Shown here: positions 1 to 64,000 of the stretch, in pieces
Position numbering within the stretch: position 1 is the first letter of the stretch
Layout: every line of letters begins with the position of its first letter
Assembly (NCBI RefSeq): GCF_004519315.1
Contig: NZ_SOZE01000013.1
Span: forward strand, 1-64,000
Length of the DNA stretch: 64,000 bases
Source: Mucilaginibacter psychrotolerans
GTDB taxonomy: Bacteria > Bacteroidota > Bacteroidia > Sphingobacteriales > Sphingobacteriaceae
Direction: 5' to 3'
The notes under the pieces: model-generated
Told to the model about the DNA's origin: nothing
Seen by the model: the letters and a program-made list of their open reading frames with translations, nothing else
Database searches by the model: none
Program-made: the position numbers and the translations under genes

Positions 1-186
1 ACCGACGAACTGAATCAAAAAAGGTCAACAGAAAAGCAGCAAGAAAAAGAACTACAGGATAAGACTGAAAACAAAATAATCAAACAGAAAAAACACAGGT
101 TCCAGGAGGTATCCACAGATGGGCCTATATCCCGGAGGAAGGATCAAAAAATAAGAAAGCAGATAGCGTCCCAAGCTTCGAGTTGA
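1..186 (+). CDS. 3' end of an unidentified charged protein (partial)
   Basis: An open frame runs from the first base to a TGA at 184-186, giving the last 61 residues of a protein that begins outside the window. The tail is almost entirely hydrophilic, rich in Lys, Glu and Gln with no hydrophobic stretch, as in a flexible or coiled C-terminal extension. I do not recognise the family. It could also be a chance open frame, but its charged composition and the hairpin elements that follow it fit a real gene end. Confidence 0.4.
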   Translation, partial: TDELNQKRSTEKQQEKELQDKTENKIIKQKKHRFQEVSTDGPISRRKDQKIRKQIASQASS

Positions 187-308
187 AGAATATACGGGCT
201 TACTACCTGCTCTCTACGCAAACTTATAAAATTGTTTGAAAACTACTTGCTTTTAAACGGTATAACTCTCTGCTGCGCAAAGAGGGGAGGCCTTGGGGCT
301 ATTTTTTC

Positions 309-364
309 CTCACCCTCTTTACGAAGTAGAGAGGGTCGACCAGCGATAGCGTAGTCGGGGTGAG
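309..364. repeat. Cloverleaf-like palindromic intergenic repeat
   Basis: Outer arms CTCACCC (309-315) and GGGTGAG (358-364) enclose a perfect hairpin (CCCTCTTT / AGAGAGGG type, about 313-335) and a weaker CGAC/GTCG hairpin (337-357). A second small hairpin with a GCTGCGCA loop lies just upstream, around 268-288. The sequence type resembles dispersed repeats I recall from Sphingobacteriaceae genomes. It fills most of the gene-free stretch 187-395, where I see no other feature; it may also terminate transcription from both sides. Confidence 0.55.
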
Positions 365-395
365 TCAAATAGGCGAGCGGCCCCGCTCCCCGATG

Positions 396-1214
396 TTAAT
401 GCCCGTGAGCAGCCTCAGCCACTTCTTTCCAAGCATCAAAATCGGCCTGGCGGGCGGCGTAAACACCGGCTACCATAGGGTAGGCCACCTTACCAAGCAA
501 AAAGTGAAGCGGTGGGTTCGGGCTATCAATCAGGGCCAGTACGGCATCGGTAGTCGCTTCGGGCTTGCCCCAGCTATCAGGTGTAGCACCTTCGGCGAAG
601 GCTTGTTTTACAGGGGCATATGCTTCTATAGCCTCTGTTTGTGCAGCTGATGCGCCCGACCAATCGGTAGAGAAACCGTTAGGCTCTATAAGGCTTACGT
701 TGATGCCGAAGCCTTTTACTTCTGTAGCCAATGTTTCGGTTAAGCCGTTCACTGCATATTTGGATGCATTGTAAAGGCCCAGTACCGGCAAGGTCATGAG
801 GCCCAATACGCTCGACACCTGGATGATGTGTCCGCTCTGCTGCTCACGCATAATAGGCGTTATGGCCTGCGTTACCCAAAGCAGCCCGAAGAAGTTGGTT
901 TCCATTTGCTGGCGTGCTTGTGCTTCGGTGGTTTCTTCTATTGCGCCGAACAAGCCGAAGCCGGCGTTATTGATGAGCACATCTATACCGCCGAAGTGTT
1001 CTTTGGCTTTGTTTACAGCCGCGAAGCTGGCGGCACGGTCGGTAACATCCAGTTGGATGGGGAGTACGGCATCGCCGAATTCGGCAACCAGATCGTTAAG
1101 GCTATCGGTATTGCGGGCTGTTGCGGCAACTTTATCGCCACGTTGTAAAAGGGCCTTTGCCCAAATTTTACCGAAACCACGCGAGGCACCGGTAATGAAG
1201 ATTATTTTTGACAT
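396..1214 (-). CDS. SDR-family NAD(P)-dependent oxidoreductase
   Basis: A 272-residue classical short-chain dehydrogenase/reductase. The N-terminus carries the dinucleotide-binding motif TGASRGFG (residues 8-15), then NNAG (82-85), a Ser near 135 and the catalytic pair Tyr148/Lys152 in YNASK. Length and motif spacing are normal for the classical SDR class, so the enzyme should be an active cytosolic oxidoreductase acting on an unknown alcohol or ketone. It stands alone, and the ATG at 1212-1214 follows a 20-bp interrupted palindrome that could be an operator. SDR sequence does not show substrate, so no pathway is assigned. Confidence 0.9.
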   Translation of the reverse strand: MSKIIFITGASRGFGKIWAKALLQRGDKVAATARNTDSLNDLVAEFGDAVLPIQLDVTDRAASFAAVNKAKEHFGGIDVLINNAGFGLFGAIEETTEAQARQQMETNFFGLLWVTQAITPIMREQQSGHIIQVSSVLGLMTLPVLGLYNASKYAVNGLTETLATEVKGFGINVSLIEPNGFSTDWSGASAAQTEAIEAYAPVKQAFAEGATPDSWGKPEATTDAVLALIDSPNPPLHFLLGKVAYPMVAGVYAARQADFDAWKEVAEAAHGH

Positions 1215-1222
1215 TGCTTGTT

Positions 1223-1242
1223 TTGTTATTTGTTGATAACAA
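1223..1242. promoter_or_regulatory. Interrupted palindrome upstream of the SDR gene
   Basis: TTGTTAT (1223-1229) and ATAACAA (1236-1242) form a perfect 7-bp inverted repeat with a 6-nt centre, ending 8 nt before the SDR start codon read on the minus strand. Position and symmetry suggest a repressor operator; the regulator is unknown. Confidence 0.3.
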
Positions 1243-1275
1243 AGGTATGGCGCCGCAGTCGGCAGGATTTATACA

Positions 1276-1299
1276 AAACACGGGATGTTTAGCACAGAT
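1276..1299 (+). repeat. 24-nt direct repeat, left copy
   Basis: Identical over 24 nt to 2702-2725 in the same orientation; the shared core includes ACGGGATGTTTAGCACAGAT. The two copies bracket the surface-protein gene and its palindrome cluster. See the finding on the flanked cassette. Confidence 0.7.
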
Positions 1300-1476
1300 T
1301 GTGGTTGGGAAAATTATAGATTAGATTTAGATTGCGTGCGGTTTACTTTGCCGAATGGTTACCTAACAATATGGGTATAAACCCCGGAAGCTTACAGCAA
1401 AGAGAGCGTACACAAATACCAGCTGGGCCTGCTTGTATTCTTTTCATTTAAGCCATAACCTTACTACTTTTATCTT

Positions 1477-2490
1477 ATGAAAAAACTCTGTTTTACCTTA
1501 GCCACAGCATTTGTTTTAGTTCAATTTGCTTATGCTCAAAACACGTTTCCGGCATCGGGCAATACGGGTATCGGCACCGGCAAACCGGCATATCCCTTAC
1601 AGGTTAATGGCATAGCAACCTTTACCGATGGCACCCCCATCGGCGTTGGTGCGCTTGGTATCCCGGCCGCCATTTTGGGCAGCCAGGCAATTTTTTCTAC
1701 TACAGCGGGTGATAATTTTAAGATAGCAAATTTTAATTATGCCGAGCAAAAGGCGGCAACAATTGGCTCGATACAGGGCACAGAAGGCTTTGTAGCGGTT
1801 TCGCACCCCTCCGGCATCGTAAACCTGGCTTTGGGTACCATTGGGAATGTGCAGCTTAACAGCATACAAACTTTAGCCAGTGCCGTTAGTGTACAGGGTG
1901 GCGGCAATACCAGCCTGCCAGGCACTGTTACCAGTTGGAAAATTTTCAACGCCGGCATAGGTAATACAGGCGGGGCCAAAATAGCCCATGCATATGGGCT
2001 GTTTGTAAACACTTTCCCCGCGGGAGTTGACTATAAGTACGGCGTGTACGTAGCAGATAGCAGTGCAAACAATTTTTTTGCGGGCAATGTTGGGATAGGC
2101 GTATCAAACCCTCAGGAAAAATTGTCGGTTGGCGGTACTATCCGTGCAAACGATGTTAAAGTGGATTTAGATTTAACCAGCGATATTTTAAAGCCAGGCT
2201 ATAAGCTAACTCCGTTAGTGAAGCTCAAAGCTTATATCTATCAGGCGCACAGTCTTCCGCAAATGCCCTCAGCGGCTGGTGTGGCTAACGATGGTTTAAG
2301 CCTCGCAGGGCTTAACAAGCTGCTGCTTCAAAAAGTAGAAGAACTTACTTTATACTTGCTTGAGAAAGATAAGCAGATAAACGAGCTGGAAGAAAAGCAA
2401 CAGGCGCAGGACCAGCTCAGCCAAAAAATGTTGAAGCAGTTTGCACAGATACAAAATCAACTGAATAGTAATAAGAAACTGAAACCTTGA
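1477..2490 (+). CDS. Secreted coiled-coil protein, tail-fibre / S74-like architecture
   Basis: 337 residues starting with a signal peptide (MKKLCFTLATAFVLVQFAYA, cleaved before Q). Two short motifs of the form N-x-GIG-x-x-x-P-x-x-L-x-V-x-G occur near residues 29-44 and again near 205-220; these are typical of Bacteroidota surface proteins related to phage tail fibres with intramolecular-chaperone ends. The last 70 residues form a heptad-like coiled coil (LLLQKVEELTLYLLEKDKQ onward). The catalytic endosialidase-chaperone core itself is not visible, so this is probably a structural surface protein rather than a self-cleaving one. It is monocistronic and enclosed between two identical 24-nt direct repeats. 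Confidence 0.75.
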   Translation: MKKLCFTLATAFVLVQFAYAQNTFPASGNTGIGTGKPAYPLQVNGIATFTDGTPIGVGALGIPAAILGSQAIFSTTAGDNFKIANFNYAEQKAATIGSIQGTEGFVAVSHPSGIVNLALGTIGNVQLNSIQTLASAVSVQGGGNTSLPGTVTSWKIFNAGIGNTGGAKIAHAYGLFVNTFPAGVDYKYGVYVADSSANNFFAGNVGIGVSNPQEKLSVGGTIRANDVKVDLDLTSDILKPGYKLTPLVKLKAYIYQAHSLPQMPSAAGVANDGLSLAGLNKLLLQKVEELTLYLLEKDKQINELEEKQQAQDQLSQKMLKQFAQIQNQLNSNKKLKP

Positions 2491-2514
2491 TGGCAGCCTT
2501 CCTGCTTTTCCGCC

Positions 2515-2693
2515 GCAGTTGGTCTTGTGACCAACTGCTTTCGATGATGCTTCCCGCCGCTGTTGGTCTTGTGACCAACAGCATTGGGATGAACTATCGT
2601 TCTGACCGATAGGCTTGTCGACGACAACATCGACAAGCTGAAATGGTATTCGGTAAATTAAGTGATCCGGGAGTTGTTGGTCACAAGACCAAC
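2515..2693. repeat. Cluster of three GTTGGTC-TTGT-GACCAAC palindromes
   Basis: Three REP-like hairpins lie in this gap: 2515-2538 and 2559-2582 with loop TTGT, and 2676-2693 in the opposite orientation with loop ACAA. The 7-bp core stems are perfect and the first two extend to 10 bp. Between them are two more hairpins, CTATCG/CGATAG (about 2595-2612) and CTTGTCGA/TCGACAAG (about 2613-2637). The 345-nt gap 2491-2835 otherwise holds only the right-hand 24-nt direct repeat. Confidence 0.75.
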
Positions 2694-2701
2694 CACGGCA
2701 G

Positions 2702-2725
2702 AAACACGGGATGTTTAGCACAGAT
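2702..2725 (+). repeat. 24-nt direct repeat, right copy
   Basis: Identical to 1276-1299. It follows the third palindrome by 8 nt and ends 110 nt before the carboxylesterase start. Confidence 0.7.
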
Positions 2726-2835
2726 GCAGGGAAGGAGATTGGTAGGGGGGATGGGAATTTATTTTGTAATACATAGTTTTAAAAATCATTGCGTTACATT
2801 TACACAAAGTAAATTGTAAACCACCAAAGAACCAT

Positions 2836-4452
2836 ATGAGTATAAAGATCACCCTGTCAGCATTATTGTGCTTGTGCCTGTTATGTACAAGCACATTTGC
2901 ACAAACCCCGGACGCCGTGAAAGCCGGCGCGGATATCGCGGTAACCAGTACCGTTTACGGTAAAGTAAAGGGCTACGTCCACAACAGTATCTTTACTTTT
3001 AAGGGGATCCCTTACGCAAAGGCCGACCGCTTTACCCTTCCGCAAAAGCCAACACCCTGGACGGATGTACGTAGCTCCATGACCTATGGCCCCGTTTGCC
3101 CAACAGACCCAACTACAAGCGTAAGCGACCCTTTTGAATTTGCTTTTAACCATAATTTAGGCTATAATAACGAGCATTGCCAAACCTTAAACGTGTGGAC
3201 ACAGAAATTAAACGACGGAAAAAAACGACCCGTAATGGTTTGGTTGCACGGAGGCGGATTTACCGCAGGCTCAGCTATCGAGCTGCCATCTTACGATGGT
3301 GAAAATCTCGCCAAAAAGGGCGACGTTGTTTTGGTCTCCGTTAATCATCGCTTAAACGTTTTGGGCTTTCTGGATCTTTCTGCCTATGGCGATAAATATA
3401 AGAATTCCGGTAATGCCGGGCTTGCCGATTTGGTGGCAGCTTTGCAATGGGTAAAAGAAAATATTGCCCAATTTGGGGGCGATCCAAACAACGTTACCAT
3501 TTTCGGTCAATCCGGCGGAGGCGGGAAAGTTACCTGCATGATGAATTCGCCCATGGCCAAGGGCCTGTTTCAAAAGGCTATTGTAGAAAGCGGCAGCTAT
3601 ATTACTTCGTTCACAGATAAAGCTGTTTCGCAACGGATAGCGGCAGCCTTGCTAACCGAATTACATCTGCAGCCCTCGCAGGTAGATTCGCTTCAAAAGA
3701 TCCCTTACGAAACCTTGAATTTAGCAAGCAAAAAAGCGATAGGCAAAGTGAGTGCCGAATTAAGGAAAGAGGGGCACCCGGCCAATGTAGGCTGGAATGC
3801 CGTACTGGATGGAGAGATGTTCCCATACCAACCTGCCGACGCTAAGGCCATGGAACTGGGCCGGGGAATACCCTTGTTGGTAGGCACCACAAAAAATGAA
3901 TTTACACCCTTCGCTCTCACGCCTAAGGACCTTACCATGGACAAGGTAAAAACAACCCTGCAGCAGAAATACGGCAGTAATGCCGATGCCTACATGGCAG
4001 CCGTAAAGCAGGCGTATCCAAATACCAGCAAACCATCGGAGTATATCGATATCGAATTTGGTTTTCGTTCCTTAGCCATTAAGCAGGCAGATCAAAAATC
4101 AGCACTACCGGGTGCAGCACCGGTGTACACGTACCTTTTTACCTGGCAGTCGCCCGTAAACGATGGTATGTATAAAGCCATGCATTGTATGGATATTGCC
4201 TTTCAGTTTGATAATATCAAACGCTGCGAAGAAATGACCGGCGGTGGCAAAGATGCCTATGCCCTTGCCTCCAAAATAAGCAGCGCCTGGATCAATTTTG
4301 CCGCCACAGGTAACCCTAATACACCCGGCTTGCCGCAATGGCCGGCTTACACTACAGCCAATGGCGCGGTAATGATACTGGATGTTAAGCCCGTAGTCCG
4401 CAACCATCCCGATGCCGAACTGTTAAAAATAGCCGCCGCGCCAAAACCTTAA
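2836..4452 (+). CDS. Secreted type-B carboxylesterase/lipase family hydrolase
   Basis: 538 residues with a signal peptide (residues 1-22, ...TSTFAQ), so exported to the periplasm or beyond. The alpha/beta-hydrolase fold is complete: oxyanion motif HGGG at 138-141, nucleophile Ser226 in GQSGGG (family consensus GxSxG), acidic residue Glu355 in the GTTKNEF segment and His450 in AMHCMD. Length matches the usual 500-550 residues. It should hydrolyse esters of small organic acids or polysaccharide decorations; the substrate cannot be read from sequence. The gene is followed by a strong hairpin terminator and faces a convergent response-regulator gene. Confidence 0.9.
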   Translation: MSIKITLSALLCLCLLCTSTFAQTPDAVKAGADIAVTSTVYGKVKGYVHNSIFTFKGIPYAKADRFTLPQKPTPWTDVRSSMTYGPVCPTDPTTSVSDPFEFAFNHNLGYNNEHCQTLNVWTQKLNDGKKRPVMVWLHGGGFTAGSAIELPSYDGENLAKKGDVVLVSVNHRLNVLGFLDLSAYGDKYKNSGNAGLADLVAALQWVKENIAQFGGDPNNVTIFGQSGGGGKVTCMMNSPMAKGLFQKAIVESGSYITSFTDKAVSQRIAAALLTELHLQPSQVDSLQKIPYETLNLASKKAIGKVSAELRKEGHPANVGWNAVLDGEMFPYQPADAKAMELGRGIPLLVGTTKNEFTPFALTPKDLTMDKVKTTLQQKYGSNADAYMAAVKQAYPNTSKPSEYIDIEFGFRSLAIKQADQKSALPGAAPVYTYLFTWQSPVNDGMYKAMHCMDIAFQFDNIKRCEEMTGGGKDAYALASKISSAWINFAATGNPNTPGLPQWPAYTTANGAVMILDVKPVVRNHPDAELLKIAAAPKP

Positions 4453-4500
4453 GGTAACAAGCGTATTGTTCGCTTGAACGCATCTTTCAATATCAGCATT

Positions 4501-4536
4501 CGCCGTTGGTCGCAAAACCAACGGCGTTTCTTTTTC
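4501..4536 (+). terminator. Intrinsic terminator after the carboxylesterase
   Basis: A perfect 10-bp stem (CGCCGTTGGT 4501-4510 / ACCAACGGCG 4517-4526) with loop CGCAAA is followed by a T-rich run (TTTCTTTTT). The stem is a variant of the GTTGGTC palindrome family, suggesting that this family can serve as terminators. Confidence 0.8.
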
Positions 4537-4547
4537 CCCGCTACTAT

Positions 4548-5234
4548 TTATAACATTAGCATGCATTGAGAATAAGTTGCCCCTATGGGAATAGTGTGCT
4601 CGTTGATGGTGATTTGTGTTTTATCGAATTTGCTAACCTTATCGCGCGCAACTATAAATGCCCGGTGGGTGCGTATGAATTTTTTGGTAGGGAGCATAAA
4701 CTGCATGTCTGTTATGGTGATGCGGGTGCTTAGCGATGTATTGCCCTGCAGAAATATCCTGGCATAGTTGCCGGCAGCCTCAATAAAAAGGATATCGTCT
4801 AACTTTACTTTGATTTGCTCGTAGCCGTCTTTGATGAAGATGGATGGGGCCGGCTCGTTGGCCTCGGGCTTGTTTCGTAAGGTATAGAGTTCATGTGCTT
4901 TATTGCAGGCCTTCAGAAAGCGCGGTAGCGAGAACGGTTTTAACAGGTAGTCTACAGCGTCCAGCTCGAAGCTTTGTAGCGCATGTTCAGAATACGCAGT
5001 GGTGAAAACAACCATCGGCGCATTATTAATGCTATTCAAAAAATCGATACCGCTGATATCGGGCATTTTAATGTCCAGAAAGATCAGATCGGTTTTATTC
5101 TTCTGCAAATAGGCTAGTGCTTCAAATGCGTTTGTAAAGGTTTCTTTTAATGTAATAAAGGGAACCATAGCTGCATGCGAGCGCACCACATCTAGTGCTA
5201 TGGGTTCATCATCAATTGCGATGGCTATCATCAT
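4548..5234 (-). CDS. LytTR-family response regulator
   Basis: 228 residues: an N-terminal receiver domain (about 1-120) with acidic pocket DDE at 9-11, phospho-acceptor Asp54 in FLDIKMP and the conserved Thr/Lys in TTAYSEHA and LLKPF. A LytTR DNA-binding domain follows (about 130-228). It lies 6 nt downstream of its partner kinase and forms a LytS/LytR-type two-component system that probably regulates an unlinked or nearby target in response to an envelope signal. Confidence 0.9.
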   Translation of the reverse strand: MMIAIAIDDEPIALDVVRSHAAMVPFITLKETFTNAFEALAYLQKNKTDLIFLDIKMPDISGIDFLNSINNAPMVVFTTAYSEHALQSFELDAVDYLLKPFSLPRFLKACNKAHELYTLRNKPEANEPAPSIFIKDGYEQIKVKLDDILFIEAAGNYARIFLQGNTSLSTRITITDMQFMLPTKKFIRTHRAFIVARDKVSKFDKTQITINEHTIPIGATYSQCMLML

Positions 5235-5240
5235 TTAAAA

Positions 5241-6683
5241 TTAGTTATTAACCGCCAGCTGTATGGTTAGGTGAACAAAAAACTCCCTGGCATTTTCACG
5301 GATAACGAGTTCATGCCGGTTTGGATAAAGCAAACTTAACCGTTGCTTTACGTTTTCCAGGCCAATACCGCCACGGTCTTTTTCCGGATCATTCTCCTGG
5401 CGGCTGTGTATGCTGTTATGCACATCAAAATAGAGTGTGTTCCCTTCTATCTGCAGGGCAACTTCAATATGCGAGGGGTTCTGCAGGCTGATACCATGTT
5501 TAAATGCATTCTCTACAAAGGGGATCAACAGCATCGGGGTGATGGTGAGCTTGCCCTGATATTCTTCAATATCGGTTTCTATCGTTATAGCCGGCGACGT
5601 GGCACTGCGCAATTTTTGCAGCAGGATATAGTTCTTCAGGTATTGAATATCACGCGAAAGCGTAATGGTATCCTTGATGTTCTCCTCCAGCATAAAGCGC
5701 ATCATTTCGCCTAATTTCTGTATGCCCTCGCTTGTTCTGGCAGCTTGTTCCTGCAGTGCAGTGCCGTAAAGGGTGTTTAAGGCATTGAATAAAAAGTGTG
5801 GATTGATCTGCGACTTTAAAAAATTGAGATTGGCGTCTGACTGGCCAAGTTCGGTCTTCAACATGCTGATCTCCTCCTGTTTCTTCGCGTTGCGCCGCTT
5901 GTAGGTACCGAGCGCTAATGGGGTTACCAGCAACAATTGGGTGAGAAAATTAAGGATCACCAGGTTCTGTCTGTTATCTACATCCCCGGTATCTATAACC
6001 ATTACAGCATTTACGGCAGGCCTTTCCAACACCCGGTTATTGCCGCTAAATACTAAACCCAACATATACACGGTAATACAGGATAGTACGGTGAACAGAA
6101 ACATGCGGAGGATATAGTAAAAAGTATTCCCGTTATTCAGTTTAAGAACAGGCAAATATACGTGCACGGCATATAAGTACACCACTATGGCAGCCGGTAC
6201 CACAAAAAGCAGGTAAAATCGCATCATCAGCGGAGTAGAGAGGTACAGCAGGCCTATGGTGATCAAGAGCCAGGATGCAGTAAGCAGGGTAGCTTCGCTG
6301 TACAAAGCAGCTTCGTTGTTCTTTTGGTTGCGGTTGAAATAAATGAACATAAGCTTGAGGGCGAGCAAGGCTGTAAAATATATGTTGATGATGCCCACCA
6401 GGTAACCGAGTGCCAGGAAAATAAGCAGGTACAAGGACCCCCGCAACAACGCTTTGCCTTCGCTTTCAAAAGCAGGTGCAAGGTAGAAGCAAAGTAAAAG
6501 ATACACCGTAAAGGTTACGAGGTAACTGAAAAGCACAGGCATTAGTGTACCCGCGCTTAATTGATCGTTGTGTGCCAGATCAAAGGTGGCTATAAGCAAC
6601 GCCACAAGTACAAAACCGGTGGCAGCCCAAAACTCTATCCGCGCTGCATCATTCTTAAATTTTAAACTAAATTGTTTTAACAT
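5241..6683 (-). CDS. LytS-type membrane sensor histidine kinase
   Basis: 480 residues from the ATG at 6681-6683; an upstream TTG at 6720-6722 would add 13 residues but looks less natural. The N-terminal half has about seven hydrophobic helices. The C-terminal half holds the His_kinase region with phospho-acceptor His296 in NPHFLFNALN, followed by an ATPase domain with N-box (PFVENAFKHG) and glycine box (GGIGLENV). No recognised ligand-binding domain is present. It is cotranscribed with the LytTR regulator 6 nt downstream. Confidence 0.88.
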   Translation of the reverse strand: MLKQFSLKFKNDAARIEFWAATGFVLVALLIATFDLAHNDQLSAGTLMPVLFSYLVTFTVYLLLCFYLAPAFESEGKALLRGSLYLLIFLALGYLVGIINIYFTALLALKLMFIYFNRNQKNNEAALYSEATLLTASWLLITIGLLYLSTPLMMRFYLLFVVPAAIVVYLYAVHVYLPVLKLNNGNTFYYILRMFLFTVLSCITVYMLGLVFSGNNRVLERPAVNAVMVIDTGDVDNRQNLVILNFLTQLLLVTPLALGTYKRRNAKKQEEISMLKTELGQSDANLNFLKSQINPHFLFNALNTLYGTALQEQAARTSEGIQKLGEMMRFMLEENIKDTITLSRDIQYLKNYILLQKLRSATSPAITIETDIEEYQGKLTITPMLLIPFVENAFKHGISLQNPSHIEVALQIEGNTLYFDVHNSIHSRQENDPEKDRGGIGLENVKQRLSLLYPNRHELVIRENAREFFVHLTIQLAVNN

Positions 6684-6873
6684 GGCTTTTGTGATATAAG
6701 ATTTATGTCTTTTGTATTGCAATGGTACAAAGCCTGTTTTTCTTGTGAAAGTAAAATGTGATAAACCATCCGAAAAATGTGATGGACGGAAATTCTCTAA
6801 TTGTGCAGATAATTTAAAGCAACTATGCTAATGCATAAGAGCAGGTATCGAAGGAGGGTATCAAATGAATTCG

Positions 6874-6977
6874 CCGTTGCGGCAAGCGCCCCGGCTTGTT
6901 TCCCGTATGCAAGGTAAACAGGTGCAAAGCCGTAACGTTAGTTCTTTATCCCAGCCGGGGACGCTTGCGGCAGCGGG
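6874..6977. repeat. MITE-like element (GCCGCAAGCG family), short copy
   Basis: Imperfect inverted ends, CGTTGCGGCAAGCGCCCCGG at about 6875-6894 and CCGGGGACGCTTGCGGCAGC at 6955-6974, enclose about 60 nt that share the words GCAAGGTAAACA and GTGCAAAGC with the 202-bp copy at 12568-12769. It lies in the 605-nt gene-free stretch 6684-7288. Confidence 0.65.
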
Positions 6978-6995
6978 GGATATTGTAAAAAAAAC

Positions 6996-7215
6996 TGTCG
7001 TCATGTTGAACTCGTTTCAACACCCCATCATAAAAGTCGCCAAATGCTAGCCACTTTGCATACCGCTGACCTGCCGTGTGGGGTGCCGAAACTAGTTCGG
7101 CATGGCGGTGGGGAAGATCGTATAGATGGAACTGCTTGCCGTTTACCTGCCGTATGGGGTGCTCAAATAAATCGACATAACGTTGGTGGGAGCGAGGTTT
7201 AGCCCCAATGCAACC
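6996..7215. repeat. Dispersed TGTTGAA/TTCAACA repeat plus degenerate 121-bp-unit copy
   Basis: Begins with hairpin TGTTGAA-N5-TTCAACA (about 7004-7022), contains CATCATAAAAGT, then hairpin TGCCGAA-N5-TTCGGCA (about 7084-7102). The remainder to 7215 is a degenerate version of the unit repeated in tandem at 10230-10590 (shared words GTTTA-CCCC-ATGCAACCACTCA). Related copies lie at 10160-10275 and 34036-34150. Confidence 0.6.
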
Positions 7216-7288
7216 ACTCAACCCTCTCTACTCACCAATCACTGCTTAAAAAATTAATGTGTGCTCCCCTCAATGCTGTTTTATAATC

Positions 7289-9916
7289 TTAAACCGCTTC
7301 ATTTAAGCACTTTTGCAATACTTCAGCAAATTGCTTGTCATTTGGCGGTGCAAATATCGTGTTGTGCTCGCCGGGGATATCATGCACGTGAACTCCTTTT
7401 AACGCGTATGGTTTCCACCCTAAATATTTAAAATCTTCAATATAAAACGTCTTCTTTTTTGCACGGAATAGCTCAATGCCAACGTTTATTGGCACCAACT
7501 TATAATTGTGCAAAGCGGTTTCGCTCTTCTCATCTATCTCATCGCCGAAAATAAGGATACCCGTTTTTTTCGCAGGGCCTATCTTAAACAGCTTTTTGTA
7601 AACCTTGCGTACCCGCTTTTTTATTTCGCCGCTTTTGTATTCGATAGTTCTTTTTGGGTCGTCGGCAAATAATACCGCTGTATAAGCCACTTGTTTTAAT
7701 ACGCGCCACACAGCCCCGGCTATTTTCGCTTGCAATGTCAAATCTTTTTTGGTGTAATCCGTCGAAGCATCAAACATGGCCAGCATTTTTACATCTTTAC
7801 CCATATCAATCAACTGCCTGGCCATTTCGTAAGCAATTACGCCACCAAGCGAATAGCCTGCTAAGGCATAAGGGCCAACAGCATCGCGGTTTATTATTTC
7901 GTTTACATAGTTGCGGGCAATGTCTTCCATTACATCCAGCGGTTCGTCTACACCGTTAATCCCTTTTGCCTGTAAACCAAATATCGGTTGTTCGGTATCC
8001 ATGTGGCTTGCCAGTGCATTAAACAGCAAAACGTGCAAGCCTGCGCCATGCACTATATAAAGCGGCATTTTGCTCCCTTTTGGCTTAATAGGCACCAACG
8101 AATCCCAGGTGATTGCCTCGGCATTTATCTCCAGCCGGGCGGCAAGCTTTTCTGCCGTGGCGTGTTCAAACAAAGTAGCTAAGGGCAGGCGTTTACCGGT
8201 TGCCTGCTCCAGCCGTGCCATTATCCTAACCGCCACCAGCGACCGGCCCCCAAGTTCAAAAAAGTTATCGAATATGCTTATTTTGGTTAAGCCCATTAGC
8301 TCTTCCCATAAATCTACTACCAGTTTTTCGTTAGTTGTGCGGGGCGCACAATAGGCTTCCGTACGGTTAATGTGGCTATAATCGGGCTTGGGCAGCGCCT
8401 TGCGGTCAATTTTACCGTTTGGTGTGCTTGGTATGGTTTCCATCTCCACAAAATCGTCCGGAACCATGTATTCCGGCAAGGTGGCCAATAATTCGCGCTG
8501 CCATTGTTCGGTAAGCAATTTAAAGTCGGGCGTTTTTTCTCCCTCAGCGGCTAATACAATATAGGCGGCTAAACGCGGGTCGCCGGGCAAATCTTCCCGC
8601 GCAATTACCACCGCTTGTTTAACATCGGGCTGTTTGCCCAGCGCGTGTTCAATTTCTTCCAGCTCAATACGGTACCCTCTAATTTTCACCTGGTGGTCTA
8701 TACGGCCAAGGCAGCTTATCTCGCCGTTAGGGTTAATCTTACCCAAATCGCCCGTACGGTACATTTTATCGCCGGGAATGCCGCTAAAAGGGTTGCTTAC
8801 AAATTTTTCGGCATTCAGTTCCGGCCTGTTTAAATAACCTACCGCAACCCCGTCGCCGCCTATAACAATCTCGCCAATTTCTCCGTCGGGCACCATGGCT
8901 AGGGTTTCGCTCAGTATATAAACCGAAGTATTGGCCACCGGCTTGCCTATCGTAATTTCACTATCGCTATTGATCAGCTTAAGGGTAGACCATATCGTTG
9001 TTTCGGTTGGGCCGTACATGTTCCAAAGCTGGTAACAACGGTGCAATAATTTGGCAGTCAAATCCTTGGTTAATGCCTCGCCCCCGCATAATATCTTTAG
9101 TGGAAGTTGCTCTTCCCAGCCCATTTCAAGCATCATGCGCCAGGTATAGGGTGTAGCCTGAAACATGGTCACCTTTTTTTCCCTTACCATATCCAGCAAT
9201 GCCCGGCCATCTTTAGCCATAATAGAATCAATCAACAATATTTCGGCACCAACACTAAGGGGCAGGTAAATATCCAGGCCGGCAATATCAAAACACACTG
9301 TAGCTGTGGCCATTACCTTATCTGCCGGACTGATGCCGGGCGCCTTTTGCAGGCTCAGCATCAAATTTACCATGCTATGATGCGCAATTTGCACCCCTTT
9401 TGGTTTGCCGGTTGAGCCGGAGGTGTACAATATGTAGGCTAAATCGTCGCCAGTTACCGCTACCTCGGGCTTTAGCGGTGGGTAATCAGCCGATATCAGC
9501 AGGGCATCTTCTATTAAAATCTCCTCGGCGGTTGAGGTAAAATGGCCTTTGTACTTTAAAGAGGTGATGAGTTTTTTAGCGCCGGAATCTTCCAGCATAA
9601 ATTCGATACGGTCTTTAGGGTATTCCGGATCGAGCGGCAGATAAGCAGCGCCCGATTTTAAAATGGCTATCAGCGCAATGATCATCTCGGGGCAACGGTC
9701 GAGCGCAAGGCCCACTACATCCCCTTTTTTAATCTGCTGGTCTACCAGTATTTTTGCGATGCGATTGGCGGTGTGGCTTACCTGCGTATAGGTTAAGGAG
9801 CGATCATCAAACGTTATCGCTATATTATCAGGATAGGTTTTCGCGCTTTCATCGATCAAATCGAACAATGAAATTTCTTTCGGATAGATTACCGTGGTGT
9901 TGTTTAATGATGTCAT
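7289..9916 (-). CDS. Stand-alone NRPS-like enzyme: adenylation - carrier - thioesterase
   Basis: 875 residues, one module with no condensation domain. Adenylation domain at about 15-510: P-loop YTSGSTGKPKG (164-174), A4-type FDIAGLD (209-215), YGPTETT (301-307), GDLGKINPNG (389-398), GRIDHQVKIRGYRIELEE (404-421) and catalytic Lys in PNGKIDRKALP (499-509). Carrier domain at about 525-600 with phosphopantetheine Ser559 in FFELGGRSL. Type I thioesterase at about 615-875 with Ser689 (GYSLGG), Asp716 and His851 (GEHNTIF). Asp210, in the position that usually contacts the alpha-amine, suggests an amino-acid substrate. The product could be a self-condensed or hydrolysed amino acid. Both flanks are repeat-rich; no MbtH-like or phosphopantetheinyl-transferase gene is seen in the window. 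Confidence 0.9.
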   Translation of the reverse strand: MTSLNNTTVIYPKEISLFDLIDESAKTYPDNIAITFDDRSLTYTQVSHTANRIAKILVDQQIKKGDVVGLALDRCPEMIIALIAILKSGAAYLPLDPEYPKDRIEFMLEDSGAKKLITSLKYKGHFTSTAEEILIEDALLISADYPPLKPEVAVTGDDLAYILYTSGSTGKPKGVQIAHHSMVNLMLSLQKAPGISPADKVMATATVCFDIAGLDIYLPLSVGAEILLIDSIMAKDGRALLDMVREKKVTMFQATPYTWRMMLEMGWEEQLPLKILCGGEALTKDLTAKLLHRCYQLWNMYGPTETTIWSTLKLINSDSEITIGKPVANTSVYILSETLAMVPDGEIGEIVIGGDGVAVGYLNRPELNAEKFVSNPFSGIPGDKMYRTGDLGKINPNGEISCLGRIDHQVKIRGYRIELEEIEHALGKQPDVKQAVVIAREDLPGDPRLAAYIVLAAEGEKTPDFKLLTEQWQRELLATLPEYMVPDDFVEMETIPSTPNGKIDRKALPKPDYSHINRTEAYCAPRTTNEKLVVDLWEELMGLTKISIFDNFFELGGRSLVAVRIMARLEQATGKRLPLATLFEHATAEKLAARLEINAEAITWDSLVPIKPKGSKMPLYIVHGAGLHVLLFNALASHMDTEQPIFGLQAKGINGVDEPLDVMEDIARNYVNEIINRDAVGPYALAGYSLGGVIAYEMARQLIDMGKDVKMLAMFDASTDYTKKDLTLQAKIAGAVWRVLKQVAYTAVLFADDPKRTIEYKSGEIKKRVRKVYKKLFKIGPAKKTGILIFGDEIDEKSETALHNYKLVPINVGIELFRAKKKTFYIEDFKYLGWKPYALKGVHVHDIPGEHNTIFAPPNDKQFAEVLQKCLNEAV

Positions 9917-10159
9917 TAATTAGAGAAATGGAATTTTGCGTTAAACCATCAAATGAATTGAAATAGCCATCGTAAAGCTACGATGTTATACGAAAAATAG
10001 AAACTTTGAGTTTGCTGATTTTTTCTGAGGTAAGCCGATTGTGGCCCGCGAGGATGGAATTCGCGCCAATCACTAAGGCGGGGGAGGGGTTAAAAAAGCA
10101 AAGTCGTATGCTACTGTAAAGCGTCCCCGGCTTACGGCCCGTGGTCTTTGAACCTTAAA

Positions 10160-10275
10160 ACGGTCGTCATGTCGAATTTTTTTCAACACTCTATCATAAA
10201 AGTGGCCAATATTCCTAGCCACTTTGCGTACCGTTTACCTGCCGCGTGGGGTGCCGAAATAAGTTCGGCATGAAG
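10160..10275. repeat. Dispersed TTCAACA/TTCGGCA repeat copy
   Basis: Same family as 6996 and 34036: CGTCATG start, CATCATAAAAGT-type core (TATCATAAAAGTGGCC) and terminal TGCCGAA-N5-TTCGGCA hairpin at about 10252-10270. A half-copy of the GCCGCAAGCG MITE (GCGTCCCCGGCTTACGGCC) precedes it at about 10120-10139. Confidence 0.6.
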
Positions 10276-10590
10276 TGGATGGGAAGGTTTAACCCCGATG
10301 CAACCACTCACCGCTCTCCATTCACCACACACTAAATATGGGCCTTCCTGCGGGCCTGCCTGCCTTGTGGGGCACCGAAACAAGTTCGGCATGACGTGGA
10401 TGGGAAGGTTTAACCCCGATGCAACCACTCACCGCTCTCCATTCACCACACACTAAATACGGGCCTTCCTGCGGGGCTACCTGCCGTGTGGGATACCGAA
10501 ATAAATTCGGCATGACGTGGATGGGAAGGTTTAACCCCGATGCAACCACTCACCGCTCTCCATTCACCACATACTAAATATGGGCCTTCT
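10230..10590. repeat. Three tandem copies of a ~121-bp unit
   Basis: Units start near 10230, 10349 and 10470 with the pattern CCTGCC..GTGGG..CCGAAA; the TTCGGCATGA motif recurs at exact 121-nt spacing. Copies are about 90% identical by eye and the last stops at GGGCCTTCT (10590). Each unit includes a TGCCGAA/TTCGGCA-type hairpin. Two short open frames inside read through the repeats and are artefacts. This covers much of the 917-nt gene-free stretch 9917-10833. Confidence 0.8.
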
Positions 10591-10700
10591 AAAGAACACA
10601 TATTTCCAATAAACTTAACACACTTTTTATTGACATTTTATATATTCCTATTTATCTGTTTATCTCGGTGGTAACACAACTTTTAACTACGCAAACCGTT

Positions 10701-10718
10701 CAAAAGTGGGCACTTTTG
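10701..10718. promoter_or_regulatory. 18-bp perfect palindrome, candidate operator
   Basis: CAAAAGTG (10701-10708) and CACTTTTG (10711-10718) form a perfect 8-bp inverted repeat around GG, 115 nt upstream of the ATP-grasp start. It lies outside the tandem repeats in AT-rich, promoter-like DNA and could bind a dimeric regulator. Confidence 0.4.
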
Positions 10719-10833
10719 TTGCTAATTAAGCAGAAAAAATAATTAATTAAAGACCAAAATAATAGCATGTGACATTGCTGTGGTAATTAAATAATACATC
10801 GATAAAAAAGTAATCGCTTAAAACCCTAAATCA

Positions 10834-11718
10834 ATGACGCTATTTGCCTCTTTTTTAAAAAGCAATCAAAAAGGCCGGCTTTTACGTTCCTTAGCTAACC
10901 ATACCCGGTATCAGTTTATTGAAACTATTAAATTGTTGTTTACCCCGGTGCCCGCCATGAAAATTCTGTTTTCGGTAAAACCAGAATGGGAGAAAAAGAT
11001 ACGTAAGGGCTTCCTTTTTACCCGGCATAAACTTTATTTTGAAGCTTTTACTCCCGAAAATATCCGAAATGCAGACCTGGTAGTGCCCTTAACAATAACA
11101 GATTTGCGCATTTTAATTCAAAACCGCCACTTGGCGAGCAATAACGCCATCCCCCTTCCCAATTTGAAGGCTGTTGATATATGCGATGATAAATGGCTTT
11201 TTATACAAACACTTACACATAAGGGCTTTGGGTATGTAATACCAAAGGTTGGCAGTAACCTGCCCTATCCCTATATGTTAAAGAAAAAAACTTCCATTTC
11301 GGGGAGTGACTGTTACCGCATTACAAACGCATGTGATGTAGCAACGTATAAAGATTTGATTGCGCGGCCTGACTTTTTTTGCCAGGAAATAATTAACGGA
11401 ATTTATGAGTATGCAACCCATATAATTTTTAAGAATTGCGAAATCATATCCTCGCTTACCATTGAGTATGAATATCCTACACCCACATCTATCAACGGTA
11501 AAGAAAAATTCATAGCTAAAAACATTGTAGATTGCCAGCAGTTAAGCATATTTTCGGCTATTTTAACATCGATTGGGTTTGAAGGGCAGTGTTGTTTTGA
11601 TTATAAACTTATTGAAGGCCGGCCCTATATTTTTGAAATCAACCCGAGGTTTGGCGGCAGTGTGTGCCGGTATTTCTTTTCATTTATCAACAGAAAACTG
11701 ATTTCAATAAAAAAATAA
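10834..11718 (+). CDS. ATP-grasp domain protein
   Basis: 294 residues from ATG 10834; an internal ATG at 10957 (residue 42) starts a segment beginning KILFSVKPEW and is a reasonable alternative. The clearest signature is FEINPRFGGS at 267-276, the metal/ATP-binding end of ATP-grasp carboxylate-amine ligases; the CQEIINGIYEYATH and GQCCFDYKL segments fit the preceding beta strands. Such enzymes join an acyl-phosphate to an amine or thiol, for example in small peptides or natural products. It is divergent from the adenylation-carrier-thioesterase gene, separated by repeats and a palindrome, so a shared pathway is possible but unproven. Confidence 0.7.
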   Translation: MTLFASFLKSNQKGRLLRSLANHTRYQFIETIKLLFTPVPAMKILFSVKPEWEKKIRKGFLFTRHKLYFEAFTPENIRNADLVVPLTITDLRILIQNRHLASNNAIPLPNLKAVDICDDKWLFIQTLTHKGFGYVIPKVGSNLPYPYMLKKKTSISGSDCYRITNACDVATYKDLIARPDFFCQEIINGIYEYATHIIFKNCEIISSLTIEYEYPTPTSINGKEKFIAKNIVDCQQLSIFSAILTSIGFEGQCCFDYKLIEGRPYIFEINPRFGGSVCRYFFSFINRKLISIKK

Positions 11719-11757
11719 ACAGTAGGCCGGATAAGTGCCCATTGAAAAATGTCCGCC

Positions 11758-11930
11758 GCTGTTGGTCTTGTGACCAACGGCTTTTATGTTGATGAATGAA
11801 ATTACGCCATGAACCTACATTAGCTTGTTTGGTGACAACACCAACGAGGGCGGAAAAATACAAATTTACCTTAATACAGGTCTGGCATTTCTGGCTACTT
11901 TGCAAGCGGGCCACAAGCCGGGGACACTCG
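11758..11930. repeat. GTTGGTC palindrome and half-MITE
   Basis: The palindrome core GTTGGTCTTGTGACCAAC is at 11761-11778, the same as in the 2515-2582 cluster. A diverged relative (TTTGGTGACAACACCAAC) follows at about 11827-11844. At 11891-11930 lies a right-half-only copy of the 202-bp MITE (CTACTTTGC, then GCCACAAGCCGGGGAC). The gap 11719-11996 holds nothing else. Confidence 0.6.
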
Positions 11931-11996
11931 CGCCAGGGTGGGTATTGCATGGTGAAAAGCTTTATCCTTTGCCTGATACAAAAAGGAAAAATTCAA

Positions 11997-12506
11997 TTAA
12001 AGTTTGTCTAAATATCGAAGTTCTTTTTGGGCATATTTTGCTATTTCTAAGTTTCTACTAGCCGCAAGTAATCTTAGCTTATCAATCGCTTTTTCATTTC
12101 CTATTGCAGATAGTGCTTTAATACATTTTTTTGCAAACTGGTAAGTATCGTCATAATCCAAATAGTCAAACTGCATTTCTGTAGCGTCATACAAATAATC
12201 AATTGTTTGAGGTGATTTTATTTCTTTCAATAACATCGCAATATCTTCATGTTTCATATGCCAATTCTCTTTAAGAAGCCGACATAATAACAATAAAAAG
12301 GAATCATTATAAAAACTCAATAGATCTAATAAAAGTATTGATTCTTCCACTAAATCAGCATCTTTATATGCAATTGCCTTTTCAATCAAATGTTTTAAAT
12401 AATTTGCAGAAGGAGCTTTCCCATCGAAATATTGTTTAAGAAAATCCGCTTCATTTATACGCCTCTCATACAATGCTTTTACTATTGAACTGAATTTTGC
12501 TTTCAT
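11997..12506 (-). CDS. Small all-helical protein of unknown function
   Basis: 169 residues, acidic/helical throughout, with a repeated pattern of paired helices (EKAIAYKDADLVEESILLLDLL, ending with AIGNEKAIDKLRLLAASRNLEIAKYAQKEL) that resembles HEAT-like repeats. There is no signal peptide or membrane segment, so it is cytosolic. The gene is visibly more AT-rich than its neighbours and sits between two transposable-type repeats, consistent with recent acquisition. HEAT-like proteins of this size are sometimes immunity proteins; no toxin partner is seen next to it, so no function is assigned. Confidence 0.7.
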   Translation of the reverse strand: MKAKFSSIVKALYERRINEADFLKQYFDGKAPSANYLKHLIEKAIAYKDADLVEESILLLDLLSFYNDSFLLLLCRLLKENWHMKHEDIAMLLKEIKSPQTIDYLYDATEMQFDYLDYDDTYQFAKKCIKALSAIGNEKAIDKLRLLAASRNLEIAKYAQKELRYLDKL

Positions 12507-12567
12507 TGTATCACGCTATAGTTTATGGATTTTTAATAAAAAATATCTAAAGCCGAACCATCAACCT

Positions 12568-12769
12568 CGCTGCCGCAAGCGTCCCCGGCTTGTGGCCCAT
12601 TTGCAAGGTAAACACATGCAAAGCAAATAACAATGGTAATTAACCAACACCAACTGCAAAGCATTAATTCAGTCCCCGCTCTAAAACACAAAATTTACTT
12701 CAATGCCGCATACTTACATACCTGACTACTTTGCGTGCGAGCCACAAGCCGGGGACGCTTGCGGCAGCG
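12568..12769. mobile_element. 202-bp MITE-like element with perfect 29-bp inverted ends
   Basis: The arms at 12568-12596 and 12741-12769 are exact reverse complements over 29 bp (core CTGCCGCAAGCGTCCCCGGC). The 144-nt interior has no gene and shares short words with the 6874-6977 copy. Non-coding DNA with long perfect terminal inverted repeats and several partial relatives in the same window fits a non-autonomous mobile element or large-hairpin repeat. It fills half of the gap 12507-12914. Confidence 0.75.
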
Positions 12770-12914
12770 CAAATGACAACCTCATCTACCAACCCATTCC
12801 CTAACATCCCCCTTCACAATTTCGTAACTAAAACATTACAAGCCCTTAATTGCTTAATCACTAATCCATATTTACTATACTTGCACATTAAATACGATTA
12901 CTGATTTTATTATT

Positions 12915-14885
12915 ATGAGATTAAACCTGTTAGCCGGCTGCGCGCTGGCCATGATGGCCGTTGGCAGTGTTGCCCAGGCACAGCAAACGCCTCCCAGCCC
13001 CGGGGCATCCAACTACAATTACCACGATGCTTTTGCGCCGCTATTCTACACCAAAAATGGCAGCGAATACCGCGCCGCCGATGGGCAGCCTGGTCCTAAA
13101 TACTGGCAAAACCGCGCCGATTACCAGTTAACGGCCCACCTTAACGATCAAACCAACGAAATTTTGGGCACCGAGGCCCTTACTTATACCAATAACAGCC
13201 CCCAAAGCCTAGGCTTTTTGTGGATGCAGCTGGATCAGAACCTGTTCAAGTCAGATTCGCGCGGTACGGCTATTATCCCGCCAAGCGGCAGCCGCAACGG
13301 TGGCCACGGCGATATGGCCGAAGGCGGTTACAAGATAAAATCGGTAAAAATGGGTGGGGTAGATGTTAAATACCTCATCAACGATACCCGCATGCAGATT
13401 TTCCTGCCCGAGTCGGTTAAGCCGAACGGCGGCATCGTGAAGCTGAACATCGAATATTCGTACATCGCACCAGAGTATGGCAGCGACCGTACGGGTATCC
13501 TCACTACCAAAAACGGCAAAATTTATACTATTGCACAATGGTATCCGCGCATGTACGTGTACGATGATGTAATGGGCTGGAACGCCCTGCCATACACCGG
13601 CCCCAGCGAGTTTTACCTGGAGTACGGCGATTTCGACCTGGCGATTACCGCGCCGGCCAACCACATTGTGGTAGCATCGGGCGAGTTGCAGAACCCTGCA
13701 GAGGTTTACACTACCGAGCAATTGAAACGCTGGGCAGATGCCGAGAAGAGCGAAACAACGGTGATCATCCGCTCTGCAGATGAGGTAACCAACGCCGCAT
13801 CGCGACCTGCAGGCAAAAAAGAACTCACCTGGAAATTCAAGATCAAGAACGCCCGCGATGTGTCATGGGCATCATCGGCAGCATTTATTGTTGATGCAGC
13901 TAAGATGAATTTGCCCAGCGGCAAAAAATCTATCGCCATATCGGCCTACCCGGTGGAGAGCAACGGCAACGATGCCTGGGGCCGCAGTACCGAGTACGTA
14001 AAGAAATCTGTTGAATTCAACTCGCAAAAATGGTTTGAGTACCCTTACCCTGCGGCTACTGCTGTTGCGGGTAACGTAGGTGGTATGGAGTACCCGGGCA
14101 TTGTGTTCTGCGGGTACCGCGCCAAAAAGTCCCAGCTATGGGGCGTTAACGACCATGAGTTTGGCCATACCTGGTTCCCGATGATCGTAGGTTCTAACGA
14201 ACGCCTGTACGGCTGGATGGACGAAGGCTTCAATACCTTTATCAACACCCTCACCACCGCCGATTTCAACAAAGGCGAGTACGGCCCCAAACGCCCTACC
14301 GATATGCAGCGCATGAGCAACACCATTACCAACCCAAGCCTGGAGCCGGTATTGAGCAATCCCGAGAATTTGAAAGAAGCCAACAACGGTATCCTGTTAT
14401 ACTTTAAGCCCGGCATGGGCCTTACTCTGCTGCGCGAGCAGATACTGGGTCCCGAGCGTTTCGACTTTGCTTTCCGTACCTATGTGGCACGCTGGGCATT
14501 TAAGCACCCAACACCTGATGATTTCTTCCGCACCATGGAGAACGCCAGCGGCGAGAGTCTGCAATGGTTTTGGAGAGGCTGGTTTGTAAACAACTGGCGT
14601 TTGGATGTTGCCGTAACCGATGTGAAATACGTAGGCAGTGACCCGGCAAAAGGCAGCTACATCACCCTTACCAATATGGAAAAACTGGCCATGCCGGTGA
14701 TATTGGATATCAAAACCGTAAGCGGTAAAGTAAGCAGGTTGAAACTACCGGTAGAGATATGGGAACGCAACAGCAGCTTCGTAGTGAAGTACCCATCTAC
14801 CGAAGAAATAGAATCGGTAACCTACGATCCGGATAAATCACTTCCTGATTACAACCCGGACAATAATGTTTGGAGAAAGCAATAA
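12915..14885 (+). CDS. Secreted M1-family zinc metallopeptidase
   Basis: 656 residues with an N-terminal signal peptide (about 1-22, ...VGSVAQAQ). The gluzincin zinc site is complete: HEFGH at 414-418 with third ligand Glu437 in WMDEGFN, exactly the HExxH-X18-E spacing of M1 aminopeptidases. The segment VGGMEYPG upstream corresponds to the substrate-binding GxMEN loop. Family knowledge suggests removal of N-terminal residues from peptides outside the cytoplasm. A strong terminator follows at once, so it is the last gene of its transcript. Confidence 0.92.
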
Positions 14886-14891
14886 ACAACG

Positions 14892-14918
14892 AAACCCGGC
14901 CGCAAGCCGGGTTTTTTG
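14892..14918 (+). terminator. Intrinsic terminator after the M1 peptidase
   Basis: AAACCCGGC (14892-14900) pairs with GCCGGGTTT (14906-14914) around loop CGCAA, followed by T residues. The 9-bp GC-rich stem with poly-T is a textbook rho-independent terminator. Confidence 0.88.
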
Positions 14919-14986
14919 TTGGCATAAATGCTAAATTGGCAAACTATTGCAGCCTTAAGCAAGTTAAACTAAATATACCCGTCGCT

Positions 14987-15673
14987 ATGAAAAAGTTATT
15001 CTCCCTAATTATCCTCACCCTAATCGCAACCACCTTTGCCCAGGCACAGGACCTTTTAAAAGGTACGGTTGTAGAAAACGGTAGCAACACCAAGCTCAAT
15101 AATGTTTTTATCCGCGATGCCAATAACAAGCAGATAACCCTTACGGATAAGAACGGCGATTTTAGTATCAAAACCGCTACAGGGCATACCCTAATATTTA
15201 CTTCGCCTGGCTATACGCCTGATACCTTGTACGTAATTGATTTGCGCCCCACACGGGTGTTGTTGAATTCGGTGGCTATTGCTTTGGGGCAGGTGAATAT
15301 CCGCTCGACGCGTTTGGCTTTCGATCCGCAGAAAGAATACCCGGAGGTTTACACCAAGAGTAGGGTGTACGCTTTTTCGCCCTCTACCTGGTTCAGCAAA
15401 GAAGGGAAGGATGCCCGTAGGTTGAAGAAATACTTTCAGAGCGAAGCGCAGGAGCGGCATGTAGACGAGGTTTTCAATAAGGTTTACGTAGGCAGCATTG
15501 TGCCCCTAAAGGGCCAGGACCTGGAGAATTTCATTACGTTATACCGCCCAACTTATGCGTTTTTGCGCAACAACAATGCAGAATCGTTAGTGGCGTATAT
15601 TAATGATAGCTATAAAAAGTTTGAGGCCCTACCGGCCGATAAGCGCAGCCTGCAGCCACTTACTACCCCGTAA
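14987..15673 (+). CDS. Secreted carboxypeptidase-regulatory-like domain protein
   Basis: 228 residues from the ATG at 14987, which gives a clean signal peptide (MKKLFSLIILTLIATTFAQA); an in-frame start at 14870 lies across the preceding terminator and is rejected. Residues about 24-95 match the beta-sandwich of CarboxypepD_reg-like domains (LKGTVVENGSNTKLNNVFI ... TDKNGDFSI), common in Bacteroidota envelope proteins. The C-terminal half, with a conserved-looking EVYTKSRVYAFSPSTWFSKE segment, is not assigned. Likely a periplasmic or surface structural protein. Its end overlaps the convergent kinase gene by 11 nt. Confidence 0.8.
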   Translation: MKKLFSLIILTLIATTFAQAQDLLKGTVVENGSNTKLNNVFIRDANNKQITLTDKNGDFSIKTATGHTLIFTSPGYTPDTLYVIDLRPTRVLLNSVAIALGQVNIRSTRLAFDPQKEYPEVYTKSRVYAFSPSTWFSKEGKDARRLKKYFQSEAQERHVDEVFNKVYVGSIVPLKGQDLENFITLYRPTYAFLRNNNAESLVAYINDSYKKFEALPADKRSLQPLTTP

Positions 15674-16979
15674 ACAGTTGTAGTTGCACCAGCGGCAGCG
15701 ATATATAAAAGGTGGTGCCTTCTTTCTCTACACTGTTGAACCATATGCGGCCACCCTGTAATTCGGTATAATCTTTACAAAGCACCAGGCCCAGGCCGGT
15801 GCCGCCTTCGTTACCCGTGCCATTGGTTGATGAGGTATTAAGCGAGAAGATATCTGCCTGCTTACTGCGCGATATGCCGATGCCGGTATCGCTGATAGAT
15901 ATGATACAGTTGGGGCCGTCTGCAATAGCCTTCATTACAATGCGGCCCCCCGGGCGGGTAAATTTTACGGCGTTGTTGAGCAGGTTGCGGATAACAATCT
16001 GCAACATATCCGGGTCGGCGCGTACGGTAATGCTTGCGTCGGCAATGGTGCTTAGGGTAATTTCTTTTTTTACCGCAATGGTTTTGAATAGCTGTGTGGT
16101 TTCTTCCAGGTAGGGGCTAAGCTTTACCGCCTGTAGGTAAGCGGTTTCGCCGTTCATCTGGTTCTTGGCCCATTTAAGCAAGTTGGTGAGTAGGTCCTGC
16201 GTTTTGCCGATGGTTTCCATCAGATTCTTTTCCATCTCGGCCCGTTCTTCGGCATCTATGCCCACTTCGGCCATTACGGTGAAATATTGTTGTACCGATG
16301 CCAGCGGCGTGCGCAAATCATGCGCGATGATAGAGAACAGCTTCACCTTTTCGGCGTTCAGCAGTTCAAGGGCCAAAGTCTTCTCATCGGCAAGGTTTTT
16401 TTGGCGGATATAGCTTTGGCGGATAGATGCCGTACCTACGTAGAGCAATATCACCGTAACCAGGTACGAGATGATATTGTCTGTAAATTGATCTGCGCGC
16501 GATTGGTAATGCTGCTGTATAATACCGGGGTACAAATACTCTGACCCGATGAGCGATGCCACTACGATAATGTTGATGCCCAGTAAAAACGGCCACAGCT
16601 TTTTGCTGGATACCGACATGAGGATAAACAGCGATGCGGCAAACAACAGCAGGGTAGCACCGGTAATGCCGTCGTTAAAATAATAGCCTACAGCCTTTAG
16701 TCCGTTAACCTCAATGGCCGATAATATAACCGCGAGTTGCAACTTGTTTTTGATGCGCGATAGATAATACAGGCCACCTTGTATCAATATAACGCCAAAA
16801 GCCAGCCCAGCCGAAACGTACAGGTGAAGGTAGAGGTTAAAAAAAGCCTCTATCATCACCACAATAAGTACAAAAAACGAGAAGGTATGAAAAATACGGC
16901 TTTCGAGCGTAAGCTTTTCGGGGCTGCCTATGATTTTATAGGTGTATTTTTGCAGGAAATTTTTGAACGATACGGGCAT
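15663..16979 (-). CDS. Membrane sensor histidine kinase (HisKA-HATPase)
   Basis: 438 residues. Residues about 30-185 contain six hydrophobic helices and no periplasmic sensor domain. A short linker leads to HisKA with phospho-acceptor His220 in IIAHDLRTPL, then an ATPase domain with N-box Asn336 (RNLLNNAVKF), G1 box DTGIGI (364-369) and G2 box GGTGLGL. It is an orphan: no response regulator is adjacent. The membrane-embedded sensor suggests it reads a lipid, redox or membrane signal. The stop codon overlaps the convergent neighbour. Confidence 0.9.
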   Translation of the reverse strand: MPVSFKNFLQKYTYKIIGSPEKLTLESRIFHTFSFFVLIVVMIEAFFNLYLHLYVSAGLAFGVILIQGGLYYLSRIKNKLQLAVILSAIEVNGLKAVGYYFNDGITGATLLLFAASLFILMSVSSKKLWPFLLGINIIVVASLIGSEYLYPGIIQQHYQSRADQFTDNIISYLVTVILLYVGTASIRQSYIRQKNLADEKTLALELLNAEKVKLFSIIAHDLRTPLASVQQYFTVMAEVGIDAEERAEMEKNLMETIGKTQDLLTNLLKWAKNQMNGETAYLQAVKLSPYLEETTQLFKTIAVKKEITLSTIADASITVRADPDMLQIVIRNLLNNAVKFTRPGGRIVMKAIADGPNCIISISDTGIGISRSKQADIFSLNTSSTNGTGNEGGTGLGLVLCKDYTELQGGRIWFNSVEKEGTTFYISLPLVQLQLFTG

Positions 16980-17107
16980 CGGGGCTAATCAATAGAGCCC
17001 AAATTTATAATAACAATCCGAATAAAAACAGGGGTTGTAACGCATAAATAAATATTAAAAGATTGTGTTTCAGATTTTAAATTATTTATCTACCTTTGTC
17101 GTCCCTG

Positions 17108-17117
17108 AAAGGAGGTA
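17108..17117 (+). promoter_or_regulatory. Extended Shine-Dalgarno sequence of rpsU
   Basis: AAAGGAGGTA at 17108-17117, preceded by G, gives a continuous 10-nt match (GAAAGGAGGT) to the 16S 3' end expected in Bacteroidota; 11 nt separate GGAGG from the ATG. Most genes in this window lack any such site. A TACCTTTG element at 17091-17098 fits the Bacteroidota -7 promoter box, placing transcription start very close to the SD. Confidence 0.85.
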
Positions 17118-17126
17118 TTTGGGATT

Positions 17127-17318
17127 ATGATCATTATCAACGTAAAAGACGGCGAATCATTAGATAAAGCATTGAAACGCTTCAAGAAGAAATTTGAGAA
17201 AACAGGTGTATTAAGAGAACTTCGCAGCCGTCAGGCATTCGAGAAGAAATCTATCACCCGCAGGCACGAAATTAAACATGCCATCTACAAGCAGAATATG
17301 AATATAGAAACTGTTTAA
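17127..17318 (+). CDS. rpsU: 30S ribosomal protein bS21
   Basis: 63 residues, typical for bS21: MIIINVKDGESLDKALKRFKKK start, basic and helical throughout, ending KQNMNIETV. It belongs to the small ribosomal subunit near the 3' end of 16S rRNA. Structural work on Flavobacterium johnsoniae shows that bS21, with bS18 and bS6, sequesters the anti-SD in Bacteroidota. The strong SD in front of this gene fits translational autoregulation: only ribosomes lacking bS21 can use it. It heads the rpsU-xer-hpf group. Confidence 0.95.
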   Translation: MIIINVKDGESLDKALKRFKKKFEKTGVLRELRSRQAFEKKSITRRHEIKHAIYKQNMNIETV

Positions 17319-17363
17319 TTTTTTCTACTGAAAGAATTTTAAATATTTTCTTGTCAACATAAA

Positions 17364-17407
17364 AAAACTATTTGTACATTGAAATCCTTCGGTGTATAAA
17401 TAGTTTT
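17364..17407 (+). promoter_or_regulatory. Stem-loop immediately before the recombinase start codon
   Basis: AAAACTATTTGTACA (17364-17378) pairs with TGTATAAATAGTTTT (17393-17407) over 15 bp with one G-U pair and a 14-nt loop. The 3' arm ends one nt before the ATG at 17409, so it covers the ribosome entry region. The run of T in the 3' arm means it could also act as a weak terminator limiting read-through from rpsU. Confidence 0.65.
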
Positions 17408-17408
17408 T

Positions 17409-18317
17409 ATGTTTTTAGGTAAGTTCATACAGTATATACAATACGAAAAACGGTACTCGCCGCATACTGTAGCCGCCTACCGGTCGGATCTGGAGCAGTT
17501 CATGCTTTTCCTGAATCCCGCCGGCCAACCGCCCGCCATAAACCACCCCTCAGAAATCACCCATCACGATATCCGCAGCTGGATGGTGAGCGACGAAACC
17601 CTCGCCCCGCGCAGCCTTAACCGCAAACTGGCCACCCTGCGCAAGTACTTCAAATTTTTATTGCAGGAGGGGGATATCCAAACCAATCCCGCATCGCGCC
17701 TGGGCCCGGCCAAAACGCCAAAGAATTTGCCCACCGTAGTAGAAGGCGCTAAATTGACCGATATGCTGGATGGTAAACTGGATAAACCCGGTGCGCCTAT
17801 TTTTGCCGATGATTTTGAAGGCATCCGCGATAAAACGGTCATCGAGTTGCTGTTTGGTACCGGCATACGCCTGGCCGAATTATTGGGTCTGCAGGATGCA
17901 GATATAAATTTCGATGAAAAAACCATCAAAGTTTTAGGTAAGCGCAACAAACAGAGGATAATACCCCTCAATAACGAGTTGCTGATACTGCTAAAGGCGT
18001 ATATGGAGGCCAAACGAATTGAAAATTTTCATAACAATTCCTTAACTTTTATCGTTACAACTAAAGGAGCAGCAGCATACCCTAAGTTAATTTACCTGAT
18101 AGTGAATAAACACCTTGGCAACATATCAACCCAAACTAAAAAGAGCCCACACGTGCTGCGGCATACCTTTGCAACAACTTTACTAAACAATGGCGCCGAC
18201 CTTAACGCCATTAAAGAACTTTTGGGGCACGCCAGCCTGAGCGCGACCCAAATTTATACGCACAATTCAGTCGAACGTTTAAAGTCTATTTACAAACAAG
18301 CCCATCCAAAGGGTTAA
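17409..18317 (+). CDS. XerC/XerD-type tyrosine recombinase
   Basis: 302 residues. The N-terminal SAM-like core-binding domain (about 1-90) is followed by a complete catalytic domain: Arg154 (GTGIRLAEL), a Lys in the beta-hairpin near 178-181, His248 and Arg251 (HVLRHTF), His274 (LLGHASL) and nucleophile Tyr283 (TQIYTH). Length and arrangement match chromosomal XerC/D rather than integrases. This recombinase is typically found between rpsU and hpf in Bacteroidota, so it is probably a housekeeping dimer-resolution enzyme. Whether it is the XerC or XerD partner cannot be decided here. Confidence 0.9.
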   Translation: MFLGKFIQYIQYEKRYSPHTVAAYRSDLEQFMLFLNPAGQPPAINHPSEITHHDIRSWMVSDETLAPRSLNRKLATLRKYFKFLLQEGDIQTNPASRLGPAKTPKNLPTVVEGAKLTDMLDGKLDKPGAPIFADDFEGIRDKTVIELLFGTGIRLAELLGLQDADINFDEKTIKVLGKRNKQRIIPLNNELLILLKAYMEAKRIENFHNNSLTFIVTTKGAAAYPKLIYLIVNKHLGNISTQTKKSPHVLRHTFATTLLNNGADLNAIKELLGHASLSATQIYTHNSVERLKSIYKQAHPKG

Positions 18318-18325
18318 AAAGGAGG
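18317..18325 (+). promoter_or_regulatory. Shine-Dalgarno sequence of hpf
   Basis: AAAAGGAGG at 18317-18325 lies 4 nt before the ATG at 18330. It is a strong SD in a window where SD sites are rare, and overlaps the recombinase stop codon. Confidence 0.75.
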
Positions 18326-18329
18326 AAAA

Positions 18330-18677
18330 ATGAAAATTACAGTGCAATCTATTCACTTTACAGCAGACCAGAAACTGCTGAGTTTTATCCAAAAAAAGGT
18401 TGACAAGCTGGAAACATTTTATGACCACATTATTAGTGGCGAGGTTTACTTAAAACTGGAGAACGTAAAAGACGAAGCAAACAAGGTAACGGAGATAAAA
18501 CTGCTGCTCCCGGGCAACCAGATCTTTGCTAAAGAACAGTGTAAAACTTTTGAAGAAGCAACGGATGCAGTAGTTGAAAGCCTGCGCCTGCAAATAGAGA
18601 AACATAAAACCAAAAAATCTATAGCTGCCGAAGCTGCCAAAAAAGCAGTGCTGCTGCCGAGCGAAGACGATTTTTAG
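18330..18677 (+). CDS. hpf: Ribosome hibernation promoting factor, short form
   Basis: 115 residues, the short HPF/YfiA fold: MKITVQSIHFTADQKLLSFI, then KLETFYDHIISGEVYLKLEN and a basic helix (FEEATDAVVESLRLQIEKHK). HPF binds the small subunit decoding centre in stationary phase and helps form or protect inactive ribosomes. The C-terminal dimerisation domain of long HPF is absent. It starts 12 nt after the recombinase stop and ends at a terminator. The strong SD suggests that its translation depends on anti-SD accessibility, as proposed for rpsU. Confidence 0.92.
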   Translation: MKITVQSIHFTADQKLLSFIQKKVDKLETFYDHIISGEVYLKLENVKDEANKVTEIKLLLPGNQIFAKEQCKTFEEATDAVVESLRLQIEKHKTKKSIAAEAAKKAVLLPSEDDF

Positions 18678-18710
18678 ACCATCATAAAACAAGGGTTTTA
18701 ATCCCCCGGG

Positions 18711-18744
18711 AACCGGCAGGCTGTGAAGTTTGCCGGTTTTTTTG
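18711..18744 (+). terminator. Intrinsic terminator after hpf
   Basis: AACCGGCA (18711-18718) and TGCCGGTT (18731-18738) form an 8-bp stem with a 12-nt loop, followed by six T residues. It closes the rpsU-xer-hpf group. Confidence 0.8.
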
Positions 18745-18840
18745 TGTCCGTATTTCACGAAATTTCACCGCATCGTTGTTGCGAGCCATAGCGTGGCAAT
18801 CATCGGCAGGCAAGGCCCGACGTTACGTTATGGCCATAAA

Positions 18841-18869
18841 CAAAAACGCCCCGCGAGTTGCGGGGCGTC
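18841..18869 (-). terminator. Intrinsic terminator after the DUF2723 gene
   Basis: Read on the minus strand, ACGCCCCGC and its complement (18860-18868 / 18846-18854) form a perfect 9-bp stem with a 5-nt loop, followed by TTTTTG. It lies 25 nt past the stop of the minus-strand gene. Confidence 0.85.
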
Positions 18870-18893
18870 TTCAATGATATATATAAGGAGCTG

Positions 18894-21800
18894 TTATTGC
18901 TGCCCTTGTCCTTGCGGCATCAGTGCGGAGAATTTGTTGCTGTAATCGTTTAGCTGCGTTTCGGCTTTTTTGGCCCAGCCGGGTTGGTTTACGCCGGTGG
19001 CTAAGCTTTTGATGCTGTTGAGCAATGATAAAGAAAGCTGCACCGCATGCACATCTACATCGTTTGCATCTTTTTGGTACACAATGTAATTGTAAGCCAA
19101 TTGATCTACCACGTAATCGTAAACCAATTGTGTGAGCTTATTGCCCAGGGTTGCATCGCCTACGGCATAAGCACTTTGCGCCAGGTAATACTTGCGTATA
19201 GCTATCTCGGGCGACGACATATCATCAGGCAAATTATCCTGGAATTTCTTCAAAGTATTTTTTGCCAGATCGATATGGCCTTCTTTTACCAATGCATCGG
19301 TAAGGCTCACAAACATGCGCGTTATTACCGGGTAAAATAAAGTAGATGAAGTGTTATCAAGGTTTTTGGCCGTCTTTAGTTTACCGTACCTGAATTTGTT
19401 TACCACGTTGTTGTACATCACCATTGTGTTGGTTGCGTCAAGTGCCTGTACGGTGCTATCCGGTTTAAGTGGCATCAGGCGGTAAGCAAAGCCCTCGTTG
19501 TACATGTATTTATCCAGGCCCAGCATGTTTTCGTTACCGGCGGTTACGGTAAAGTATATCGGGCGTTTCCAGTTGTTGTGCGCCAGTATATCCATAATGG
19601 CCAGGTTGTCTTTGGTTACATATTTGCCCGGGTAGGTAAAATCGAGCTCGGCCGGGATACGGTCTTTCAGCGCCACAGGTACCGCGCCGTTTTTAATAGC
19701 CTCATCTGCATTTACGGTTAGCTTAAGGTTTTTGGTTGGCAGGTAGTTGCCCCATTGCCCGTCGTTGTATTGTACCTGGTTGGTTTGGTTATCAGAGGTG
19801 ATAAAATCGAATACTTCTTTCAGTTCTGATGCGCCGGGTAGTTTAGCATCATCGTAATAGATTACATCGCGCACACCCATCTTGAATTTATCGTTGCTCA
19901 TAGTAAGTGGCAGCGGTTCAGAATCGTTCATCTTTTGTTTCATCTGGCGGATGTACCAGTCTGTACCCAGCAGGCTCAGGTTCACAATGCGCACATCCGG
20001 GCGTACTCCCTCTACCTCTTGTATGTACCAAAGCGGGTAGGTATCGTTATCGGCAAAGCAGAACAAGATAGCATTTGGTGCGCATGAGTTGAGGTAGTTA
20101 TACGCCATGTCGTGCGGCGTAAGTTTGGTAGAGCGGTCGTGGTCGTCCCATTCCTGGTTTGCCATCAGCACGGGTGCCGCCAGCAAGCATACTACACTGG
20201 CAATGATTGCGCCGGTTTTGGCATTTAGTTTTTTACTCAGGAATTCGGCTATCATTAATACACCAAGCCCTATCCAAATGGCAAAGGCATAAAAGGAGCC
20301 TGCGTAAGCGTAATCACGTTCGCGGGGTTGCAGCGGATCCTGGTTAAGATAAAGTACAATGGCCAGGCCGGTAAAGAAGAACAATACAACCACTACGCCG
20401 GCATCGCGCTGGTTGCGTTTAAAGTGGTATACCAGGCCAAGCAGGCCAATGATGAGCGGCAAAAAGTATAAACGGTTATAAGCGTTGCTTTTGGTTACCG
20501 AGGCAGGCAGTTGCTTGCCAAAGCCAAGGCCGCTTATCCAGCTGCCGTCGATAGTATTGTTTTGTCCATCTAAGTCGTTTGCACGGCCTGCGAAGTTCCA
20601 TAGGAAATAGCGGGTGTACATTTGGCTTATTTGCCAGCTCAGGAAGAAACTGATATTGGTACCCATGGTAGGGTGTTCCTGCGCGCCAAGGTGGCTCCAT
20701 TCGCGGTAGAACTGGGCATGGTTTGGCTTTTGGCTAAACATACGGGGGAACAAAGTGTTGCGGTCGTATTCTGAGACGATCTTGGTGCCGGCCTGTTCGT
20801 ACTTGGTATTGCCGCGGCGATAAAGTATAGCGCCTGGCTTTTGGCTTACCAGTTCCGAATCGAAGAACTCGCCGTACAGCAATGGCGTTTCGCCGTACTG
20901 ATCGCGGTTAAGGTAGCTGTTTAGTGCGAAAGCATCTTCTGGGTCGCTGTTGTTGAGGTTGGTGCCTGCTTTAGCGCGGATAATGATCATCACAAACGAA
21001 CTGTAGCCGAAAAGGATGAATACGGCACATATCAAAACCCGGTTGAGGGCGGCAAGCTTTTGGCGTACCTTAAGCACGTACTCTAAGGCCGCTAATACAA
21101 CTGCCGAGCCTACAAAGCCGGCAATGCCCGCACTCATGGTAAGTACAACCACAAAGGCACCTGCCGATATAAAGAGAAATGCGTTTGTTGGCTTGATGGT
21201 ATAATAGATACCTGCTGCCAGGGTAATAATTACCAATAAGAAAAATACGATGGCCCCGCTGCCGAAACCCATATTGAAGGTGTTCACAAAAAGCAGATCG
21301 GAGAAGGCCGCGCCCTTGACCGTAAACTGGATAACGCCCCAAAGGATAACTGCTACCGTAATCACACCCAGGATGAAGGTCCATACCGTGCCCGCAGTGG
21401 TCACGTTTTTGGCGCGTTTAAAGTAAATAATGAGTGCTATAGCGGGTATAACCAATAAGTTTAATAAGTGGATACCGATGGATAAGCCCATTACGTAGGC
21501 AATGAACACGATCCATTTATCAGCCCTTGGCTCATCGGCGTGGGCCTCCCATTTTAATATAGCCCAAAAAACGATAGCGGTGCAAAGTGAGGATTGTGCA
21601 TACACCTCAGATTCTACTGCCGAGAACCAGAAGGTATCCGAAAAGGCGTAGGCCAGTGCGCCAACCGTACCCGACCCCATGATCAGGATAAGGTTGGTCA
21701 GGCTGATCTCTTCGCCGGCTTTTACCAGCATTTTTTTGGCGAGGGCGGTGATGGTCCAGAAAAGGAACAGGATAGTGGCCCCGCTGGCCAATGCCGACGA

Positions 21801-22040
21801 CATATTGGTGAAATAGGCTACCTGGTTTCTATCTCCCATAGAGAGCAGCGAAAATACTTTGCCTATCATGGTAAACAGCGGCGCACCGGGCTGGTGGGCC
21901 ACCTGCAGGCGGTAAATACAGGCAATAAATTCGCCGCAATCCCAGAAACTGGTGGATGGTTCCAGTGTTAAAATGTAGGTGATGGATGCGATAAAGAAGG
22001 TTGCCCAGCCAAAAATATTATTGTACTTATTGTAGTTCAT
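18894..22040 (-). CDS. Large DUF2723 (TMEM260-like) polytopic membrane protein
   Basis: 1048 residues. The N-terminal 620 or so contain many transmembrane helices and begin with the DUF2723 signature: TLEPSTSFWDCGEFIACIY, then VAHQPGAPLF. The conserved Asp-Glu pair and His resemble the first-loop catalytic residues of GT-C glycosyltransferases. The C-terminal 400 residues form a soluble, probably periplasmic domain (GVRPDVRIVNLSLL..., helical C-terminus). The family includes human TMEM260, reported as a protein O-mannosyltransferase, so transfer of a lipid-linked sugar to exported proteins is plausible by inference. The gene is monocistronic with its own terminator. Confidence 0.85.
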   Translation of the reverse strand: MNYNKYNNIFGWATFFIASITYILTLEPSTSFWDCGEFIACIYRLQVAHQPGAPLFTMIGKVFSLLSMGDRNQVAYFTNMSSALASGATILFLFWTITALAKKMLVKAGEEISLTNLILIMGSGTVGALAYAFSDTFWFSAVESEVYAQSSLCTAIVFWAILKWEAHADEPRADKWIVFIAYVMGLSIGIHLLNLLVIPAIALIIYFKRAKNVTTAGTVWTFILGVITVAVILWGVIQFTVKGAAFSDLLFVNTFNMGFGSGAIVFFLLVIITLAAGIYYTIKPTNAFLFISAGAFVVVLTMSAGIAGFVGSAVVLAALEYVLKVRQKLAALNRVLICAVFILFGYSSFVMIIIRAKAGTNLNNSDPEDAFALNSYLNRDQYGETPLLYGEFFDSELVSQKPGAILYRRGNTKYEQAGTKIVSEYDRNTLFPRMFSQKPNHAQFYREWSHLGAQEHPTMGTNISFFLSWQISQMYTRYFLWNFAGRANDLDGQNNTIDGSWISGLGFGKQLPASVTKSNAYNRLYFLPLIIGLLGLVYHFKRNQRDAGVVVVLFFFTGLAIVLYLNQDPLQPRERDYAYAGSFYAFAIWIGLGVLMIAEFLSKKLNAKTGAIIASVVCLLAAPVLMANQEWDDHDRSTKLTPHDMAYNYLNSCAPNAILFCFADNDTYPLWYIQEVEGVRPDVRIVNLSLLGTDWYIRQMKQKMNDSEPLPLTMSNDKFKMGVRDVIYYDDAKLPGASELKEVFDFITSDNQTNQVQYNDGQWGNYLPTKNLKLTVNADEAIKNGAVPVALKDRIPAELDFTYPGKYVTKDNLAIMDILAHNNWKRPIYFTVTAGNENMLGLDKYMYNEGFAYRLMPLKPDSTVQALDATNTMVMYNNVVNKFRYGKLKTAKNLDNTSSTLFYPVITRMFVSLTDALVKEGHIDLAKNTLKKFQDNLPDDMSSPEIAIRKYYLAQSAYAVGDATLGNKLTQLVYDYVVDQLAYNYIVYQKDANDVDVHAVQLSLSLLNSIKSLATGVNQPGWAKKAETQLNDYSNKFSALMPQGQGQQ

Positions 22041-22187
22041 AGCGTGTTATGCTGTGTATGCAGGTTTTTAAAGAGTCGAAATTAGCAAAAGAATTATGCT
22101 TTCAAGCGAAAAAGCTGCCGATTAACACTTTTTAACGTATGAGTGCGTGCACATTAAACGGTTTCAAATACTTTTTTAAATTTTGCT

Positions 22188-22217
22188 TTTGAGTTCCAAA
22201 AAATCGTCCTATATTTG
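22188..22217 (+). promoter_or_regulatory. Bacteroidota-type promoter of tRNA-Gln / prs
   Basis: TTTG (22188-22191) and TATATTTG (22210-22217) are separated by 18 nt, matching the TTTG / TAnnTTTG consensus of the primary Bacteroidota sigma factor. It lies 38 nt before the tRNA. Confidence 0.8.
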
Positions 22218-22254
22218 CATTCCTTTTCGGAACGGATAACGTAACGCAGGAGAT

Positions 22255-22325
22255 TGCCTGATAGTATAATGGTAGTACGACGGTTTTTGGTACCGTTTGT
22301 CTAGGTTCGAATCCTGGTCGGGCAA
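22255..22325 (+). tRNA. tRNA-Gln (TTG)
   Basis: 71 nt. Acceptor TGCCTGA pairs with TCGGGCA (one T-G pair), the anticodon arm ACGGT/ACCGT holds loop TTTTGGT with anticodon TTG, and the T-arm has GGTTCGAATCC. CCA is not encoded. It precedes prs and rplY. Confidence 0.93.
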
Positions 22326-22334
22326 CATTAAGAA

Positions 22335-22396
22335 TTCGGATTTCGGATTTTCAATTTCGGATTAACCGGTTGGAAATTAGAAATCCGAAGTTTTTT
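22335..22396 (+). terminator. Hairpin with T-tract between tRNA-Gln and prs
   Basis: TTCGGATTTC (22335-22344) and GAAATCCGAA (22380-22389) pair perfectly over 10 bp; an inner AACCGGTT palindrome can extend the structure; TTTTTT follows at 22391-22396. It is built from repeated GGATTTCGGATTT words like the other spacer hairpins. It may end the tRNA transcript or attenuate prs. Confidence 0.6.
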
Positions 22397-22471
22397 ATAC
22401 ACGTTGCTGATTAAGTAGAATGGCGAAATTAGAAAATCTAGAATCGTACATCTAAACTCTAAAATCAAAAG

Positions 22472-23416
22472 ATGCCTTTACAGTTTAATACCGTTAAGCT
22501 ATTTGCAGGGACCGGTTCGTTGGATCTGTCGAAACACATTGCTGCATCTTATGGCCAGGAACTTGGCGATGTTGTTTTATCGCGTTTCAGCGATGGCGAG
22601 TTTCAACCACACTTTAATGAGAGTATCCGTGGCTGCGATGTGTTTTTAATACAGAGCACACATCAGCCTACCGATAACCTGATGGAACTGCTCATGATGA
22701 TTGATGCCGCCCGCCGTGCGTCTGCCCATTATATCATCGCTGTTATCCCTTATTTTGGTTTGGCCCGGCAGGACAGGAAAGATAAGCCACGTGTGGCCAT
22801 CGGCTCTAAACTGGTAGCTAATTTATTGGTAGCAGCGGGCATCAACCGCATCATGACTATGGACCTGCATGCCGCGCAGATACAGGCATTTTTTGATGTA
22901 CCGGTAGATCACCTGGATGCATCTATCATATTTGTACCTTACATCAAAAGTCTTGGCTTAAAAGCGCTGACTATTGCATCGCCGGATATGGGTGGTAGCT
23001 ACAGGGCACGTAGCTTTGCGAAGTTCTTTAACGCTGAAGTAGTGATTTGCGATAAACGCCGTAAACGCGCCAACGAAATTGAGAGCATGACCATTATTGG
23101 GGATGTAACCGACCAGGATATTGTACTGATAGATGATATATGCGATACCGCAGGTACGCTTGCAAAAGCCGCCGGCTTAATTATGGAACGGGGTGCACGC
23201 AGCGTACGCGCGGTTTGTACCCATCCGGTATTATCGGGCAAAGCGTACGAAACGATAGAGGCCTCGGCATTAACCGAGCTGATTGTGACTGATACCATAC
23301 CGCTTAAACACAGCAGCCCCAAAATAAGGGTGCTTACCACTGCCGATCTGTTTGCGAAAGCGATAAGCAACGTGAACGAACACGGCTCGATAAGCCAGTT
23401 GTTTAAGGTAGATTGA
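22472..23416 (+). CDS. prs: Ribose-phosphate pyrophosphokinase
   Basis: 314 residues, standard PRPP synthetase length. It transfers pyrophosphate from ATP to ribose 5-phosphate, making PRPP for purine, pyrimidine, NAD, His and Trp synthesis. Visible signatures are FSDGEFQ (39-45), the flexible-loop region YFGLARQDRK (94-103), the MTMDLHAAQIQAFF segment (128-141) and PRPP-binding VLIDDICDTAGT (218-229). In Bacteroidota it is commonly followed by rplY and pth, as here. No internal promoter is obvious before rplY. Confidence 0.96.
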   Translation: MPLQFNTVKLFAGTGSLDLSKHIAASYGQELGDVVLSRFSDGEFQPHFNESIRGCDVFLIQSTHQPTDNLMELLMMIDAARRASAHYIIAVIPYFGLARQDRKDKPRVAIGSKLVANLLVAAGINRIMTMDLHAAQIQAFFDVPVDHLDASIIFVPYIKSLGLKALTIASPDMGGSYRARSFAKFFNAEVVICDKRRKRANEIESMTIIGDVTDQDIVLIDDICDTAGTLAKAAGLIMERGARSVRAVCTHPVLSGKAYETIEASALTELIVTDTIPLKHSSPKIRVLTTADLFAKAISNVNEHGSISQLFKVD

Positions 23417-23510
23417 GGGAAGTCAATAGTCTATGGTCGATAGTCCATAGTGTAAAATAGAATAAAGATAATCATGCCCTGTTGGCATGGCTTAAGTAAA
23501 TAAATAAATA

Positions 23511-24095
23511 ATGAAATCAATTGCTATTAGCGGTTCTCCAAGGGAGAACGTAGGGAAACGTGACGCGAAAGAGCTGCGCTACCAGGGTTTGGTACCTGCA
23601 GTGCTTTATGGTGGTGCTACTCAGACCCACTTTTCGGTGTCCGCAGCTGATTTGAGAGCCGTAATTTACACTCCGGTTGTTCATTTCATCGACATTACTG
23701 TTGCTGGTGTTACATCACAAGCTATTATTAAGGATACACAGTTCCACCCGTTAACGGAACAGCTTATCCACATCGACTTCTTGTTGTTAGACGAGAACAA
23801 ACCTGTAACTATCGAGATCCCTGTGCAATTAACAGGTACTTCTCCAGGTGTAAAGGTGGGTGGTAAACTGGTACAGAAACTGCGCAAACTGCGTGTTAAA
23901 GCTTTGCCTAAAGATCACTTAGATAACATCGAAGTGAGCATCGCTGCATTGGAAGTTGGTAAATCGGTAAAAGTTAGCGAAATCTCTTTGCCAAACTTAA
24001 CCATCACCAACGCACAGGAAGATACAATCGTATCGGTAACTACTTCACGTGCATTGCGCCAGGCAGAACAAGAAGCTGCTTCAGGTAAGAAGTAA
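23511..24095 (+). CDS. rplY: 50S ribosomal protein bL25 / general stress protein Ctc
   Basis: 194 residues, the long CTC form with an N-terminal 5S-rRNA-binding L25 domain (about 1-90, with KELRYQGLVPAVLYGG and FHPLTEQLIHIDFL) and a C-terminal beta domain (about 95-180, with PVQLTGTSPGVKVGGKL). It binds 5S rRNA in the large subunit. It lies 94 nt after prs; the spacer carries a short TCAATAGTC / TATGGTCGATAGTCCATAG repeat. A terminator follows. Confidence 0.95.
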   Translation: MKSIAISGSPRENVGKRDAKELRYQGLVPAVLYGGATQTHFSVSAADLRAVIYTPVVHFIDITVAGVTSQAIIKDTQFHPLTEQLIHIDFLLLDENKPVTIEIPVQLTGTSPGVKVGGKLVQKLRKLRVKALPKDHLDNIEVSIAALEVGKSVKVSEISLPNLTITNAQEDTIVSVTTSRALRQAEQEAASGKK

Positions 24096-24099
24096 GCCC

Positions 24100-24249
24100 A
24101 GCCCCCTAACCCCCTGAAGGGGGAATAAGGAATGGGAATGTAATAGCGATGGGTTTTATGCCCATCGCTATTTTTGTATAAAAGGAATATCTTCGCATCG
24201 AATAAGCAAATCAAAAAGTTCCCCCTTTAGGGGGTTAGGGGGCCTGGGC
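24100..24249. repeat. Inverted CCCCCTAACCCCC repeat flanking a terminator
   Basis: Left arm GCCCCCTAACCCCCTGAAGG-type at 24100-24125 and right arm (complement, TTAGGGGGTTAGGGGG core) at 24219-24249 flank a strong internal hairpin. The right arm ends directly at the pth start codon, so it occupies the ribosome-binding region of pth. Confidence 0.75.
24144..24176 (+). terminator. Intrinsic terminator after rplY
   Basis: TAGCGATGGG (24144-24153) and CCCATCGCTA (24161-24170) form a perfect 10-bp stem with a 7-nt loop, then TTTTTG. It separates rplY from pth, so pth probably needs read-through or its own promoter inside the repeat. Confidence 0.88.
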
Positions 24250-24810
24250 ATGAAATATCTAATTGTTGGACTTGGAAACATTGGGCCGGAGTATGCTGAT
24301 ACCAGGCATAACATCGGTTTTATGGTATTGGATGAATTGGCGAAACAAGAAGGGGCAAAGTTTTACAATATGCGCCTGGCCTATTATACCGAGGTTACCC
24401 ATAAAAGCCGTACGCTGCACCTCATTAAGCCTACCACCTACATGAACCTAAGTGGGAAGGCCCTTAATCATTGGATGAAGGAGCTGAAGATTCCCGTAGA
24501 GAATGTTTTGGTGATTGTGGATGACATTGCCTTGCCATTAGGCACCCTGCGCCTTAAACCCAAAGGGAGCGCTGCAGGGCATAACGGGCTAAAGCACATC
24601 GAAGCAACCCTTGGCAACAACGAATACGCCCGCCTGCGCTTTGGTGTTGGTGATAATTACCCCAAAGGCCGCCAGGTTGATTATGTACTGAGCGGTTTCG
24701 ATAAAGATGAATTGCCGGAACTCCCTGCGCTTATTGACCGCTCCATCGAAATGGTGAAAAGCTTCTGCACTATCGGTACGGAGCTGACGATGACGAAGTT
24801 TAATAAGTAG
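24250..24810 (+). CDS. pth: Peptidyl-tRNA hydrolase
   Basis: 186 residues, normal for bacterial Pth. It releases tRNA from peptidyl-tRNAs that drop off the ribosome. The active site is visible: Asn10 in GLGNIG, catalytic His20 and Asn21 in TRHNIGF, the VIVDDIALPLG acidic segment near 91-102 and SAAGHNGLKHI near 112-122. The neighbours prs and rplY are its usual partners. A CCCCCTAACCCCC repeat touches its start codon. Confidence 0.96.
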   Translation: MKYLIVGLGNIGPEYADTRHNIGFMVLDELAKQEGAKFYNMRLAYYTEVTHKSRTLHLIKPTTYMNLSGKALNHWMKELKIPVENVLVIVDDIALPLGTLRLKPKGSAAGHNGLKHIEATLGNNEYARLRFGVGDNYPKGRQVDYVLSGFDKDELPELPALIDRSIEMVKSFCTIGTELTMTKFNK

Positions 24811-24826
24811 GTTTATTTACATACGG

Positions 24827-25612
24827 TTAAACAGACAACTTAATAGATTCTCCTTCAACAAAGCTGCCTTTTGAAATAATAACAGGGATTTTTTGCTCTT
24901 GTGATAAACCGATTGTTTCTCCGCTTTTTAATGTGACGTCGTTTCCGATTATATAAGCACTAATGTTCAATAAAAATTCGTACAAGTCTTCTAAACTTAG
25001 TTTTGAATTGATGATTTCTATCTCCTGTTTATTAAACTCTTTAAGGCCGTAAGTGTAAGCACAGTTACCGGTCTCCAGTTGTCTCAACCCAATATATATC
25101 CACAACGAAACCGGGAAATCTCCGTTTTCGAGTATATCCATACTGTCTATGTACTGTTTTTTGGGGATAAGCAAAGATTCGCTTCCCAAGTAAACACCTA
25201 TCGCTCCAGACGTTTTAAAAATGGAATACATGACCTTGCTTAAGATTTCACATCTTTCCCGCCTGCTTTTTTGCCCCGCCATCAGCGTTGCAAATGCATG
25301 GCCGGTATGATGTTTTAGGTCTTCTGAGGCCTTTGGCCAATTGTAAGCATATTGCGCTGTTCCTTCTATATCAGCCCAAGGAATTTGTACCTGCATCTCG
25401 GCAAGTGCAACGGTTTCTCCGTCTATTCTAAACGAGGCAACTTCTTTATTGCCTTCTTTATCCAGCGGTTTTACACCCCAGTGCGATTCAAAATGTGCTA
25501 TAATTTGATGAACATCAAAGCTATCGCCGTTGTTGAAAATAGCCATCGCCAGCAGAACTTTACATTCCTGCTTTTTTGTTTTTTTTCTCTTAAAAAGATC
25601 AATTAAGCTCAT
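24827..25612 (-). CDS. DUF4261 domain protein
   Basis: 261 residues from the ATG at 25610-25612; an in-frame start at 25654 would add 14 poorly supported residues. The sequence fits the DUF4261 family: AHFESHWG, VASFRIDGETVALAEMQVQIPW (IPWADIE), WPKASEDLKHHTGHAFATLM and GVYLGSESLLIPKKQY. The fold and function are not established; related proteins are cytosolic and often sit in variable accessory positions, so an immunity-like role is possible. It is convergent with pth (16-nt gap), with no operon partner. Confidence 0.8.
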   Translation of the reverse strand: MSLIDLFKRKKTKKQECKVLLAMAIFNNGDSFDVHQIIAHFESHWGVKPLDKEGNKEVASFRIDGETVALAEMQVQIPWADIEGTAQYAYNWPKASEDLKHHTGHAFATLMAGQKSRRERCEILSKVMYSIFKTSGAIGVYLGSESLLIPKKQYIDSMDILENGDFPVSLWIYIGLRQLETGNCAYTYGLKEFNKQEIEIINSKLSLEDLYEFLLNISAYIIGNDVTLKSGETIGLSQEQKIPVIISKGSFVEGESIKLSV

Positions 25613-25728
25613 GTTTCTGTATAATGAAGTACTTCCCCAATATTTTATATTCACTAATATTGCCGTTCCGTGGTGCTTAATTTTCCGGGGAAGTAATATA
25701 ATACATTATCATCTTTAGGTATGTAAAT

Positions 25729-26436
25729 CTACTTTGTAGTAAAATCCGCCACTTCTGAGGTGGATGTGTTCCCTTTACTGTCGTGCGTAACTACTTTCCA
25801 ATAATACCTGATGCCAGTAGATAATGCGATATCGTTTAAAACGGCCGCTGTAAGATTTGATTTAAAAAGGCCTGGCGTTTCAGTTGTACCAAAATAAACA
25901 TCATAACCGGTTATATCATTATCGGTATCGCTGCCCTGCCAGCTAAGGGTTACTTTATTGCCTGTTACAGATACGAAGGTGCCTGTAGCGGGTAACATTT
26001 CATCGACCGGAAACGGCGCGTACGCTCTAACACCATCGCCCGAATTGTAAAATTTCCAGGTTTCGCTATCAGCAGTTGCGGCAAGCGCATTTGATTTCGA
26101 CCGCACAAGCCATGAAAATGGCGTATTGCGCTGTAAGGTAACACTTATTTGTGCTGAGCTGGATGATAAGGTTTGCGTGTCGCCGGTTAACAGGTTTTTA
26201 ATGATTACGGCATAGCTATCCGCATTAAGCGCTGCTTTCCATTTCAATGTAACCGTGCTTTGTGCTATAGAGATAATATCGCCTGAAATACATGTAGAAT
26301 TTTGCTCCGGGAATACCAATTCGGCCGCCACAGGAGGTTTAGGATCCGGCGGGGCGGGGTTATCACCTTTCTTGCCTTTGCCGCAACCTGCAAGTAGTAT
26401 ACCAAATATAGTTGCAGTATAAATTAATCGCTTCAT
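25729..26436 (-). CDS. Lipoprotein with two fibronectin-III-like domains
   Basis: 235 residues. Lipobox LLAGC puts the acylated Cys at 18, followed by GKGKKGDN, so it is a lipoprotein whose C+2/C+3 residues do not obviously retain it in the inner membrane. Two beta-sandwich repeats follow (about 38-130 and 142-235), each ending in a W-K or Y-W-K-V strand as in FN3 domains. Its ATG overlaps the stop of the upstream T9SS cargo gene (TAATG), so the two are translationally coupled. Likely a surface partner or anchor of that protein. Confidence 0.8.
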   Translation of the reverse strand: MKRLIYTATIFGILLAGCGKGKKGDNPAPPDPKPPVAAELVFPEQNSTCISGDIISIAQSTVTLKWKAALNADSYAVIIKNLLTGDTQTLSSSSAQISVTLQRNTPFSWLVRSKSNALAATADSETWKFYNSGDGVRAYAPFPVDEMLPATGTFVSVTGNKVTLSWQGSDTDNDITGYDVYFGTTETPGLFKSNLTAAVLNDIALSTGIRYYWKVVTHDSKGNTSTSEVADFTTK

Positions 26437-29400
26437 TATTTTATAATTTTAAATACGGCGTTGCTTTGGCCAATGGTTAAATTTAGTATGTACACACCTT
26501 TGCTAAAACCGGCAGTGTTAATTTCTATCGGCCCGCCCTTATTTATGAGTTGTTTGAGATAAACCCGAAGTCCAATTGCATTAGTTACTTCAACAGTTAC
26601 GTTTTTTTCCTCGTTTCCGCCAAGGTCGATATTCACCCTATCAGTGAACGGATTAGGGTAAATGGTAACCTTATTAAGGTTTAGTACTTTTTCAATTATT
26701 CCCTGGCAGGGCTTGTCGCTATATACTTTAAGCCTGTTGGCGCCGGCAGTTAAGGGCAAATCTATCTGGGTGCCATTGGTTTGGTAGTGTTTGTCATTGA
26801 GGTCGATTCTGTAGTTATCGGCACCGGATAAGTTTAATGTTACTATTTTTGTATTTGGGTTAACAACTGTATATAGCGTAATATCTTTAGGCTCGGTAAC
26901 ATTGGCATCGTAGCAACGCTTATACTCGGTGTTTGTAGTTACACTTAAGCAAACATTGTAAACGCCCGGTGCCAGATCGCGGATGCGGAGGCTATCAGTA
27001 AAAGCATAATCTTTGCGGCCGCCCGGGCCTGTAACCGTTGCCCTATAACTTAAGGGCTGCAAGGCTTTAACCGTAATAAAACCATTATTGCTGCCTTTGC
27101 AGGTTACGCTGTTTACCAAAACACTAAAGTTATTCTCAGGTAGTTTAAAACCCTTAATGGTAACATTTATTGAGGCTGATTTTTTGAGATTAAGTTTCGG
27201 GTTAGATTCAACTACTGTAACTACACCTGTGCCTGGCCTGTCCCAGTTAACAAGCGCTTTATTTGCATCTGTTAAAACGGCGGTACTGTTAGCAGCCATA
27301 AAGCTGTAGGTGTTACCATCATGAACTTTGGCAGTGTACTCGATGTTAACCGACTTACTCAACGCGGTGTCGGGTCCGCTTAAAATAGGGTCGGGCATAT
27401 CTTGTACATCAATATCAGCCAGCCTGCTTTCGCCGTTAGCGCAATCGTTATAGGGCATTACCTGCAATGTATGCGTGCCAGTGTTTTTCCAGGAGATCAC
27501 AACCTGACTATTTTGATATTCTACACTTTCGGCGCCATTAACCAGCCATTTATATTTTGCATTGTACACAGGCGGCACCGAGTAAATAAACTTACCGCCT
27601 ACCGCAGTTACCGTGTCGCCTATAATATAGCCCGCATTTACCGGCGGCATCCTCGGGTTGTTATTCTGCGCCATATTGCCACCGTCGCCGGTTATAAACA
27701 AGTGTCCGTCGTTATAACTAAAACCAAAAATGGTGGTCCAGGTTTTGTAGGTGAGTTCCCAGGTTAGTCCTGCATCCTTCGTTTCGTAGATTTCCTGTAT
27801 ACCGCCGCTGTAACTTTTGTTAAGTAAATAAGCGTGCGTGGTGTTCACAAATTGAAAATTTGTGGTAGACTGCCTCATGGCGGTGTACACAGGTGCCCAG
27901 GTGTCGCCGCCATCAGTCGTTCGGTAAAGCGCCCCATCTATGCCGCCTGCTAAGCCCACTTTTGTATCAAAAAAGCCTATACAAATTATTGTTTTGTTCA
28001 CCCCCATATCAATGGTTTTCCAGGTGTTTCCGCCATCGATAGTTTTAGCAATGGTCGAGCCAATACCGCCTATGTAACCCGTCTGCTCATCGGGAAAACT
28101 GATGGAGAAAAGCGAATAGTACGGAATTGGCGACGGCGTTTTTTTCCAGGTATCCCCGCCATCGGTTGTTTTATACAAACTGAGGTCGGTTGAATAAAAG
28201 CCCACTTTTGGATTAACAAAAAATATGGTTCTTATGCCTGAAGTGCTGTCGGTATTCTTTTTGGCCCAGGTGGCTGCCCCATCTGTAGTTTTATAGATGC
28301 TGTAGTAGTCGGAATAAAAGCCTACATTTTCATCGATAAAGTAACCTTTTTGCAAAGTTCGGTATAAGTAGTCGTAAGGGATGTTTAAACTTTTCCAGGT
28401 GACGCCTCCATCGGTAGTTTTGCGGCTGTACTCTCCTATAACATACCCTGTGCCTGACGCAAACAAATGGCCGGAATTGTAGGTGCTGTTACCCGTTAAA
28501 GAACGCTCTTCCCAGTTGCCGGTGCCGCTTTTTAATACAATTATGCTCCCCTGTTCAGATCCATAACCCAATCCTACGCCGTGGCCAACCGCGCAAAATT
28601 TATCGGCTGTTTTATTGATACCCAAACCCAACAGCGCTGTGTTGTAAGGTAAGCCAGTCTCAGCTTCCCAATTTTGTCCGCCGTTGGTTGTTTTGTATAG
28701 AACGGTAGTATTATAGCCGCTTAACAGGTATCCGGTAGTTTCATTTACAAAGTACAACTGTCCCGTGTAGCCGTCGGCACTAACAGTGCTTATGCGTATC
28801 CATGTTTTTCCGCCGTCTTTGGTTTGCAATATATCGCCTGCTGTACTGGTTAAATAGCCTGTTGTAGCATTTACAAAAGTAATGGCGCTAAGCGCGGTGT
28901 TTTCGCCGACAGCAGGTACAGCTATTTGTTTCCAGGTTTTGCCACCATCTGTGGTTTGCAAAAGCGTTCGGGACGTACCGCATACAAAGCCGTTGTTTTC
29001 ATCGGCAAACCAGCCGCCGTGTAAAGAATTGTAGGTAGAGTATGCTCTTTGCCAGCTGCGCCCGCCATCTTTTGTTTTGTAAATACCGTCCCCGCCAAAC
29101 ACATAACCAGCGGTAGACGAAACAAAATACATGTTATTTAGATAAGGATAGCTTGTAGTGGGCGATAGCAACGGGAACCAGCTATCGCCGCCGTTTTCGG
29201 TTTTTAATAAAGCGTTGCCGTCCGCCAATATGTAGCCGGTTTTGCTGTCGGTAAAACGTACAAGTTTAAGGTCTGATGTAATACCGGTTTTAATCTCTTG
29301 CCAGTTTTTTCCGTCATCGTCTGATATCAAAATTTTACCTTGCATGCCCACAGTTACTATGCGCGTGCCAACATACACCGCATCATTTAACGAATACAGC

Positions 29401-31412
29401 AAGTTTTTGAACCCCGGCGCACATACAGCAGGGTCGGCATCTGTTTGAACATCGGTAACTTTTATCGTAAATACCTTTTCTGCGGCATCAGCATTGTTGC
29501 CCGCTTTTATCCTAATAGTGTAGGTGCTTTTGATATCAAAATTGAAGGTATTTAGGTTTTTTAGCTGTCCGGCCTCAATCTTAAAGTGTCCGTTGTCCGT
29601 ATCTCCCAAGCCGGCAACTAGTTTAAATTGCGGAGTGGGTGTGGCGCCAGCTTGGCTAAATGTGCCTATCGTGGTGTTAACAGTTGCCGTTTCGGCCACA
29701 CTATTTTGGTTAAGTGTAAAATTAGGGACAGTATCCTTAAAGGCTATAGCTTTAAAAAGCCCGCCTGCAATAGCGCTGGCTTTTTTTGTGGCTGAGCCGG
29801 TTGCAGTGCCTGTTAAGTAACCGGAAAAGTTAGTTAGCCCGCTGTTATCATTTGTTTTAATAATTAATAAGGCATTAACTTGTTCCTCTTTAATTGGCGA
29901 GTACAACACGTTAAAGTTGGCCGTTTGTCCGGGGGGTAAAATTTTGTCAGGAGAGCCGTTTACATAAAACGAGCTGCCGGCCACGCTTATCTCGCTAAAC
30001 GCCATTTCCTTGTTCCCGATATTTTTTACGGTTACCGGCCATGCTACGGTACTATCGGCTTTCGCGAAAAATTTTGTCGTAGTGGTTGCGTTATTAGCCA
30101 ATGCCTGATAATTTATGGTTACCTGTAATTGCGCGGCAGGGGCATTGCTCCAAAGGGCGGCTGCCAAACCGTATTGTTTCAGTTGAAAATACAACTGGTT
30201 GCCGCCGTCAAATAGCTGGACAGGTTGTAGCGGTTGCTGTAACTCGGTTGCTGTTTTAGTGCCATCGAAATAGCACAGTTGGTTATTGCTGTTGAAATAC
30301 AATTTCTCGTTAAAAACAACGGGCCTTACTTCATAATTTTCGGGAATGGCCGAAACCTGGCTTGTGCCACCAGCTGTGCCATCGCTCGTCCATAACGTAT
30401 GGGTGTCGGGCGCAGCAAAATAGAGTTTGTTCTTATAAGCGATAAAGTTTGTAGCGGGTGAGCCATATGAGTATCTAATATACGGCTTTGAGGTTACCAT
30501 CACCGTGCCATCGGCCGTGCCATTGCTCACCCATAATGCATCAGTAGCATTACCATTGATATCGCTTGTCCTGATGGAAAAGAAAAACTTACTGCCAACG
30601 GCGGTGATGTTCCCTATATCGTTGCTGCCGTAAGTTACGGCATTATAAGAACCCAACTTTACAGGTGTGTCATCACTGGGATTTATTTTGTACAGGTTGA
30701 CCTTATAATGGTCGTAATTTTCACTGGTAAAAAATACCAATTCGTTATTCACGTTGGTAAGGCCTTCAACAGTACTGTATTCGTCAACCGTAATTTGCTG
30801 CGTGCCGGCCGTTGTGCCGTCGGTTTTCCAAAGCGAGCGGGAATTCTCGGTAAAATAAAGGGCATTACCAATCAGCAAAGGCCTTGATATGCCTGTATAC
30901 CCTGCATCAAATACCTTAACAGTGCCGGCCGCCGTACCATCGGTTTTCCATAAACTAAACTGGTTGCTGTCTTCGGTCGCGGTAAAATATAACAAACCTT
31001 TGTATGAAATGTAATTGTTGGGTTGCGAACCAATATTCCCCACATGCTGAGGGTTTATATCTTTAAGTAAAATGGTGCCCGCAGCAGTACCATCGGTTTG
31101 CCAAAGCTCATCCCCGTTTATGGCGTCGTTTCCCGCAAAATAAACTTTGTTGTTGTGAGCATAAATCTGGCTCGGATAATTCTGGTCTATGTAAACGTTG
31201 CTGGCTTTAATTAGCGTGGTAGCCCCTGTTGTGCCATCAGTTTTCCAAACACCTTTTTTTCCGTCGGTGTCTTCGGCTGTGAAGAAAGTAATGTTTCCCA
31301 CTTTAGCGAAAGTGCCTATAGCTTTGAAATTTTTAACGAGGCTTTGTGCGTGTACGCTGCAAGTTAATGCAAGGGCAAATAGGGCAATTAAAGCGAGAGC
31401 TCTTTTAAACAT
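26436..31412 (-). CDS. Giant secreted multi-domain protein with T9SS C-terminal sorting signal
   Basis: 1658 residues. Signal peptide (1-22). Residues about 35-430: at least six ELWxxDGTxxGT-type repeats (WKTDGT, ELWQTDGTAAGT, LWTSDGTAGGT), likely a beta-propeller. About 440-560: a choice-of-anchor-D-like sandwich. About 570-680: cadherin-like domain. About 690-1290: more than ten Asp-box/YCF48 motifs (TTDGGxTW, TKDGGKTW), a second propeller. About 1300-1560: PKD/Ig-like domains. The end is a type A T9SS sorting domain: IYPNPFTDRVNIDL ... GVYILNLTIG ... FKIIK. It should be exported through the Type IX system and attached or released at the cell surface; two propellers suggest carbohydrate or protein binding. 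No enzyme active site is recognised. Confidence 0.88.
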   Translation of the reverse strand: MFKRALALIALFALALTCSVHAQSLVKNFKAIGTFAKVGNITFFTAEDTDGKKGVWKTDGTTGATTLIKASNVYIDQNYPSQIYAHNNKVYFAGNDAINGDELWQTDGTAAGTILLKDINPQHVGNIGSQPNNYISYKGLLYFTATEDSNQFSLWKTDGTAAGTVKVFDAGYTGISRPLLIGNALYFTENSRSLWKTDGTTAGTQQITVDEYSTVEGLTNVNNELVFFTSENYDHYKVNLYKINPSDDTPVKLGSYNAVTYGSNDIGNITAVGSKFFFSIRTSDINGNATDALWVSNGTADGTVMVTSKPYIRYSYGSPATNFIAYKNKLYFAAPDTHTLWTSDGTAGGTSQVSAIPENYEVRPVVFNEKLYFNSNNQLCYFDGTKTATELQQPLQPVQLFDGGNQLYFQLKQYGLAAALWSNAPAAQLQVTINYQALANNATTTTKFFAKADSTVAWPVTVKNIGNKEMAFSEISVAGSSFYVNGSPDKILPPGQTANFNVLYSPIKEEQVNALLIIKTNDNSGLTNFSGYLTGTATGSATKKASAIAGGLFKAIAFKDTVPNFTLNQNSVAETATVNTTIGTFSQAGATPTPQFKLVAGLGDTDNGHFKIEAGQLKNLNTFNFDIKSTYTIRIKAGNNADAAEKVFTIKVTDVQTDADPAVCAPGFKNLLYSLNDAVYVGTRIVTVGMQGKILISDDDGKNWQEIKTGITSDLKLVRFTDSKTGYILADGNALLKTENGGDSWFPLLSPTTSYPYLNNMYFVSSTAGYVFGGDGIYKTKDGGRSWQRAYSTYNSLHGGWFADENNGFVCGTSRTLLQTTDGGKTWKQIAVPAVGENTALSAITFVNATTGYLTSTAGDILQTKDGGKTWIRISTVSADGYTGQLYFVNETTGYLLSGYNTTVLYKTTNGGQNWEAETGLPYNTALLGLGINKTADKFCAVGHGVGLGYGSEQGSIIVLKSGTGNWEERSLTGNSTYNSGHLFASGTGYVIGEYSRKTTDGGVTWKSLNIPYDYLYRTLQKGYFIDENVGFYSDYYSIYKTTDGAATWAKKNTDSTSGIRTIFFVNPKVGFYSTDLSLYKTTDGGDTWKKTPSPIPYYSLFSISFPDEQTGYIGGIGSTIAKTIDGGNTWKTIDMGVNKTIICIGFFDTKVGLAGGIDGALYRTTDGGDTWAPVYTAMRQSTTNFQFVNTTHAYLLNKSYSGGIQEIYETKDAGLTWELTYKTWTTIFGFSYNDGHLFITGDGGNMAQNNNPRMPPVNAGYIIGDTVTAVGGKFIYSVPPVYNAKYKWLVNGAESVEYQNSQVVISWKNTGTHTLQVMPYNDCANGESRLADIDVQDMPDPILSGPDTALSKSVNIEYTAKVHDGNTYSFMAANSTAVLTDANKALVNWDRPGTGVVTVVESNPKLNLKKSASINVTIKGFKLPENNFSVLVNSVTCKGSNNGFITVKALQPLSYRATVTGPGGRKDYAFTDSLRIRDLAPGVYNVCLSVTTNTEYKRCYDANVTEPKDITLYTVVNPNTKIVTLNLSGADNYRIDLNDKHYQTNGTQIDLPLTAGANRLKVYSDKPCQGIIEKVLNLNKVTIYPNPFTDRVNIDLGGNEEKNVTVEVTNAIGLRVYLKQLINKGGPIEINTAGFSKGVYILNLTIGQSNAVFKIIK

Positions 31413-31585
31413 GAGGTATAGGTAGTAATAAGGTTTCGTCCAATTATGGCCATGCTAAAATAATAAAATATGTAAGTAAAGGAAAGGCCCTCAATGATAA
31501 ATATTCAGATATTTCGAAAAGATATTACGATTAATCGTAATGCTTTTGTTACCTAATATTTTAGTTAAAAACGATCCAGAACCCT

Positions 31586-31613
31586 TTCTGCCTGTAACGG
31601 AACCGTATTTTTG
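31586..31613 (+). promoter_or_regulatory. Putative promoter of the outer-membrane receptor gene
   Basis: TATTTTTG at 31606-31613 matches TAnnTTTG, with a weak TTTC box about 18 nt upstream. It lies 31 nt before the ATG at 31645 and within an in-frame extension of the reading frame, which supports the shorter start. Confidence 0.5.
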
Positions 31614-31644
31614 TGCGTCTTTTCAGCAACTATTACACTATTAT

Positions 31645-34032
31645 ATGAAAATACTTTTACTGGCAGCGTTTGGCTGTTTCCTAAGCCTGATAACTTTCGC
31701 GCAAAGTAATCAACCTACGATCAGTATCAAAGGTATCGTAATAGATTCTGCCACCAACAAGCCGCTTAGCTACGTTACCGTTGCCATAAGCGATATTGCC
31801 GACAACGCCCCCATAAAAAGCTCCCTTAGTAAAGATGATGGCTCGTTTGAGTTTACCGGCCTTGCGGCAAAAGCCTACCGATTATCGTTGATATCTGTTG
31901 GTTACAAAACAAAAGCGATAGAACTCAAAGGTGCAATTATTGATTTAGGCCGGTTGCTGCTTTCTCCGTCAAGCAGCCAGTTGAACGAAGTAACTGTAAC
32001 GGCGGCAAAGCCGCTAATGAAGCAGGAAGTTGACCGCCTGAGTTACGACGTACTGGCCGACCCCGAAAGCAAGACCCTCACTGCATTGGATATGATACGC
32101 AAGGTACCGCTGCTCTCGGTAGATGCCAACGATGCCATCAAGCTGCGCGGGAGCGGCAATTATAAGATATTGCTGAACGGTAAGGAATCGGCCATTATGG
32201 CGCGTAATCCATCGGACATATTGAAGGCAATGCCTGGTGCCAACATCGTGAAGATAGAAGTTATTACCACGCCGCCCGCCAAGTACGATGCCGAGGGCCT
32301 CGCGGGTATCATTAATATCATCACCAAAAAAAATGCCGACGAAGGGTACAACGTAGGCGTCAACGCTAACTATAATTCCGAATACGGGCCGCGTGCCAAC
32401 CTTAATTTTACGGTAAAACAAGGCAAATTCGGCTTAAGTGGTTTTAGCGGCACGGGTAAACGCCCGCAACGCAACACTGCGTATTTCAACGAAACCGACT
32501 TTTTGCAGCAGCCCTCATCTATCATACAAAACGGTAGCCGCTTTAATAGTGGCACCAATAATTATGTAAGCACGGAGCTTAGCTTCGAGGCAGATAGCCT
32601 TAACCTGCTCACCGGCTCCTTCAACTATTACCGCAATGCCAATACCACGGGCAGCAACCAAATTACCCAACAAACTGATAATGGTACCGAAACCGATTTT
32701 ACCACCATCAACATGGGCACCGGCAAATTCGAAGGCAAGGATTTCGGGCTGAACTACCAACTGGGTTTCAAGGGAAATAAAGAAAGGCTGCTTACGGCTT
32801 CGTACAAATTCAGCGATAACCGCAACAGCACGCTCAACAATGTAAGCCCCGGCAACACTGCAGATTACCGCCAGTTCAACAGCTCGGGCGCCAAAGAGCA
32901 CACTACGCAATTGGATTATATACAGCCCTTCAAAGTGGTTACCTTTGAAGCCGGCGGTAAACTTATTGATCGCAATAACTTCAGCGACTTCCATACTGAC
33001 GTCTATAACGTGGCCACGCAACAGTACCTGCCCGATGCTGCGCAGGATAACGTTTTCGATTACCGGCAGGATGTGTACAGCCTGTACAACTCTTACACGC
33101 TCAAGTTCACCAAGTTTACCGTAAAGGGCGGCGTACGTTACGAACGGACTAACATAGATGCCAATTTCTCCTCTACCAATACCAGCCTCGATCAAAACTT
33201 TACCAACGTAGTGCCCTCGTTGTCTATACAGCGCAACCTCAAAAACAGCAGCGTTACGTTTGGCTTTACCCAGCGCATCCAACGCCCGGGCATCTTTCAG
33301 CTGAATCCTTTTGTGGATAGGAGTAACCCTAATTACATCACAACAGGTAACCCGGCGCTTGTCCCCGCTGTAAACAACAGCTTCGAATTGAGCTATGGCA
33401 ACTTCGCCAAGGGTTCGGTCAACATCAGCACCAGCTATTCATTCGCCAATAATACCATACAGCAGCTGGCCAGCGTAAACGGAACGGTTACCACTACCAC
33501 TTACGCTAACGTGGGCAAAAACAAACAGCTTGGCCTGGATCTGAATATGAACTACCCCATTACCAAAAAGCTGAATGTGAACATAAATGCCGAACTCATG
33601 CGCGTTTGGCTGGAGGGTTTTTACAGCAACCAACTTTTCAAGAACCGTGGCTACCAGGGCCATGTATTTACCAATAGCAGTTATAAATTCGACAATGGGT
33701 ATCGTATTGGGCTAAACGTAGGTTTCGATAGCCGCTACGTGTTGTTGCAGGGTACCGATAACTATTACCTGGGCTACAGTGCCAATGCATCCAAAGAACT
33801 ATTTAACAAAAGGGCCAGCATATTCGTGTACACTCAAGGGCCGTTCAAGCGATTCATCAAGTTGGATTTTTCTACCCGAACGCAGGATTTCATCAATACA
33901 TCTTATAATTACCAGATATTCCGCACGTTCGGCATAGGCTTCAACTACAAATTCGGCAAGCTGAATAGCGAGCTTAAAAAGAACCAGCGCGGCATCAATA
34001 ACGATGATACCAGTGGGGGAGGGAGGAATTAA
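31645..34032 (+). CDS. TonB-dependent-receptor-like outer-membrane beta-barrel protein
   Basis: 795 residues from the ATG at 31645, giving a clean signal peptide (MKILLLAAFGCFLSLITFAQ); the upstream in-frame start at 31540 lacks one. Order: CarboxypepD_reg-like domain (about 25-110, KGIVIDSATNKPLSYVTVAI), plug-like domain (about 115-220, NEVTVTAAKPL ... LRGSGNYKILLNGKES ... PPAKYDAEGLAGIINIITKK), then a long beta-barrel with GGVRYERTNIDANF and RPGIFQLNPFVDRSNPNYITTGNP. This is the OMP_b-brl family close to TonB receptors. No SusD-like partner follows, so it is not a classic SusCD pair; substrate unknown. Confidence 0.88.
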   Translation: MKILLLAAFGCFLSLITFAQSNQPTISIKGIVIDSATNKPLSYVTVAISDIADNAPIKSSLSKDDGSFEFTGLAAKAYRLSLISVGYKTKAIELKGAIIDLGRLLLSPSSSQLNEVTVTAAKPLMKQEVDRLSYDVLADPESKTLTALDMIRKVPLLSVDANDAIKLRGSGNYKILLNGKESAIMARNPSDILKAMPGANIVKIEVITTPPAKYDAEGLAGIINIITKKNADEGYNVGVNANYNSEYGPRANLNFTVKQGKFGLSGFSGTGKRPQRNTAYFNETDFLQQPSSIIQNGSRFNSGTNNYVSTELSFEADSLNLLTGSFNYYRNANTTGSNQITQQTDNGTETDFTTINMGTGKFEGKDFGLNYQLGFKGNKERLLTASYKFSDNRNSTLNNVSPGNTADYRQFNSSGAKEHTTQLDYIQPFKVVTFEAGGKLIDRNNFSDFHTDVYNVATQQYLPDAAQDNVFDYRQDVYSLYNSYTLKFTKFTVKGGVRYERTNIDANFSSTNTSLDQNFTNVVPSLSIQRNLKNSSVTFGFTQRIQRPGIFQLNPFVDRSNPNYITTGNPALVPAVNNSFELSYGNFAKGSVNISTSYSFANNTIQQLASVNGTVTTTTYANVGKNKQLGLDLNMNYPITKKLNVNINAELMRVWLEGFYSNQLFKNRGYQGHVFTNSSYKFDNGYRIGLNVGFDSRYVLLQGTDNYYLGYSANASKELFNKRASIFVYTQGPFKRFIKLDFSTRTQDFINTSYNYQIFRTFGIGFNYKFGKLNSELKKNQRGINNDDTSGGGRN

Positions 34033-34035
34033 AAA

Positions 34036-34150
34036 GCCTTGTCGTGTTGAACTTGTTTCAACATCCCATCATAAAAGTTGCCACTTTGCTAACCTGCCAT
34101 GCATGTCGCCCACCTGCCGTGTGGGGTACTGAAACAAGTTCAGCATGACG
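34036..34150. repeat. Dispersed TGTTGAA/TTCAACA repeat copy
   Basis: Same family as 6996 and 10160: hairpin TGTTGAA-N5-TTCAACA at about 34045-34063, core CCCATCATAAAAGTTGCC, and a second hairpin CTGAAA-N3-GTTCAG at about 34130-34144. Confidence 0.65.
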
Positions 34151-34165
34151 ATAGCATACAAAAAC

Positions 34166-34200
34166 AAAACCCCGATTGATTTTACTCAACCGGGGTTTTT
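34166..34200. terminator. Bidirectional terminator between the receptor and dnaK genes
   Basis: Arms 34166-34179 and 34186-34199 pair over 14 bp with one mismatch, with A-run on one side and T-run on the other, so it can end both convergent transcripts. Confidence 0.85.
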
Positions 34201-34224
34201 ATTTGGATGTTTATCCGAAGTGAA

Positions 34225-36120
34225 TTATTTCACTTCTTCAAAATCAACATCAGTTACGTTATCGGCATTTTCAGCTTGTGGCTGGCCGGCATCGCCTTGC
34301 GGCTGTTGGCCACCATCGGCAGATGCTTTGTACATATCTTCGCTGGCTGCTGTCCACGCTGCATTCAGTTCTTCCTGTGCTGGCTCAATAGCTACAAGGT
34401 CTTTAGCTGAATAAGCTGCTTTCAGTTTCTCTAAGCCGGCTTCGATAGCGCCTTTTTTATCGGCAGGAATCTTATCGCCGTACTCTTTCAGTTGTTTTTC
34501 TGTAGAGAAGATCAAAGCATCGGCACCGTTTAGTTTTTCAACCTCTTCTTTTGCCTTTTTGTCAGAATCTGCATTTGCTTCTGCTTCATCTTTCATCTTT
34601 TTGATTTCGGCATCAGTTAAGCCCGAAGAAGCTTCGATACGGATCTTTTGCTCTTTACCGGTTGCTTTATCTTTTGCAGATACATGCAATATACCGTTAG
34701 CATCAATATCGAAGGTTACTTCTACCTGTGGTACGCCACGAGGTGCAGGTGGCAAACCATCCAGGTGGAAACGGCCGATGGTACGGTTACCCTGTGCCAT
34801 TGGGCGCTCGCCCTGTAAGATGTGGATCTCAACAGATGGCTGGTTATCGCTTGCTGTAGAGAAGGTCTCCGATTTTTTGGTTGGGATAGTTGTATTAGAT
34901 TCGATCAGTTTGGTCATTACACCGCCCATAGTTTCGATACCCAATGATAATGGGGTAACATCTAACAACAACACATCTTTAACCTCGCCGGTTAATACAC
35001 CACCTTGTATAGCAGCACCAATAGCAACAACTTCATCCGGGTTAACACCTTTTGAAGGCGCTTTGCCGAAGAATTTTTGCACGGCATCCTGTATAGCAGG
35101 GATACGTGTAGAACCACCTACCAAAATAACTTCGTCGATATCTGAAGTGCTGTAACCTGCGTTTTTCAAAGCAGTACGGCAAGGATCGATAGTACGTTTG
35201 ATCAGGCTATCTGCCAATTGCTCAAATTTTGCACGGGTTAACGTTTTAACCAAGTGCTTAGGGCCTTCGGCACCTGCAGTAATGTATGGCAGGTTGATTT
35301 CTGTTTGAGTTGAGCTTGATAACTCGATTTTTGCTTTCTCAGCAGATTCTTTTAAGCGTTGCAAAGCCATTGGGTCTTTACGCAGGTCAACACCTTCGTC
35401 GCTTTTGAATTCGTCTGCCATCCAGTCTATAATTACCTGGTCAAAGTCATCACCACCTAAGTGTGTATCACCATCGGTAGATTTTACTTCGAACACGCCA
35501 TCACCCAATTCCAGGATAGAAACGTCATGTGTACCACCACCGCAATCGAATACGGCAATTTTCATATCCTTGTGTGCTTTGTCCAAACCGTAGGCAAGGG
35601 CAGCAGCAGTAGGTTCGTTAATAATACGGCGAACTTTTAAACCAGCAATTTCACCGGCTTCTTTGGTTGCCTGGCGCTGTGCATCGTTAAAATAAGCCGG
35701 AACGGTAATAACCGCTTCGGTAACTTCGTGGCCTAAGAAATCTTCTGCAGTTTTCTTCATTTTCTGAAGAATCATGGCAGATAACTCTTGTGGCGTGTAT
35801 TTACGGTCGCCAATTTCTACACGTGGGGTGTTGTTATCACCTTTAACCACATTGTATGGCATACGCTCGGCTTCTTTGGTAACCTCGTTAAACTGGTTGC
35901 CCATGAAGCGTTTGATAGAAGAAATAGTTTTTGTTGGGTTGGTGATAGCCTGGCGTTTTGCCGGATCGCCAACTTTACGTTCGCCATCGTTTACAAAAGC
36001 TACTACAGACGGCGTAGTACGTTTACCCTCGCTATTGGCTATAACAACAGGCTCGTTGCCTTCCATTACAGCAACGCAGGAGTTTGTTGTTCCTAAGTCG
36101 ATTCCAATTATTTTAGACAT
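34225..36120 (-). CDS. dnaK: Molecular chaperone DnaK (Hsp70)
   Basis: 631 residues from the ATG at 36118-36120, giving the canonical start [15 protein letters not shown]; an in-frame start at 36180 would overlap the promoter-like element and is rejected. The ATPase domain (about 1-380) shows [10 protein letters not shown], the second phosphate loop in the variant [14 protein letters not shown] and [10 protein letters not shown]. The substrate-binding domain follows ([23 protein letters not shown]). The C-terminus ends DVDFEEVK. It folds and refolds proteins with DnaJ and GrpE, which are not in this window. It is monocistronic with a bidirectional terminator. Confidence 0.97.
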
Positions 36121-36162
36121 GTTGATTGATTTTTTTATTAAGTATTGCTTACCGATGCTATT

Positions 36163-36180
36163 TAACAATGGTTGTGCCAA
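36163..36180 (-). promoter_or_regulatory. Sigma-54-like element upstream of dnaK
   Basis: Read on the minus strand, TTGGCACAACCATTGTTA spans 36180 to 36163. GG and GT are separated by 10 nt, close to the TGGCAC-N5-TTGC consensus (TTGT here). It sits 42 nt before the ATG, a normal distance. Confidence 0.4.
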
Positions 36181-36279
36181 TACTTAAATGGCAGAAAAAA
36201 TTGTCGGTAATTGGCAGAATACTTACAGGGCGGCATAAGGCCTTACTTTGTGGTGACAGGTTGGCAGAGGTTTAGATAC

Positions 36280-36340
36280 CAAAGGTTAGAGATTAGAGGT
36301 TAGTTTTGCTGCCTAACCTCTAATCTTCAATCTCTAAGCT
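36280..36340. terminator. Long hairpin between the membrane-protein gene and dnaK region
   Basis: GATTAGAGGTTAG (36291-36303) pairs perfectly with CTAACCTCTAATC (36313-36325) over 13 bp; TTAGA / TCTAA words extend it on both sides. It is built from short repeated words, like other spacers in this window. Its role as a terminator is uncertain because no T-tract follows. Confidence 0.5.
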
Positions 36341-36346
36341 CTGACA

Positions 36347-37426
36347 TCAATTATTCACCGGCGCTACCCTCACCATCTCCACCTTGAATGTCTTACCACC
36401 TATTTTCCCAGCCAGTGTTTTCATTTCACCATTGCCTGGCGTAATGGCGGCGGTAAGCGAATCTTTCATCGTAGCCGGGTATTGGAATTTTACGGTAATT
36501 TGTTTGGTTTCGGGGTTGTAATTGTACCTGCCAATTACTTTGTTGCGGTAATCGGGGTAGCCCAAAACAAGGTCGAAATGGTCGATAAATATGTTGGTGA
36601 GCACACTGTCGCGGCAGGGGGCCTTGCTTTGGTCGACGTTGTTGATGAAGGCACGCTTCACTTCGTATTTACCCATTATTTCGGTGTAGTTGCTTGGGTA
36701 TTTGTGCATACCCAGGGCAATTGCGGGTATAATGATTACCGATGCTTTTACTGCATAGCCAAACCCTTTGTTGCGGAAATTGTACAAGGGCGAACTGCCT
36801 TTGTCGATAAGGAAAAACTTTACCAAACGGCGGTACTCCAACAGGATGAGGTATATCACCACAAGCACCTCGATAACCACATATACCTGTACGAGTAGGT
36901 TGAGGTAATAAAAATCAAGCAGCATAATATTTAGCAACATGGGCAGCAGCACAAATGCACCTACCAGCCTGGTTTTGCGGAAGAGCAAAAGCACGCCACC
37001 CAGGATTTCGATAGAGGCTATAATATCCACCATAGAGTGATATCGCCCCATAAAGGCCCACATCAGCATTTCATTGGGGATGGCGGTAAATGGGTCATCA
37101 AGCATGCCGAGGGGGACGTAAAATTGCAGGTGGCAAAATTTCTGTCCGCCAAACATCACCATGTCCAGCGCGAGCGTATAGCGCACCGCGTTTTGCCAAA
37201 AAGCAGTGTAATTGATAACATCGATAGTGCCTTTGGCGGCTTGGCTTTTCCAAACAAATATTAAAATACAAACGGTGAGGAAGTACCCTGCCGTTATACC
37301 ATAAAGCAATACCGGCGGGATATTTTCGCCAAGGGCAACACGGATAGCGCGGGCAAAAACCATAAAGCCTAAAAAGGCAGCAATAAAAGCCGCAAGGGCA
37401 AGTGGGGAGAAAGGTTTACGTTCCAT
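36347..37426 (-). CDS. DoxX-like polytopic membrane protein
   Basis: 359 residues from the ATG at 37424-37426 (MERKPFSPLALAAF); a longer frame back to 37597 runs through a repeat and is rejected. Five to six hydrophobic helices cover about residues 8-260; the central part (RYTLALDMVMFGGQKFCHLQF ... GRYHSMVDIIASIEILGGVLLLF ... AFVLLPMLLNIMLLDF) resembles the DoxX family. A soluble C-terminal tail of about 100 residues, beta-rich, follows. Family members are linked to redox or respiratory functions, but no specific role is shown. It is divergent in context from the AraC gene's repeat and apparently monocistronic. Confidence 0.65.
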   Translation of the reverse strand: MERKPFSPLALAAFIAAFLGFMVFARAIRVALGENIPPVLLYGITAGYFLTVCILIFVWKSQAAKGTIDVINYTAFWQNAVRYTLALDMVMFGGQKFCHLQFYVPLGMLDDPFTAIPNEMLMWAFMGRYHSMVDIIASIEILGGVLLLFRKTRLVGAFVLLPMLLNIMLLDFYYLNLLVQVYVVIEVLVVIYLILLEYRRLVKFFLIDKGSSPLYNFRNKGFGYAVKASVIIIPAIALGMHKYPSNYTEIMGKYEVKRAFINNVDQSKAPCRDSVLTNIFIDHFDLVLGYPDYRNKVIGRYNYNPETKQITVKFQYPATMKDSLTAAITPGNGEMKTLAGKIGGKTFKVEMVRVAPVNN

Positions 37427-37522
37427 AATACATTGTGTAATTGATTGGCACAATGTTAGGCGAATGGGCAATACGCGTCGTTCGGAATTATCCAACGGAA
37501 CATGTTTGTAATAAAAATCCAC

Positions 37523-37613
37523 GTAGAGACGCAATATTTTGCGTCTCCCGCATGCAAATCCACAATGCAAATCCGGAATTACAAATCTGAGACGCAAGGT
37601 ATTGCGTCTCTAC
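37523..37613. mobile_element. 91-bp MITE-like element with GTAGAGACGCAA ends
   Basis: Left end hairpin GTAGAGACGCAA-N-TTGCGTCTC at 37523-37547 and right end GAGACGCAA-N-TTGCGTCTCTAC at 37589-37613 are inverted copies around a 41-nt core. This end motif recurs in many bacterial genomes as a dispersed repeat, as I recall. Confidence 0.7.
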
Positions 37614-37615
37614 GC

Positions 37616-38776
37616 TTAAGATTGCAAGGAAGGGTTTATGCTTTTATGCTGCTTCATAAACGCACTGGGCGACATGCCTGTCTGCGTTTTAAACACGGTA
37701 TTGAACGTAGTTTTAGAACTGAACCCGGCACTATAGGCAATACCGAGAATATTGAGGTGCTTATATTTATCTGACAGCATAATCTGTTTGGCCTCTTCCA
37801 CCCGGTAAGCATTCACAAACTGGAAGAAGTTGAGGCCAATTTTCTCGTTCAGCAGAAAAGAAAGGTCGTGTACGGATGCGCCGATGGCATCAGCTAATTG
37901 GGGCAGGCTGAGTTCGTTATCGAGGTGAAGTTTTTCTGCCGTCATCAGGCTTTCGAGTTTGATACGCATATGTTGAGCTTGCTCATCGCTAAGGCGTTGT
38001 TTTATGGGTTTTACCTGGTTGTCATCTGCAATAATTACTTCATTAATAGCCGTTAATTCCGATACCTCGAAAGGGAAGATTTCCTTCTGCGCCAGCGAAT
38101 GATAAAATATGGTAAGGGTGCCAAGCAGGTAACCGGTAGCAATAACAACCGGCGATAAGTGTATGCCGAAGAAAATGGACGCAAAAAACAATACGAGCAT
38201 ACCACCAACGCTCATCAGCAGGTATTTGAGCCAGGCAAGGTTTACAGGGACAGTATCGGATGCGATAAGCAACAAGTGTTTTTGATGCTTCCGCAGTGTA
38301 TTGAATGCCAGTACCCAATACACCAGCAACTGCACATTTATAGACCAGCGCACTAAGAAGCCAATTGCGAAATTCAGCTTTGGCGGCAAATTGAAGTGCC
38401 CGCCTATCAATTGGTAATCCGGGAAATACAGAAAGGGCACCATATACAAAAAGAAAATGGTGAAGGGGATAAAGTGCAAATAATCGCTTGCCTTAAACTT
38501 GCTGCCAGGGGTGGTGAACTGCGCAATACTGAGGTACAAGGCCGGTGCCAGCGCAAAGCGGGAAAGCTCATTAAAGCCGATGATGCGGGGATATGCCGCA
38601 TCCAAACCTGCGTCATAAAGCACCACGTTGCAAACCATGCACCCCACCGCGGCAAAAAACAAACCCAGCCAACGGTTGGCCACCACGTTTACCTTGTGTG
38701 GATTGAACCAGGCTACAAAAGCCATCAGGAAAAAGCAGTTGCAGGTGATGATGTGTAAAATTAGCTCGGCGCTCAT
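37616..38776 (-). CDS. AraC-family regulator with seven-helix membrane N-terminus
   Basis: 386 residues. Residues about 5-230 form seven hydrophobic helices, and the C-terminal 100 residues are an AraC double helix-turn-helix (LPQLADAIGASVHDLSFLLNEK ... ILGIAYSAGFSSKTTFNTVFKTQTGMSPSAFMKQ). Such membrane-anchored regulators are frequent in Bacteroidota and probably sense a ligand in or across the membrane. It starts 3 nt beyond a MITE-like element. Its targets could be the neighbouring DoxX-like gene, but no operator is recognised. Confidence 0.85.
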   Translation of the reverse strand: MSAELILHIITCNCFFLMAFVAWFNPHKVNVVANRWLGLFFAAVGCMVCNVVLYDAGLDAAYPRIIGFNELSRFALAPALYLSIAQFTTPGSKFKASDYLHFIPFTIFFLYMVPFLYFPDYQLIGGHFNLPPKLNFAIGFLVRWSINVQLLVYWVLAFNTLRKHQKHLLLIASDTVPVNLAWLKYLLMSVGGMLVLFFASIFFGIHLSPVVIATGYLLGTLTIFYHSLAQKEIFPFEVSELTAINEVIIADDNQVKPIKQRLSDEQAQHMRIKLESLMTAEKLHLDNELSLPQLADAIGASVHDLSFLLNEKIGLNFFQFVNAYRVEEAKQIMLSDKYKHLNILGIAYSAGFSSKTTFNTVFKTQTGMSPSAFMKQHKSINPSLQS

Positions 38777-38972
38777 ACTTTAAAATTACAATTTGAAAAT
38801 GAGATATTTGAAGATTTGAAAATGGAGAAGTAGATATTTTTTAACCACTATTTTTATTGGACACGACAAATTGCCACTGTAATTGATAATATAGAAAGCC
38901 GGGTTTACCCAAATGGGTACGCGGAATGAGTTTGTGATATTTAAACTTTACCGATGAGGGTAGGTGGCTAAT

Positions 38973-39090
38973 TTAACCACAGCGTTACAAGGAGGAAAAA
39001 AGAGTTACACAGAGGTTTTTTTAAGTGTGGCTCAACTTTTCTTTCTCCTCTGTGGCTCTCTGTATAAATCTCTGTGCGCTCAGTGGTTAA
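38973..39090. repeat. 118-bp palindromic element with TTAACCAC ends
   Basis: TTAACCAC (38973-38980) and GTGGTTAA (39083-39090) enclose partly complementary halves (ACACAGAGG and CCTCTGTGGC words). It occupies most of the 330-nt gap 38777-39106; the rest is AT-rich TTGAAAATG / GATTTGAAAATGG word repeats. Confidence 0.6.
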
Positions 39091-39106
39091 AAAATCGCTC
39101 AGTAAA

Positions 39107-39826
39107 TCAAATAGCCTGCTTCAATTTCTTCTGCACATCCTTCTTGTAATTCCTGCCTATTGGCAGTTCGTGGCCGTTGATGTCGATACTGTAAGAATAA
39201 AAGGAAGCTATCTTATTGATGGCTACGATGAACGAGCGGTGTATGCGTACGAATTTGCTTTCGGGCAGCATTTCTTCCAGCAGGCTTATCTTTTGCTTGC
39301 TGATGTACACCTGCTCTTTCACCACCACTTTCACATAATCGCGCAGGCTCTCAATCCACAAAATATCGTTGATATTGATCTTGATGGTCTTGCGGTCAAC
39401 TTTCAGGTAAATAAAAGCTTCGCGGTCGCTAACGGGTGTTTCATAACTAAGCAGGGGTTTGCTTTGGCTATCGGGTTGCTGGTACAGCTTGCCTACGGCG
39501 CGTAAGAATCTGTCGAACGGGATGGGTTTCAGCAAGTAATCAACTGCGTTTAAATCAAAGCCCTCCAGCGCGAATTCGCTGTAGGCCGTGGTAAATATTA
39601 CTTTCGGCGGGTTGTTAAGGCTGCGCAGGAGGTCGGTGCCGTTTATGCCCGGCATTTTTATATCCAGGAACATCAGGTCTACCTGTTTTTGCTGCAGCAA
39701 TTGGAAGGCCTGTATGGCATCCGTGCATTTGCCCACAAGTTCCATCTGGCTAAACATGGCCAGGTATTTCTCAATCACCTCAATGGCGTGCGGCTCGTCG
39801 TCAACTATGAGTACGCGTGTTTTCAT
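39107..39826 (-). CDS. LytTR-family response regulator (second pair)
   Basis: 239 residues. Receiver domain (about 1-120): DDE at 9-11, phospho-acceptor Asp55 in FLDIKMP, TTAYSEFA and LLKPIPF. LytTR DNA-binding domain: about 135-239 with HRSFIVAINKI and GRNYKK. Its ATG overlaps the kinase stop codon by 4 nt (ATGA), so the pair is translationally coupled. Like the pair at 4548-6683, it is encoded downstream of its kinase. Confidence 0.9.
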   Translation of the reverse strand: MKTRVLIVDDEPHAIEVIEKYLAMFSQMELVGKCTDAIQAFQLLQQKQVDLMFLDIKMPGINGTDLLRSLNNPPKVIFTTAYSEFALEGFDLNAVDYLLKPIPFDRFLRAVGKLYQQPDSQSKPLLSYETPVSDREAFIYLKVDRKTIKININDILWIESLRDYVKVVVKEQVYISKQKISLLEEMLPESKFVRIHRSFIVAINKIASFYSYSIDINGHELPIGRNYKKDVQKKLKQAI

Positions 39827-40947
39827 GCGGTAGCCAATTCATTTAAAGGCTGGGGTTCGGCAGCCGGCTGGGGCACTACTTTCAGATCGAGATCCAGCAC
39901 GATTAAAAAGGTGTCGTCTTCGTCTATTATTTTGAGGTTTGATGTGCCGGGGTATAGCAGCGCCAGCCTTTTGGCAACGTTCTTAAGCCCAAGGCCATGT
40001 GCTTCGCCAGGTGTCGCTTGCTGCTTCTCGGGGTTATTGTTGGCAACCTTTAGTTTAAGGCTTTCGCCCTTAACAGCAATATCAATGGTAATCCACACCT
40101 GCCCCATGGTTTCGCTTGCGCCATGTTTAAAGGCATTTTCTATAAAGGGCAGCATCAGGAGCGGGGCTATCATTTTATTCCTGAGGTTGCCGGTTATATT
40201 GAACGACAGGTCGATGCGGTCCTCGTAGCGCAGCTTTTCCAGTTTTACATATTGCTGCATCATAAACACTTCTTTTTCCAGCGGTACCTCGCCGGTATTG
40301 CATTCGTAAAGCATATAGCGAAGCAAATCCGACAGGCCCAATATCACCTGTGGCGATTTGGGCGACTGGCTCAAACTAAGCGCATACAAATTATTAAGTG
40401 TATTGAATAAAAAGTGCGGATGTACCTGGGCTTTCAATGCGCTTAGTTCGGCTACCAGCGCCGATTGCTTACGCTCGTACCACATCTTAAAAAACTTAAT
40501 AGCAAGTACAAAGCCAATGATAAGATTGGTACCCTTAAAGGCATTGATGTACAGCGGGAAATCAAACAGCATAGTGAAGAAGGGGCGAGAGTTTTCCCTA
40601 ATGTAATCAGGGTCGGTAGCGTAATGCTGTTTTATCATGTAAGGGATGACGAATGTTAGCCCGATGCCACGGCTTACAAGCGTAGACAGTAGTACCAGCG
40701 GTACGGTCATCAAAAAAAACAGCAGGTATTTGCCCACAAAAAGATAACGTGGCAATAGCCAGTAGGCAAGTGCATAATAGTAGGCTATCTGTACCGGCAT
40801 ATAAAACAGGTTGTTACGGAAAGATAGCACGTAGTCGGTTTGCACGGCATAAATACTGGTGATAAAGGCCGATGCTGTTATCCAGAACAGGATGTGCTGC
40901 CATACCCGGGGTATTTTAATAGAATTGATTCCTGCAAACGCGTTCAT
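39823..40947 (-). CDS. LytS-type sensor histidine kinase (second pair)
   Basis: 374 residues with about four hydrophobic N-terminal helices (residues about 15-155), a short coiled linker and a His_kinase region with phospho-acceptor His178 in VHPHFLFNTLNNL, then an ATPase domain with PFIENAFKHGA and GLGLKNVAKRL. It is shorter than the kinase at 5241-6683, with fewer membrane helices. It is coupled to the LytTR regulator downstream and likely senses an envelope signal. Confidence 0.9.
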   Translation of the reverse strand: MNAFAGINSIKIPRVWQHILFWITASAFITSIYAVQTDYVLSFRNNLFYMPVQIAYYYALAYWLLPRYLFVGKYLLFFLMTVPLVLLSTLVSRGIGLTFVIPYMIKQHYATDPDYIRENSRPFFTMLFDFPLYINAFKGTNLIIGFVLAIKFFKMWYERKQSALVAELSALKAQVHPHFLFNTLNNLYALSLSQSPKSPQVILGLSDLLRYMLYECNTGEVPLEKEVFMMQQYVKLEKLRYEDRIDLSFNITGNLRNKMIAPLLMLPFIENAFKHGASETMGQVWITIDIAVKGESLKLKVANNNPEKQQATPGEAHGLGLKNVAKRLALLYPGTSNLKIIDEDDTFLIVLDLDLKVVPQPAAEPQPLNELATA

Positions 40948-41184
40948 GCTGTAAAAATAAAGCGATTATAAGGAAAAGATAATAAGGCGGTTACCAACGT
41001 CGACAAACAACAGCGTTTCGCAGACTAACGACAGCTAAACCTCAATAATCGTCCGTTTTTACCTACAGACGCATTTTGTTGGCCAATAGTTACTGCCGGG
41101 CATCGGCTTTTTGCTGTATAACTGCGATGCTTTCGATTAAAAAACGCGCGGAATACTTTAGCATCATTATTTAAAATAACAACC

Positions 41185-41496
41185 ATGAAAAAATTTATCA
41201 TAACCGCAATCATCGTAGCCCTAAGCACTATATACAGTCAGGCACAGCAAACCAAAAATTTAACCCACGGCTATTGGGTGGCCGAAAGCAACAAGCATAA
41301 CTCAAAGGTGCAAACCATTCGGTTTTATAACGACGATGCCAAACTGGTTTATGAAGAAACCGTAACCAGACCGGTAAACGTAAAGCGCAAACGAGTGCAG
41401 ATGATGCTGAACGATATCTGCGAAAGTTTATACCGGCAAAAGCAGGCGATTGAAGGCAATAAGTTAGTGACTACCGCCTTCAATTTAGAAAGATAG
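41185..41496 (+). CDS. Small secreted protein of unknown function
   Basis: 103 residues with a clear signal peptide (MKKFIITAIIVALSTIYSQA), so exported. The mature part has no Cys, with a beta-rich start (GYWVAESNKHNSKVQTIRFYNDDAKLVYEE) and a basic helix. I do not recognise the family. It lies alone between a kinase gene and a repeat element, with a weak terminator after it. Confidence 0.65.
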   Translation: MKKFIITAIIVALSTIYSQAQQTKNLTHGYWVAESNKHNSKVQTIRFYNDDAKLVYEETVTRPVNVKRKRVQMMLNDICESLYRQKQAIEGNKLVTTAFNLER

Positions 41497-41521
41497 TTTT
41501 TTTAACGTTAAGTGCATGGGC

Positions 41522-41549
41522 GGGCGCGAGGCTCGCCCTGTTCTTTTTT
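41522..41549 (+). terminator. Weak terminator after the small secreted protein
   Basis: GGGCG (41522-41526) pairs with CGCCC (41534-41538), and the T-run TTCTTTTTT follows at 41541-41549. A short stem but a good T-tract. Confidence 0.45.
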
Positions 41550-41565
41550 AAAGGAGAAAAAAATT

Positions 41566-41690
41566 TGTCATTTCGAACCGAGGAACGAGGGAGAAATCTT
41601 GTTGTTAACGCAAAGTTGGCCACCTTGCATATCTGAATTGCTTATCTAACAAGATTTCTCCCTCGCTATCGCTTGGTTCGAAACGACATG
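41566..41690. mobile_element. 125-bp MITE-like element with TCATTTCGAACC ends
   Basis: Left end TGTCATTTCGAACC (41566 onward) with GAGGGAGAAATCTTGTT, and right end AACAAGATTTCTCCCTCG followed by GGTTCGAAACGACATG (to 41690), are near-complementary around a 60-nt core. Similar elements are dispersed in Bacteroidota genomes, as I recall. Confidence 0.7.
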
Positions 41691-41711
41691 GGGACTAGAT
41701 TGTGAAATTCT

Positions 41712-43745
41712 TTACGCCGGCTCTATCCAGTTGCCATCGCCCTGGATAATGCCTATCAGTTCGTCCAGGGCATTGGCCGAACTGATATTTTTCTTCACGG
41801 CCTCCTTGCCGCGGTAAAGGGTAACCTTATCCGTACCCGAGCCTACATAACCATAATCGGCATCGGCCATTTCGCCGGGGCCGTTTACGATGCAGCCCAT
41901 AATGCCAATTTTAAGTCCTTTAAGGTGACTGGTACGGCTGCGGATCATCTGGGTGGTTACCATCAAATCGAACAAGGTGCGCCCGCAGCTTGGGCAACTG
42001 ATATATTCCGTTTTAGATATGCGCGAGCGCGTGGCCTGCAATATGCCGAAGGCGGTTGAGGTAATCACCGAGGTTTCTACCTGCGGCGCATCAATCCAAA
42101 TACCATCGCCAAAACCGTCAACCAATAAAGCGCCGAGGTCGGTAGCAGCGTATAATTGCAAATTTGTAGTTAAAGGTATTTCTTCTTGATTCTTGTCTCT
42201 TGATTCTTGTCTCTCAAATTCGTAGCTTCTCTTTACAATTACCGGCACATCCAAACCAAACCCTTCCAGTTTCAGGAAGAACGCACGCTGGTCGGCCATG
42301 CCATGGAGTTGATTGGTTTCGAGAACGAATACCAGGCTTTTATCCATCGGCAATAAACCAAAAGCTTCCAAATCTAAGTCGGCATGGGTAATTCTTACCA
42401 GGTTTAAAGCAGATGTGCGGTTGGCATCATCGGCAATAAATTCCTGTAAAGTAAATAAAGGGTGGCAAAGTGTTTTATCGGTCAGTTTTAGCCAGGTGGC
42501 GTAGTTGTAAAGCTGCTTAAGGTTACCGGGCAGATTGAAAGATGGCAAGCTATCGCCCAAATACACAAAATCTACCGATTGCTCGGCCATGTTGTATTTA
42601 TCCAATAGCGGCGAGTATAGGTAGCCTGCTGCATTCATCACAGCCGCGTCTTTCAGGTTCGCTTGCGAAAGATCTACCACCACCCTTGGTACCATGTGCC
42701 CGCCTATAAAGGCATTGGCCTCGTAGGTATCGCGTTTTTTGTATTCGTAGGGATTGTGTAGGTTCACCCCGGCGCTCTCCAAAGGGGATGAGATATTTGA
42801 TTCGGTCTCTTGATTCTTGATTCTTGATTCTTGAGTCCTTTTCAAATATCTGTTTACCAACGCAATGGCCACCGGTGCTTCGGCTTCTGGTTCTTCGGTG
42901 AGGGATACGCGTACGGTATCCCCAAGGCCATCCTCTAGCAACGTACCAATACCTACTGCGGATTTAATGCGGCCGTCTTCGCCGTCGCCGGCTTCGGTTA
43001 CGCCCAGGTGCAGGGGATAGTTCATACCTTCGGCTACCATGGTTTGTACCAGCAGGCGGTAGGCTTGTACCATTACCTGCGGGTTGCTACTCTTCATAGA
43101 TACCACCAGGCTGTAATAACCCAATGTTTCGCACATGCGGATGAACTCCATAGCACTCTCTACCATGCCCTGCGGGGTATCGCCGTAGCGGCTCATGATA
43201 CGGTCGCTCAGCGAGCCGTGGTTGGTGCCGATGCGCATGGCGGTACCGTATTCCTTGCAGATGTTCACCAGCGGCGTAAACTTCTGAAAGATACGCTCCA
43301 GTTCGCCCCTGTATTGCGCATCAGTATAATCTATCTGATCGAATTTCTTTTTATCAGCGTAATTGCCGGGGTTTACGCGTACTTTTTCTACAATACGGGC
43401 GGCCACTTCGGCAGCGTTGGGCGTAAAATGTATATCGGCAACCAGCGGTACGGTATAACCGCGCTGGCGCAATTGCTTCTTTATTTCGGCAAGATTGTTG
43501 GCTTCCTTGATGCTGGGCGCAGTAATACGTACGTATTCGCAGCCGGCATCAACCATGCGGATAGTTTGCTCCACGGTACCAAGCGTGTCCATCGTATCGG
43601 TAGTAGTCATGCTTTGGATGCGGATAGGGTTGCTGCCGCCCATCGGCACATCGCCGATGAAAACCTCGCGGGTAACAAAACGTGAGTAGTCGGTTAACGA
43701 ATTACAGTAACGGCCTTGCAGCATTTTTACAGCGTCAGCATTCAT
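41712..43745 (-). CDS. ispG: (E)-4-hydroxy-3-methylbut-2-enyl-diphosphate synthase, long form
   Basis: 677 residues from the ATG at 43743-43745. IspG converts MEcPP to HMBPP in the MEP isoprenoid pathway, using a [4Fe-4S] cluster. The three cluster ligands are visible: Cys584 and Cys587 (SCPSCGRT) and one near 618 (GIMGCIVNGPGE). The length is that of the Bacteroidota/Chlamydia/plant type with an extra central domain. The N-terminal barrel shows PIRIQSMTTTDT and RIGTNHGSLSDR. Two short low-complexity in-frame inserts, QESRIKNQE near 308-318 and QESRDKNQE near 511-520, are encoded by dispersed TTGATTCTTG-type words. The gene is alone. Confidence 0.95.
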   Translation of the reverse strand: MNADAVKMLQGRYCNSLTDYSRFVTREVFIGDVPMGGSNPIRIQSMTTTDTMDTLGTVEQTIRMVDAGCEYVRITAPSIKEANNLAEIKKQLRQRGYTVPLVADIHFTPNAAEVAARIVEKVRVNPGNYADKKKFDQIDYTDAQYRGELERIFQKFTPLVNICKEYGTAMRIGTNHGSLSDRIMSRYGDTPQGMVESAMEFIRMCETLGYYSLVVSMKSSNPQVMVQAYRLLVQTMVAEGMNYPLHLGVTEAGDGEDGRIKSAVGIGTLLEDGLGDTVRVSLTEEPEAEAPVAIALVNRYLKRTQESRIKNQETESNISSPLESAGVNLHNPYEYKKRDTYEANAFIGGHMVPRVVVDLSQANLKDAAVMNAAGYLYSPLLDKYNMAEQSVDFVYLGDSLPSFNLPGNLKQLYNYATWLKLTDKTLCHPLFTLQEFIADDANRTSALNLVRITHADLDLEAFGLLPMDKSLVFVLETNQLHGMADQRAFFLKLEGFGLDVPVIVKRSYEFERQESRDKNQEEIPLTTNLQLYAATDLGALLVDGFGDGIWIDAPQVETSVITSTAFGILQATRSRISKTEYISCPSCGRTLFDLMVTTQMIRSRTSHLKGLKIGIMGCIVNGPGEMADADYGYVGSGTDKVTLYRGKEAVKKNISSANALDELIGIIQGDGNWIEPA
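42182..42216. repeat. TTGATTCTTG-type word repeat inside ispG (copy 2)
   Basis: Repeats of CTTGATTCTTGTCT at 42184-42214 encode the QESRDKNQE segment in frame. See the finding on ispG inserts. Confidence 0.65.
42797..42841. repeat. TTGATTCTTG-type word repeat inside ispG (copy 1)
   Basis: Repeats of TTGATTCTTGATTCTTGA-type words at about 42808-42835 encode the QESRIKNQE segment in frame. Confidence 0.65.
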
Positions 43746-43783
43746 TTGCAGGTTGGTATTAATAAGTCGCAAATTTAAGGATA

Positions 43784-43942
43784 AAGTTGGTCATAGTTAG
43801 AAAGGTTGAGAATAGTTAGAAAAGTTGGCGATAGTTGGAAAAGTTAAAAAGGTTAGAAAAGTTGGCGATAGTTAGAAAAGGTGGAAAAGTTAGAAAAGGT
43901 TAGAAAAGGTTAGAAAGGTTGGAAAAGGTAAGAAAAGTTGGT
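43784..43942. repeat. Degenerate GTTAGAAAAGG-type tandem repeat
   Basis: About 13 imperfect copies of an 11-12-nt purine-rich word (GTTAGAAAAGG, GTTGGAAAAG, GTTGGCGATA) fill the gap between ispG and trxA. Related words recur after trxA (44382-44412) and between rpoB and rpoC. Spacers are absent, so it is not a CRISPR array. The remaining part of the gap 43746-44078 looks empty. Confidence 0.75.
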
Positions 43943-44078
43943 AGACGAGCTTAAAGGGCTAATTAAGGCTGTCCGATAGTCGGTATTTTTCAGTGGGGAG
44001 TAAAATATACAGCAAACAGCAATATTTTCGAAACGTTTTACCAACTCATCCGTTAATATTGCATAAAAAGAAAACGCC

Positions 44079-44378
44079 ATGGCGAACTTCAAAGACATCA
44101 TTGCATCAGAAATACCGGTATTGATTGATTTTAGCGCCGAGTGGTGTGGCCCCTGTAAAATGATGCCACCTATCTTAAAACAGGTAAAAGATGCCCTGGG
44201 CGATAAAGTTACCATCCTGAAGATAGATATCGATAAAAACCCCTCGGCGGCCAACGCCTACCATGTGCAAAGCGTACCAACACTAATGGTTTTCCAGAAC
44301 GGCGAAAGTAAATGGCGCCAAAGCGGCGTAATACCCGCTAGCCAATTGCAGCAGGTAATACAGCAATTTATTAAGTGA
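44079..44378 (+). CDS. trxA: Thioredoxin
   Basis: 99 residues with the full active site WCGPCK (Cys23 and Cys26) and the cis-Pro segment [11 protein letters not shown]. Reduces protein disulfides in the cytosol with NADPH-thioredoxin reductase. No signal peptide is present. It is convergent to a PAP2 phosphatase gene and follows a microrepeat spacer; TrxA of this short type is standard. Confidence 0.95.
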
Positions 44379-44533
44379 GGTGAGGTTGGAAGGGTTGGAA
44401 AAGTTAAAAAGGAAGACCCGGTTCGAAAGAATTATTGTCAAATCCTGTAAATTCTGTTTCAGATAAATTGCCAGGGTTTGATCCTTGAAGATACAATTAT
44501 TATTGCCGAAACAAAAAGCAGGATACGTGGAAA

Positions 44534-45199
44534 TTATTGCTGCTCTGCCACAGGTGCCTCGTCGCGTTTTGCCGGTGTGCGCAGGTACAACCAGGATAGC
44601 AGGTAGAGGCATAACAGGCCGAGCAGGAAGCCACCAGCAACATCTGTAAACCAATGTGCGCCTAAATAAATACGCGAGAAGGGTATTGCAAATATCATAA
44701 AAAGGCTGATTGATGCTACCAATACCCTTGCCCATTTGGCAATGCCTTCTAGCTGATACATCAACACAACAACGAAGCCGAAGAATACCACATAGAAAAG
44801 CACATGCCCGCTGGGGAAGCTCTGCTGTGTGGTTTTAAGTACTACCCGCACCAGATCATCGGTAGGGCGGGGGCGGTTTATTAGTACTTTTGCAATGGTG
44901 CTTACCAGGCCGGCTATCATGGTGAACAATATATATACCGCGGCCTTTTTATATCTAAAAATAAAAAGCAGCAGGCTAGTACAAACAATCATGATGGGCG
45001 ATTCGGGCATAAAGCCGGGGCAACTGATGAGATACATCGCCGTATCCAGGAATTTATTCTGATGTTCCTGAATCTCCTCCGAGAATTCGATATCGATGAA
45101 CGAGGTAGGGTGCAACATCACCAAAATGGTAAGCGCGATAAAGCCGATGCTGATGATAGCCAATACCAAAAATAAGATGTGTTGCCTGCGTTTGTTCAT
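44534..45199 (-). CDS. PAP2-family membrane phosphatase
   Basis: 221 residues with five to six hydrophobic helices and all three motifs of the phosphatidic-acid phosphatase type 2 family: K-x6-RP region (Lys104 to RPRP 109-112), PSGH (129-132) and SR-x5-H-x3-D (SRIYLGAHWFTD, 175-186). Such enzymes hydrolyse lipid phosphates, for example phosphatidate or undecaprenyl pyrophosphate, on the outer face of the inner membrane. It ends at 44534 with the stop codon TAA and lies 7 nt downstream of the pyruvate-oxidase-like gene, so they may be cotranscribed. Confidence 0.88.
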   Translation of the reverse strand: MNKRRQHILFLVLAIISIGFIALTILVMLHPTSFIDIEFSEEIQEHQNKFLDTAMYLISCPGFMPESPIMIVCTSLLLFIFRYKKAAVYILFTMIAGLVSTIAKVLINRPRPTDDLVRVVLKTTQQSFPSGHVLFYVVFFGFVVVLMYQLEGIAKWARVLVASISLFMIFAIPFSRIYLGAHWFTDVAGGFLLGLLCLYLLSWLYLRTPAKRDEAPVAEQQ

Positions 45200-45206
45200 C
45201 TATAAT

Positions 45207-46943
45207 TTATATCAAATCTTTTAAATGTTTATAATTCGCTTTCACGGTGTCAAGTACTTCATCCATCCGGCCATTAAGCATAAGCTTCGTCATAGATAAT
45301 GCCATCCCTTTCACCTGGCTAAATTCAATTTTTGGCGGCATGGCCAAGGCATTGGGGTCTGTAAATATGTTTACCAGCACCGGCCCATCAAACATTAACG
45401 CCTCGCGGATTGCCTCTTTAGCCTCTTCCGGTTCTTTAACTGTAACACCCCTGATGCCCATTGCCTGGGCCACCATGGCAAAATCGGGGTTGTGCATTTC
45501 GGTTTGCCAATCAGGCAGGCCGGCTACTTCCATCTCCAGCTTCACCATACCTAAGGAGCGGTTGTTGAACACGATAAGCTTCACCGGCAGGTTGTATTGT
45601 GCAATGGTCGCCAGATCGCCCAGCAACATAGAAAGGCCGCCATCGCCGCAAAGCGCTATTACCTGCCTGCCCGGGCATGCCAGCGCTGCCCCAATGGCTT
45701 GCGGCATGGCATTAGCCATAGAGCCGTGGTTGAACGAACCGATCATCTTGCGTTTGCCGGTAGCGTTGATATAACGGGAGCCCCAAACGCAACACATGCC
45801 GGTATCTGCGGTAAATATAGCATCATCTGTGGCTAATTCGTCAAGTAACCCTGCAATGTACTCTGGATGTATTTTCTCATTTTTCCCGGTATCTTCCACA
45901 TAGGTCATCATATTCTTTTTTACCCCGGCGTAAAAATCGAGCTGTGCCTTCAGAAAGCTATCGTCGGTATTTTGGGTAATGAGGGGCATCAGCGCGGTAA
46001 GGGTATCTTTCACGTCGCCGCAGAGTCCAATGTCTACCTTGGCGCGGCGGCCTATTTGCTCGGGCCTGATATCTACCTGCACTATCTTGCAATCGGTAGG
46101 CATAAATGGCGTGTAGGGAAAATCTGTTCCTAACAATAGCAATAAATCGGCCTCGTGCATGCTATGATAGGCGGATGGTGAACCCAGCAGGCCCGTCATG
46201 CCTACTTCGTTGGTGTTGCCGTACTGAATGCCCATTTTGGCGCGGAACGAATAAGCCACCGGCGCATTCAGCATTTGCGAAAGTTGCACCACTTCATCAT
46301 GCGCTTCGGTTGCGCCTATGCCGCAAAAAATGACGGTTTTTTTATGCTCTCCAATCAACGCGGCTAATTCAGCCAGGTCCTCATCCGATGGACGGATAAC
46401 AGGTTTAGGATTGAAACTAACCGTAGCAGTGGTGATTTCTTCCGCATCCATACTGGTTAAATCGCCGGGCAAACCAATTACCGAAACACCCTTACGATGC
46501 AATGCCGCCTGTATGCCGGCCTGCAACATACGGGGGAACTGCTTTGGCGTGGCGGCTACCTGGTTGTAATGGCTGCAATCGTCGAATAGTTTTATGGTAT
46601 TGGTTTCCTGGAAGTATTGGGTGCCATACTCAAAACTCGGTATGGTTGATGCGATGGCTATAACCGGCGCGCCCGAACGGTGTGCATCGTACAAGCCATT
46701 GATCAAATGCACGTGGCCGGGGCCGCTGCTCCCGGCGCAGCAAGCCAGGTTGCCAGTGAGTTGCGCTTCGGCCCCTGCGGCATAAGCGCCGGCTTCCTCG
46801 TGCCGTACGTGCACCCATTGTATGCTGCCTTCGCGCCTTACGGCATCGTTCACTTCGTTTAGGCTATCGCCGGTAACGGCGTATATCCTTTTAATGCCTG
46901 CGTTTACCAGCATTGCTACCAGTTGATCTGCTACGTTTGCCAT
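45207..46943 (-). CDS. Thiamine-diphosphate enzyme of the pyruvate oxidase (PoxB) type
   Basis: 578 residues, similar to E. coli PoxB in length. Three domains: N-terminal PYR domain with catalytic Glu at 49-50 (HVRHEEAGAYAAGAEA) and the SSGPGHVHLINGLYDAH loop, central FAD-type domain (about 190-330), and C-terminal TPP domain with the GDGGLSMLLGDL motif (about 432-443) and NN at the end of IVFNN. It probably converts pyruvate to acetate and CO2, passing electrons to a quinone; the acetolactate-synthase and sulfoacetaldehyde relatives remain possible. It may form an operon with the PAP2 gene. Confidence 0.85.
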   Translation of the reverse strand: MANVADQLVAMLVNAGIKRIYAVTGDSLNEVNDAVRREGSIQWVHVRHEEAGAYAAGAEAQLTGNLACCAGSSGPGHVHLINGLYDAHRSGAPVIAIASTIPSFEYGTQYFQETNTIKLFDDCSHYNQVAATPKQFPRMLQAGIQAALHRKGVSVIGLPGDLTSMDAEEITTATVSFNPKPVIRPSDEDLAELAALIGEHKKTVIFCGIGATEAHDEVVQLSQMLNAPVAYSFRAKMGIQYGNTNEVGMTGLLGSPSAYHSMHEADLLLLLGTDFPYTPFMPTDCKIVQVDIRPEQIGRRAKVDIGLCGDVKDTLTALMPLITQNTDDSFLKAQLDFYAGVKKNMMTYVEDTGKNEKIHPEYIAGLLDELATDDAIFTADTGMCCVWGSRYINATGKRKMIGSFNHGSMANAMPQAIGAALACPGRQVIALCGDGGLSMLLGDLATIAQYNLPVKLIVFNNRSLGMVKLEMEVAGLPDWQTEMHNPDFAMVAQAMGIRGVTVKEPEEAKEAIREALMFDGPVLVNIFTDPNALAMPPKIEFSQVKGMALSMTKLMLNGRMDEVLDTVKANYKHLKDLI

Positions 46944-47056
46944 GTTGTGTTGTTTTAGTAGGTAACCGGATACAGCGGCGCGGGTTTTAAAATTTGTTAA
47001 TTGGGTGGATATTATTTGGAATTTGCCTATATCTTAGTCCAGGTATAATTATTCAA

Positions 47057-47314
47057 ATGCAACAGACCAACAATTTATATCATGTGAGCGAAGAAGCAGG
47101 CGCCAAATTATTTGCGCTGCGGCCACCGGCCTCATATCTCGAGGCAATTACCGGCGATGTGGTTTTTGCAATTAGCGATAAACTATTGCTTAACTACTTG
47201 CTGCCGCGCAATTGCCAACCGGTTACTTTTTATGCAGGCGAACAAACCACGCAGGCGGATAGGTGCAGGTTTATCGGCCCATCAAAAGCCACACTTGTAA
47301 TAACTCCGTTTTGA
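47057..47314 (+). pseudogene. Truncated DUF6886-family protein
   Basis: 85 residues from an internal ATG at 47057; an upstream in-frame ATG at 46994 adds a hydrophobic stretch that looks unrelated. The sequence LYHVSEEAGAKLFALRPP ... VVFAISDKLLLNYLLPRNC ... VTFYAGEQTTQADRCRFIG matches the N-terminal half of DUF6886 proteins, which I recall as about 160-190 residues. The frame stops at 47312-47314, about where the family continues. It is probably a truncated remnant or a shortened gene in the 456-nt gap between PoxB and the SWIM gene. Confidence 0.5.
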
Positions 47315-47399
47315 AGCGGATTTGCCTTATTTGCCTTACTTGCTTTTCTGCAAGCAATGCGTTAACTAATTTAGTGGTTTAAAACAGTAGTAAAACTTT

Positions 47400-49085
47400 A
47401 TGGCGTTAACGTTTAAAAATTATACGAAAGAACTACCCAAAGAACTATTACAGCTGGCCGAAAAAAATACGGTAAGGGAATGTGATGAAACCGAAGCAGG
47501 GCAGTTTGTTGCTTATGTTGATGAAGGCAATAACAGTTTTGATGTATCAATAACGATGTTGCCCGGTAACGAAATTGGCAAAAGCGATTGCGACTGCGGC
47601 ACCAAGATTGCTTATTGCAGGCACAAAATAGCGCTGCTTAACCATATTGTTAAAGACCGAAAGCCAAAAAGTGCCCTAAAATTAAAGAAGAAAGAAAGTG
47701 CCACGGAAACTTTGATGAATGGTGTTGAATTTGCCATGCTGAAAGAATGGGTAACCGGCATCATCCGCAAAAACAAGGATATTGAGTTGGCTTTTGTTCA
47801 ATACTTTTCGGCCAAAAACAAGGAGTACGAGCCCGAAGATGTTGTAAAGCTTGTTAGTAATGCTGTAAAGGCGGCAGGTTGCAACAAAAAGAACGTAGAT
47901 GCCTCACAGGTGAAAAAATTAGTGGAACTGTGGGCGGAAGTGCTTAAGCCGATAGTTGACCATTATTACCTGGGCGTAATGGATGAGAATGCCTTTAAAA
48001 ACCTGCATACCATGCTGCAGTGTTGCTACCAGTTTCAGTTTGGCATTAATACCACCAGCGTTAGGATAACAAAGTATTTGGAGGCGATTTTAAAAGATTC
48101 GGAAACGCCGATAAACAATTTGCAGAACGATGAGGCCTGGTACCGTGCTACCGGTTTTTTTATCAATAATCTTTTTGAAGGGAAAAATGAAGTAAGGATG
48201 TACTACCTGCTGCACCTTCAAGCCATTATAAACGCCGCCGGCACCGAAAAAAGGGGTAAGCTAATTGCCGCACTTGCTGGCCAGTATAAAAAAGTTAAAC
48301 CCGATGCGTTGTTAAACGGCGACCATTACACTAAGGTTATTTTCGGCCTTGTTAACGATAATAACCTTTTCCCCGTATATTATGATATGTTTAAACCAAT
48401 ACATTTCGAAAACGGGTTTAACGAAAAACTAATTGCCCTTTTAATTGAGAATAACCATACAGAGCTTGCCGAAAAATATTGCAATCAACAAATAAAAGCC
48501 AATTATCGCGACGAATACAACGTAGCTTATTTTAAGCTGCTGAAACAAATTTATACCGCCAGTACCGACGAAGCCAATTTGGCTAATGTATTAACACAGC
48601 TTTTTCCTTATGATTTTAATTTCGATGACTACCTTTTTATTTTAGCCCGCTTACAACCCGATGAGCAAAAAAAATGGCGCACCAAAGTTTTAACAAAAGC
48701 AAGGAATACTTCTCACGGCCCCGACACCCGTGCATTAGAATTTTGTTTTAAATTGATGGAGCATGAGGGGAACTATAAAAAAATGATAGACTACATTGAG
48801 TCGAAAACACCGTACCGATTAATATTGCAGTATTTTGAGCCAATGGTTGCCGCAGATAAAGCGAAGCTATTAAACGCCTTAGTACGAAAATCTGACGACA
48901 GCTGGTTTTATAGCGAGATGCGACAAAAAGAGGCCGAAGATTTTGTACCCCAATTATTTGAGCTTGCCAAAAAATATTTCAGTACTGATTATCTAATGCT
49001 ATTAATTAAAGAACAAGAAAAGAACAGGTATAGCAATAAATTAAACAACTTGCTTGCCTATGTAAAGAAGCAATTATTTACTTAA
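47400..49085 (+). CDS. SWIM zinc-finger protein
   Basis: 561 residues. A SWIM motif CxC...CxH is present near the N-terminus: Cys64, Cys66, Cys73 and His75 in DCDCGTKIAYCRH. The rest is helical and acidic with many Lys, resembling a long TPR- or HEAT-like solenoid (EKYCNQQIKANYRDEYNVAYFK). SWIM fingers bind DNA or protein and often accompany helicases of the SNF2 type; no helicase is seen next to it. It is a solo gene directly before the tRNA/tuf block and probably not part of the usual order there. Confidence 0.75.
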   Translation: MALTFKNYTKELPKELLQLAEKNTVRECDETEAGQFVAYVDEGNNSFDVSITMLPGNEIGKSDCDCGTKIAYCRHKIALLNHIVKDRKPKSALKLKKKESATETLMNGVEFAMLKEWVTGIIRKNKDIELAFVQYFSAKNKEYEPEDVVKLVSNAVKAAGCNKKNVDASQVKKLVELWAEVLKPIVDHYYLGVMDENAFKNLHTMLQCCYQFQFGINTTSVRITKYLEAILKDSETPINNLQNDEAWYRATGFFINNLFEGKNEVRMYYLLHLQAIINAAGTEKRGKLIAALAGQYKKVKPDALLNGDHYTKVIFGLVNDNNLFPVYYDMFKPIHFENGFNEKLIALLIENNHTELAEKYCNQQIKANYRDEYNVAYFKLLKQIYTASTDEANLANVLTQLFPYDFNFDDYLFILARLQPDEQKKWRTKVLTKARNTSHGPDTRALEFCFKLMEHEGNYKKMIDYIESKTPYRLILQYFEPMVAADKAKLLNALVRKSDDSWFYSEMRQKEAEDFVPQLFELAKKYFSTDYLMLLIKEQEKNRYSNKLNNLLAYVKKQLFT

Positions 49086-49352
49086 ACGGTGGCCGCTTGT
49101 ATTACCACACCATTATCGGGCATAACTATGAATAGCTTTCTTCCCCGCAAATGCCCGGTTGTGTTTGCCGTTTACACCCCAAAAACAATTCCCATCCAAT
49201 CTTCAAGGCCCGCCCTGGCGCAAAACTTAACGTTTTGACAGTGATAAAGATACCCCTGCGCACCTGTACACCGGGCGTAAGGGCCTGTTTTCAGCACAAA
49301 ATCAACCGGATTATGCTGCTTTAACACCCCTTTATTTTTTTTGAAAAATAAT

Positions 49353-49382
49353 TTTGCACGGCTCTAAATTTTTGTAGATTTG
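49353..49382 (+). promoter_or_regulatory. Promoter of the tRNA-tuf operon
   Basis: TTTG (49353-49356) and TAGATTTG (49375-49382), spaced by 18 nt, match the Bacteroidota TTTG / TAnnTTTG consensus. It lies 135 nt before tRNA-Thr. The rest of the gap 49086-49517 shows nothing else. Confidence 0.8.
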
Positions 49383-49517
49383 CAATCCGTTTCAGAGAGG
49401 TCATTAACATCCCCGCCGCAAACGGAAAGGTTCTTTAAAATAAAAAAATAGCGCAATATTAATTGCCGCCGATTTTGGGAAAGCTAAATGTGAGTACTGC
49501 AAATTGGTAACAATTAA

Positions 49518-49590
49518 GCCTCCTTAGCTCAGCTGGTAGAGCGACTGACTTGTAATCAGTAGGTCATTGGTTCGATCCCGATAGGAGGCT
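49518..49590 (+). tRNA. tRNA-Thr (TGT)
   Basis: 73 nt. Acceptor GCCTCCT pairs with AGGAGGC; anticodon loop CTTGTAA with TGT; T-arm GGTTCGATCC. First of the conserved Thr-Tyr-Gly-Thr cluster before tuf. Confidence 0.95.
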
Positions 49591-49653
49591 CTGTTATTTC
49601 GGAGATGTGATGCTTAGCTTCCAATTGAGCATGGCAGATCCGAAATCAACAAT

Positions 49654-49734
49654 GGGGGGATACCAGAGCGGTCAAATGGGGCGGACTGTAAATCCGCTGC
49701 TTCGGCTACGAAGGTTCGAATCCTTCTCCCCCCA
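49654..49734 (+). tRNA. tRNA-Tyr (GTA)
   Basis: 81 nt with a long variable arm (CTGCTTCGGCTACG). Acceptor GGGGGGA pairs with TCCCCCC; loop CTGTAAA gives anticodon GTA. Confidence 0.95.
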
Positions 49735-49741
49735 CTTTTTG

Positions 49742-49866
49742 AGTAGGCAGTTTGCAGTTCTCAGTTTGCAGTAGCACGCCGGAATAGTAAACTGCTTACT
49801 TAATAAAAAGTTTTTAGAATGCGTTTTCGGGTTTGCCAACTGTAAACCCGGAACTGCAAACTGAAA
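49742..49866. repeat. GCAGTTTGCAGT-word spacer hairpin between tRNA-Tyr and tRNA-Gly
   Basis: CAGTTTGCAGTTCTCAGTTT words on the left and AACTGTAAACCCGGAACTGC-type complementary words on the right can fold on each other. Part of the microrepeat spacer class. Confidence 0.55.
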
Positions 49867-49868
49867 TT

Positions 49869-49941
49869 GCGGAAGTAGCTCAGTTGGTAGAGCGATAGCC
49901 TTCCAAGCTATAGGTCGCGAGTTCGAACCTCGTCTTCCGCT
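49869..49941 (+). tRNA. tRNA-Gly (TCC)
   Basis: 73 nt. Acceptor GCGGAAG pairs with CTTCCGC; loop CTTCCAA gives anticodon TCC; T-arm AGTTCGAACCT. Confidence 0.95.
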
Positions 49942-49950
49942 CCAAAATAA

Positions 49951-50024
49951 GTGGGCAGTTGGCGGTTAGCAGTTGGCAAAAGCTATATCTACTGCAAACT
50001 GGCAACTGATAACTGCAAACTGAA
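49951..50024. repeat. GCAGTTGGC-word spacer hairpin between tRNA-Gly and tRNA-Thr
   Basis: GGCAGTTGGCGGTTAGCAGT on the left and ACTGCAAACTGGCAACTGAT on the right are complementary word sets. Part of the microrepeat spacer class. Confidence 0.55.
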
Positions 50025-50029
50025 CATAA

Positions 50030-50101
<72 letters not shown>

Positions 50102-50166
50102 CATTATATTAATAATAAGTATAATACGTTTTAAAGTATAAATTAACCTACAAACAAATATAAATC

Positions 50167-51354
50167 ATGGCAAAAGAAAAATTTGACCGCAGTAAACCGC
50201 ACTTAAACATCGGTACTATCGGTCACGTTGACCACGGCAAAACAACCCTTACTGCAGCTATCACTAAAGTATTAGCTGATGCAGGTTTATCAGAAGCTCG
50301 TTCATTTGATTCAATTGACTCAGCTCCTGAAGAAAAAGAGCGTGGTATAACAATCAACACTGCGCACGTTGAGTACTCAACTGCAAACCGTCACTACGCT
50401 CACGTTGACTGCCCAGGTCACGCGGATTATGTGAAAAACATGGTTACAGGTGCTGCTCAGATGGACGGTGCAATCATTGTTGTAGCTGCTACTGATGGTC
50501 CTATGCCACAAACTCGTGAGCACATCCTGTTGGCTCGCCAGGTAGGTGTACCTTCATTGGTTGTATTCATGAACAAAGTGGATATGGTTGATGATCCAGA
50601 ATTGTTAGAATTAGTAGAAATGGAAATCCGCGAACTTTTATCGTTCTACGATTTCCCAGGTGATGATATCCCGGTTATCCAAGGCTCTGCCTTAGGTGGC
50701 TTGAATGGCGATCCACAATGGGTTGGCAAAATTATGGAGTTGATGGATGCTGTAGATAGCTACATCCCTATCCCTCCGCGTTTGACAGACCTTCCGTTCC
50801 TGATGCCTGTTGAAGACGTATTCTCGATCACTGGTCGTGGTACTGTTGCAACTGGTCGTATCGAGCGTGGTGTTATCAACTCTGGCGAGCAAGTAGACAT
50901 CCTGGGTATGGGTGCCGAAAACTTAAAATCTACAGTTACAGGTGTGGAAATGTTCCGCAAGATCCTTGACCGTGGCGAAGCTGGTGACAACGTAGGTTTA
51001 TTGTTACGTGGTATTGAGAAAACCGATATCCGTCGCGGTATGGTTATTTGCAAACCAGGTTCAGTAAAACCACACACAGATTTCAAAGCAGAAGTTTACG
51101 TATTATCAAAAGCTGAAGGTGGCCGTCACACGCCTTTCTTCAACAAATACCGTCCTCAGTTCTATTTCCGCACAACAGACGTAACAGGCGAAATAAGCCT
51201 GGCAGAAGGTGTAGAAATGGTTATGCCTGGCGATAACGTTACCATCACTGTAAAGTTGATCAACGCAATCGCAATGGAAAAAGGCTTACGTTTCGCTATC
51301 CGTGAAGGTGGCAGAACAGTAGGTGCCGGCCAGGTAACTGAAATTTTAAAATAA
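50167..51354 (+). CDS. tuf: Elongation factor Tu
   Basis: 395 residues, full EF-Tu. GTPase domain with P-loop GHVDHGKTT (residues 19-27), switch [10 protein letters not shown] (81-88) and NKVD (136-139), then two beta-barrel domains ending EILK. Delivers aminoacyl-tRNA to the ribosome. It follows tRNA-Thr by 65 nt and is cotranscribed with the tRNA cluster. No SD is seen before the start (AAATATAAATC), as is normal here. Confidence 0.98.
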
Positions 51355-51397
51355 TTTCTTACCCTTAAATGGGTAGCAAAACGGTTAATTTTTGTGT

Positions 51398-51427
51398 AAA
51401 GTACCGGAGCTTTCGCTTCGGTACTTT
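51398..51427 (+). terminator. Hairpin after tuf
   Basis: AAAGTACCGGAGC (51398-51410) pairs with GCTTCGGTACTTT (51415-51427) over 13 bp with one G-U pair and loop TTTC. No T-tract beyond TTT, so it is probably an attenuator or processing site before tRNA-Trp. Confidence 0.7.
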
Positions 51428-51480
51428 ATTCACAATATAAGTAACATAGCAAATCTCTCTAAACAAGAGGTTTAATAATA

Positions 51481-51553
51481 CACGGGAATAGTTCAACGGT
51501 AGAATAGAGGTCTCCAAAACCTTTGATCAGGGTTCGAATCCTTGTTCCCGTGC
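51481..51553 (+). tRNA. tRNA-Trp (CCA)
   Basis: 73 nt. Acceptor CACGGGA pairs with TCCCGTG; loop CTCCAAA gives anticodon CCA; T-arm GGTTCGAATCC. Located between tuf and secE as in other Bacteroidota. Confidence 0.93.
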
Positions 51554-51570
51554 TTTAAGTATCAATAAAT

Positions 51571-51765
51571 ATGGCTGGCGTAGCTGAGTATATAAAAGAA
51601 TCATACATCGAGTTGACCGAGAAAGTAACCTGGCCAACTTGGAGGGAGTTGCAAAACAGTGCCGTACTGGTGCTGGTTGCTGCTATTATTATAGCCATGG
51701 TTATTTTTGGTATGGACCAGATTATCGGGTACTTGCTAAAAACATTCTATACATCAGTAGCCTAA
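51571..51765 (+). CDS. secE: Protein translocase subunit SecE
   Basis: 64 residues with the typical short SecE form: amphipathic start (EYIKESYIELTEKVTWPTWRE) and one hydrophobic helix (AVLVLVAAIIIAMVIFGMDQII). Essential partner of SecY. The PTW motif in the hinge is present. It starts 17 nt after tRNA-Trp and precedes nusG by 14 nt. Confidence 0.93.
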   Translation: MAGVAEYIKESYIELTEKVTWPTWRELQNSAVLVLVAAIIIAMVIFGMDQIIGYLLKTFYTSVA

Positions 51766-51779
51766 ATTATATATTATAG

Positions 51780-52322
51780 ATGAGCGATCAATTAAAGTGG
51801 TACGTAGTTAGGGCTATCAGCGGTAAAGAAAAAAAGGTAAAGCAATATATCGATGCCGAAGTAAATCGCTTAGGCATAACCCATCTTATACCGCAGGTAC
51901 TGATCCCTACCGAGAAGTACTACCAAATGCGCGATGGAAAAAAGATTGCTAAAGAACGCAACTATTTTCCTGGATATGTCTTGATGGAAGCCGCGCTTGA
52001 TGGCGAGTTGGAACACATCATCAAAAACATTAACAGTGTAATTGGTTTCCTTGGCGATAAAGCAGGCAATGCTATCCCACTTCGCCAGGCCGAAGTTAAC
52101 CGTATTTTAGGCAAGGTTGACGAGATGACCGCACAGGGCGAAACCATGAACGTACCCTATTACGTTGGCGAAAACGTTAAGGTAATGGATGGTCCTTTTA
52201 ACGGTTTCAGCGGTGTGATAGAAGAAGTGAACGAGGAAAAGAAGAAACTGAAAGTAATGGTAAAGATATTCGGGCGCCGTACGCCGCTTGAATTGAATTA
52301 CATGCAGGTAGAGAAAGAATAG
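51780..52322 (+). CDS. nusG: Transcription termination/antitermination factor NusG
   Basis: 180 residues: NGN domain (about 3-105, [19 protein letters not shown] ... FPGYVLMEA) and C-terminal KOW domain (about 125-178, [25 protein letters not shown]). Binds RNA polymerase and couples it to ribosomes or Rho. In operon with secE. Confidence 0.96.
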
Positions 52323-52460
52323 TTTGGTGGGTGGTGAATGGTTGATTAGAGAATAGTTGCCGAAACCGAAACCAAATAGATAAAATATTACACACACGAG
52401 TGTTGAACCGGACAATGAGTTAACCACTCACCAATCTCAACTCACCACTCACAAAATCTT
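52323..52460. repeat. GGTGAGTGGTGAG-word spacer between nusG and rplK
   Basis: TTTGGTGGGTGGTGAATGG on the left and the complementary words AACCACTCACCAATCTC and ACTCACCACTCAC on the right can pair. Similar ACTCACC words occur in the 121-bp units at 10230-10590. Confidence 0.5.
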
Positions 52461-52515
52461 AAATGTTACTTAGCTTCCACTTACTAACATTGAGTTATAA
52501 TTAAATCAAAGTAAA

Positions 52516-52956
52516 ATGGCAAAAGAAGTCGGTGCGATGGTAAAGCTTCAGGTAAAGGGCGGCGCTGCAAACCCATCTCCACCAATTGGCCCAGCATTGG
52601 GTGCAAAAGGTGTGAACATTATGGAGTTTTGCAAGCAGTTCAACGCACGTACCCAGGATAAAGCTGGGAAAGTGTTACCGGTGCTTATTACTGTTTATGT
52701 CGACAAGTCTTTCGAATTTATCATCAAAACCCCTCCGGTAGCTATACAGCTTTTAGAAGCAACAGGCTTAAAGAGTGGTTCGGCAGAGCCCAACCGTAAA
52801 AAAGTTGCCAATGTAAATTGGGAACAGGTTGAAACAATCGCCAAAGATAAAATGGTCGACTTGAATGCATTTACAGTAGAATCAGCCATGAAAATGGTGG
52901 CAGGTACTGCCCGCAGTATGGGAATCACCGTATCAGGTACGGCTCCCTGGAACTAA
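52516..52956 (+). CDS. rplK: 50S ribosomal protein uL11
   Basis: 146 residues, standard length. N-terminal [23 protein letters not shown] and [23 protein letters not shown]-terminal [12 protein letters not shown]. Part of the GTPase-associated centre; binds 23S rRNA with bL10. First gene of the rplK-rplA-rplJ-rplL group. Confidence 0.97.
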
Positions 52957-53059
52957 ATGATTTTGAGTGTCGGATGTTCGATTTCGGATTTATAATCTCA
53001 AATCTCACATCTAATATCTCAAGTCTAAATTATTAATTAATACAAATCAGTTTAAGACA

Positions 53060-53758
53060 GTGGCTAGATTAACAAAAAATCAAAAAGCGGCACTATCCAA
53101 AATTGAGGCGAACAAATCGTACTCATTAGAAGCAGCATCAGCTTTGGTAAAGGAATTAACCTTAACCAAGTTCGATTCGTCTGTTGATATCGATGTGCGT
53201 TTAGGTGTAGATCCGCGTAAAGCCAATCAAATGGTGCGTGGTATCGCAACTTTACCTCATGGAACCGGTAAAACTGTACGTGTATTAGTTCTTTGTACTC
53301 CTGATAAGGAACAAGAAGCTAAAGACGCAGGTGCAGATTACGTAGGTTTGGATGAATATATTGCCAAGATTGAAGGCGGATGGACTGATGTTGATATTAT
53401 CATAACTATGCCTAGCGTTATGGCTAAAGTTGGTCGTTTGGGTCGTATCCTCGGTCCGCGTAACTTAATGCCTAACCCTAAATCGGGTACAGTAACACCA
53501 GAAGTTGGTAAAGCTGTAACCGAGGTAAAAGCTGGTAAGATCGATTTCAAGGTTGATAAAACAGGTATCATCCATACCTCGATAGGAAAAGCGTCTTTCC
53601 CTGCCGATAAAATTTACGAGAATGCATTAGAAGTATTGCAAACCATCTCTAAATTAAAACCATCAGCAGCAAAAGGAACATATTTTAAGAGCATTCACAT
53701 CTCTTCAACAATGTCGCCGGGTATAACAGTTGAAACTAAATCAGTAACGGGAATTTAA
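53060..53758 (+). CDS. rplA: 50S ribosomal protein uL1
   Basis: 232 residues starting at a GTG (53060-53062), [13 protein letters not shown]. The conserved [20 protein letters not shown] segment and the C-terminal [12 protein letters not shown] are present. Forms the L1 stalk. The spacer upstream (52960-53045) contains ATCTCAAATCTCACATCTAA word repeats. The next gene, rplJ, starts 2 nt after its stop codon. Confidence 0.96.
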
Positions 53759-53760
53759 TC

Positions 53761-54279
53761 ATGAATAAAGAAGAAAAATACGACCTTGTCGTTGCTCTAA
53801 GCGAGCAGATGAAAGAGTATGGTAATTTCTATATTACTGATACGTCTGATCTTACAGTTGCAAAAGTTAACAATATCCGTCGCCAGTGCTTCGAGGCAGA
53901 TATCACCATGAAGGTAGCAAAAAACAGCTTGATCAAAAAAGCTATGGAAGCTAACGGTGGTGATTTCAGCTCGATATACGATGTATTGAAAGGTTCATCA
54001 TCTATCTTTTTCTCAAAATCAGCAACTGCCCCGGCAAAGTTGATTAAACAATTGCGGAAAAAAGGCGAAAAACCAATTCTTAAAGCAGCGTACATAGATT
54101 CAGCAGTATTTATTGGTGATAGCCAGTTGGATACTTTAACCAAGCTGAAATCGAAAGAGCAGTTGATAGGCGAGATTGTAGGTTTACTGCAATCACCAGC
54201 CAAAAACGTTATTTCTGCACTACAATCAGGCGGAAATACTATTGCGGGCCTCGTGAAAACATTACAAGAAAGAGGTTAA
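53761..54279 (+). CDS. rplJ: 50S ribosomal protein uL10
   Basis: 172 residues, MNKEEKYDLVVALSEQMKEYGNFYITD start, with KVAKNSLIKKAME. Forms the base of the L7/L12 stalk. It starts 2 nt after the rplA stop codon, so it is translationally coupled. Confidence 0.95.
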   Translation: MNKEEKYDLVVALSEQMKEYGNFYITDTSDLTVAKVNNIRRQCFEADITMKVAKNSLIKKAMEANGGDFSSIYDVLKGSSSIFFSKSATAPAKLIKQLRKKGEKPILKAAYIDSAVFIGDSQLDTLTKLKSKEQLIGEIVGLLQSPAKNVISALQSGGNTIAGLVKTLQERG

Positions 54280-54340
54280 CGAACGCCTCAGTAAAAGTTC
54301 GAAATAAACAAAAAGCATTAAAGTAAAAAATTAAAATAAA

Positions 54341-54724
54341 ATGGCGGATTTAAAAGCGTTTGCTGAACAGTTGGTAAACTTAACAGTAAAAGAAGTAAAC
54401 GAATTAGCTCAGATCTTGAAAGATGAGTATGGCATTGAGCCTGCTGCTGCTGCTGTTGCAGTTGCTGCTGCTCCTGCAGGTGGCGATGATGCTCCTGCTG
54501 CTGAAGCAGTACAAACTGCGTTTGACGTTATCCTGAAAGAAGCAGGTGGCGCTAAATTAGCAGTTGTTAAATTAGTAAAAGACCTTACAGGCCTTGGCTT
54601 GAAAGAAGCTAAAGATTTAGTTGACGGCGCACCTAAAGAGGTAAAAACCGGCGTAACTAAAGAAGAAGCTGAATCTCTGAAAAAACAATTAGAGGAAGCC
54701 GGAGCTGTAGTTGAGGTTAAATAA
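54341..54724 (+). CDS. rplL: 50S ribosomal protein bL12 (L7/L12)
   Basis: 127 residues: N-terminal dimer helix, an Ala-rich hinge (about 35-55, [14 protein letters not shown]) and the conserved C-terminal [12 protein letters not shown]-like and [19 protein letters not shown]. Multiple copies form the stalk that recruits factors. 61 nt after rplJ. Confidence 0.97.
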
Positions 54725-54741
54725 TTTAGCCCACACCAAAT

Positions 54742-54780
54742 AGCATCAGACTCCGACCTTTTTGGTCGGGGTCTATTGCT
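54742..54780 (+). promoter_or_regulatory. rplL-rpoB attenuator-like hairpin
   Basis: GACTCCGACC (54749-54758) and GGTCGGGGTC (54764-54773) form a 10-bp stem with T-G/G-T tolerance and loop TTTTT; AGCA/TGCT extend it. No T-tract follows, so it fits an attenuator or processing hairpin at the position where other bacteria lower rpoBC expression relative to rpl genes. Confidence 0.6.
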
Positions 54781-54788
54781 GTTTAAAG

Positions 54789-54890
54789 GGATTTGAGATG
54801 TGAGATATGGGATATGAAATCTCGCATTTATTTAAAAGTGTTTTTTCATTTTGTCTCAAATCCTGATATAAAATCCCATATCTAATACAG
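54789..54890. repeat. GAGATGTGAGAT-word spacer between rplL and rpoB
   Basis: Left words GGGATTTGAGATGTGAGATA and right words TCTCAAATCCTGATATAAAA plus ATCCCATATC are mutually complementary. Part of the microrepeat spacer class. Confidence 0.55.
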
Positions 54891-54916
54891 GTTTAATAAA
54901 CTAAAATTATAATACC

Positions 54917-57900
54917 TTGGCAAACAATAATAACCAAAGAGTAAACTTTGCAACCAGCAGAAAGGTACTTGATTACCCGGATTTCCTGGATGTACAGTTA
55001 CAGTCTTTCCAGGAATTTTTTCAATTGGAAACCACGTCAGACAACCGCTACAAAGAAGGGTTGTTTAAAGTATTTGCCGAAAACTTTCCAATATCAGATT
55101 CAAGGAACATCTTCGTTTTGGAGTTTCTTGATTACTTTATTGATCCGCCACGTTACGATATACGCGAGTGTATTGAGCGCGGTTTAACTTACAGTGTGCC
55201 ATTAAAAGCAAAACTTCGCTTATCATGTAACGATGCCGAGCACGAAGATTTTGAAACGATTGTACAGGACGTTTATTTGGGTACCATCCCTTATATGACA
55301 CCTAAGGGTACCTTCGTTATCAATGGCGCCGAGCGTGTAATTGTATCTCAGTTACACCGTTCACCAGGTGTGTTCTTCGGCCAAAGCCGTCACACCAACG
55401 GTACAAAATTATACTCGGCCCGTGTTATTCCTTTCAAAGGATCGTGGATTGAGTTTGCTACAGACGTTAACAACGTGATGTATGCCTACATTGACCGTAA
55501 AAAGAAATTCCCGGTTACAACGCTGCTTCGCGCCATAGGTTACGATTCTGATAAAGATATATTAGAATTGTTTGAACTGGCCGACGAGGTGAAAGTAAGC
55601 AAAAGCGGCTTGAAGAAATTCATTGGCCGTAAGCTTGCTGCAAGGGTGCTTAAAAAATGGGTAGAAGATTTCGTGGATGAGGATACCGGTGAAGTGGTAT
55701 CTATCGACCGTAACGAGATTATCCTTGAGCGCGAAACCGTTTTGGAAGACGACCATATTGATATGATCATCGATGCTGGTGTTAAAACTATCATCCTGAA
55801 CAAGGAAGATGCTGCCACCAGCGGTGACTATACTATTATATATAATACCTTACAAAAAGATACTTCGAACTCGGAGAAAGAAGCGGTGGAGCACATCTAT
55901 CGCCAATTGCGTAACGCCGAACCACCTGATGAGGAAACTGCACGTGGTATCATCGATCGCTTGTTCTTCTCTGATAAAAGATATGACCTGGGCGATGTGG
56001 GCCGTTACCGCATCAACCGTAAATTAAAGCTGAACACCTCTGACGAAACTAAGGTGTTAACTAAGCAGGATATCATTGCGATTGTTAAGTACCTGATCAA
56101 ATTAATCAACTCAAAAGCCGAGGTGGATGATATTGATCACTTGAGCAACCGTCGTGTTCGTACCGTTGGCGAGCAGCTTTATGCACAATTTGGTGTTGGT
56201 TTGGCACGTATGGCACGTACTATACGTGAGCGTATGAACATTCGTGATAACGAGGTGTTCACACCAACCGACCTGATCAACGCACGTACACTTTCATCGG
56301 TAATCAACTCGTTCTTCGGAACAAACCAGTTATCGCAGTTTATGGACCAAACCAACCCACTGGCAGAGATCACGCACAAGCGTCGTCTGTCAGCCCTTGG
56401 GCCCGGCGGTCTGTCACGTGAACGTGCCGGTTTCGAGGTTCGTGACGTACACTACACCCACTACGGTAGGTTGTGTACCATCGAAACTCCGGAAGGCCCT
56501 AACATCGGTTTGATTTCATCACTTTGCGTACACGCTAAGATCAACAACTTAGGCTTTATAGAAACTCCGTACAAACGAGTGGTTGAAGGTAAAGTACAGG
56601 TTAACGAGCCGGTTATCTATTTATCTGCAGAAGATGAAGACGGTAAAACCATAGGCCAGGCTAATGCGCATTATGACGACAATGGTGTATTTGCTTTACC
56701 AAAAGTAAAAGCACGTTTCGAGGGTGACTTCCCGATCATCGAGCCGGAAAGATTGGATTTGATGGACATTGCGCCAAACCAGATCACATCTATCGCAGCA
56801 TCGCTGATTCCATTTTTGGAGCATGATGATGCTAACCGTGCCCTGATGGGTTCGAACATGCAACGCCAGGCCGTACCATTGTTGCGCCCCGAAGCGCCGA
56901 TAGTAGGTACAGGTTTGGAAGGCCGTGTGGCAAAAGACTCTCGTACCCTTATCAACGCCGAAGGCGATGGCGTGGTTGAGTATGTTGATGCTAACGAAAT
57001 AAAAATTAAATACGACCGCGACGAAATGGATCGTTTGATCTCTTTCGAAGGCGATACGAAGAGCTATATCTTAACCAAGTTCAAAAAGACCAACCAAAGC
57101 ACCACCATCAACCTTAAACCAATCGTTAAGAAAGGCCAAAGGGTTACAAAAGGCGAAGTGCTTTGCGAAGGCTACGCTACGCAAAATGGCGAGCTTGCAT
57201 TGGGCCGTAACCTTAAAGTGGCATTCATGCCTTGGCAGGGTTACAACTTTGAGGATGCGATTGTAATATCTGAGCGCGTTGTGTCTCAGGATATCTTTAC
57301 ATCATTGCACGTTGAAGAGTTTGAGCTTGAAGTACGCGATACCAAACGTGGTGAAGAAGAGTTGACACCGGATATCCCTAACGTTTCTGAAGAAGCTACT
57401 AAGGATCTGGATGAAGACGGTATCATCCGCGTTGGCGCCGAGGTTAAAGAAGGCGACATCCTGATTGGTAAGATTACCCCTAAAGGCGAATCTGACCCTT
57501 CACCGGAAGAAAAATTGCTTCGTGCCATATTTGGTGATAAAGCAGGCGACGTTAAGGATGCATCGTTAAAAACTCCGCCATCAATTGCTGGTGTGGTTAT
57601 CGATACCAAATTGTTCAGCCGTGCTAAAAAGACAACTAAAGCCGAAGAGAAAGCGCAGATTGAAAAGCTTGACGTTAAACACGATAGAGCTGTAAAAGAG
57701 CTGAAGAATACGTTGATAGACAAGTTGTTCGAGATTGTTAACGGTAAAACTTCGCAAGGTGTTTATAACGTTTACAAAGAGCTGTATGTAGCTAAGGGCG
57801 TTAAATTCACCCAAAAGATACTTACCGAGTTGCACTACGAGAACATCAACCCTACCAAGTGGACCACTGATGATGATAAGAACGAGCAGATTAAAACTTT

Positions 57901-58720
57901 GCTGCACAATTATAACATCAAGGTAAACGAAGAGCTTGGTGCTTACCGTCGCGATAAATTCGCGATCAGCGTGGGCGACGAGTTACCATCGGGCATCGTA
58001 CAGATGGCTAAGGTTTACATTGCCAAGAAACGTAAGCTTAAAGTGGGCGATAAAATGGCGGGCCGCCACGGTAACAAGGGTATCGTGGCACGTATTGTAC
58101 GTGACGAGGATATGCCTTTCTTAGAAGACGGCACACCGGTTGATATTGTGTTGAACCCACTGGGTGTACCATCACGTATGAACTTGGGCCAGATTTACGA
58201 AACCGTATTAGGCTGGGCCGGTAAAGAACTGGGCGTTAAATTTGCTACGCCAATTTTCGATGGTGCAAGCCATACCGAAGTGGAAGAATGGGTTGCAAAA
58301 GCAGGCTTGCCTGAATCTGGCCGTACTTACCTGTACAATGGCTTAACCGGCGACCGTTTCGATCAGCAGACTACTGTAGGTATTATCTACATGCTTAAAC
58401 TGGGTCACATGGTTGATGATAAGATGCACGCACGTTCTATCGGGCCGTACTCGCTTATCACACAACAGCCATTGGGTGGTAAAGCACAGTTTGGTGGTCA
58501 ACGTTTTGGTGAGATGGAGGTTTGGGCACTCGAGGCATTCGGTGCATCTAACATCCTGCAGGAAATATTAACCGTTAAATCGGATGATGTTATCGGCCGT
58601 GCTAAAACCTACGAAGCTATTGTTAAAGGTGAAAACCTGCCAACACCTTCAGTTCCGGAATCATTCAACGTATTGGTTCATGAATTAAGAGGTTTAGGTT
58701 TGGATATCACGTTGGAATAA
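54917..58720 (+). CDS. rpoB: RNA polymerase beta subunit
   Basis: 1267 residues with a TTG start (54917-54919) giving [11 protein letters not shown]. The rifampicin-region motif [34 protein letters not shown] is intact with the wild-type Gln-Leu-Ser-Gln-Phe-Met-Asp core, and [14 protein letters not shown] and [13 protein letters not shown] are present. Catalyses RNA synthesis with RpoA, RpoC and sigma. It is cotranscribed with rpoC across a short hairpin spacer. Confidence 0.97.
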
Positions 58721-58825
58721 AGTTAAAAGAGTTAAAGAGGTTGTAAAGGTTAAAGAAGTTAAAGCTTCTAACTTTTACAACCCTTTCTAACCTTTCCAAC
58801 TTTTATAACAACTCTTCAACAACAT
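58721..58825. repeat. GGTTAAAGAAGTT-word hairpin spacer between rpoB and rpoC
   Basis: Purine-rich arm AGAGGTTGTAAAGGTTAAAG and pyrimidine-rich arm CTAACTTTTACAACCCTTTC are complementary (GGTTGTAAA / TTTACAACC). Words match the GTTAGAAAAGG repeat at 43784. Confidence 0.65.
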
Positions 58826-58842
58826 TAAAAACAAAGGAGACT

Positions 58843-61800
58843 ATGTCTTACAAAAAGGATAATAAAATCAAAAGTAATTTCACCACAATTACAATCAGCT
58901 TAGCTTCTCCGGAATCTATACTGGAGCGTTCTAGCGGTGAAGTTTTAAAACCGGAAACCATCAACTACAGGACTTACAAGCCTGAGCGCGATGGTTTGTT
59001 CTGCGAGCGTATATTCGGTCCGGTAAAAGATTACGAATGCCATTGCGGTAAATACAAACGTATCCGTTACAAAGGTATCGTTTGCGACCGTTGCGGTGTT
59101 GAAGTAACCGAAAAGAAGGTACGTCGCGAGCGTATGGGCCACATCAATTTAGTGGTGCCTGTTGCACATATCTGGTACTTCCGCTCGTTGCCAAACAAAA
59201 TTGGCTACCTGTTGGGCTTACCAACCAAACGCCTTGATTTAATCATTTACTACGAACGTTATGTAGTAATACAGCCGGGTATTAAAGAATCTGACGGTAT
59301 ATCCCGCATGGATTTCCTGACAGAAGAAGAATACCTGGATATATTGGATACCTTACCAAAGGAAAACCAATACCTGGACGACAAAGATCCGCAGAAATTT
59401 GTAGCCAAGATGGGTGCCGAAGCATTAGAAGACCTGCTGAAACGCCTTGATCTTGACCAGTTATCATACAATCTGCGCCACCAGGCCGCAAACGAAACTT
59501 CTCAGCAACGTAAAAACGAAGCTTTGAAACGTTTGCAGGTAGTTGAAGCTTTCCGCGATGCAAAAACCAGGATTGAAAACAACCCTGAGTGGATGATCGT
59601 GAAGATCGTTCCGGTTATTCCGCCAGAATTGCGCCCATTGGTACCACTGGAAGGTGGCCGTTTTGCAACTTCGGATTTGAATGATCTTTACCGCCGCGTA
59701 ATTATCCGTAACAACCGTTTAAAACGTTTGATTGAGATAAAAGCACCGGAAGTAATTTTACGTAACGAGAAACGTATGCTGCAGGAAGCTGTGGATTCGT
59801 TGTTTGATAACTCACGTAAGGTTAACGCAGTAAAAACGGAAGGTAACCGTGCATTGAAATCTCTTTCAGATATCCTGAAAGGTAAACAAGGCCGTTTCCG
59901 CCAGAACTTATTGGGTAAACGTGTGGATTACTCGGCTCGTTCGGTAATTGTTGTAGGTCCTAACTTGAAACTGCACGAGTGCGGTTTGCCAAAAGATATG
60001 GCTGCTGAGTTATTCAAACCGTTTATCATCCGCAAGATGATTGAGCGTGGTGTGGTTAAAACAGTAAAATCTGCAAAGAAAATAGTTGACCGTAAAGACC
60101 CATTAGTTTGGGATATTTTGGAAAACGTATTAAAAGGCCACCCTGTATTACTAAACCGTGCGCCTACGCTGCACAGGTTGGGTATCCAGGCCTTCCAGCC
60201 AAAATTGGTTGAGGGCAAGGCTATACAATTGCACCCACTTACCTGTACCGCTTTCAACGCGGATTTTGACGGTGACCAGATGGCTGTGCACGTACCACTA
60301 GGTAACGCAGCAATTTTGGAAGCCCAGGTATTGATGCTTGCATCGCACAACATCTTAAACCCTGCCAACGGTACCCCAATTACAGTACCTTCTCAGGACA
60401 TGGTGCTTGGTTTGTACTACATAACCAAAGGCCGTAAAACAGATGAAGGACGCGTTGTAAAAGGACAAGGTTTAACTTTCTATTCTGCCGAAGAGGTAAT
60501 TATCGCTTACAACGAAAGAAAGATTGACCTGCACGCCTTTATCAAGGTTAAAGGAAAAATTAAAGAACGCGATGGTAGCATCGTTTCTAAAATAATTGAT
60601 ACCACTGTAGGCCGCGTGTTGTTTAACCAGCATGTGCCTGAGGAAGTTGGTTATATAAACGAACTATTGACCAAGAAATCACTTCGTGATATTATTGGCG
60701 AGGTTGTTAAAAACACTGGTATGGCCCGCGCTGCACAGTTCTTGGATGATATCAAAGAATTAGGCTTTAAGATGGCATTCCAGGGTGGTTTATCATTTAA
60801 CCTGAAAGATATCAACATCCCTGAAGAAAAGGTTACTTTGATTGCCCAGGCTTCTAAAGAAGTGGAAGATGTTATGGGTAACTATAACATGGGTTTCATT
60901 ACCAACAACGAGCGTTACAACCAAATCATCGATATCTGGACACGTATCAACAACCGCTTAACTGCGAATGTGATGAACATCTTGTCATCAGATAACCAGG
61001 GTTTCAACTCTGTTTACATGATGCTTGACTCTGGTGCACGTGGTTCTAAAGAGCAGATTCGTCAGCTTGCAGGTATGCGTGGTTTGATGGCGAAACCTCA
61101 AAAATCAGGTTCGGGGGGTGAGATTATCGAAAACCCGATCTTGTCGAACTTTAAAGAAGGCTTGTCGGTATTAGAGTACTTTATCTCTACCCACGGTGCG
61201 CGTAAAGGTTTGGCGGATACGGCGTTGAAAACAGCGGATGCTGGTTACTTAACCCGTAGGTTGCATGATGTTGCGCAAGACATGATTGTGGGTATGGTTG
61301 ATTGCGGTACCTTAAGGGGTATCTATACAACAGCCTTGAAAGATAACGAGGATATTGTTGAGCCATTATACGATCGTATTTTGGGCCGTACAACGCTTCA
61401 CGATGTGCATGACCCAATCACCAACGAATTGATCGTTTCTGCAGGGCATGACATTACTGAAGAAATAGCCAAGAAAATAGAGAACTCTCCGTTGGAAGGT
61501 ATCGAAATACGTTCGGTACTGACTTGCGAAAGCCGCAGAGGTGTTTGTACCTTATGCTACGGCCGTAACCTTGCAAGCGGTAAACGTGTGCAAAAAGGTG
61601 AGGCAGTGGGTGTAATTGCAGCGCAGTCGATTGGTGAGCCGGGTACACAGTTAACCCTGCGTACATTCCACGTGGGTGGTACCGCATCAAACATCGCGGC
61701 AGAATCACAAATCAACGCGAAGTTCGAAGGTGTAATCGAATTCGAAAACGTACGTACCGTTACTTACAAAACCGACGAAGAGAACGTTGATGTAGTATTG

Positions 61801-63129
61801 GGCCGTTCTGGCGAGTTCCGCATCATTGAGCCAGGTACCAACAAGATCATTGTTACCAATAACATTCCATACGGTTCATACCTGTATGTGAAAGATGGTG
61901 CAAAAATTGCCAAAGGCGACCGTATCTGTTCATGGGATCCGTACAATGCGGTTATCATATCAGAGTTTGCAGGTATCACCACTTTCGAGGCGGTATTAGA
62001 AGGTATCACCTTCCGCGAAGAAAGCGATGAGCAAACCGGTCACCGCGAGAAAGTTATTATCGATACCAGGGATAAAACCAAAAACCCTGTTATCCAGATA
62101 GCTGATAGCAAAGGCAACATCATTAAAGGATACAACATCCCGGTAGGTGCCCACATTTCTGTTGAAGAAGGTGAGAAACTGCAAACCGGACAAGTTATCG
62201 CTAAGATTCCTCGTTCAACCGGTAAAACGCGAGATATTACAGGTGGTTTACCACGTGTAACCGAGCTGTTCGAAGCACGTAACCCATCTAATCCTGCGGT
62301 AGTAACTGAGATTGATGGTGTGGTAACTTTAGGTGGCGTGAAACGTGGTAACCGCGAAATCACCATCGAAAGTAAAGACGGACAGGTTAAGAAATACCTG
62401 GTACCATTGTCTAAACACATCCTGGTACAGGATAATGACTTTGTTAAAGCTGGTATGCCATTGTCTGATGGTTCTATCTCTCCTGCAGATATCCTTGCCA
62501 TAAAAGGCCCAGCGGCTGTGCAGGAGTACCTGGTTAACGGTATACAAGAGGTTTACCGCTTACAGGGTGTGAAAATCAATGATAAGCACTTCGAAGTTAT
62601 TGTTCACCAGATGATGCAGAAAGTTGCTATTGAAGATGCAGGTGATACCCGTTTCCTTGAAAGGGAAGCAGTTGACAGCTGGGATTTCATGGTAGAGAAC
62701 GACGAGATGTTTGATAAGAAAGTGGTTACCGATGCAGGTGATTCAACTAACTTAAAAGTGGGTCAAATCGTATCTTTAAGGAAACTACGCGACGAAAACT
62801 CTATCCTGAAACGTAAGGATGCGCGATTAGTTGAGGTAAGGGATGCCATAGCGGCAACTTCGAGCCCGATGCTGCAAGGTATCACCAGGGCATCGTTAGG
62901 TACCAAATCGTTCATCTCAGCAGCATCGTTCCAGGAAACCACCAAGGTACTGAACGAGGCAGCCATAGCAGGTAAAAAAGACAACATGCTAGGCCTGAAA
63001 GAAAACGTTATCGTTGGTCACTTAATTCCATCGGGTACAGGCTTGCGCGAATACGAAAATATCCGTGTAGGTTCTCAGGAGGAATTTGATCGCCTGATGG
63101 CTTCAAAAACAGAAGAAGTAGAAGCTTAA
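58843..63129 (+). CDS. rpoC: RNA polymerase beta' subunit
   Basis: 1428 residues. Zinc fingers [20 protein letters not shown] near 66-85 and C...C...C in [13 protein letters not shown] near 905-917, and the active-site motif [12 protein letters not shown] (about 473-484). It has a moderate SD, AAAGGAG at 58833-58839, 3 nt before the ATG, one of few in the window. Downstream partner of rpoB. Confidence 0.97.
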
Positions 63130-63158
63130 TCATACAACATCGGAACGATCCGATAAAT

Positions 63159-63195
63159 AAGGCCCCGGCAACTTTAGGTTATCGGGGCCTTTGTA
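63159..63195 (+). terminator. Intrinsic terminator after rpoC
   Basis: AAGGCCCCG (63159-63167) pairs with CGGGGCCTT (63183-63191) around a 15-nt loop, then TTGTATTTT. It ends the tuf-rpoC transcription block. Confidence 0.78.
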
Positions 63196-63227
63196 TTTTA
63201 TGCGGTATGCAGCAGGTGAACTAATGG

Positions 63228-64000
63228 TCAGTTTGTTTTGGGTAGCGCTACTTTGTTTCTTCGTCGAAGGAAAGGGATACGGTCTTTAAACAATGACAGA
63301 GGGCGCTCGATGTAGGCATAGGACAAGGCTGCAATTGCAATACTCGTCCCAAAACGCAAAAAGGTGATGAGCAGCAGGTTGGGAATATCGTGCGGTAACC
63401 TGAACCGCTCGAGCACTAAAAAAATGGGGAAATGGTAAATATAAGTGCCGTATGATCGTTTGCCCAACCAGCTGAATACCTTGTTTGATAATAAAGGGTG
63501 ATCTGGTGAGGCTATAGCCGTCAATACTGTGGTGGCGCATAGCAGGTTGGTGAAAACAAATCCACCGTTATTCCAGGTTTCATTTTGAGATGATAGCGTA
63601 AACAGGATTACCATAAACAGGCTAAAGCAGACAAATAAAATAAGCGCGCTTTTGTTTGACAGGGTATCCGGAAGTTCAGCACCGGGTCGGGAGGTTACAA
63701 TGGCTATTAATGCGCCGATCAGTATGGCATCCATCCGGCAAATAGTGAACGTATAGGGATCGATATTGAAGATACCAAAAACCAGTTGCTCCCTGTACTG
63801 AAAAACACAAATCCGCAGGATCGTGATCAATGCGATAGCTGTTAATAAAATAATGATACGGTTGCGCGCGGACGCTTTCAAAAGAAAAAAAGACAGTAGC
63901 AGCGGCCAGATAAAATAGAAATGTTCTTCTACAGACAAGGACCACAAATGGAGCATGTTGCCGTTCACATTGCTTGCCACCATATTGGTATAATAAAAAA
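63228..64000 (-). CDS. Membrane acyltransferase family 3 (OafA-like), 5' end beyond the window
   Basis: The frame is open on the minus strand from the right edge to 63228; an internal ATG at 63981-63983 is not the true start, since the codons before it (FYYTN) also fit the family. Visible: LHLWSLSVEEHFYFIWP with the conserved Glu-Glu pair, GKRSYGTYIYHFPIFLVLE near the end, and at least six hydrophobic helices. Such enzymes acetylate or acylate sugars of surface polysaccharides in the inner membrane. The gene is convergent with rpoC across a terminator. Confidence 0.85.
   Translation of the reverse strand, partial: FYYTNMVASNVNGNMLHLWSLSVEEHFYFIWPLLLSFFLLKASARNRIIILLTAIALITILRICVFQYREQLVFGIFNIDPYTFTICRMDAILIGALIAIVTSRPGAELPDTLSNKSALILFVCFSLFMVILFTLSSQNETWNNGGFVFTNLLCATTVLTAIASPDHPLLSNKVFSWLGKRSYGTYIYHFPIFLVLERFRLPHDIPNLLLITFLRFGTSIAIAALSYAYIERPLSLFKDRIPFLRRRNKVALPKTN

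What the first reader, a model, noticed from the sequence alone, without database searches (positions are those of the whole stretch)
17091..17129. Perfect Shine-Dalgarno before rpsU, fitting bS21 feedback control
Most start regions in the window carry no SD, yet rpsU has a 10-nt match to the expected 16S 3' end. Work on Flavobacterium johnsoniae shows that bS21 helps hide the anti-SD. An SD that only bS21-deficient ribosomes can use would make bS21 synthesis self-correcting. The sequence shows the SD; the feedback is inferred from that related system.
Basis: partly seen in the sequence, partly recalled or inferred. Interest (0 to 1): 0.72.

Follow-up and report, generated by a model that had tools for sequence, protein, structure and literature searches.

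The report
Ribosomal protein S21 gene's feedback signal
A bacterium whose genes mostly lack the classic ribosome-docking signal carries an exceptionally long one on the gene for ribosomal protein S21, a feedback switch already demonstrated in a relative, and a nearby ribosome-hibernation gene keeps a shorter conserved signal whose role is untested.

Summary
Confirmed, and stronger than claimed. The genome's own 16S tail reads AATACCTCCTTTCT, so the rpsU Shine-Dalgarno (SD), GAAAGGAGGTATT at 17107-17119, is a 13-nt perfect complement (-19.6 kcal/mol). Strong SDs are rare: 2 of 253 sampled genes reach -12 kcal/mol against 0 mock windows; at -6 to -9 they do not exceed mock. The rpsU SD reaches -13 in 80 of 80 named relatives, and bS21 Tyr54 is present in 80 of 80. 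The feedback model is published: shown in Flavobacterium johnsoniae, with nearly all Sphingobacteriales meeting the rpsU criteria (PMC9976891). So this is a new member of a known kind; feedback in this organism is inferred.

Added here: hpf (hibernation factor; order rpsU-xerC-hpf) has AAAGGAGG 4 nt before its ATG, -10 or better in 68 of 71 relatives measured, against 0 of 76 for xerC. Outside the family it occurs in 15 of 52 genomes, only 1 of which also has the rpsU SD. At -12.2 it falls just short of the published -13 criterion, so whether bS21-lacking ribosomes favour hpf is open. A terminator-like hairpin follows rpsU in 79 of 79 relatives.

The parts
17091..17098 (+). Putative -7 promoter box TACCTTTG (Bacteroidota consensus TAnnTTTG, recalled)
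   Evidence: Sequence. TAnnTTTG found within 120 nt upstream of rpsU in 78 of 79 named loci, its end 28-56 nt before the ATG; 28 nt in the window. No start site was mapped.
17107..17119 (+). Extended Shine-Dalgarno of rpsU, GAAAGGAGGTATT, 13 nt complementary to the genome's own 16S tail
   Evidence: -19.6 kcal/mol by RNA.duplexfold.
17127..17318 (+). rpsU, ribosomal protein bS21, 63 aa, Tyr at position 54
   Evidence: matches PDB chain 7jil_z, E 6.9e-17, with the Tyr aligned.
17363..17408 (+). Terminator-like hairpin after rpsU; its 3' arm abuts the xerC start codon
   Evidence: hairpin of -14 kcal/mol or better within 110 nt after the rpsU stop in 79 of 79 named loci, 0 of 79 base-shuffled.
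17409..18317 (+). xerC-type tyrosine recombinase (no SD; -5.7 kcal/mol)
   Evidence: Pfam Phage_integrase, E 2e-36; energy.
18318..18325 (+). Second Shine-Dalgarno, AAAGGAGG, directly after the xerC stop and 4 nt before hpf
   Evidence: -12.2 kcal/mol.
18330..18677 (+). hpf/raiA-type ribosome hibernation factor, 115 aa (S30AE domain)
   Evidence: Pfam Ribosomal_S30AE, E 2e-19.

Best explanation
The rpsU leader is an autoregulatory translation switch. In Bacteroidia the 16S 3' tail lies in a pocket made by bS21, bS18 and bS6, so ordinary genes do not use SDs (published). 30S subunits lacking bS21 have a free tail, pair with the 13-nt rpsU SD and start rpsU quickly; as bS21 fills the subunits the tail is hidden and rpsU initiation falls. 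Shown here: the SD, the matching tail, scarcity of strong SDs in a sample, conservation in relatives, and a terminator-like hairpin that makes rpsU look self-contained. Inferred: that the feedback operates in this organism.
For: 13-nt complementarity to the genome's own tail. Pairing of -14.3 to -20.3 kcal/mol in 80 of 80 named loci against 0 of 79 upstream mock windows at -10. Several lineages replace Watson-Crick pairs by G-U or one mismatch (GAGAGG, GGGGG, GGTGG) and still keep -14 or better, while the tail is the same in 30 of 30 genomes where it was found: the long helix as a whole seems to be what is kept. Tyr54, whose mutation releases the control in F. johnsoniae, in 80 of 80. Terminator-like hairpin after rpsU in 79 of 79, in line with rpsU being transcribed on its own in F. 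johnsoniae. Experimental mechanism: PMC9976891.
Against: No expression data for this genome or its close relatives were seen. rpsU is not the only strong SD: in a crude list, starts at L152 and L185 reach -15.1, L221 -13.5, L008 and L177 -13.0, though none comes near -19.6. The bS18 and bS6 pocket residues were not checked. The SD core lies 11 nt from the ATG, rather far by the ~7-9 nt quoted for other bacteria, unless the TATT pairs too.
Confidence: 0.86

Rival explanations
1. The SD is a constitutive strong start signal that simply gives a high rate of bS21 synthesis, without feedback in this lineage.
For: A long SD could raise initiation by itself; purified wild-type F. johnsoniae ribosomes also form very stable complexes on rpsU mRNA (passage of section 30).
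Against: In F. johnsoniae, wild-type cells gave less from a reporter with an introduced strong SD than bS21 mutants did, and bS21 loss raised rpsU'-gfp 3 to 4-fold. Introducing a strong SD lowered tuf'-gfp somewhat in wild-type cells.
Confidence: 0.09
2. The SD works as the loop of a small leader hairpin (UCCC...GGGA in the window) that a protein or temperature controls.
For: The window leader can form a weak fold of -3.9 kcal/mol.
Against: Across 79 loci the longest stem between the flanks of the SD is no longer than after shuffling the flanks (3.59 against 3.57 pairs; 3.68 against 3.53 in the first 25). No Rfam family reached its gathering score in 16800-18800.
Confidence: 0.02
3. The hpf SD only serves re-initiation by ribosomes that have just finished xerC, and has no link with bS21.
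For: In the window it directly follows the xerC stop codon. Outside the family it does not go with the rpsU SD: 1 of 7 genomes with the rpsU SD and 14 of 45 without it have the hpf SD (Fisher p 0.66).
Against: In 4 named loci (L049, L053, L059, L067) xerC lies 89-122 nt away and AAAGGAGG is kept at -12.2. Strong SDs are not a general rule for close gene pairs in the sample: 2 of 85 at -12.
Confidence: 0.4

Closest known systems
bS21 autoregulation by bS21-lacking ribosomes in Flavobacterium johnsoniae (PMC9976891; abstract, sections 4, 25, 32, part 1 of 34 and passages seen)
   Same: Extended rpsU SD matching the whole 16S tail, scarcity of SDs elsewhere, Tyr54 in bS21, rpsU followed by a terminator-like hairpin. 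The paper reports that nearly all Sphingobacteriales meet its rpsU criteria.
   Different: F. johnsoniae has rpsU as its only obvious SD gene; here hpf, rpsG (-12.0) and rpsR (-9.3) also carry SDs, as the paper says for rpsR and rpsG in certain Bacteroidia. Feedback not measured here.
SD sequences on rpsR and other ribosomal protein genes in Bacteroidia (Jha et al. 2021, not held; cited in PMC9976891 section 32)
   Same: Medium-strength SDs on translation-related genes in a clade that otherwise avoids them.
   Different: Passages read concern ribosomal protein genes outside Flavobacteriales; hpf is not a ribosomal protein gene, and the search listing counts 'hpf' 0 times in that paper's main text. 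Supplements were not seen.

Membership tests
bS21 autoregulation (Bacteroidia) | rpsU SD pairing with the 16S tail stronger than -13 kcal/mol | tested here: met
   -19.6 by RNA.duplexfold; the paper used another program (free_scan), so values are not strictly comparable.
bS21 autoregulation (Bacteroidia) | rpsU has the strongest SD among the ribosomal protein genes | tested here: inconclusive
   Only rpsU (-19.6), rpsG (-12.0) and rpsR (-9.3) were measured. Of the 96 AAGGAGG places none but rpsU and L031 extend to AAGGAGGTATT; L031 opens only an 18-codon frame.
bS21 autoregulation (Bacteroidia) | Intact anti-SD in 16S rRNA | tested here: met
   AATACCTCCTTTCT in the genome's one 16S match.
bS21 autoregulation (Bacteroidia) | Most genes lack an SD | tested here: met
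   253 sampled genes against mock windows.
bS21 autoregulation (Bacteroidia) | bS21 Tyr54 | tested here: met
   Window protein and 80 of 80 named loci.
bS21 autoregulation (Bacteroidia) | bS18 and bS6 pocket residues | not tested
   The residues are in a paper that is not held.
bS21 autoregulation (Bacteroidia) | Translation of rpsU rises when bS21 is lost | not testable with these tools
   Needs strains and reporters.
Extended-SD class, applied to hpf | Pairing stronger than -13 kcal/mol | tested here: not met
   hpf is -12.2 in the window and in many relatives.

The most novel reading that the evidence does not exclude
In Sphingobacteriaceae the free-tail state of the ribosome is read by two genes of one conserved cluster: strongly by rpsU (13 nt) and more weakly by hpf (8 nt). 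Loss of bS21 would then raise both the missing protein and the factor that parks ribosomes, linking ribosome repair to hibernation.
Probability: 0.25. Interest if true: 0.68.

Novelty: new member of a known kind. Interest (0 to 1): 0.4.

Why it matters
The rpsU site extends a demonstrated case of specialised ribosomes to one more genome and shows that the matching stretch is the full 13 nt. The hpf SD gives a concrete, cheap test of whether ribosomes with a free anti-SD have more than one target: a hibernation gene that keeps an SD for no obvious reason in a clade that avoids SDs.

Tried and rejected
Leader hairpin around the rpsU SD: no more stem than shuffled flanks. Anti-SD/SD covariation inside Sphingobacteriaceae: rpsU variants GGGGG and GGTGG suggested altered 16S tails, but all 30 tails found (of 48 genomes searched, 18 without a match) were the same. 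Link between rpsU SD and hpf SD outside the family: none (1 of 7 against 14 of 45, p 0.66). Rfam: only two sub-threshold chance-like matches. My first two scripts on the class-wide hpf loci read some loci on the wrong strand or used too narrow a motif; replace them.

Rows dropped. Named loci: 80; hpf found in 73, start codon located in 71 (not L055, L066); misses at -10 are L056, L070, L090. L092 left out of the hairpin and promoter-box counts (79 loci). Class sample: 158 genomes searched, 154 with hpf; I picked 60, about one per family, plus 4 named ones for the S21 search; 57 of the 60 were tabled (5 own family, 52 others); dropped were G053 (hpf stretch not fetched), G075 (no S21 match), G102 (stretches not fetched). 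Eight families are missing from the table. In those 52 the canonical 16S tail was assumed, not checked, so rpsU SDs fitted to other tails would be missed. Mock windows upstream of hpf reached -10 in 2 of 57. The list of 14 plausible AAGGAGG gene starts among 96 places rests on open-frame length and reading by eye.

Full report
What is there. The window belongs to a genome whose nearest named relatives by bS21 are Mucilaginibacter (63 of 63 residues identical at L032); the genome itself is unnamed. The gene at 17127-17318 is rpsU, the only S21 match in the genome. Its SD was described as a 10-nt match to an expected 16S end. The genome's own 16S (contig C78) ends ...AATACCTCCTTTCT, so the match is GAAAGGAGGTATT, 13 nt, at 17107-17119, 7 nt before the ATG; pairing is -19.6 kcal/mol (RNA.duplexfold). 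In the window no other site has fewer than 3 mismatches to it.

Is it unusual in this genome? In 324 kb (the window plus 13 stretches of 20 kb) I called 253 genes crudely. At -6 to -9 kcal/mol, SD zones are no richer than mock zones (16 against 23 at -6, 8 against 8 at -9); at -10, 4 against 3; at -12, 2 against 0; the two are a glycosyltransferase-like gene in L221 (-13.5) and hpf (-12.2). Genome-wide, AAGGAGG 3-14 nt before an ATG occurs 96 times, against 91 for the pattern read backwards; by open-frame inspection about 14 loci among them look like gene starts, among them rpsU, hpf, rpsG and several that reach -13 to -15 kcal/mol (L008, L152, L177, L185). So rpsU is the strongest measured but not the only strong SD. 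Published figures for two relatives are 1 and 2 percent SD genes (Pedobacter cryoconitis, Sphingobacterium mizutaii; PMC10783764, passages).

Relatives. Of 80 named loci, 80 have an rpsU SD of -13 or better (-14.3 to -20.3); 0 of 79 mock windows reach -10; Tyr54 is present in 80. Some lineages use G-U pairs or a mismatch in the SD, though the 16S tail was the same in 30 of 30 genomes in which it was found, 18 of 48 giving no match. A TAnnTTTG promoter-like box lies 28-56 nt upstream of the ATG in 78 of 79, and a hairpin of -14 or better follows the rpsU stop in 79 of 79, against 0 of 79 base-shuffled controls. rpsU therefore looks like a short transcript of its own.

How it most likely works. 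F. johnsoniae work (PMC9976891; abstract, sections 4, 25, 32, part 1 of the discussion, and passages) shows that the 16S tail sits in a pocket of bS21, bS18 and bS6; that depletion or mutation of bS21 raises rpsU'-gfp about 3 to 4-fold with little change in SD-less reporters; and that ribosomes with truncated or missing bS21 initiate faster on rpsU. The paper states that nearly all Sphingobacteriales have rpsU as the winner with pairing below -13. The present locus meets each sequence criterion I could test. The feedback in this organism is inferred. Replete ribosomes still translate rpsU at a reduced rate, so 'only bS21-deficient ribosomes can use it' overstates the model.

xerC (17409-18317) and hpf (18330-18677, S30AE domain) follow. 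hpf has AAAGGAGG directly after the xerC stop and 4 nt before its ATG, -12.2 kcal/mol. Of the named loci, hpf was found in 73 of 80, its start in 71, and 68 reach -10; xerC between the two reaches -10 in 0 of 76. In four loci (L049, L053, L059, L067) hpf lies 89-122 nt from xerC and still has AAAGGAGG. In four genomes where rpsU has moved away (Olivibacter and Sphingobacterium loci), hpf keeps it, 4 of 4 (L254-L257). In a sample of the class, 5 of 5 genomes of the own family have both SDs; of 52 others, 14 have only the hpf SD, 6 only the rpsU SD, 1 both, 31 neither; xerC reaches -10 in 0 of 42, and mock windows before hpf in 2 of 57. hpf against xerC outside the family: p 1e-4; rpsU against hpf: p 0.66. 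So the hpf SD is selected for, but independently of the rpsU SD.

What that may mean. If free-tail ribosomes favour strong SDs in general, hpf would be a second, weaker target. For: a tuf reporter given AGGAGGU rose more than 2-fold in the C-terminal deletion strain and 70 percent in Y54A. Against: the authors hold an extended SD to be necessary, with -13 as criterion, and their bS21-deficient ribosomes were less active in vitro on all other mRNAs tested; hpf at -12.2 falls short; and the two SDs do not go together across the class. Re-initiation after xerC remains a serious rival. I saw no paper on an hpf SD in this phylum in four searches (listings only), which does not cover subscription papers or supplements.

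Verdict. Observation confirmed and sharpened; interpretation supported by published work; new member of a known kind. The open part is the hpf SD.

Noticed in passing
17363-17408: The hairpin between rpsU and xerC has an A/T-rich stem whose 5' arm (AACTATTTGTA) is kept letter for letter in 40 of 79 named loci, where the other loci I printed mostly carry G+C-rich terminator-like hairpins; the 3' arm varies mainly through G-U pairs and abuts the xerC ATG. The 16-nt arm sequence occurs once exactly in the genome. It could be more than a terminator, for instance a control of xerC.
   Followed up: partly
L174 and L112 (own genome): rpsG (uS7) has AAAGGAGG (-12.0) and rpsR (bS18) a GGAGG (-9.3) before the start; the rpsG name is from reading its sequence.
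   Followed up: partly
L258 (Pedobacter schmidteae MAG): The S30AE match has several stop codons inside, so hpf looks broken or badly assembled there.
   Followed up: no
L185, L200 (own genome): Small genes with strong SDs of -15.1 and -11.7 that look like mobile-element genes by eye; imported genes may explain part of the remaining SDs.
   Followed up: no
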